Source: a virus | IMG/VR virus record: IMGVR_UViG_3300025110_000087 | Location: 1-28,782 of that record | Length of the DNA: 28,782 bases | Reading direction: 5' to 3' (one strand) | In this document: one piece after another, positions 1 through 28,782 of the stretch | How positions within the stretch are numbered: position 1 is the stretch's first letter | Layout of the letters: the number at the start of each line of letters is the position of its first letter | Translations under genes and position numbers: made by a program | The notes under the pieces: model-generated | Database searches by the model: none | What the model was told of the DNA's origin: nothing | Seen by the model: only the letters and a program-made list of their open reading frames with translations

Positions 1-74
1 ATCTTATTATCATTTATAATAGTATTATCTTTTATTACTCTTGCTATCATTCTATATGTTTTTCTAGTTAACAT
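1..74 (-). CDS. Partial small phage protein, runs off left edge
   Basis: An open frame starting at ATG 74 and reading off the left end, with 24 codons visible (MLTRKTYRMIARVIKDNT and on). The start is chosen because a GGGG-type ribosome-binding site (AAGGGG at about 80-85) sits a few bases upstream and because it overlaps the stop of the preceding leftward gene, the usual packing here. A second ATG at 50 has no such site. The basic N-terminal pattern resembles small phage hypothetical proteins, but no function can be assigned. Confidence 0.55.
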   Translation of the reverse strand, partial: MLTRKTYRMIARVIKDNTIINDNK

Positions 75-345
75 TGTTATCCCCTTTATTATTTAAGTTA
101 ATATTATTTATTTTACATACAAACGGACTAAAACAACCCTCAAAATATTTAATTTCATAATAATTATTATTATATTTAAACGACCAAAAATTAACGCCAA
201 AATTATAATCATTAATATATTTATGTATTTTATCCCATTCATTTATTAAACCGCGTTTTACTAGTGCATTTAATACGCGTCCATCTGTTACTATTTCGTA
301 ATTATCTGGATAATTTACGTGACTATGTTGCATTATTATATTCAT
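64..345 (-). CDS. Small hypothetical phage protein, 93 aa
   Basis: ATG at 345 is preceded by GGAGGTTAC at good spacing, and the start overlaps the stop of the upstream gene (ATGA), so the two are probably translationally coupled. The product has a helical segment around residues 18-36 (DGRVLNALVKRGLI) that reads like a winged-helix recognition segment, then a strand-rich part with aromatic residues and the motif YFEGCFSPFV. I do not recognise a named family. It belongs to the short leftward operon divergent from the main early operon and may be an early host-takeover or regulatory protein; that is inference. Confidence 0.65.
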   Translation of the reverse strand: MNIIMQHSHVNYPDNYEIVTDGRVLNALVKRGLINEWDKIHKYINDYNFGVNFWSFKYNNNYYEIKYFEGCFSPFVCKINNINLNNKGDNNVN

Positions 346-590
346 TTTGTAACCTCCAATTTATAATATTCAATCGCTTTTATTATTCTGTCAATATCAG
401 CTTTTAATTGATAGTTTTTAGATTCTAACTCATCAATTCTATTATTTAATTTACTTGTTATTTCTGTCTCTTGGTCAATATCTGGAATATCTTTTGTAAA
501 TGCAATGTTTCCAGATTTTAACAAATCAAATACATTATTTATTTGTTTTTCTAATAAGTCAACCTTATTATTTAATGTTTTATTATCCAC
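342..590 (-). CDS. Small coiled-coil protein, 82 aa, GTG start
   Basis: First gene of the leftward operon. The start is GTG at 590, chosen because GGAGG lies 7 bases upstream (AATGGAGGTTGTAAAGTG) and no ATG gives a comparable site. The protein is dominated by heptad-like repeats, LNNKVDLLEKQINNVFDLL near residues 6-24 and KLNNRIDELESKNYQLKADI near 47-66, predicting a two-segment coiled coil. There is no catalytic motif. It probably oligomerises or acts as an adaptor; its function is unknown. The gene overlaps the next one by 3 bases. Confidence 0.65.
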   Translation of the reverse strand: MDNKTLNNKVDLLEKQINNVFDLLKSGNIAFTKDIPDIDQETEITSKLNNRIDELESKNYQLKADIDRIIKAIEYYKLEVTK

Positions 591-754
591 TTTACAACCT
601 CCATTTATTTAATTTACATAACTTACACTACATAATTTAATATAAGTTCCCATATATTTTTATATATTTTATATTATTTTATATTGTTTATATTGTTTAA
701 TATGTATTATATTTGATTAGCCAACAACGGCACAATAGAAACGGAGATAGAAAA
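591..754. promoter_or_regulatory. Divergent intergenic region, AT-rich, possible promoters or origin
   Basis: This 164-base stretch separates the leftward genes (start 590) from the rightward operon (start 755), so it must supply promoters in both directions. It is nearly pure A/T between about 650 and 715. A weak sigma70-like rightward candidate is TTGTTT at 684-689 with TATATT at 708-713 (18-base spacer). No convincing leftward -35 was found. The low melting stability would also suit a replication origin, but no initiator gene or known origin box is visible nearby. Confidence 0.4.
667..704. repeat. Four short tandem AT-rich repeats
   Basis: Consecutive units TTTTATATTA (667-676), TTTTATATTG (677-686), TTTATATTG (687-695) and TTTAATATG (696-704) form a degenerate 9-10 base tandem array inside the divergent region. 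One unit is about one helical turn, so the repeats would present the same face to a binding protein. They could be operator or iteron-like sites or an unwinding element; with this base composition, chance is also possible. Confidence 0.45.
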
Positions 755-1069
755 ATGGAAGAGAAAAAAACGTATTATAAAGAGGACTTAATAGAGGGAG
801 CAATAGAAGACCTTCAAGACAGAATAGAGTGGTGCGAGAAAGAAGAAGAGAGATATGACGAAGACGATTTAATTTCAGAGGTAGCCGACAACAACATACC
901 AGTTTACACATACGATTTACTACAATATGCAAGTAACAATTTTGACTTAATTTATAAAAATGATTTATGCTCAGAAGACGCCGATTGCATACAAATAATA
1001 CAAGCAAATATATACGAATTACTTACAGAAGAATTATACGATTACATTAATACAAAACAAGGAGAATAA
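755..1069 (+). CDS. Acidic hypothetical early protein, 104 aa
   Basis: First gene of the rightward early operon. ATG 755 is chosen because GGAG sits at 743-746 at a standard distance; the frame is open upstream to a TTG at 713, but that has no ribosome-binding site. The product is very acidic, with many Glu/Asp in the first 45 residues (EKEEERYDEDDLISEVADN) and a helical, aromatic C-terminal half. No motif gives a function. Small acidic first-transcribed phage proteins are often host-takeover factors or DNA mimics, but nothing here proves that. Confidence 0.7.
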   Translation: MEEKKTYYKEDLIEGAIEDLQDRIEWCEKEEERYDEDDLISEVADNNIPVYTYDLLQYASNNFDLIYKNDLCSEDADCIQIIQANIYELLTEELYDYINTKQGE

Positions 1070-1070
1070 A

Positions 1071-1334
1071 ATGGTACAAGTAACAATGAATGAAGATTGT
1101 CAATTTTTAAAAGACATAGAAAAAAATAGTTTAGATACTAATTTCATGGGTACAAACAAAGGGCTATATAATTTAATGATTGCAAGAGGTCAAGTTAAGT
1201 TATTTAGCAAAGGCATAAAACCTACGCAAAAATGGACATTAAAGAGCGTAAAAAATTATTTTGGTATCAAGGGTAATACACAAAGTATTTTAGACCAATT
1301 AAATACATTAAATCAAATAATAAAGGAGGGCTAA
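1071..1334 (+). CDS. Small conserved phage protein, 87 aa
   Basis: ATG 1071 follows AAGGAG at 1058-1063 and begins right after the previous stop. The C-terminal half (about residues 34-75) has the pattern LMIARGQVKLFSKGIKP followed by W and VKNYFGIKG. I recall this pattern from small proteins of unknown function in marine and cyanobacterial phages: a basic helical segment, a K-x-x-Y-F-G-x-K-G motif, then a Leu-rich helix. The function is unknown; the basic character would allow nucleic-acid or host-protein binding. Confidence 0.7.
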   Translation: MVQVTMNEDCQFLKDIEKNSLDTNFMGTNKGLYNLMIARGQVKLFSKGIKPTQKWTLKSVKNYFGIKGNTQSILDQLNTLNQIIKEG

Positions 1335-1337
1335 GAA

Positions 1338-1577
1338 ATGTATAAAGTAGACATAGATAGATTAGTAAGGTGGGCAGTTGATAGTGATTTGGAGAAATTT
1401 GCAGAAGACGCATATGGAGTTACGGGTACAGCATTTGAAGTTGCAAGTAATGGAGATTATTTAAGAGGTAAATTCAGACAAATGCAGACCCATTTTATAA
1501 TGTGGTTAGGTGGGCTAGATTCAGGGAACAGAATAAGATTAGCAAGAAATATAACAAAAGGAGAAGAAAATGAATAA
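1338..1577 (+). CDS. Hypothetical protein, 79 aa
   Basis: ATG 1338 follows a strong ribosome-binding site (AAAGGAGGGC, about 1322-1331). The product is mostly helical with a basic, amphipathic middle (DYLRGKFRQMQTHFIMWLGG) and an Arg-rich C-terminal helix. No recognised domain. It sits in a tightly packed run of small genes that appears to be co-transcribed from about 755 onward. Confidence 0.65.
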   Translation: MYKVDIDRLVRWAVDSDLEKFAEDAYGVTGTAFEVASNGDYLRGKFRQMQTHFIMWLGGLDSGNRIRLARNITKGEENE

Positions 1578-1671
1578 AGCATTATTTGATTGGCTAGATA
1601 AAGTAGAAGGCAAGAAATATTCAACGTATAAACTGATAAAGAAATTAAGGAAAGAGGAGAAGAAAAGATGA
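1570..1671 (+). CDS. Micro-protein, 33 aa
   Basis: A 33-codon frame starts at ATG 1570 inside the end of the previous gene, with AGGAGAAG just upstream. It encodes MNKALFDWLDKVEGKKYSTY and then a Lys/Arg-rich helix, and its stop overlaps the next ATG (AGATGA). It is called because it fills an otherwise empty coding gap, has a proper ribosome-binding site and joins both neighbours by overlap. Function unknown. Confidence 0.5.
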   Translation: MNKALFDWLDKVEGKKYSTYKLIKKLRKEEKKR

Positions 1672-1796
1672 AAGATTATAAAATTATAGAAGGTTTTATA
1701 GAATGGTTTATAAAAGAACAGAATGATGATTGTTGTCAAAAAGATATTATGCTCGATTCATTAGTAAGATATTTAGAAGAGGAGAAGAAAAAATGA
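1668..1796 (+). CDS. Micro-protein, 42 aa
   Basis: ATG 1668 overlaps the preceding stop and has AGAGGAGAAG about 10 bases upstream. The 42-residue product begins MKDYKIIEGFIEWFIKEQND, has a Cys pair (positions 22-23) and ends in an acidic/basic helix. Its stop overlaps the next ATG in the same way. The coupled chain of overlaps argues it is translated. No family recognised. Confidence 0.5.
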   Translation: MKDYKIIEGFIEWFIKEQNDDCCQKDIMLDSLVRYLEEEKKK

Positions 1797-1957
1797 AAAT
1801 GGAAGATTATTACACAAAAGATGAGATTGACTACATGTGCATATGTTGCGGTTTAAATCCAAGAAACATAAACGATAGCATAAAGGATATGTGCATAGAG
1901 AAATTTGAGCAGATGATATTGGATAAAATAAACGAAGCTGAAGCAAGGAGGTCGTAA
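1793..1957 (+). CDS. Small Cys-containing protein, 54 aa
   Basis: ATG 1793 is chosen because it overlaps the preceding stop and has GAGGAGAAG upstream; the frame is open further upstream but that part overlaps the preceding gene. The product contains C-x-C-C at residues 17-20 (YMCICCGLNP) and one later Cys, then an amphipathic helix. The Cys cluster could bind metal, but there are too few spaced pairs for a standard zinc finger. Function unknown. Confidence 0.55.
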   Translation: MKMEDYYTKDEIDYMCICCGLNPRNINDSIKDMCIEKFEQMILDKINEAEARRS

Positions 1958-2223
1958 TGGAATATTACAAAGACATAAATAACATTGTCAATGATATGCT
2001 GACAATAGGAAACGAAACAGAGAAAAGGGAGAAAGAACTCATGGAAGAAGAAAAACAAACAAGCAAAAGAATCATAATACCCATTACAGAACATGATTTA
2101 GAAATATTTAAAGAAATTGTTGATGGAACAACAACGCATGTTGACTGGGCTTTTGTTACACAAAACACTAATTGCGAAGAACTTATTAATGTTAAATTTA
2201 CAAAAGACACGGAGGAGGAATAA
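1957..2223 (+). CDS. Hypothetical protein, 88 aa
   Basis: The start overlaps the previous stop (TAATG) and follows AAGGAGGTCG, a near-perfect ribosome-binding site. Residues 1-40 form a charged helix (NETEKREKELMEEEKQTSK); the second half has a strand-rich look (RIIIPITEHDLEIFKEIV). No domain recognised. It is coupled to the next gene through another TAATG junction. Confidence 0.65.
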   Translation: MEYYKDINNIVNDMLTIGNETEKREKELMEEEKQTSKRIIIPITEHDLEIFKEIVDGTTTHVDWAFVTQNTNCEELINVKFTKDTEEE

Positions 2224-2405
2224 TGTATCAACAAAGCGAAATGAGAGACTGGGAAGATTTATTCTATCTGTTGCAATGTTTAAATCCAGAATCAGACAAA
2301 CCATCACCACATTGTTTAGATGAACCAGAAGATACAGCAAGATGGGAAGATATTTGCTATCTTATGGACAGATTAAAACCAAAGGAGGAAGATGATGTTA
2401 GATAA
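2223..2405 (+). CDS. Small acidic protein with internal duplication, 60 aa
   Basis: ATG 2223 overlaps the upstream stop, with GGAGGAA just before it. The protein has two related halves: RDWEDLFYLLQCLNPE near residues 8-23 and RWEDICYLMDRLKPKE near residues 40-55. Both follow R-x-W-E-D-x-x-Y-L-hydrophobic-x-x-L-x-P. This is an internal duplication of a short amphipathic helix, perhaps a dimeric or two-site binding module. Function unknown. Confidence 0.65.
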   Translation: MYQQSEMRDWEDLFYLLQCLNPESDKPSPHCLDEPEDTARWEDICYLMDRLKPKEEDDVR

Positions 2406-2523
2406 TGATGGTAAATATTATTGTGAAGAAGAAGGTTGTGGTAGAGAACTTTGTGGCGATATGGTAGGTAGTTGGTTTTGGCAGTTATGTACATTTTGCT
2501 TTGAAGAAAAGGAGGAGGGATAA
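2395..2523 (+). CDS. Putative zinc-binding micro-protein, 42 aa
   Basis: ATG 2395 lies in the end of the previous gene and has AAAGGAGGAAG just upstream, a strong site. Five cysteines sit at about residues 10, 15, 20, 32 and 35 (YCEEEGC, ELCGD, QLCTFC). The C-x4-C and C-x2-C pairs look like a small zinc ribbon. Such phage peptides often bind host RNA polymerase or nucleic acid, but that role is only inferred. Its stop overlaps the next start (TAATG). Confidence 0.6.
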   Translation: MLDNDGKYYCEEEGCGRELCGDMVGSWFWQLCTFCFEEKEEG

Positions 2524-2699
2524 TGGGAATGAAAGACAAAGCAATGGAATTTCTTGAAAATGGTGGATATAATCTGGAATATGATGAATGGAATTTACCA
2601 CGAGTAGAGGATATGGAAGCAGTAATAGATGAAGGAATACCAGTATGGGAGTATTTTGGAAAAACAGAAAGAGAATACTATGGAGGCGAACAATGGTAG
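2523..2699 (+). CDS. Small hypothetical protein, 58 aa
   Basis: ATG 2523 overlaps the preceding stop and follows AAGGAGGAGGG. The product is acidic and aromatic (NGGYNLEYDEWNLPRVEDME, then VWEYFGKTEREYYGG). No recognised family. The start of the following membrane peptide lies within its last codons, so the two are probably coupled. Confidence 0.55.
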   Translation: MGMKDKAMEFLENGGYNLEYDEWNLPRVEDMEAVIDEGIPVWEYFGKTEREYYGGEQW

Positions 2700-2776
2700 A
2701 AGGTATTTTAGGTGTTATATTTGTTCTATACGTAGTATTTACAATATTAAAATCAATAATAACAAAAGGAGAGTAA
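2693..2776 (+). CDS. Single-span membrane micro-protein, 27 aa
   Basis: ATG 2693 has TGGAGGCG upstream and overlaps the previous gene by 7 bases. The 27-residue peptide is almost wholly one hydrophobic segment (GILGVIFVLYVVFTIL) ending in KSIITKGE, so it should insert as one helix with a basic end. It precedes two larger membrane-anchored genes. It could be a small holin-like or membrane-perturbing peptide; its early-operon position argues more for superinfection exclusion or membrane takeover. Inference only. Confidence 0.5.
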   Translation: MVEGILGVIFVLYVVFTILKSIITKGE

Positions 2777-2777
2777 A

Positions 2778-3083
2778 ATGAAAAAGACAAACGCAGTATG
2801 GTATGTAGTAATTGCATTAACAATATGGTGTACATGGAACTCAGTTGGTAAGAACAACTTGGTTACAGCATTATCATATGTTGAAGCACAACAGGAAATA
2901 ATGGTAAGAGAAACGGCTTACATGACAGATAGGTTATATGCACTTGAAAATGCAGAACCTGAAGTAATTGTTAAGGAAGTCATTAAAGAAGTAGAGGTTC
3001 CTGTTGAAGTAATAAAAGAGGTAGAGGTTATCAAAGAAGTAATGGTAAAAGATACCACTGGAGGACAGGAAGATGTCCAATAA
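2778..3083 (+). CDS. Membrane-anchored protein with Val-Ile-Lys-Glu repeats, 101 aa
   Basis: ATG 2778 follows AAAGGAGAG. Residues 1-25 form a signal anchor (MKKTNAVWYVVIALTIWC) matching that of the next gene. Then come a helix and, at about residues 60-92, a low-complexity stretch of K-E-V-I/V-E-V units (VIKEVEVPVEVIKEVEVIKE) that looks like an extended stalk. The Cys after the hydrophobic core is preceded by Trp and does not make a lipobox. Topology is probably N-in, C-out. The layout is reminiscent of spanin-like proteins, but the early position and absence of lysis genes make that uncertain. Confidence 0.7.
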   Translation: MKKTNAVWYVVIALTIWCTWNSVGKNNLVTALSYVEAQQEIMVRETAYMTDRLYALENAEPEVIVKEVIKEVEVPVEVIKEVEVIKEVMVKDTTGGQEDVQ

Positions 3084-3546
3084 ACAGGCAATGTGGTCTG
3101 TTATGGCTATGTTGACAATATGGTGTGTATGGAACACAGCAAAAATCAACAATGTCAAGACTGATTACGAGAACATGAATAGTATAGTCAATAATTTGGC
3201 TGAAGAATATCAGGAAGAAGAGAAGCAAGTATCTACTGAATATGAAGATATTTATTTTTCTCAAGTATTTGCTGAACAAAGAGCTTTATATGGCGGTGGT
3301 CATGTGTTTGAATGGAATGGTAATACATATACGACCGATTATAAAGAAGAAGAAACAGCAAGTGCTAATGGTTGGGTATTAAATTCAGATGATTATGATG
3401 ACTATTGCAAATCAAATTATCATGACTCATGCGGAGTGTGTGATGGTAATGGAGCAACTAAATGGTTTGCAGATAGAGATGGAGATGGATTGGGAGATTC
3501 AACAACTTTTATCAAAAGCTGTGATGAACCCGTAGCAAGTAGATAA
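3073..3546 (+). CDS. Membrane-anchored protein with calcium-binding type repeat, 157 aa
   Basis: Residues 1-22 (MSNKQAMWSVMAMLTIWC) are clearly related to the anchor of the preceding gene, so the two arose by duplication. A helical linker (28-60) follows, then F-x-W-N-G-x-x-Y-T-T near 79-88. The C-terminal module at about 119-152 holds C-G-V-C-D-G-N-G, then WFADRDGDGLGD with a distal Cys150. The Asp-rich D-x-D-G-D-G-x-G-D loop is the pattern of thrombospondin type 3-like calcium-binding repeats of secreted bacterial proteins. The domain should lie outside the cytoplasmic membrane. Its start overlaps the previous gene by 11 bases. Function unknown. Confidence 0.75.
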   Translation: MSNKQAMWSVMAMLTIWCVWNTAKINNVKTDYENMNSIVNNLAEEYQEEEKQVSTEYEDIYFSQVFAEQRALYGGGHVFEWNGNTYTTDYKEEETASANGWVLNSDDYDDYCKSNYHDSCGVCDGNGATKWFADRDGDGLGDSTTFIKSCDEPVASR

Positions 3547-3553
3547 CAATAAC

Positions 3554-3623
3554 ATAGAGAGTCAGTGACTGGTCACACAAGGGAATATGTCACACAAAAC
3601 AGGTAGAGCTGATGGCTCTCTAT
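3554..3623 (+). ncRNA. Possible structured RNA element between genes
   Basis: An 11-base outer stem pairs 3554-3564 (ATAGAGAGTCA) with 3613-3623 (TGGCTCTCTAT), with one G-T pair. Just inside, GTGA (3565-3568) pairs with TCAC (3573-3576) around a four-base loop. GTCACACAA occurs twice (3572-3580, 3589-3597), so GTGAC could pair with either copy. No poly-T tract follows, so it is not a simple terminator, and it lacks tRNA features. It lies in the leader of the 123-aa gene and might act in cis on its translation or as an RNA processing site. Confidence 0.4.
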
Positions 3624-3639
3624 AAAACAAGGAGATAAA

Positions 3640-4011
3640 ATGGAAAAAGAATGTGCAAGAAAATTATTTAAAGTTCAAGTTATACAAATAGCTCTTTTTA
3701 ATCGATTAAATGATAAAAGAATTTTTGATGAAAGTTATTTATGTAATATTATGGGAGCATTTGAAATAGACGAAATTGTTTTAGATTATATTCCTATACC
3801 TGAACATAATTGTGAAGGACAAGAAAACTACGATGCAAAAAAAACATTATGTAACCGAGACTGGTATTTTGAGCAATTAAGTTGCATAGCAGATGAAGTG
3901 AAATTTGAAGATTATCATCGAGGATTAAGTAACATTGTTATTAACAACAAAGAGATAGATTCATATTTAGATGATTTTTTAGAAAAAATTTACGAAAACC
4001 AAATACAATAA
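3640..4011 (+). CDS. Hypothetical protein, 123 aa
   Basis: ATG 3640 follows AAGGAGATAA at ideal spacing, downstream of the structured intergenic element. The product is acidic and mixed helical/strand (LFKVQVIQIALFNRLN near the N-terminus; EIDEIVLDYIPIPEHNCEG near 42-60), with several Cys at irregular spacing. No domain recognised. Being the first gene after a gap, it may be under separate post-transcriptional control. Confidence 0.65.
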   Translation: MEKECARKLFKVQVIQIALFNRLNDKRIFDESYLCNIMGAFEIDEIVLDYIPIPEHNCEGQENYDAKKTLCNRDWYFEQLSCIADEVKFEDYHRGLSNIVINNKEIDSYLDDFLEKIYENQIQ

Positions 4012-4025
4012 AAGGGAAGGGAATA

Positions 4026-4193
4026 ATGGCAATACATATAAAAGACATACAAGAAGCAATAACATTAATTAAAGAAACACAAGTAAGTCTCAGAAGATTA
4101 GCAAAGATAATAACCAATGAAGATTTAAGAACCTTGCAGCCAAAGATTGACAAGTTTCTTGAAGAGATAGAAATAGATGTTTACACTGATTGA
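4026..4193 (+). CDS. Small helical protein, 55 aa
   Basis: ATG 4026 follows AAGGGAAGGGAA, a purine-rich ribosome-binding region. The 55-residue product looks like two amphipathic helices (IKDIQEAITLIKETQVSLRR and LRTLQPKIDKFLEEIEI), compatible with a helical hairpin. It is the last gene before a non-coding gap. Function unknown. Confidence 0.6.
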   Translation: MAIHIKDIQEAITLIKETQVSLRRLAKIITNEDLRTLQPKIDKFLEEIEIDVYTD

Positions 4194-4200
4194 GACACTA

Positions 4201-4229
4201 TTGAGAATGAAAATAAATGAAAATAATAT
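4201..4229 (+). promoter_or_regulatory. Candidate sigma70-type promoter before the replication module
   Basis: TTGAGA at 4201-4206 and TAATAT at 4224-4229 are separated by 17 bases, a good match to the bacterial housekeeping consensus, in the 100-base gap before the ribbon-helix-helix gene. The spacer holds a perfect tandem copy of AATGAAAATA (4206-4215 and 4216-4225), which could be an operator. In DNA this AT-rich such matches arise by chance, so confidence is moderate. Confidence 0.35.
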
Positions 4230-4293
4230 TAGGAATAAATGATAACAAATAATAATATATATACTAGGATATGTATATAGGAAAGGAAAGTAT

Positions 4294-4452
4294 ATGGAAG
4301 ATAGTAAAGTAATAACTTACCCACTAAAAGTAGACAAGAAGGAATGGAATAAATTCAAAGGAACATCCTACCTTTTAGGCTTTGATACGGTTAATGACTG
4401 TTTGAAGCATTTAATTGAAGAATGCGTAAAAAGGGCTAATAATGCGAAGTAA
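4294..4452 (+). CDS. Putative ribbon-helix-helix DNA-binding protein, 52 aa
   Basis: ATG 4294 follows GGAAAGGAAAG. The 52-residue product fits the Arc/MetJ ribbon-helix-helix plan: an N-terminal strand (KVITYPLKVDKKEW), helix A, a turn at LGFDTVND and helix B (CLKHLIEECVKRA). Such proteins bind operators as dimers through the strand. Its position first after a candidate promoter, overlapping the next gene by 11 bases, suggests it regulates the replication module, possibly itself. The fold is assigned by pattern only. Confidence 0.6.
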   Translation: MEDSKVITYPLKVDKKEWNKFKGTSYLLGFDTVNDCLKHLIEECVKRANNAK

Positions 4453-5218
4453 TAGCCCAATTGATATAGAAGGTATATACAGCGATTATCTGGACAAAAA
4501 ACAGGAAGAAAACCGCTTAAATCGATATTCTGGCAATGAAAGCTGGTATCATGCAAGCGGAGCTGGTAGTTGTTCAAGAAAGTTGTACTTTGAGTCAGTG
4601 GAACAAGTAGAACCAACGAACCCAATTGATGCAAAAACTAAAAGATTGCTAAGATTGGGTAATGTGGTGCATGATGATTTTGAAAAAGCCCTTCACTACT
4701 ATAATAGAGATAATAATAGAGATAATAATAGAGATATCTCTAGTGATAAAGAAAAAGAAAATAAAGAAAAAGAAATAAAATTTCACACTGAGGGAGAGGT
4801 AAAGGTAGAAGAACTCAACGTTAGAGGATTTTATGATATTGTAGTAGAAGGAGAAGAGGTTTACCTGTATGATTTAAAAACTTGTGGTGGATATTCATGG
4901 AAATTAAAGTTTGGTAGAAAACCTGCTTTTAATCCATCTATTCACTATGAATTGCAACTTGGTACATACGGGTATGCAGTGAAGCAACAGTTCGGTAGGC
5001 TTGATGGAATGTTTTTGTATTATTACAATAAGGATACTTCCATGATGAGGGCAGTGTCGGTGCCTTTAACATACGTTTCAAGAGCCTACTTGTTCTGGAG
5101 AAATACCAAGGATGAACATAAACATGGATTGCCACCGTTTAGAAAAGGTGTATCACCTGTACAAGATTGGCAGTGTAATTATTGTCAGTTTCTAGACCAT
5201 TGCAATCCACTAAGATAG
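4442..5218 (+). CDS. Cas4/RecB-family PD-(D/E)XK exonuclease with Fe-S cluster
   Basis: A 258-residue nuclease of the Cas4/AddB/RecB type. Visible elements in order: Cys44 in GSCSRKLYFE, His77 in LGNVVHDDFE, the catalytic Asp132 (GFYDIVV), D144-L-K146 of the D/E-x-K motif, Gln172 in ELQLGTY, and a C-terminal cluster C245-x2-C248-x5-C254. One N-terminal plus three C-terminal Cys is the 4Fe-4S arrangement of this family. It probably resects DNA ends to give single strands for the annealing protein encoded just downstream. It is a phage recombination gene, not a sign of a CRISPR system. A tandem repeat (NRD-N-NRD-N) lengthens a linker near residues 88-98. Confidence 0.85.
   Translation: MRSNSPIDIEGIYSDYLDKKQEENRLNRYSGNESWYHASGAGSCSRKLYFESVEQVEPTNPIDAKTKRLLRLGNVVHDDFEKALHYYNRDNNRDNNRDISSDKEKENKEKEIKFHTEGEVKVEELNVRGFYDIVVEGEEVYLYDLKTCGGYSWKLKFGRKPAFNPSIHYELQLGTYGYAVKQQFGRLDGMFLYYYNKDTSMMRAVSVPLTYVSRAYLFWRNTKDEHKHGLPPFRKGVSPVQDWQCNYCQFLDHCNPLR
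4702..4737 (+). repeat. 12-base tandem repeat inside the nuclease gene
   Basis: Three head-to-tail copies of TAATAGAGATAA (4702-4713, 4714-4725, 4726-4737, the last differing only at the final base). Since 12 is a multiple of three, copy-number change keeps the reading frame. It encodes a repeating N-R-D-N linker in the Cas4-like nuclease, between the His motif and the catalytic Asp region. Confidence 0.85.
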
Positions 5219-5228
5219 GGAGATAAAT

Positions 5229-5429
5229 ATGAGTAAAGAAACTGAAAAACAATGGGAAAAAGAGAAAAAAGAGGCTATAATGAGAAGATTTTCAAGTAGC
5301 TTATGGTCAACTGAATATACTGACGAATTTCTCAATGAAGTAAATATTGCAGATGGTTTATGCAGGATTGCTGAACATTTAAGTAAAATTGCTAAATTAA
5401 TGAGTGAAAACAAACAAACAAAGGAGTGA
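5229..5429 (+). CDS. Small helical protein between nuclease and annealase, 66 aa
   Basis: ATG 5229 follows AGGGAGATAA. The product begins with a very charged helix (ETEKQWEKEKKEAIMRR) and ends in an amphipathic helix (GLCRIAEHLSKIAKLMSE). Its position between the Cas4-like nuclease and the annealing protein suggests a partner in recombination, but no family is recognised. The ribosome-binding site of the next gene lies at its end. Confidence 0.65.
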   Translation: MSKETEKQWEKEKKEAIMRRFSSSLWSTEYTDEFLNEVNIADGLCRIAEHLSKIAKLMSENKQTKE

Positions 5430-5431
5430 AT

Positions 5432-6001
5432 ATGAGTAAAACAACACAAAACACATTCATGAAGCTCTATAAAACAGACGTAAGTAAATATCAGAAGAAA
5501 AAGGGAAAGTTTACTTATTTGTCTTGGGCAGATGCATGGGCATTGCTAAAAAAACAATGTCCAGATGCTAGATACGGAGTTACAAAGGCAGAGGATGGTT
5601 CTCCATTCTTTGTCACACAATGTGGTTTTTTTGTTGATGTATGGGTAGAAGCTGATGGTGTATCACTATCACAAATTCATCCCGTACTTGATAATAGAAA
5701 CCAACCAATTGCTGAACCAAATGCTTTTCATATTAATACAAGCATACAAAGAGCATTAGCTAAAACTATTGCATTACATGGATTAGGTTTATACATCTTT
5801 GCGGGTGAAGATTTACCTGAACCTGATGCATTAACGCCTGATGAGGAGGCGAAGTTGTATGAATTAGCTAAGTCTATTAGTAAAGAACTTGTTAATGAGT
5901 TAAAGGCTAAGGTTGCAAACATGGAAATAAATGCTAATAACTATGAAGCATGTATTGAGAAAGTCGAACAAATGATAAAAAACAAAAAAGGAGATAAATA
6001 A
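5432..6001 (+). CDS. DUF1071 single-strand annealing protein (Rad52/Sak-type)
   Basis: 189 residues. The conserved DUF1071 signature is clear: F-T-YLSWADAWALL at about 27-39, a middle strand region ending VLDNRNQPI, and NTSIQRALAKTIALHGLGLY then GEDLPE near 102-130. Members are phage annealing proteins grouped with Rad52/Erf/Sak; they pair complementary single strands. ATG 5432 is preferred to the in-frame GTG at 5426, because AAGGAG (5421-5426) overlaps that GTG and fits ATG 5432. The helical C-terminal tail (136-189) is typical. The gene forms a recombination cassette with the upstream nuclease and, through a TAATG junction, the downstream SSB-like gene. Confidence 0.85.
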   Translation: MSKTTQNTFMKLYKTDVSKYQKKKGKFTYLSWADAWALLKKQCPDARYGVTKAEDGSPFFVTQCGFFVDVWVEADGVSLSQIHPVLDNRNQPIAEPNAFHINTSIQRALAKTIALHGLGLYIFAGEDLPEPDALTPDEEAKLYELAKSISKELVNELKAKVANMEINANNYEACIEKVEQMIKNKKGDK

Positions 6002-6633
6002 TGGCTGATATCAATGACGCATTTGACGGAGTAACAGGAAAACAAAGTTTCTTTATTCCTGGTAAAAAAGAGAAGAAGGACTATAAACCTTTTGCTAAAG
6101 GTGAATACTTTGGACATATCGTTGAATGCGAATCAAAAGAGGTTGATGTAAAAGGTGGAAAGCATAAAGCTAGATTATATACTTACACTTTTCAAGCATC
6201 AAAAGAAAACAAAGACAAAACCTTTCAGTATGAAAACATAAATGGACAGATGGAAGATACTAAAGGCGATTGTTATGTTGGTAGTAAATTCAGAGGTAAA
6301 GTATGGAGGTTCTTAGAGCCAACAGAAAGAGATACCTTTGAATCATATCCTGAAGGAAACTCAGGGTACTTAAGATTCTGCCAAACTATAGGAGTTGAAT
6401 GTCCTGTAGAAAAAAGAGTCGTAGATGGTAATGAAATAGAAGTGCAGCTATTGCCTAATTTAGAGACAGGGGATATGCTCGGAAAGCCAGGAATCGCTTT
6501 TGTTGACCTTGGGAGACCATGGACAAATAAAAAGGGCGAAAGAAAGCAATATTGGGATTCTAAATTCATCAAAAAGTGGGAAGATGGAGAAGAAATATCA
6601 ATAGCGGAAAGTTCTAATGCGATACCATTCTAG
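6001..6633 (+). CDS. Phage single-stranded DNA-binding protein (SSB-like)
   Basis: A 210-residue protein translated immediately after the annealase. The body looks like a strand-rich OB-type fold (KGEYFGHIVECESKEVDV, ARLYTYTFQASKE, SGYLRFCQTIGVE). The C-terminus is an acidic linker (KKWEDGEEISIAESS) ending in Ile-Pro-Phe. That ending mimics the conserved tip of bacterial SSB proteins, which recruits host recombination and replication proteins. Linkage to a DUF1071 protein and to a Cas4-like nuclease supports a role in coating single strands. The OB fold is inferred from pattern; the IPF end is seen directly. Confidence 0.7.
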   Translation: MADINDAFDGVTGKQSFFIPGKKEKKDYKPFAKGEYFGHIVECESKEVDVKGGKHKARLYTYTFQASKENKDKTFQYENINGQMEDTKGDCYVGSKFRGKVWRFLEPTERDTFESYPEGNSGYLRFCQTIGVECPVEKRVVDGNEIEVQLLPNLETGDMLGKPGIAFVDLGRPWTNKKGERKQYWDSKFIKKWEDGEEISIAESSNAIPF

Positions 6634-6649
6634 AAGAAAAGTAAAAACA

Positions 6650-6760
6650 ATGAAGAGAGTGTTTATAAATGTGCTTTATAAAATAGGAATGCCTGTTAAA
6701 AGCATAAAAAAGGTAGTTGGATTGTCTAGGGCTACTGTTTATAGACACATAAATAGGTAA
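6650..6760 (+). CDS. Helix-turn-helix micro-protein, 36 aa
   Basis: A 36-codon frame from ATG 6650, with a weak purine-rich site upstream (AGAAGAAAAG). The product is almost only a helix-turn-helix: GMPVKSIKKVVGLSRATVYR, very like the C-terminal DNA-binding segment of serine recombinases (Hin/resolvase type), in which V-S/G-x-S-R-A/S-T-V-Y-R forms the recognition helix. Either it is a minimal DNA-binding regulator or a remnant of a larger recombinase; no catalytic domain frame lies upstream. A strong hairpin follows its stop. Confidence 0.55.
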   Translation: MKRVFINVLYKIGMPVKSIKKVVGLSRATVYRHINR

Positions 6761-6767
6761 TAACTAT

Positions 6768-6811
6768 GGGAGGGCGGAGTTACCCCACTAATCATATCGC
6801 TCTGCCTTCCC
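6768..6811 (+). terminator. Strong 12-bp hairpin, possible terminator or RNA processing signal
   Basis: GGGAGGGCGGAG (6768-6779) pairs along its full length with CTCTGCCTTCCC (6800-6811), ten Watson-Crick and two G-T pairs, around a 20-base loop. It is the most GC-rich patch in this part of the window and lies in the gap between the helix-turn-helix peptide and the next gene. No T-tract follows, so it is not a canonical intrinsic terminator; processing, mRNA stabilisation or attenuation are alternatives. Confidence 0.5.
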
Positions 6812-6832
6812 ACTCCCTAAATTGGAGGATAT

Positions 6833-6997
6833 ATGAGACAGACAGTTAAAGGTAAAGGAAAGTTAAGATTTTGTCCGACAAATAAAGTTTGTTGGTCGCT
6901 AACAAGAGATGATGAATTAAAGATATTTCGAGACATGCCAACGTATGGTCTTGAAAGAGAAGAGATACCAGAAGAACATAAACCAAGGAGGATATAA
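6833..6997 (+). CDS. Small hypothetical protein, 54 aa
   Basis: ATG 6833 follows TTGGAGGATAT, a strong site just after the hairpin. The product has a basic N-terminus (RQTVKGKGKLRFCPTNKVCW) with two Cys separated by five residues, then a charged helical part (LTRDDELKIFRDMP). It overlaps the next gene at TAATG. No family recognised; the Cys pair alone does not establish metal binding. Confidence 0.55.
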   Translation: MRQTVKGKGKLRFCPTNKVCWSLTRDDELKIFRDMPTYGLEREEIPEEHKPRRI

Positions 6998-7245
6998 TGG
7001 GTAGAGCTATAGACATGGAAAAAGATATTGATAAGTTAAAAATAGAAGTAGAAAAACTTAACAATATAGTTAGAGGTATGGCTAGTGAGCTTACTGAAGT
7101 AACAGATGCGTTATTTGAGGAAGAAGAAACAGAAACCAAAGAGGAGAAAAAAGATGGCAAAGAAAAAGCCAACAGCAAAGGAAATGGAAAAGGTAATAAA
7201 TCTAGTGATACAGCAGACGGAGATTCTGATACAAAGAGTAAATAA
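6997..7245 (+). CDS. Coiled-coil protein with Lys-rich tail, 82 aa
   Basis: The start overlaps the preceding stop and follows AAGGAGGATA. Residues 5-45 form a regular heptad coiled coil (MEKDIDKLKIEVEKLNNIVR), followed by an acidic patch and a low-complexity Lys/Gly/Ser tail (49-82). That tail is encoded in the stretch shared with the next gene in another frame, which may explain its odd composition. Likely an oligomerising protein; function unknown. Confidence 0.6.
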   Translation: MGRAIDMEKDIDKLKIEVEKLNNIVRGMASELTEVTDALFEEEETETKEEKKDGKEKANSKGNGKGNKSSDTADGDSDTKSK

Positions 7246-7480
7246 ACTAGAATTTATAACTGAGACATACCATGAATACAAAAATGAAAAAGAAGACTTT
7301 ATTAAATACCTCAATCGAAAGGTTGAAAAAAGTAATAAAGACAGAGATGGCGATAGTTCACGTAACAACGAACAACAAAATATTTCTAAGCCTGCAGGAA
7401 GCGATAAAGGAGCAGGAAAAGATACAAAAAAAAAGTCAAATAGTAAAAAAAAAGAGGGAAAAGATAATGAAAGTATATGA
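7154..7480 (+). CDS. Hypothetical phage protein of the MAKKKPT type, 108 aa
   Basis: Start ATG 7154 is chosen because GAGGAG lies upstream and because the N-terminus MAKKKPTAKEME matches, from memory, a recurring group of phage hypothetical proteins. It is followed by a helical segment (VINLVIQQTEILIQRVNKLE) and FITETYHEYKNEKEDFIKYL. The C-terminal 40 residues are a disordered Lys/Ser/Asn tail. It overlaps the previous gene by 92 bases in another frame and the next by 14. Its repeated place in phage replication regions suggests a replication accessory role; unproven. Confidence 0.6.
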   Translation: MAKKKPTAKEMEKVINLVIQQTEILIQRVNKLEFITETYHEYKNEKEDFIKYLNRKVEKSNKDRDGDSSRNNEQQNISKPAGSDKGAGKDTKKKSNSKKKEGKDNESI

Positions 7481-7700
7481 AATATTATCAAAAGTGTTAT
7501 CTGAGAACGAATGGGGAATATTCTTTAAAGGAGAGCCTATAGAAGGATACCCAACTCAAGATGGCATGAAGATGTACAAAGTAAATGAGGTTGCATCTGA
7601 CAGACTGTATGATGCAATAGAAAAAGAGATAATACAAACGGAGAATCAATGCCAACAAGCAAAGACAAGTTCCGAGGAAGAACAGACAGAGAGCAAGTAA
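7467..7700 (+). CDS. Hypothetical protein, 77 aa
   Basis: The frame is open well upstream, but ATG 7467 is chosen because AGAGGGAAAAG precedes it and the upstream part only shadows the previous gene. The first 55 residues look folded (MKVYEILSKVLSENEWGIFF, then DGMKMYKVNEVASDRLYDAI); the rest is polar. No recognised family. It lies in the overlapping chain leading to the helicase gene. Confidence 0.55.
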   Translation: MKVYEILSKVLSENEWGIFFKGEPIEGYPTQDGMKMYKVNEVASDRLYDAIEKEIIQTENQCQQAKTSSEEEQTESK

Positions 7701-7834
7701 TAGACTGGCTTAAAGCTGACTTGAGATATTACCAAAATAATGTCGGAGAGATAACAGAATACGGAACTTTAATAGACGAAAAACTTATTAACGCTGTTAA
7801 ATTTAGGATACAAGCATTACTTAATAAGTTATAA
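7649..7834 (+). CDS. Small helical protein upstream of helicase, 61 aa
   Basis: ATG 7649 follows ACGGAGAATC and lies 52 bases inside the preceding gene. The product is basic at the N-terminus (MPTSKDKFRGRTDREQVIDW) and helical beyond, with conserved-looking aromatics (LKADLRYYQNN). Being directly before the helicase gene, a helicase-loader or accessory role is conceivable, but it lacks the ATPase motifs of DnaC-type loaders and is very short. Function unknown. Confidence 0.6.
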   Translation: MPTSKDKFRGRTDREQVIDWLKADLRYYQNNVGEITEYGTLIDEKLINAVKFRIQALLNKL

Positions 7835-7853
7835 ACAAAAATAGGGAGAAAAA

Positions 7854-9236
7854 ATGGAAAATGCACTACCATATGATATTGTGGCGGAAGATGCTGTGCT
7901 TGGGTCTGTAATAGCAAATCCAGGGGAGTATGAGGCAGTGGCTAGATACTTTTCTGATGATAATGTTTTTTATCAGAGAAGAGCGAAGCTACTTTGGAAT
8001 AAATTAAAGAAAATGATTAGAGAGAGGCAGACAGTTGATACATTGACTGTATGCATGGCTGTAACTAAGGAAGATATAGATAAAGGCTTAACAAAGCATT
8101 ATATTACAGGATGTACCTCTGAGACATGCGTAAAGGGTATGACGGAATATTACGCCAATAAGCTATATGAAAAATATCTTTTAAGAAAGATTATTGTTAA
8201 AGCAGATGATATAAAGAAAAATGCTCAAGATAATAAGAGTGATATTTATATGACAATAAGCGAAACACATTCAATCTTATCTGAAATTTTAAACATAAGA
8301 CCTTCAATGGCTACTGATATTAATGATGTTATATCCGAAACTGTAGATAGTATAAAAAATAAGACTTCAAAATTAATTACAACAGGCTATGGTAAACTAA
8401 ATGCCTTTTCTGGAGGCTTAACAAGGGGAGAAATTACAATTATAGGCGGAAGACCAGGTCATGGTAAGACGACAGTAATGATTAATATGCTAGCTAATAT
8501 TCTTAAAGATGGTCATAAAGCTATATTTTTTAGCAGGGAGTTACCAAACTCAGAGCTTGTAAAAAAGATTGTTTGTTTAGAATCTGGGAAATTAGATTAT
8601 GGTCAGGTGCGTAAAAACATATGGACTAATACTTCTTTAAAACATTTCGAAGAGGCTTTATCTTTTGTTAGGAGTAAGTATTCAAGCGATAAGTTTTTAA
8701 TGTTTGATAATGTAAGAGATTTTGCAGCATCGTCAAGTGAGGTTAAAAAGTTTAAGCCTGATATTATATTTGATGATTATATACAGCTTATTGCATGTGA
8801 TAGCAGAGAAGACCAAAGAAGACTACAAATAGAGAAACTTGTTAATGATTATAAATGGCTTGCGAAAGAAACGGATGCTGTTGTTGTATTGGCTTCACAA
8901 TTAAATAGAATGATTGAGAGGGCAGGAGTGAGAGGAAAAGCATTAATGCCTCAGCTATCTGATTTAGCAGAGAGTGGAGCAATAGAACAAGTAGCGGAGA
9001 ACGTATTCTTTAGCTATTATGACTATAAAGTAAGAGGAGAAGCAGGTAAAGGTAAAAATACACTGACTATATCAGCAGGAAAGGTGAGATACGGAGACAG
9101 CGGTGATGTTGATTTAGTTTACGAAGGTAATAGATGTAAAATATATAACGATTCAGGAGAAGCGATAGATGAAAAAGCAGCGACAAAATTGCAAGAAAAT
9201 AAAAACGCAAAACAGCTTGAAATACATAGGGATTGA
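7854..9236 (+). CDS. DnaB-like replicative helicase
   Basis: A 460-residue hexameric helicase of the DnaB family, which unwinds the replication fork using ATP. Residues 1-110 match the DnaB N-terminal helical domain (PYDIVAEDAVLGSVIANPGEY). The RecA-like domain starts near 175: Walker A GGRPGHGKTT at 198-207, SRELP (226-231) as motif H1a, Walker B IIFDD at 304-308, ASQLNR at 347-352, and the LSDLAESGAIEQVAENV segment near 368-384. Start ATG 7854 follows AGGGAGAAA. No primase or polymerase is in this window, so these would come from elsewhere in the genome or from the host. The last 68 bases overlap the resolvase gene. Confidence 0.92.
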   Translation: MENALPYDIVAEDAVLGSVIANPGEYEAVARYFSDDNVFYQRRAKLLWNKLKKMIRERQTVDTLTVCMAVTKEDIDKGLTKHYITGCTSETCVKGMTEYYANKLYEKYLLRKIIVKADDIKKNAQDNKSDIYMTISETHSILSEILNIRPSMATDINDVISETVDSIKNKTSKLITTGYGKLNAFSGGLTRGEITIIGGRPGHGKTTVMINMLANILKDGHKAIFFSRELPNSELVKKIVCLESGKLDYGQVRKNIWTNTSLKHFEEALSFVRSKYSSDKFLMFDNVRDFAASSSEVKKFKPDIIFDDYIQLIACDSREDQRRLQIEKLVNDYKWLAKETDAVVVLASQLNRMIERAGVRGKALMPQLSDLAESGAIEQVAENVFFSYYDYKVRGEAGKGKNTLTISAGKVRYGDSGDVDLVYEGNRCKIYNDSGEAIDEKAATKLQENKNAKQLEIHRD

Positions 9237-9675
9237 CCCAGGTAAAAGCGGTGGTATAACTGTTATTGATGAAAAGGGCAATATAGATGCATATAAATGC
9301 CCTGAAAAAGTTTTAGACATGTCAATGACATTTAAGATAATAATAGGAGATACTGCTCCAGATAATGTTAAGCTATTAATGGAGAGAGTATGGGCAAGAC
9401 CAGGAAACGCTGTAAGAGCCGCATTTACATATGGTGTTAATTATGGTCAGTGGCTTGGTATTGCAGCATCATATGAAATAAAAATGTATACAGCGTTGCC
9501 AAACGATTGGATTAAGTGGGTAGGATGTCCTAAAGCATTGCCAGTTGCAGATAGAAAGCGATGGTTAAAAACAAAAGCAAAGGAACTATACCCTGAATTG
9601 AAAAAGGTTACATTAAAAACTGCTGATGCAATATTAATATGCCATTATGCAAAAGAGGAATATTTTATAGATTGA
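9169..9675 (+). CDS. RuvC-like Holliday junction resolvase
   Basis: A 168-residue RNase H-fold nuclease. The first acidic residue is Asp23 in YIGIDPGKSGGI; Glu72 in LLMERVWARPGN is the second; Asp153 in KTADAILICHYA is the C-terminal acid. This set and spacing match RuvC-type crossover resolvases of phages, which cut branched recombination intermediates before packaging. ATG 9169 lies inside the helicase gene with AGGAG about 9 bases upstream; the 68-base overlap puts the catalytic core just after the helicase ends. Confidence 0.85.
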   Translation: MKKQRQNCKKIKTQNSLKYIGIDPGKSGGITVIDEKGNIDAYKCPEKVLDMSMTFKIIIGDTAPDNVKLLMERVWARPGNAVRAAFTYGVNYGQWLGIAASYEIKMYTALPNDWIKWVGCPKALPVADRKRWLKTKAKELYPELKKVTLKTADAILICHYAKEEYFID

Positions 9676-9737
9676 TATATTTACAAGATATAATAAGAAT
9701 ATTTGGAGAATGCTATAGAAACAAGGGAGGTGAATGG

Positions 9738-10124
9738 GTGAAAGTAACAGAAGAGTACGCTAAAGGGTTTGACTTAGATTTAAAATTTGGTCAACTTGGA
9801 GAAAAGTTTGTTGACGATATGCAAAACGGCAACAATAAAATAGAAGTAAAAACAGAAAGAGATATTTGGAAAACAACTGGTAATATAGCTATAGAATTGA
9901 AGTATAAAGGCTATCCATCAGGCATTTCTACCACTGAATCAAGCACATGGGTACATTTATTGAGCTATAAAGGGGTTATACAGGGCGGATTTATATTCCA
10001 GGTAGACTCACTTAAGGTTTTAATAAAAAAACGCTATAAAGATGGTAAATTAAAAATGGTAATGGGTGGGGATGATAATATGAGTCAAATGGCATTGCTG
10101 CCAATTAAAGAACTTTGGGGTTAA
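9738..10124 (+). CDS. PD-(D/E)XK-type nuclease, 128 aa, GTG start
   Basis: The start is GTG 9738, chosen because GGGAGG at 9725-9730 lies 7 bases upstream; the frame is open earlier but has no such site. The product carries Glu22 in FGQLGEKFVDDM and the catalytic IEVKTE (E36-x-K38), followed by TTGNIAIELKYKGYPSGIST. This is, as I recall it, a phage-encoded PD-(D/E)XK family with the E-V-K, T-G-N and S-G-I-x-T elements. It probably cuts DNA during replication, recombination or host DNA breakdown. It is the last rightward gene and overlaps the convergent late operon by four bases. Confidence 0.75.
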   Translation: MKVTEEYAKGFDLDLKFGQLGEKFVDDMQNGNNKIEVKTERDIWKTTGNIAIELKYKGYPSGISTTESSTWVHLLSYKGVIQGGFIFQVDSLKVLIKKRYKDGKLKMVMGGDDNMSQMALLPIKELWG

Positions 10125-13100
10125 AATCCTTGCTCTACTGACCAATCATGGTCATCATAAAAGTTTTTAATATTATGTTTTCTTGCATAAACAGGAAGAT
10201 GTTTCATGAACTCTATTAATCTTTTTCTGTATTCAGATTCAGATTCAAATAAAGTCATGGTTAATTCTTTAGCGTCTTTAGATTGTTGTAACCATTTAAT
10301 GAACTCTAATGAATTTCTTTTGCCTTTTTTGCTTGATTTATATAAACTGCCTTTATTTGGATTTAGTTGTCTTAATTTTCCTTTAATCATAGATTCGGCT
10401 TCTTTAAAAGCGACATCCATAGACCTTCCAAATCTAACCCTATCATGAGCAATGGCAAAAAATGTAGCAAAGAAATGTTCAGCAAATTCTTCTTTTCCCT
10501 GTAAATAAAAACTATCTTTAAAATCTTTATAATAAGGGGACAATTCATTTTTTTGCATTTCCTCTGGCATAGGCTTACCTTTTTCTTCCATAAAATCTCT
10601 GTAAAGTTTTGATATTCTAATCCTATTACTATTCAATTTATTAAACTTACGTTCTTTTATTTTTAAAGCATTACTATATCCAGAAAATGTTCCTTTCATT
10701 ATATTTTCACCAAATTGACTAAAATTAGATTTACCGTCAGCCAATTGACCTATTTCCATAACCATAGTAGATATTGTGTTATATATTGCAGGTTCTAAGG
10801 TTTGTTGAAAACCAGTATCAAATGGACTAACAACTTCTGACATTATTCCAAACAATTCACCTTTCCACATTGTAGTTTTAAATCTTGTCCACCAATCAGA
10901 ATTTTCTTTAGGCATATCAGTGTTAAGTAAAGCTTTATATACACCCATCATTACGCTGCCTGATACATATGTTGCAGCAAGACCCATAACAGGTTTCATT
11001 AAATTTCTATTTCTAATTGATTCTCTTATATTATTTTGAGTATTATCAGTTGCCGCATAAGCCATTCTTTTAAAAAGTGTTAATGGTCTTATTCCTTCTG
11101 CTCCTGCAAACTTTGGCATAAATAAATCAGCTGAAGACCCTTGAGTATTAACGTGTGAATATAAATTCATTTTATTATTTATGTTTTCTACATTCCTCAT
11201 TAATTTTATTTTATCTAAATTAGATAAACTGTTATCAGCTTTTACTTCTTTAGAATCACCGTATTTTCTTCTTATGCCTATTTCTTTATCATTTAAAAAA
11301 TAAAATGATTTCAATCTATCTACAGAACGATTATATATTTTGCTGTTTTTAGGGTGAGCAGATATATTATTTAATAATCTTTTTTGTTCTGCTATAGAAC
11401 TAGCTATTGCAAGAAGCCTATTAAACTTTTCTGTAGGTTTCATAAAACCAGCTTTAAATGCAGTTGCATCCAATGCTCTATCTGCAAGGTTCCTGCCTTC
11501 ATATAATATATTACCAATACTAAAAGCATTACTATCCAAAGCCCTTTTATAAACCTCTGCATCCTTTGCAAGAACTAACGCAAAACCTTGAGCTATATCT
11601 CTTACACGATGTGCAAAAACTGTTTGAGTAGTACCTGTTACTATATTTTTAAGTCCTGCTGTTGGGAAACTCAGTCCTAGTTTTGCTACAATCCTTGCAG
11701 TAGCTTCAAGAGTCCTGTATGAAAGTTCATATGGAGCCGCAGATTTATCTGTTCCTAATTGTTTCTGAACAACGTCTTGTACCCAATTTATTTCTTTTTC
11801 TTTTACGCCTTTTAGTTCTGATTTTAAATTTTTAAATACTTGGTTGATACCATTTCCAGGTTTCATGCCTTGTATTGCTTCTGGAAACATTTCTAATGTT
11901 GCGTAAAATTTAGCCATTCCAGCTACATATGGATTTACAGTCCTATCAAATTGATGTTCATAGGTTCTAATTAATTTACCTTTTTCATTTTCTACGTATA
12001 AATCTTGTAATTCATATCTTTCTTTTAAATATTTAATTGAAATTTTACTTGGGTTAAAAAATAATGCATCCTGGTATCTTTGTTCCGCAACAAGCATAGA
12101 CATCTCAAGTTCTTTACTTAATTGTTCTTTAGTATAATTTTTACCATATTTTTCTTTTGCTCTTCTTGCAGCTATACTCTGAGCTATATTTATAATGGCT
12201 CTACTTTTAGCTCCCTCTTTTAAATGTAAAGCTCTTTTTGCACCTGCTGTTATTGACCTTGTGATATAAATACCATCTTCAAAAAATTTAATATCACTGT
12301 TTTTCATTAAAAACTCAAACTCTGCCTGATTTGTGTTTTGCCTTAAAGCAGATTCAAATTTTTCTTTACCAAATCCTTTTTGTATGTTTTCTATATATAA
12401 AACAGCAATTTTACCTTCTTTGGTATTTGTGTTTAAATATTTATAACTACCATCTTTGTTCTTTTTAGCTAATCCATCACCAAAAGATTTACCATCTCTT
12501 CTTGTTCTAATTGTTTCTTTCCACTCTGGCAATACAGCTTTGTCAAAAAATGACTGAGCTTCATTTATTATTTTATTTTCTCCTTTAGGTAATCTTTTTC
12601 CATATTCAGTTTTTGCTTTTTGTAGTGCTAATAACATTTCCCCGTTGTTATCTAAAGCAACAACCATGTTATCTTTCATTTTTGAAAATTTAGCTTCTCT
12701 GGTCATAAAGTTACCACCAACAACTTTTAATCCATTGTCATTAAAATATAATAAACCTGCTTTATTATTTTCTTGTATTGATTCATGTGTTAGTAACTTT
12801 TCTTGCATTGTTTTTAATCCAATTTTACCTATCGCTTTATGAGAAGTCCCTAAAAACATTGTTGCTTCTTTTGTTAATCCTTTCCCTGGCCCTTCAAAAG
12901 TGTTTGCAATAATATTATTTATTTCGCTTTTTGTATTCCAACCAATTTTATCGCTTTCAACATTTTTTTGATTAATAACATATTCTTTATAGTTTTGTAA
13001 ATCTTTAGTAGACAGGTTAAATAGATTACCGTCTTCTGACTTATACACATCTTTTACAATTTTAATTTGTTTAGCTTTTGTAATATTGACTGGCAATTGC

Positions 13101-16100
13101 GCTCTTTCAATTTGGCCAATAAGAGTTAATTTTTTAAATGCATCTTTTTGATTTATATATTGGTTCAAATCTCCTTGTAAAACTTCATCAAGCCTTTTAG
13201 CAAAAGAATTTAATTTTTCAATTTGTTGTACATAGTTTTTAGAATTAGGATTTATTGATTTAGGAATAATGTAATCTTTAGAATTAATTCCTTCTGCTGT
13301 GCTAGCAACATATTCTATAAAATCTTTACCACTTACATTATACTCTTTAACAACATTTCTTATTTGTCTATTTATAGCATTTTTATATTTATTAGGTGAA
13401 TCAAAAGATGCATCACTAATTTTAAATTTAGCCTTACCGCCTGTAAATTGTACACCTGTTGTATCTAGCTTCTGTGTCAATCTTTTAGCCATAACGTTTG
13501 CATAATCATTAAAATTACCTACACCTACTATTGTTTTAATCCTTGATACAACTTGCTGTATAGCTTGTTTAATCTTAGCAAATACATTAGGAGCAAATGA
13601 TATTGCTTGAGCTTTATCACCAGTAACATCTGCTGTAAACTCTTCCATATCTCTGTTTTTATTTTGCTTTTTACTTTTCCATTGTTTGTACTCAGGAGTG
13701 TTTTTGGCTAATTGTTCTAATCTACTTAAAGATTTTAATAATTTTACATCATTTACATCTCTTGCGTATGCTTTTACTTTATGAAATTTTTCATGAAAGA
13801 AATCTGTTGGTTGAAACCTATCTTTAGCAAGTAATATTGCGCCTTCTGCAGCATCAATAAACATGCCCAATATGCCTTTCCCTAGTTTTATTTGTTGTAA
13901 TTGTCCAGGTGATAATTTATCTTTTGCTGCCCATGTATCAAGGAATCTTTCCCTAGCAGGGTCAAATCCCATTTTAAATGGCCCTTTACTTGCACCTTCT
14001 TTAAATTTTACATTTTCTATAGGAGAACCAAGTTTTTTGTGCAATGCTTTTTGAGATGCTATAATATTTGATTTTGTTGGCACATCATAAATTTGTTTAA
14101 TTGCGCTTAAATCATGACCCAAAAGAAAATTCATCTCCCTGTATTCTGGCCCACTTAATTTTTCTCCACCTTTTGTTTGCATTCTTCTTCTTGTGTCTGT
14201 GAATTTTGATTTTTCATTAGCTACAAAGTCTTTATTAAATGATTGTCCTAATCGAGTAACATATTTACCTTTACCACTAGATAAATCACCAGTATAATTC
14301 ATTAAAAGCTCTGCTAAAGGACTATCTATCCATACAATTCTTTCTGGTGTTTTAAATTTTCTAACATTTGGGCCCATATCAAAATAGTAATCGTTACCAT
14401 CTTTTTTAAGTAACTGTTTAACTACATCAGGTGTTATTTTGTTAATTTCTGAATCTCTAAAACCATATTTAGCAGCTAATTCTGCAGCAATCTGATATCC
14501 CCTATCATTTGTTTGCTCTGATAGTTGTTTTCCTTTTTCTATAGCATGCCTTCTAATCCCTTCTTTTGCAGGTTTTACATTTTTACCCCTAGATTCATTT
14601 AAAGTTTTATTAAATCCTTTAACAGTAGCTTCTGTCATTAAACTTTTATCTCCAGATATAAAATCTAAACTTCTGGCAACTTTATTTAATTGACTAATAG
14701 TTGCAACACCTGAAGAAGTTAATAAATTTACTGATGAAATATTTTTAGTTATTTTTTTCCCATCAGAAACATATGATGTTTTATATGACGGTATTCCATT
14801 TTTTATTAATTGTGCAATTTCCATACCTGATAATTGGTAGAAATTTTTTCCTTCTGAATTTAAATAACCTATAATTTTAATTGCTGTTTTTGTATTCTTT
14901 TTAGGAGATGTTCCTAAAGTTTGTGAATATAAATATTCAGCCATTTTATAGGCAGTAACAATATCAACTGGGTCTTTACCTACCAGACCTTTTAATATAT
15001 GTTTTGTTTGCCCTGATTCAAATATATCTTTTTTAATATCATAATCACTTTTTTTTCTAGGTTTGTCTGTTCTAATAAAATCATTATACTCTTTTACAAG
15101 TTTATCATATTGGAATTGTTTTATATTCATGTCTCCAACATTTCTTGTTTCTACAAGCATGTTTTTTATATCTGCTAAATCTTTTCCAATACCTTTTGAT
15201 TCTACAAAAGGCTTACTTGGGTCGCTTATTTCCGTAAACGTATCTTTTGCCTCAATAGCTTTATCTTTTGAAGTAACTACATATTCAATTCCAGGAGATT
15301 CAAATTCTGGTAATCCTTCCAATGTTTCCTTGTCTAACTTTACCCCTTCTGTAGTTTCTTTTTTAAGAGGGTCTCTTTGTTTTAATAATTCTTGTTTGTA
15401 TGTTTTCTTTAGCCCTTCTCCAACAGTCAATGCTTCATTAAAATCTTTTGTCCTAACCCCTGTTTCTATTTTATTACCTTTAGGTGTTGTTAGTATAGGT
15501 TCATAGCCAATAATATCACCTTCTTTATTTTTAACTTCTTTTACAGATACATCAAAGCTATCTGCAAATTTAGTTCTCATTTTTTTAGCTGCTCCAGGGT
15601 CATTTAATGCGCCTAGATTTACCATTTCATTTACATCTTCTAATGATTTTATTTTTTTATCTAATTGTTTTTCAATGACAGTTCTTTTTTCTTTTGTTGA
15701 TAATTCATCAGCAGTAAAAAACTTATCAATGCCAGCACGCATTTCTTTATATATTGCATACAATGTATTATTAATATATCCAAATTCTTTTAATAATCCT
15801 GCTCTCGTCTTTGCCCTTTCTTTTCTACTGCCAAGTTTTGAAATATCATCAATTTTAGATAAATTTTTATTATATTTTTCAAGATTTTTACTAAATTCTG
15901 GCATTGCAATTAAAACATCTCTTGCTTCTGCTTCAATAAGCATTTTTTCTTTTATTAATGCTTCTGGTGTAGCAACTCCAGCAGCAGTAAGTTCATTTTC
16001 TATGTTTTTTAATTTTTCATACCTACTAGATATTTCGCCTCTTTCTCCTATGTCTAATAAATCATGCGTTTTACTTAAAGGGTCTTTTTTTGTTGTAAAC

Positions 16101-17206
16101 CCAGCTTTTTCAAATATATCACCATAAAATTCTTTTTTAGCTTTTGTATACCTTTCAACATCTCCTTGACCTATACGTAAGGGCTTTGTAGATGCTCTTA
16201 AGCCACCAACGATTGCTGTGTTCATAAATATACTTGACAGCCAATCATCCATGTCAACTTTTTCTCCCATAAGCGCACGTTCAGCCAATTGACCTGTACC
16301 AAATAATGTGCCTTCAGCAACCACTTGACCAGCTGGATTCATTGTTAATTTTGTAACTTTATTAGCAAACGATACATCTGAAGCCATTTTAGCTTTAGCA
16401 AATTTAGGAGCCATTAAACCTTTTGTAACATAACCAGCTGCAGCACCTAAAGCCAGACTACTTGCTCCATGTTTTGTTGCATTCCATGTAGTTTGCAAAT
16501 AATCCATTTCATTTCTTACGCCTTGTTTGATTTCACTAGATTGCTGCGCTGCATCTTGCAATGCTCCGCCAGCTGCACCATATGTAGCAAGACTAAATCC
16601 TGATTCAATACCAGCACCTCTTGCTAAATAGTTATGAAATCCTCCAGCCATTGCTTGTCTTGTAGCTCTATTTGCACCAGACTTTTGTAACATTTGAGAA
16701 AACCCTTTTGTTGCCATATTACGTAATGGCCCTGATGCAATAGTTTTTGCAGCAGCTCCACCAATAGCACTACTACCAAAAAATGTCAATACATCAATAG
16801 GGGAAACTAAGCCAACAAAAAATTGACCAGCCTCATCATACCACGCTCTATCTATGCCAGATTCTTCGTATTTAGCCTCTCCATGCATAATTTGATATAT
16901 AGTACCAGCTATTGATTTATTATAGGCTTCTCCCCACCAATTACCGTCTTCTGCATATGCTTCAGATAAATTTGCTGTAAGTATTTTTTCAAAAAAACCT
17001 GGATTAGCTTTTTCGTTTAATTCTTGTTCTGTTGGAATAGGTTGGGTTATTCTAGGTTTATAAGGGTTTTCTGGATATTCGTAGTTTACACCATTTTTAT
17101 CTTTGGTATAGATATTTTTTAATTTTTCATAAATATCATAATCACTTTCTCCTAAAGTATTATATTGTCCCTTATACCATTCAACTGCTTTTTGAGGATT
17201 TATCAT
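10121..17206 (-). CDS. Giant polyvalent-type virion protein with tyrosine-recombinase and metallopeptidase motifs, 2361 aa
   Basis: 2361 residues, last gene of the late block. Residues about 130-340 are Gly/Ala-rich and membrane-active-looking (VSPIDVLTFFGSSAIGGAAA). Residues 390-720 are charged helices. Residues about 770-1045 resemble a tyrosine recombinase: R917 (YGFRDSEI), R949/K950/K952, R1006 in FTDTRRRM, H1031 in LLGHD, Y1040 exactly nine residues on; the box II His is absent (Thr1003). HEKFH (1138-1142) with E1188/E1189 is a zinc metallopeptidase pattern. The C-terminal half has LGLSFPTAGLKNIVTG and a hydrophobic stretch (GLAATYVSGSVMMGVYKALL). Likely an internal protein ejected with DNA. 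ATG 17206 has no clear ribosome-binding site and lies 3 bases after the previous stop. Confidence 0.8.
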   Translation of the reverse strand: MINPQKAVEWYKGQYNTLGESDYDIYEKLKNIYTKDKNGVNYEYPENPYKPRITQPIPTEQELNEKANPGFFEKILTANLSEAYAEDGNWWGEAYNKSIAGTIYQIMHGEAKYEESGIDRAWYDEAGQFFVGLVSPIDVLTFFGSSAIGGAAAKTIASGPLRNMATKGFSQMLQKSGANRATRQAMAGGFHNYLARGAGIESGFSLATYGAAGGALQDAAQQSSEIKQGVRNEMDYLQTTWNATKHGASSLALGAAAGYVTKGLMAPKFAKAKMASDVSFANKVTKLTMNPAGQVVAEGTLFGTGQLAERALMGEKVDMDDWLSSIFMNTAIVGGLRASTKPLRIGQGDVERYTKAKKEFYGDIFEKAGFTTKKDPLSKTHDLLDIGERGEISSRYEKLKNIENELTAAGVATPEALIKEKMLIEAEARDVLIAMPEFSKNLEKYNKNLSKIDDISKLGSRKERAKTRAGLLKEFGYINNTLYAIYKEMRAGIDKFFTADELSTKEKRTVIEKQLDKKIKSLEDVNEMVNLGALNDPGAAKKMRTKFADSFDVSVKEVKNKEGDIIGYEPILTTPKGNKIETGVRTKDFNEALTVGEGLKKTYKQELLKQRDPLKKETTEGVKLDKETLEGLPEFESPGIEYVVTSKDKAIEAKDTFTEISDPSKPFVESKGIGKDLADIKNMLVETRNVGDMNIKQFQYDKLVKEYNDFIRTDKPRKKSDYDIKKDIFESGQTKHILKGLVGKDPVDIVTAYKMAEYLYSQTLGTSPKKNTKTAIKIIGYLNSEGKNFYQLSGMEIAQLIKNGIPSYKTSYVSDGKKITKNISSVNLLTSSGVATISQLNKVARSLDFISGDKSLMTEATVKGFNKTLNESRGKNVKPAKEGIRRHAIEKGKQLSEQTNDRGYQIAAELAAKYGFRDSEINKITPDVVKQLLKKDGNDYYFDMGPNVRKFKTPERIVWIDSPLAELLMNYTGDLSSGKGKYVTRLGQSFNKDFVANEKSKFTDTRRRMQTKGGEKLSGPEYREMNFLLGHDLSAIKQIYDVPTKSNIIASQKALHKKLGSPIENVKFKEGASKGPFKMGFDPARERFLDTWAAKDKLSPGQLQQIKLGKGILGMFIDAAEGAILLAKDRFQPTDFFHEKFHKVKAYARDVNDVKLLKSLSRLEQLAKNTPEYKQWKSKKQNKNRDMEEFTADVTGDKAQAISFAPNVFAKIKQAIQQVVSRIKTIVGVGNFNDYANVMAKRLTQKLDTTGVQFTGGKAKFKISDASFDSPNKYKNAINRQIRNVVKEYNVSGKDFIEYVASTAEGINSKDYIIPKSINPNSKNYVQQIEKLNSFAKRLDEVLQGDLNQYINQKDAFKKLTLIGQIERAQLPVNITKAKQIKIVKDVYKSEDGNLFNLSTKDLQNYKEYVINQKNVESDKIGWNTKSEINNIIANTFEGPGKGLTKEATMFLGTSHKAIGKIGLKTMQEKLLTHESIQENNKAGLLYFNDNGLKVVGGNFMTREAKFSKMKDNMVVALDNNGEMLLALQKAKTEYGKRLPKGENKIINEAQSFFDKAVLPEWKETIRTRRDGKSFGDGLAKKNKDGSYKYLNTNTKEGKIAVLYIENIQKGFGKEKFESALRQNTNQAEFEFLMKNSDIKFFEDGIYITRSITAGAKRALHLKEGAKSRAIINIAQSIAARRAKEKYGKNYTKEQLSKELEMSMLVAEQRYQDALFFNPSKISIKYLKERYELQDLYVENEKGKLIRTYEHQFDRTVNPYVAGMAKFYATLEMFPEAIQGMKPGNGINQVFKNLKSELKGVKEKEINWVQDVVQKQLGTDKSAAPYELSYRTLEATARIVAKLGLSFPTAGLKNIVTGTTQTVFAHRVRDIAQGFALVLAKDAEVYKRALDSNAFSIGNILYEGRNLADRALDATAFKAGFMKPTEKFNRLLAIASSIAEQKRLLNNISAHPKNSKIYNRSVDRLKSFYFLNDKEIGIRRKYGDSKEVKADNSLSNLDKIKLMRNVENINNKMNLYSHVNTQGSSADLFMPKFAGAEGIRPLTLFKRMAYAATDNTQNNIRESIRNRNLMKPVMGLAATYVSGSVMMGVYKALLNTDMPKENSDWWTRFKTTMWKGELFGIMSEVVSPFDTGFQQTLEPAIYNTISTMVMEIGQLADGKSNFSQFGENIMKGTFSGYSNALKIKERKFNKLNSNRIRISKLYRDFMEEKGKPMPEEMQKNELSPYYKDFKDSFYLQGKEEFAEHFFATFFAIAHDRVRFGRSMDVAFKEAESMIKGKLRQLNPNKGSLYKSSKKGKRNSLEFIKWLQQSKDAKELTMTLFESESEYRKRLIEFMKHLPVYARKHNIKNFYDDHDWSVEQGF
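10139..10154 (+). terminator. Weak candidate terminator hairpin at the convergent junction
   Basis: TGACCA (10139-10144) and TGGTCA (10149-10154) form a perfect 6-base stem with a 4-base loop, 15 bases after the end of the rightward operon. A short T-run lies further on (10163-10168) but is not adjacent. It lies within the 3' coding end of the leftward giant gene, so its presence could be incidental. Confidence 0.2.
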
Positions 17207-17209
17207 ATT

Positions 17210-19069
17210 TTAATTTTGGTCGCTTCTTCTAGGAAGAATTTGTAATCCATATTTAATGGTTAAAGCGATATTCCTAAATTCTGCCTGATTTTGATTTATA
17301 AATTCTTCTAACGTTAAATTAGAATCTTTATATTTCTTTTTAAATTCTTTTAACATATTTGATTCATTATAAGTTAAGCTTGAACGTTTAAGCATTTTTT
17401 TGCCAAGTTTTTCATCAGTCCCTTCTTTTACAGCCTGAAGCATATTTAATTCATCACTTAAAAATTTCTTTAAAGAATTGCCAGATTTTTGTTTATCTAA
17501 AGATGACCAATCTCCTAGATTCTTTTTTAAATTTTTATAATTTTTTAAATATTCTTCGCCTTTTGAACCTAAATAAAAACGACTAAAGTTTACTCTATTA
17601 ATTCTTTTTTGTTCATCTGTAAATTCATTTAATTTTTCTGGATATTTTTCAAAAAAAGCTTTTTCTAAGTTTTCTACAGTTGGAGGATTTTGTAAAAATT
17701 CTAAAAAAGTTGGAACATCTAAAGCTGCAGACTTATATGCTTCTGCTATGTAATCAGGCATTTCATTGTTTTTAATCATATCTGCAAGTTCTGTGTAATC
17801 CAAATCCCCATAAGATGATATATCTGCATTGTCAAGTAAATTTATAAAAGAATCGTCAGCTAAAGTTCCATCTACTACTTTATCCATAGTTTGGTCAACA
17901 CCATCAGTTTCAATATTGTCTATTATTATATTGTCAGTTGTTAAACGTGAAGGAGTTTCTCCTTTAATAATTTTTTGTATTTCAACTGGGTCTGTTGTCC
18001 CGTATTTTTCAGTCAGCTGTTTATCTGTAACTTCTTTTTCTCCTACATCAACATCTGCAAGTGCTTCATCTGTTATTTGGTCAATAACAACAGTGCCTCC
18101 TTCTTCATCTATATCGCTTGGTAAAAAATTTAAAACTTCTTCATCCGCATAATAATACCCAACAGCTTGTTTATATTTATTTCTTAATTCTCTATTTCTT
18201 GTTTGTTCAGCATCTATAAGTTCTCTAATTGTTTGTTCAGCAGTTTTATTTCCAGCAATGAAATCTCCTGATGCAAGTTTTAATGTTTCCTCATCTAAGC
18301 CTAAATTCATTAATTGTCCTATTAAATCATCTCCTGTTAAAAGAGATAATTGTTCATTTTGAAGACCTAATAAAATACTATCAGATTGTTTAATTTCAGT
18401 TGTAAACATAGATTTCTTTTCATTTCTTAAAGATTTCATGTCTGCTGAGGTAAAGTTAGCTTTTGTTATATTCTCAGCTTCATCCATAGTTATAACTCCA
18501 TCCCCAACCATTGCAGTTAAAGCATTGTCTAAAGAACGTTGATAATTGCCAATATTAACACTTAATTGGTCTTCATCAAATGTTCCGTCACCTATTTTTG
18601 GTATTCTGAATTGTGCTGCGCCTGCAGTTATCTTATTCCTTAAAGTTCCTATTTTTAAATATTCATTACTAATCATTTCTAAATTAGATTCGTAATTTAA
18701 TCCTTGTTCGTTTAACGACTCTCTTGTAGCATCTAAATCAACCCAATCCGCAGATTTTGATTTATATTTATCACTTTTAAAAAACTCATCAGCTTGTTGT
18801 ATAGCATTAGAAAAATCATCATATGCAGCTTTTTTATTTTCTGCTGCAAACCGTATTGCATTTTGATTAAAATTTGTTGAATCGTATTCGCTGCTGTATT
18901 CTTTAATGTTGTCAAGAGCAGACATAACGCTATTAAGTTGTTCTTCTGTTTGAGCAGCATTAAGCATATTATTAACACCTGTTTGCTGCAATCCTATTTT
19001 TTGTCTTCTTGCTTCATGACCAGAAGAAAAGCCTTGTACTATTTTTAAAATATCTGAAATTGCTTCCAT
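17210..19069 (-). CDS. Putative internal virion protein, 619 aa
   Basis: ATG 19069 follows AAAAGGATTT. A long, mostly helical, acidic protein without a recognised enzyme domain. The N-terminus is Gly/Ser and Gln-rich (KIVQGFSSGHEARRQKIG), followed by coiled helices, a loop VGDGVITMDEAE near 188-199 that partly resembles an EF-hand (only half of the usual calcium ligands), an acidic middle (about 330-420) and a basic C-terminus. Position between the Gln-rich 156-aa protein and the giant protein, in the order typical of podovirus internal or ejection proteins, suggests a virion role. Function inferred from context. Confidence 0.65.
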   Translation of the reverse strand: MEAISDILKIVQGFSSGHEARRQKIGLQQTGVNNMLNAAQTEEQLNSVMSALDNIKEYSSEYDSTNFNQNAIRFAAENKKAAYDDFSNAIQQADEFFKSDKYKSKSADWVDLDATRESLNEQGLNYESNLEMISNEYLKIGTLRNKITAGAAQFRIPKIGDGTFDEDQLSVNIGNYQRSLDNALTAMVGDGVITMDEAENITKANFTSADMKSLRNEKKSMFTTEIKQSDSILLGLQNEQLSLLTGDDLIGQLMNLGLDEETLKLASGDFIAGNKTAEQTIRELIDAEQTRNRELRNKYKQAVGYYYADEEVLNFLPSDIDEEGGTVVIDQITDEALADVDVGEKEVTDKQLTEKYGTTDPVEIQKIIKGETPSRLTTDNIIIDNIETDGVDQTMDKVVDGTLADDSFINLLDNADISSYGDLDYTELADMIKNNEMPDYIAEAYKSAALDVPTFLEFLQNPPTVENLEKAFFEKYPEKLNEFTDEQKRINRVNFSRFYLGSKGEEYLKNYKNLKKNLGDWSSLDKQKSGNSLKKFLSDELNMLQAVKEGTDEKLGKKMLKRSSLTYNESNMLKEFKKKYKDSNLTLEEFINQNQAEFRNIALTIKYGLQILPRRSDQN

Positions 19070-19081
19070 TTAAAAATCCTT

Positions 19082-19552
19082 TTATTGATATCCTTTGATT
19101 TGCAATGCTTGAGAACGCCATTGGTTAATTAAGTCTTGTATTGAACTTAATGATTGCGTTCTTTGCTGTCCTGTCTTTGTTAAGACGTCAGTCATTCCTT
19201 TTCCGTATACATCTTTAATTCCACTAGCAAATTGTTGTTGTTGTCCACTTCCCGCAAAACCTCCTGCTGCTTGCCTGCCCATTTGTCCTTGTCCTGACTG
19301 TAACATTTTATCAACAAGTGTTTGTCCTGTTGCTTGAACTTGAGGGGAGTATGTACTTGCTAACGAACCTTTAATTAATTCTTCTGATATAGGTTGAAAT
19401 AAAGAAGACGGTAATTGACTACCTGATAAACCAAATTGTCCTTGCAATGCTGTCGCTATTTGCTGAGGGCCTAATTGAGATAAACCTGAAAATCCCTGTG
19501 TATCTATTCCAAGTTGTGAAAGTTGCCCTACTATATCATCTATCATTGCCAT
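19082..19552 (-). CDS. Gln/Gly-rich virion-associated protein, 156 aa
   Basis: Start ATG 19552 overlaps the previous stop (TAATG) and has GGAGGAATTA upstream. About one residue in seven is Gln (GQGQMGRQAAGGFAGSGQQQ near 88-107), with many Gly, Ser and Leu. The pattern resembles small virion proteins encoded beside internal or ejection proteins of podoviruses, where Gln/Gly-rich segments line the tail channel or core. No catalytic motif. Assignment rests on composition and context. Confidence 0.6.
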   Translation of the reverse strand: MAMIDDIVGQLSQLGIDTQGFSGLSQLGPQQIATALQGQFGLSGSQLPSSLFQPISEELIKGSLASTYSPQVQATGQTLVDKMLQSGQGQMGRQAAGGFAGSGQQQQFASGIKDVYGKGMTDVLTKTGQQRTQSLSSIQDLINQWRSQALQIKGYQ

Positions 19553-20394
19553 TAATAATTCCTCCTATTTACTTTTCCACCTTCTTCAAAATCTAAAAAG
19601 TTTACTTTACTTAAAACGTTTTCAAGAAAACCATCTTCTTTAAATAATGTAGTTGGGTCAAAACTTCCTAATCCACCACTGCCTAAATTTTTAATTAAAT
19701 TTTTAAGAAATCCTTTATTAATTCCTCCGCCACCTTTTACAATATCAGTAATATCAAAATCTCCTTTTGTTACTCCTTCGAGTAAAGCATCTGGGCTTAA
19801 TCCTCCCATTCCCGCAAAAGGATTTTGCCCTGTAAACACATCTTTAAAAAAAGTATCAGACACACCTAAAGATTGCCCTAGCTTGCCTGCTCCATACCCT
19901 TTTGTTGCACCTAAAGCTCCTGCTGTTAAAATATCACCTGCGCCAATGTCATCAATGCTTTCTTGATAATCTTCATAAACATCTGCCGCTTTATCTTCTT
20001 GTGTTCTTGCTAAGTCTCCTAAAAAAGTGCCACCATATTCTTCTACTCCTCCGATATCTAAAGCTTTCATTTGAGCTAATTTATCTTCTTCAAATTTCTT
20101 AGTATCTTTTACACCTTTCATTCCAGCTAAACCACCTACAACCGCACCTGCAACTGGATTGAGTAAAGATATAACTGGAGCAAGTTTTTCATACCATTTT
20201 TTCTTTCTTGTTTGTTTTGCAATTCTTTCCTGTTCGTCTATTAAAGCTTTTTGTTCTTTTTCAAATTCTGTTTTCATTTCAGATTTTTGTTGACCAATTG
20301 CTTCAGCTCCAAGTCTTTGAGATTGTTTTGCTCCTATTAAATTTTCTAATATTGATTGCTCTGTGGTTGCAACTTGATATGGATTATATGCCAT
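19552..20394 (-). CDS. Putative internal/ejection protein with hydrophobic segment, 280 aa
   Basis: ATG 20394 follows AAAAAGGAGTAG. Residues 1-65 are helical and charged (EQKALIDEQERIAKQTRKKK), followed at 71-92 by a Gly/Ala hydrophobic segment (LLNPVAGAVVGGLAG) that could insert in a membrane. The rest is Gly-rich (GALGATKGYGAGKLGQSLG, LKNLIKNLGSGGLGSFD). This resembles the short membrane-active ejection proteins of podoviruses. It is the first gene after a 71-base gap with a good leftward promoter candidate, so it may begin a separate internal-protein transcript. Confidence 0.65.
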   Translation of the reverse strand: MAYNPYQVATTEQSILENLIGAKQSQRLGAEAIGQQKSEMKTEFEKEQKALIDEQERIAKQTRKKKWYEKLAPVISLLNPVAGAVVGGLAGMKGVKDTKKFEEDKLAQMKALDIGGVEEYGGTFLGDLARTQEDKAADVYEDYQESIDDIGAGDILTAGALGATKGYGAGKLGQSLGVSDTFFKDVFTGQNPFAGMGGLSPDALLEGVTKGDFDITDIVKGGGGINKGFLKNLIKNLGSGGLGSFDPTTLFKEDGFLENVLSKVNFLDFEEGGKVNRRNY

Positions 20395-20427
20395 AACTAC
20401 TCCTTTTTAAGTCTAATTCTTCTGTTA

Positions 20428-20456
20428 AATATATCACTTATTCTCATTATTTACAA
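20428..20456 (-). promoter_or_regulatory. Candidate leftward promoter for the internal-protein genes
   Basis: Read leftward: TTGTAA (20456-20451), a 17-base spacer, then TATATT (20433-20428) preceded by TGA, giving an extended -10 (TGN-TATATT). It lies in the only sizeable gap of the late block, about 35 bases before the ATG of the 280-aa gene, leaving room for a short leader with the GGAG site. It would drive the four internal-protein genes separately from the tail genes. Confidence 0.45.
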
Positions 20457-20465
20457 ATCTAACAT

Positions 20466-22577
20466 TTAAGTTGTTATATCCCATTTAAAGACCATAGTAA
20501 CATTCGTGTCCTGACTTGCTGAGGGCATAGATAAATAAATATTATATAGCCTGCCTTTAGTAAGCGTTGTACTTCCTGATGTTGGAGATGTTAAATCATA
20601 GTCTAAAAATGTGTCATCTGCTATATCTATTACTAAATCTTTTCTAAAAGTCATAGACGAAGGTACTTCTGTATCATTACTTGCTTCTAGAAATCTTAAA
20701 CTTGCTGTCCCGTCTTGTGCTATCTCACTTCTAAAACAAAATTTTTCTAACACCCCATCATACGGTGCGATAAAACATAAAAATTCATTACTACTAGTTG
20801 TTGCTGTTCTTTCAAATATATAGCCTGTCATAGGTAAATAAACAGCAGAAACAGTAGCATTATACCCTATATACTTTGTTTCATAATGATATTTACCAAT
20901 ACCAACTATATCTGTTCCTGCATCATCTGTAAATGCAAGTTCATTTGGAGCTGCATCATCTATCCAAATCTGACCATAACCTGCAGCATCACTACCTGCA
21001 CTAGCTCTTTCTTTTATTAAAAAATGATTTTGTTCAAATTTTATTACTTCGTCTGTAATTGATATCTGCTCTGTTCCATCTACAGCTATGGATAAATTTG
21101 TCCCACTTGAAGCTGTGAGAGAAACATTTTCTCCATCATCTAAATATAAATATCTTGAATTTTCTCCATGTATTTTTACATTTGCATTAAATGTTTTTAC
21201 ACCTGTAAATGTTTGAGCACCTGCTAATGTTACATCCCCTGCATTTGCAGTTGCTCCATCAGCTACATTTAGAAATGTTAATACATTTGCTTTTGTCATT
21301 TCAGTAATAATTCCATCAGAACCAGCATTATTGCCAAGCATTCTTGCGTTAGTCATATTTTGTATTTTAGCATACGTAACTTGGTCATCTCCTATATGAG
21401 CTGTATCGATAGACCCATCTGTATAATGTTCACTGTTAACAGCATCATCTGCTATGTTATCGCCTTCAATTGCATCAGCACCTATATAAGCATGTGCTAT
21501 AGCAGTTCCTTGCCATACGCCAGTACCAATGGTTCCTACTGTTGTTATATTAGCTTGCGTAAAATGTTCATTGGCATCAAAATTATTTAAAGAATCATGG
21601 TCTATTTCTGCAGGAACAGCAACAGCAGTTATAGTTGTGCCACTGTTAGTTACACCTACACCATTAGAACCTAATATAGAAAAATCTGCAGAACCTGCTG
21701 TGTCTTCAGCTTTACTTCCTGAACCTGTATCTGTTGTTATACTTACACCTGTAATATCACCATCACCTGTACCTGCTCCAATATATGAACGTAGATTTGC
21801 ACCTGTAACAAACTTGACAACGCCAGAATCGGACATTAAAAATTTATCTGTATCACTACCAACTTCTGCTATTGTAGATATTTCAAGAGTCCCTGATAAA
21901 TCTGTATTTGATGCTGTGACTTTTAATGCGCCACCTGAATCTGTTCCTAGTGTAGATGATACGCTGGAATTGTATGATAACTTTAATACATTGTCGTTTG
22001 CTGCAGTTTGCCAGTTATCATCATAATTTGTATTACGTTTTATTTCTAATACCGAGCCATCATATAATAATGTAGATTCTGCATCAACATTTCCTATTGT
22101 TTGACCAATTGTGAGTAATTGATTTTCTGCTGTACTACTTATGCTATCATGAGTGTCATTTTCAGAATAATACCATGTTCCACCATTAGACTCGCATGTT
22201 TCTTTATCAGAATACTGCTCTAATGAGCAATATGCGCTTTTATAGCTTATATTTTTAAAAGGTAATAGTAAATCATCAACAAGCTGTTCTCCTGTCTTAG
22301 ATTCAATATTTCCTAAATTATTAACAATATATTCATTTGTTAAATCTTTTACAGTTAATTTATTTGTTGTTAAATGTTTTGTTGTTGATTTTCCAATACG
22401 ATTAAGTTCTTGCATTTGATTTGCAACATACCACATACCTCCAGCTTTTGTGCAAATAAACACACCACGACCAGATATTCTTGATATAACAATATCCCCG
22501 TCATTGCCAAAATCTTTTGTGGGAAAAGTATTAAGAACACGAGTTCTTGACGCTTTTAAATGTTGAAAATTAGCCAT
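20466..22577 (-). CDS. Tail fibre / receptor-binding protein, 703 aa
   Basis: ATG 22577 overlaps the stop of the 1879-aa gene (TAATG). The N-terminal 60 residues (SRTRVLNTFPTKDFGNDGDI) look like the virion-attachment part. The middle is repetitive and strand-rich, with short units such as IGADAIEGDNIADDAVNSEH (about 365-385) and GTGDGDITGVSI, typical of trimeric shafts of marine phage fibres. The C-terminal 150 residues (from about 555) probably form the receptor-binding head. C117 and C128 in YCSLEQYSDKETCESNGGTW make an unusual inserted Cys motif near the N-terminus. Host specificity would reside here. Confidence 0.75.
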   Translation of the reverse strand: MANFQHLKASRTRVLNTFPTKDFGNDGDIVISRISGRGVFICTKAGGMWYVANQMQELNRIGKSTTKHLTTNKLTVKDLTNEYIVNNLGNIESKTGEQLVDDLLLPFKNISYKSAYCSLEQYSDKETCESNGGTWYYSENDTHDSISSTAENQLLTIGQTIGNVDAESTLLYDGSVLEIKRNTNYDDNWQTAANDNVLKLSYNSSVSSTLGTDSGGALKVTASNTDLSGTLEISTIAEVGSDTDKFLMSDSGVVKFVTGANLRSYIGAGTGDGDITGVSITTDTGSGSKAEDTAGSADFSILGSNGVGVTNSGTTITAVAVPAEIDHDSLNNFDANEHFTQANITTVGTIGTGVWQGTAIAHAYIGADAIEGDNIADDAVNSEHYTDGSIDTAHIGDDQVTYAKIQNMTNARMLGNNAGSDGIITEMTKANVLTFLNVADGATANAGDVTLAGAQTFTGVKTFNANVKIHGENSRYLYLDDGENVSLTASSGTNLSIAVDGTEQISITDEVIKFEQNHFLIKERASAGSDAAGYGQIWIDDAAPNELAFTDDAGTDIVGIGKYHYETKYIGYNATVSAVYLPMTGYIFERTATTSSNEFLCFIAPYDGVLEKFCFRSEIAQDGTASLRFLEASNDTEVPSSMTFRKDLVIDIADDTFLDYDLTSPTSGSTTLTKGRLYNIYLSMPSASQDTNVTMVFKWDITT

Positions 22578-25500
22578 TACTTGACTCGTTTTGTTTTAAA
22601 TACAATAGATATGTCATTAATTTCAAAATCAGCTGCTACAGTAGAGGCATAAAACAATAATTGAAAAGAATATATATTATTAGCTTCTGATGGTGATGCA
22701 AATTTTAATTCTGCAGTCTTCCAATTGCCGTCAGTTTCATCTAATGTTTCAGATGCATAACATACAGTTGAAGTCCCCGCAAATTTACTTGAAGTTTTAA
22801 ATTGTATGTTATTACTAAACGTGCCTGTATCAAAAGGCAACCCATTTTTTTGAGCATATACAGATACACCTGAGTCAGTTCCATCAGTTCCAACTTTATA
22901 TGTAATATATACTTTATATATTTTCTTTCTATTTGCTACATTTCCAAAAGTAAAATCTTTAGTTCTAAAATAAAATAGTTTTGTACCGCCTGAAGGCAAT
23001 ACTGTAGATGCATTATTCCATTTTTTAATTCCATTAATAGACGCGTCTCCATCTTTATGTCTGTAATACAATACATCTCCATCTACATTAGTTATCATAT
23101 TTGATATTTTTCCAGTATCCCCAGAAGAAGAATTGCCTGCAATAGATTTATGATTGTATATCCAAGATTTTGTTGGAAAATGATAAGTTGCAGAATCTGG
23201 AATACCTAAACTGCTGATATCGCCTGATGTCCATCGAACAATTAAAGTGTCTCTGTCTTGTATATATCCTACAACGCAAGCTCCATCATGAGTAGATGCA
23301 GATGCAATCCAATAATTATTTCCGACTCCATCATAGTCACTAGTTGCTGCTATTCTGTTATCAATTAAATTATTCATACTTGAACCATCATAAATATAAC
23401 ATCCTGTTTTATTTGCCCATACAATGCCATATGGAGTTTTTACTACAGAATGTTGTCCTAATACTCCAACATTTTCAAACGTATCTTCTAAAAATTCAAA
23501 ATCTCCTGATACATTAATTACAAATACTTTACGTTTTTTATATTGTAATAATTTATCTTTATAATATGCTAATGCTGTAATTTCATCACCATCATTAATA
23601 GCAACATCAATAAAATTAGATTTAGGCAAAATATTATATTTACCAATAGGAGATTTAAGCATTCTGTCTCCATGTATTTCTCCATCTTGCATTATATTCC
23701 CAACATACAATCTGCTGTTAGCAACAACAGAACATTTATATCTTGCAGTTAAAGTATTACTACTAACTGCGTCTTCTTGAGAAACCATTGTTTCAGATTC
23801 ATAGCTATTAACTTCATTATAATTTATAAATGCAGTTCTGTCTAAAAAGAATTGTGCTTCTCCACTTGAAATCACTGGGGAATCTGATTTTATAGAAGAC
23901 GTAGTAGAATGCATTGTTTTTGTTTTATGGTCAATATAAAATTGTAAATACCATATTTCAGATTCTGTGTCCCTCATATAAAATTTTGTTTTATTAATAT
24001 TTGAATTATTTAAATACGATTCAAGCATTTTAACTCTTATATGAGGAGAATGACCTATATCTATATAAGATACATTTGGATTATCAACGTTTTCTCCAAT
24101 ACCTGAAGTTATGCTAGAAAATCCAGATTCTTCATTAAATTGACTTTCAACAGTTGTTGCAAATTCAAATATTTTATTAGCCCAACCTAAACCTTCTAAA
24201 GCGCTTGCTCCAAATGAAAAGTTAACACCAAGTGAACTTCCATTTAAAGGTATATCTGAAACCTCTGCATCTTTATTATAAAATTTTAATTGAAACCTAT
24301 CAATAACAAATCTAGTATACATAGTAACATTTTTCCATGGGTTATAAGGGCCATAAGGATATTCTCTATTATCTATATCATTGTTCCCTACATAATTTAT
24401 ATAACCATGCGTTCCGCTAGCATAATTTCCTCCAAACATCTGGAGCATAGTTTTTTCAAGACCTGCAGATGCTGCGACATTAGTGCCTCCGTGACTAGGT
24501 ATTTCTTCTAATTTAATTAAAATATAATCTGAAGGGCTTATAGTATTTGTATGATTATTAAATTGTATTTTATCTTCTATGTCTAAACATATACGTAAAG
24601 GTTTACATCCATGTGCATTACCATGAGTATCAGCATTGTCCCATTCTTGATATTCTCCTCTTTCTAATGTTGCAGATAATAATTTTCCAGTTGTATCATA
24701 TCTTTCTAAATATCCATCTCTGCAAACATCCCATATACTTTTTTGTCCAATGTGACTAGTTGGCTCGCTGCAAATATTTCCAATATCACTTGTTGATTGC
24801 GCCCTTGCTGTATCAAATGTAAAATCTTCTGCTCTTATCATTTTATTTAAAATACTTTCAGATGACGAATCTATAGAAGCATCGCTTGCTACCCCTCCTT
24901 GAAATTTAAAAATAGGTAATGCTGGCCCATTTGGAATATATGTAGAATCGCTTGCAAATCCAATTACATCATATTTAAATTTAATGTCAATTTCTTTTAA
25001 ATTTCCAATTTCATTTCCTGCGTCATCTGTAAGACCTTCAAGTGCTTGAGGGTCAACTATTAAAGATAAAGGATTTCTTACTTTGTCTTTTGAATCATGA
25101 ACATTTGTTGCTACACCTCCTACCCTATGTGATGCTCCAGCATCGCTTGTATTTATTCCTAAATTAGTTAAAATTTTTCTAGGAGAAGATGTGTTAGTTC
25201 CAAATCCATCTGTTATAAAACTTGAATTTTCTCCCAGTCCTATTTCATGCTCAGTACCATACTGAGAATTTAAAACATTAATACTATTATCTTCAATAAT
25301 ATTATCTATATACCATTGACTATTAGGGTCAGGCAATCTTTTATACTTTTGAGTAATTTCACATGCAGAATGCGTATCAGAATATAAACCACCATTTCTT
25401 CCGTTAGACATGTTTCGTGAGCCATCAGTAAAACATCTAATAACCATTCCTGTTGGGTTTATTATACCATTTGAATTTTCATTTTCGTAAGTTATATCGC

Positions 25501-28216
25501 CAAATGCTCCCATTGGCCAATTTGTTTGTTTTGTTGTTTCGTTTTGCCTGTAAGTTTTTCCTGTAAATAGTTCATTAAAGTATGTCGATAAATCAAATAC
25601 TGCTGCAGATTCAGGGTCTTCATTTATTTGAAAAACTGCTGTTGAGGGAGGCGATACTAAAAATTCTTCAGTTTTTGTCCACCCTATTGTAGAATTAGAA
25701 TTTGATGGAGTTCGATTAGAATAGTACACTAATTTATTTTTATTTCCTGTATTAAAATTACCATCAGATATTTTTAACATTCCATTAATATAATCATAAT
25801 TAGGCTCTGCTCCAGAATCTCCCCAGTTAATATAATTTAAAGTCCATGAACTTGATTTAGAATTATGTAAATGTATAGCAGAGCTATTTTGTTTATTATC
25901 TAATAGCATAGTAATAACATCTTTATCAACTTGTCTATTTGATGTAATTTTAAAATTTTTAATTTTTACTGTAGAATTATCTTCACCTTGGTCTCCTCCG
26001 TAACCAAATTTACCTGCATGTATTCTAAATTTCCAATTTGTTACATCGGTATAATTTTTTGGAATAATAAAGTTAAATTTATATGTACTTTCATCATGAT
26101 TATGAAAAGGATTATTTGAATCTACCCCTACGCTTTGAGATGTATTTGAAAAATCTCTTACAGCTATACCTGCTGCATTAAAATAGTTTTTATATAAAGT
26201 TACACCATGTAGAAAAAATCTAAAAGTATTTGGATGAGGTGTTTCTATTCCAAATTGAATTTTTATTGGCATTGTATCGCTTGTAGTCCTTGATGCGGGA
26301 GTAGTAAAAAATATTGGGCCATCTGTTGTTTGATTTGACACAGGATGAATACCACTATAATTAGGATGATGTTTCTCATTTCCAAATCCATCAGAAAGAG
26401 ATGTCGTTATCGAAGTTAAATTCTTAAAAAATAAAACTTCTTCTGTTTCTGGATTTATTACTTGTACTATTGCGTTACCATGACCACTAACAGACGAAAC
26501 CAGAGAAGTATAATGATATAAAAAATCTAAACTATAAGATGTATGTTCATGCAATTGAACCGTTTGACTTAAGGCGTTACCATTACTACCAAAAATACTT
26601 GTTGTTAATTTTGCTCCTGATGCTGTATTATCAACACTAGAACTTCCGCTAAGTTGAGCAACTGTCAATCCATGGTTAGCAAAATCAGATGTAGCAGCTT
26701 CAGGATTTCTTACAATATCCCATTCTTGTACATATAATACAGTATCATTTGCAATGTCAACATCAACTCCTTTTGAAAAAACTATTTCAGTTGTACTATT
26801 TACTGAATCGCAAATTCCAATAAAAGTACCATCCGATTTATATAAAGATTGATGTAGTAATAAAGTTTCTGTTGCTGCTGTTGTGTCTACAGTAAGTGTA
26901 ACAGAAGAATCTGTTGCTGATACAGTGCTTTCATTTGATACAACTCCTGTTGTAGATAATGTATTGTAATTATCTCTAAAATCTCCGTTGTCTATATAAT
27001 TTGAACCTGGGTTATATATGTATCCTGAAGTTGTACCATTTCTACCTATACCTGATAACCATTTATATGACATGTTTTCAGAAGCAATAAGAGAAAGACC
27101 TGTAACATTAATACTTCCAACTGTTATTTCTGCTGTATTACTTGTGCTTCCAGGGTCTGTAAATGTTAAAGTTTCGCCTGCAACAAAATCAAAACCTTTG
27201 TCTTTTGTAAAATAAAAAGTAGGATTTCCACTAGCATCTGTATAAATATCAAACACTGCGCCATATCCTTTTGCACTTGTACCGTTGTCGTCAGGTAAAA
27301 CACCATAATGTTTTTTGCTTGCTTCCCATGCTGTTACTGATGGTGTAGTGTCACTTAAGGTTTTAATGCTACCTCCAGTGTCTGCAATAGTTGAAGAATA
27401 TAACTCAATAAAAGGAGATAAGTCTCCGTAATTGTTTGTAGAGCTTCCAGTTTTACTTCCATCTGCAACATTTAATGTTAATGGAGAACTAAGGTCTACT
27501 GTATATTCTACTGTATACTCTACTCCTGAAAATAAAGATAAATTTGGTTCATATTCTATATACCCTAAATCTTTTGATTGAGCAGATGTAATAGTTCCAG
27601 TTTTTGAAACAATACAATATTCTTCTTGGTTTGAATATACATCATCAATCCAATCTTTATAATTTGTTCCATCTCCTTTAAAGTTTGTGCTAGGAGTCCA
27701 TCTATATATCATATATTTTGAAGGATTGGCATCATCTTTATCATTTAATGCTGTACTAAAAGCAGCAGTGGTTGTTAAAGTTCTTGAACTTCCAACATAA
27801 CTTGATACTTTTCTTGACTGCCCACTACCTGCTCCTGCATAAATATAAACAATCATATCGTCATATGTTTCATTTGCCGAAGAAGTAATAAATGCATCTT
27901 CTAATATAAAAACAGTAGTGCTGGTAACAGTATCAATTGTACCTGTTGCAATACCTGAATTAAAGTTAGATTCTATTCCAGAAAATTCATAATCAGAAGT
28001 AAATTGAAATAAACCATATCCTGGTTTAAAATTTTGACTACCAAAATACTCCGAACCTAAAGTAGTCTCAGCCATACCAGAAACTCTAATAATACCATTT
28101 TTATCTACAACTGCATTCCAATTCTGTACAAATTGATTATCTTCTATATCTCTTGCATCAGAATATGCATTTAACCCTCCTGCAAAATTAGTAATTTGTA
28201 ATACTTGTTTTGGCAC
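22577..28216 (-). CDS. Very large tail/adaptor-type structural protein, 1879 aa, GTG start
   Basis: The start is GTG 28216, sharing one base with the previous stop (TAGTG), with AAAAGGA upstream. The N-terminus (ITNFAGGLNAYSDARDIED, 8-26) is the signature I associate with T7 gp12-like tail tube/nozzle proteins of podoviruses. A matching C-terminal region follows near 1540-1650 (DEITALAYYKDKLLQYKKRK and VKTPYGIVWANKTGCYIYDG), like blades of a beta-propeller. Between them lie about 1300 residues of Ser/Thr/Asn-rich, strand-rich sequence. T7 gp12 is about 790 residues, so this protein is more than twice as long, perhaps with carbohydrate-binding or structural insertions. Confidence 0.7.
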   Translation of the reverse strand: MPKQVLQITNFAGGLNAYSDARDIEDNQFVQNWNAVVDKNGIIRVSGMAETTLGSEYFGSQNFKPGYGLFQFTSDYEFSGIESNFNSGIATGTIDTVTSTTVFILEDAFITSSANETYDDMIVYIYAGAGSGQSRKVSSYVGSSRTLTTTAAFSTALNDKDDANPSKYMIYRWTPSTNFKGDGTNYKDWIDDVYSNQEEYCIVSKTGTITSAQSKDLGYIEYEPNLSLFSGVEYTVEYTVDLSSPLTLNVADGSKTGSSTNNYGDLSPFIELYSSTIADTGGSIKTLSDTTPSVTAWEASKKHYGVLPDDNGTSAKGYGAVFDIYTDASGNPTFYFTKDKGFDFVAGETLTFTDPGSTSNTAEITVGSINVTGLSLIASENMSYKWLSGIGRNGTTSGYIYNPGSNYIDNGDFRDNYNTLSTTGVVSNESTVSATDSSVTLTVDTTAATETLLLHQSLYKSDGTFIGICDSVNSTTEIVFSKGVDVDIANDTVLYVQEWDIVRNPEAATSDFANHGLTVAQLSGSSSVDNTASGAKLTTSIFGSNGNALSQTVQLHEHTSYSLDFLYHYTSLVSSVSGHGNAIVQVINPETEEVLFFKNLTSITTSLSDGFGNEKHHPNYSGIHPVSNQTTDGPIFFTTPASRTTSDTMPIKIQFGIETPHPNTFRFFLHGVTLYKNYFNAAGIAVRDFSNTSQSVGVDSNNPFHNHDESTYKFNFIIPKNYTDVTNWKFRIHAGKFGYGGDQGEDNSTVKIKNFKITSNRQVDKDVITMLLDNKQNSSAIHLHNSKSSSWTLNYINWGDSGAEPNYDYINGMLKISDGNFNTGNKNKLVYYSNRTPSNSNSTIGWTKTEEFLVSPPSTAVFQINEDPESAAVFDLSTYFNELFTGKTYRQNETTKQTNWPMGAFGDITYENENSNGIINPTGMVIRCFTDGSRNMSNGRNGGLYSDTHSACEITQKYKRLPDPNSQWYIDNIIEDNSINVLNSQYGTEHEIGLGENSSFITDGFGTNTSSPRKILTNLGINTSDAGASHRVGGVATNVHDSKDKVRNPLSLIVDPQALEGLTDDAGNEIGNLKEIDIKFKYDVIGFASDSTYIPNGPALPIFKFQGGVASDASIDSSSESILNKMIRAEDFTFDTARAQSTSDIGNICSEPTSHIGQKSIWDVCRDGYLERYDTTGKLLSATLERGEYQEWDNADTHGNAHGCKPLRICLDIEDKIQFNNHTNTISPSDYILIKLEEIPSHGGTNVAASAGLEKTMLQMFGGNYASGTHGYINYVGNNDIDNREYPYGPYNPWKNVTMYTRFVIDRFQLKFYNKDAEVSDIPLNGSSLGVNFSFGASALEGLGWANKIFEFATTVESQFNEESGFSSITSGIGENVDNPNVSYIDIGHSPHIRVKMLESYLNNSNINKTKFYMRDTESEIWYLQFYIDHKTKTMHSTTSSIKSDSPVISSGEAQFFLDRTAFINYNEVNSYESETMVSQEDAVSSNTLTARYKCSVVANSRLYVGNIMQDGEIHGDRMLKSPIGKYNILPKSNFIDVAINDGDEITALAYYKDKLLQYKKRKVFVINVSGDFEFLEDTFENVGVLGQHSVVKTPYGIVWANKTGCYIYDGSSMNNLIDNRIAATSDYDGVGNNYWIASASTHDGACVVGYIQDRDTLIVRWTSGDISSLGIPDSATYHFPTKSWIYNHKSIAGNSSSGDTGKISNMITNVDGDVLYYRHKDGDASINGIKKWNNASTVLPSGGTKLFYFRTKDFTFGNVANRKKIYKVYITYKVGTDGTDSGVSVYAQKNGLPFDTGTFSNNIQFKTSSKFAGTSTVCYASETLDETDGNWKTAELKFASPSEANNIYSFQLLFYASTVAADFEINDISIVFKTKRVK

Positions 28217-28362
28217 TATTTTCCTTTTACTTTATCAACAATAGGTTTAATTACCATATCAAAAATTACATCGTCTTTTTTTGATGGACTAAGTTTAACT
28301 GCTTTTTCTACAACATATAATAAAAGTAAAACCCATTCCCAGTTTGCTAATAACATTTGCAT
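28216..28362 (-). CDS. One-span membrane peptide, 48 aa
   Basis: ATG 28362 follows AAGGAGAATAAAC. The product has a hydrophobic segment at about 3-20 (MLLANWEWVLLLLYVVEKAV) and a charged tail containing KLSPSKKDD and a basic end. I recall similar W-x-x-hydrophobic plus T/S-P-S-K-K-D-D peptides from marine phages, without a known role. It could be a holin-like or virion-assembly membrane peptide. Its stop shares one base with the start of the large tail gene. Confidence 0.65.
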   Translation of the reverse strand: MQMLLANWEWVLLLLYVVEKAVKLSPSKKDDVIFDMVIKPIVDKVKGK

Positions 28363-28381
28363 GTTTATTCTCCTTGTTTAA

Positions 28382-28606
28382 TTAAAATCGTGCTTTTTTA
28401 GTTACTTTTTTAAGTATTGCTAAATCTTTTTCTAACTCTTCAATATACTTGCCATATTTATTTACAGTTTTATTTAAAGCTTTTACTTGCTTATCAAGCT
28501 CATTTGGCTGTTCTACGTATTCCTGTATTTTGTCTAACTTGAACTGTTTCATAAGCTGTTTCATGACTAAATCTAATACTTTTTTTATAATAATTCCTTG
28601 TATCAT
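28382..28606 (-). CDS. Coiled-coil protein, 74 aa
   Basis: ATG 28606 follows TAAGGAGAAATA. The N-terminal 25 residues are hydrophobic and basic (MIQGIIIKKVLDLVMKQLMK); residues 35-70 form a coiled coil (LDKQVKALNKTVNKYGKYIE). Located between the partial gene at the edge and the membrane peptide. Possibly a small membrane-associated or scaffold-like helper; no family recognised. Confidence 0.65.
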   Translation of the reverse strand: MIQGIIIKKVLDLVMKQLMKQFKLDKIQEYVEQPNELDKQVKALNKTVNKYGKYIEELEKDLAILKKVTKKARF

Positions 28607-28615
28607 TATTTCTCC

Positions 28616-28782
28616 TTATGCGACATCATCTAATATTGCTGCGACTATACATTGTACATTTCCACCACCAGCTGTTTGGTCTGGGTCTGCAGATATTGCA
28701 TGTAAATCCCCAACTGTTGTATTAGGCATTTTAGCAAACCATGAATGCCCTGAACTTATTTCTATTGCATTTGTAGAACCAT
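28616..28782 (-). CDS. C-terminal end of a structural-type protein, partial at right edge
   Basis: An open frame enters from the right edge and ends with TAA at 28616-28618. Visible residues begin GSTNAIEISSGHSWFAKMPN and end in CIVAAILDDVA, 54 residues in all, small and strand-like with Gly and Thr. It could be the end of a head decoration, capsid-associated or other virion protein, since it is upstream of the tail genes in the late transcript, but too little is present to name it. Confidence 0.55.
   Translation of the reverse strand, partial: GSTNAIEISSGHSWFAKMPNTTVGDLHAISADPDQTAGGGNVQCIVAAILDDVA

Follow-up and report, generated by a model that had tools for sequence, protein, structure and literature searches.

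Proteins that phages eject into their hosts are known to carry transglycosylases, RNA polymerases, ADP-ribosyltransferases, methylases, and peptidases as enzymatic cargo. One giant of this kind is vRNAP (gp50) of phage N4, an ejected protein in which an enzyme module is joined to a C1 module bearing an HExxH motif and to a large helical C2 domain (PMC12633501). Zincin-like peptidases are likewise described as common in the polyvalent proteins of phages (Iyer et al., 2017; PMC5512222). A keyword search of open-license papers returned no report of a virion-delivered or injected tyrosine recombinase, and no strand-exchange enzyme delivered by an ejected phage protein is reported in the open-license literature searched. 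The words "recombinase" and "integrase" are absent from the main texts of a review of ejection proteins (PMC8954989), the N4 vRNAP paper (PMC12633501), and the polyvalent-protein survey (PMC5512222). Here we describe a giant late protein of an uncultured phage that combines an architecture of this known kind with a divergent tyrosine-recombinase domain. Throughout, "the window" refers to the whole stretch of DNA analyzed, i.e., the 28,782-base virus record IMGVR_UViG_3300025110_000087.

Results

The giant gene, its relatives, and its neighbors

The giant gene (10121..17206, minus strand) is an intact open reading frame of 2361 amino acids whose product we read as an ejection/polyvalent-type protein holding a recombinase domain, with ~30 full-length homologues. 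Relatives were gathered by a scan with the neighboring DnaB helicase (7854-9236), which yielded 58 virus loci, and a homologue of the giant gene was present in more than 30 of these, complete copies encoding 1878-2808 amino acids. As in the window, the giant gene of the relatives is convergent to the replication genes and lies just past them. In a fast MAFFT alignment of all giants, conservation across the whole family is seen in the first 350 and the last 750 residues, and the middle is variable. The giants of two relatives, L049 and L031, had no match among phage records. The DNA of a sister strain, L001, is 99.84% identical to that of the window, and the two giant genes differ at six sites, all synonymous. 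That none of the six changes a residue points to selection on the giant gene, and we count it in favor of the reading preferred below.

Just upstream of the giant gene lies a gene of 619 amino acids (17210..19069, minus strand), followed by one of 156 amino acids (19082..19552, minus strand). Neither had a family match, and they are placed at the positions of T7 gp15/N4 gp51 and T7 gp14/N4 gp52, respectively, by size and gene order only. This giant-medium-small order is repeated in relatives wherever the locus extends that far, and the giant is thus the last of a small-medium-large, ejection-type trio. A 49-kb relative (L042) has the genes for terminase, portal, and major head protein ahead of the giant on the same strand, and there the giant closes a co-directional late operon.

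Several other features of these loci were observed in passing. Within the 619-amino-acid gene, eight differences from the sister strain are clustered at 17884-18045, four of them non-synonymous (the giant gene has none of that kind); the cluster is possibly a recombination tract or a site of local diversifying selection. The gene after DnaB (9169-9675, plus strand) carries the RuvC-like fold signature IGIDPGKSGG, and its product is likely, judging from this signature, a Holliday-junction resolvase. The next gene (9639-10124, plus strand; 161 amino acids) matched NOV_C below the threshold (E 0.074), and its product is perhaps nuclease-like. Among the late genes of a sister strain, L003, a gene at 2355-3137 (plus strand) resembles calcineurin-like phosphoesterases by sequence motif alone.

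Architecture of a probable ejection-type protein

The most conserved part of the giant family is its C-terminal domain (residues 1621-2361; 10124..12346, minus strand), an all-helical domain of internal-virion-protein/polyvalent type. AlphaFold modeled these 741 residues as nearly all helical (pLDDT 73.9), and the best Foldseek matches of the model in BFVD were "Internal virion protein D," "Large polyvalent protein-associated domain," and "internal core proteins." The match to a domain of the Internal virion protein D type reached E 6.0e-5 and probability 1.00, at TM-scores of 0.3-0.4. At the other end of the protein, the conserved N-terminal region (16007..17206, minus strand) contains hydrophobic, Gly/Ala-rich segments at residues 125-157 and 248-266.

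Just after the recombinase domain, residues 1138-1142 (13781..13795, minus strand) form the HExxH motif HEKFH, a zincin-like metallopeptidase signature. Of 30 full-length relatives, 20 carry HExxH at the corresponding site, compared with 0.23 expected by composition. The region is possibly a peptidase that cleaves its own protein, as has been suggested for polyvalent proteins. A single protein brings together a tyrosine-recombinase domain, a putative zincin-like element named from its motif, and a helical C-terminal domain, the combination expected of a polyvalent protein. Considering its modeled fold, its HExxH motif, and the order of the genes at its locus, the giant protein is best read as an ejection ("polyvalent") protein of the T7 gp16/N4 vRNAP type.

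A divergent tyrosine-recombinase domain

A first-pass annotation of this DNA had recognized recombinase landmarks in residues 770-1045 of the giant protein, which correspond exactly to positions 14072-14899. From an alignment of relatives, profile matches to XerA and XerD, an AlphaFold model, and Foldseek, we delimit the tyrosine-recombinase-like region as residues 738-1068 (14003..14995, minus strand), with a helical, core-binding-like part extending to residue ~877 and a catalytic part at residues ~885-1062. This region is a divergent tyrosine-recombinase domain. Searches with profiles and with the modeled fold support its assignment, as do the family matches of relatives and the conservation of R917, H1031, and Y1040 in close relatives. 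The domain thereby withstood both of the refuting outcomes named in the first-pass annotation, the absence of a structural match to the recombinase fold and the loss of these three residues in close relatives.

The window sequence alone, whether as the whole protein or as the domain, had no match in Pfam, PHROGs, PDB, or 50,697 phage records. A match to PF12950 (TaqI_C; E 0.0012), which overlies the N-terminal helical part, was rejected since its score of 19.5 fell below the cut-off of 26.5. Homology was instead established at the level of the family, using a 12-row alignment (A2) made up of giant-protein segments only, 16-52% identical to that of the window. Its rows are the window, four close relatives that align across the entire domain region (L009, L014, L039, and L042), and seven weaker matches at the same position (L044, L049, L013, L017, L026, L031, and L050). 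The three best matches of the A2 profile in PDB were XerA (1.1e-5), XerD (5.7e-4), and a XerC-like recombinase (0.011). Phage_int_SAM and Phage_integrase were also matched directly by relatives, individual members reaching PF02899 (1.2e-5), PF13495 (7.8e-6), PF00589, and PHROG_216 ("integrase"). Statistical sequence homology to the tyrosine recombinase superfamily is thus provided by the A2 profile and the relatives together.

Profiles built from single clades reached no tyrosine recombinase in PDB, and a profile search with the window clade alone (A7) did not reach the known tyrosine recombinases. A7 did match the profile of a second clade (A8) at 1.3e-12, and A8 in turn matched known tyrosine recombinases (lambda Int, XerD, HP1 Int, Cre, FimB, and FimE) at 2.4e-5. 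At the level of profiles, then, the link between the window clade and the tyrosine recombinases is transitive, since the clade is too divergent to give a profile match alone. The sole PDB match of A7 (14003-14995) was an "Internal virion protein" (9sfn_G, 1337 amino acids), which at E = 1 is not significant. A further alignment (A3), too diverse for a scan of the collection, gave only weak haemagglutinin matches in PDB (E of at least 0.13), and these were rejected as noise.

Of the 159 columns of A2 that have no gaps, only four do not vary (R917, G1030, H1031, and Y1040). Three of them belong to the four columns of the catalytic R/R/H/Y set, an overlap among the 12 giant segments that exceeds chance (hypergeometric P = 2.4e-5). 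The arginine of L050 in the R917 column is an alignment accident, as profile alignment gave this relative no Arg-I segment; the other eleven cells are sound.

The AlphaFold model of residues 738-1068 had a mean pLDDT of 77.9 and a pTM of 0.63. When it was compared with PDB by Foldseek, ranks 1-17 were all Cre chains (probability 0.96-1.00, E from 3.6e-3), followed by unrelated entries and, at rank 20, the catalytic domain of P2 integrase. Among viral models, the best named matches were phage integrases (E 2.0e-4, probability 1.00). Full-length TM-scores were modest, mostly 0.33-0.48 and 0.33-0.40 against Cre; with scores this low, the model appears related to tyrosine recombinases by fold and motif rather than by close superposition. 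Nevertheless, the tyrosine-recombinase catalytic-domain fold was recovered by Foldseek despite the low global TM-scores.

Conservation and erosion of the active site

All of the landmarks named in the first-pass annotation were found where it had placed them: R917 (Arg-I; 14456..14458), K950 (14357..14359) or K952 (14351-14353) as catalytic lysine, R1006 (Arg-II; 14189..14191), H1031 (His-III of the LGH motif; 14114..14116), and Y1040, the candidate nucleophile (14087..14089), all on the minus strand. The distances it gave, 9 residues from H1031 to Y1040 and 25 from R1006 to H1031, were likewise correct, and R917, H1031, and Y1040 are retained in close relatives. R1006 is arginine in 9 of the 12 A2 segments. 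As the likely beta-hairpin lysine, K950 appears a better candidate than K952, because relatives retain a lysine 5-6 residues before the conserved R956 (11 of 12 segments). Four features had been missed in that reading, namely the preference for K950, the HExxH at residue 1138, the internal-virion fold of the C-terminal domain, and the threonine at position 1003.

T1003 (14198..14200, minus strand) occupies the His-II position of the HxxR motif, where the canonical residue of the superfamily is therefore missing from the window. The position is not conserved: it is T, Y, T, T, and F in the window clade, D in L044 and L049, and K elsewhere. His-II is commonly histidine but varies across the tyrosine recombinase superfamily. 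Since the position is variable, Thr1003 does not exclude membership, and it lowers the odds of activity.

The window clade (five members, domain identity to the window 24-52%) is invariant at R917, K950, R1006, H1031, and Y1040, so that the ordered set of Arg-I, Lys, Arg-II, His-III, and Tyr is conserved within it, and two other lineages, L044 and L049, also keep the two arginines, hairpin lysine, histidine, and tyrosine. Elsewhere in the family, Arg-II is replaced by lysine (L007, L013, L017, and L026), Arg-I is lost (L050), or the His-III position, invariant in A2, is occupied by aspartate (L012) or glutamate (L033) in distant giants. Only the SAM-like N-terminal part is recognizable in L012, L016, L021, L025, L045, and L051. 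Viewed across residues ~620-960, these six giants and L050 present a graded erosion, the SAM-like part being retained and the catalytic residues lost or replaced.

About half of the giants have an eroded or unrecognizable domain, and catalysis is therefore not required in every family member. Because several relatives lack Arg-II, Arg-I, or His-III, the predicted activity is likely confined to some lineages. A tree built from the C-terminal domain places the window clade together (five rows, support 100), and every one of its rows is complete; L044 and L049, which lack only His-II, fall in a distant branch, surrounded by eroded members. The simplest reading is that an ancestral domain decayed several times; alternatively, the domain could have been gained by exchange between phages.

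Discussion

Our preferred reading, which we hold to be slightly on the probable side, is that the giant is an ejection protein of an uncultured short-tailed phage with a recombinase module that acts on the entering DNA before gene expression. It rests on homology to recombinases, on the residues that are conserved, on the match of the C-terminal fold to internal virion proteins, and on the order of the late operon. From these we infer that the giant protein would be packaged in the head and would leave it together with the DNA or before it, and that the recombinase domain would bind the entering phage DNA as its substrate. R917, K950, R1006, H1031, and Y1040 could then break one strand by way of a 3'-phosphotyrosine link before rejoining it. 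Rejoining to a partner end or site would circularize or resolve the genome, and rejoining to the same strand would relax the DNA, in either case before any phage gene is expressed. The first-pass annotation had suggested such an early-delivered virion recombinase; its recombinase core stood, its virion-type protein gained support from the C-terminal fold, the late operon, and the gene order, and the action before expression is best kept as a conjecture. Neither a recombination site nor a terminal repeat turned up, although the records are fragments; intergenic DNA offered AT-rich, imperfect inverted repeats, none of them convincing as a site. The threonine at His-II, the erosion of about half of the giants, the transitive profile link, and the low TM-scores to Cre all weaken the reading. 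A wider claim, which we advance tentatively and consider somewhat more apt to be wrong than right, extends this to the family as a whole: as part of their DNA-ejection machine, these uncultured phages would inject a tyrosine recombinase to circularize, resolve, or relax the incoming genome before transcription, and in some lineages the enzyme would have decayed to a DNA-gripping domain.

The main rival is that a domain derived from a tyrosine recombinase now serves as a DNA-binding or structural element, which would hold the leading end of the DNA within the head or the channel and exchange no strands. The replaced Arg-II and His-III residues, the loss of Arg-I, and the relatives in which the SAM-like part stands alone speak for it, as does the cytoplasmic DNA-binding activity of T7 gp16-C (PMC8954989). 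However, the catalytic set is kept in the window clade and in L044 and L049, so that a purely structural use is not expected there. We consider this explanation unlikely overall, and likely true of the eroded members.

Distinctly less probable is a nicking-closing activity like that of type IB topoisomerases, which would relax supercoils in the entering DNA, or a nuclease acting on host DNA, in place of a recombinase. Tyrosine recombinases and topoisomerase IB share a common fold and chemistry. The His-II position is threonine in the window and lysine in part of the relatives, and the topoisomerase of vaccinia is likewise not known to have His-II. Against this, the best profile and fold matches were site-specific recombinases, and a topoisomerase entry did not appear before rank 26 of the Foldseek search of PDB (probability 0.18).

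A further possibility is that a virion protein has become fused to a conventional prophage integrase, which would insert the genome into the host chromosome for lysogeny. The homology would fit this, as would the lack of any stand-alone integrase above the Pfam cut-off in the 41 related records (0 of 41); in agreement with the first-pass annotation, no other integrase was found in the window. We nonetheless judge this very improbable. No relative was found when 84,980 genomes of bacteria and archaea were scanned with two peptide patterns, and it is this result together with the 0 of 41 stand-alone integrases that makes lysogenic integration unlikely. In addition, the gene sits in a late operon, unlike early integrase genes, and a non-systematic look at the window recognized no repressor or excisionase. 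Finally, a chance resemblance in a helical virion protein, to which the failure of the single sequence to match Pfam, PHROGs, or PDB might point, is refuted by the conserved columns, profiles, fold, and family matches of the relatives and may be set aside as negligible.

We return, then, to an ejection protein with a recombinase module. Ejection/polyvalent proteins are a known kind and, as far as the open-license literature shows, a tyrosine recombinase is a new enzymatic cargo for them. If the reading is true, the giant would be the recombination counterpart of the injected RNA polymerase of N4. If the domain is active, it would allow the genome to be circularized or relaxed independently of host enzymes and of phage gene expression. 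The range from complete to eroded active sites at the same gene position offers a natural series for the passage from enzyme to structural domain, and the family may also provide a recombinase that nature already delivers along with DNA.

Comparison with known systems

With the tyrosine recombinases (XerA/XerD, Cre, and lambda Int; PF00589 and PF02899), the domain shares the fold found by Foldseek, the R-K-R-H-Y order, the LGH motif, the His-Tyr spacing of 9 and, in relatives, the SAM-like part. Unlike them, it is embedded in the middle of the 2361-amino-acid product of a late gene, has threonine at His-II, and is directly undetectable by sequence. T7 gp16 (Internal virion protein D) shares its C-terminal fold, by Foldseek, and the gene order 14-15-16; however, no sequence similarity to it was detected (hhalign probability 0.2), and no transglycosylase domain was recognized in the giant of the window. 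Since sequence homology is lacking, we do not file the giant in the T7 gp16 family, and describe it instead as acting, by prediction, in the manner of that type. The phage-type polyvalent proteins, as described in the survey cited above (PMC5512222), have in common with it a large, multidomain late protein, a zincin-like HExxH, and the fold of the Large polyvalent protein-associated domain. N4 gp50 of the Schitoviridae shares the layout of enzyme, HExxH, and helical modules and is likewise the last of three ejection genes (52-51-50). No sequence similarity to gp50 has been established, and where N4 carries an RNA polymerase, the enzyme module of the window's giant is a tyrosine recombinase.
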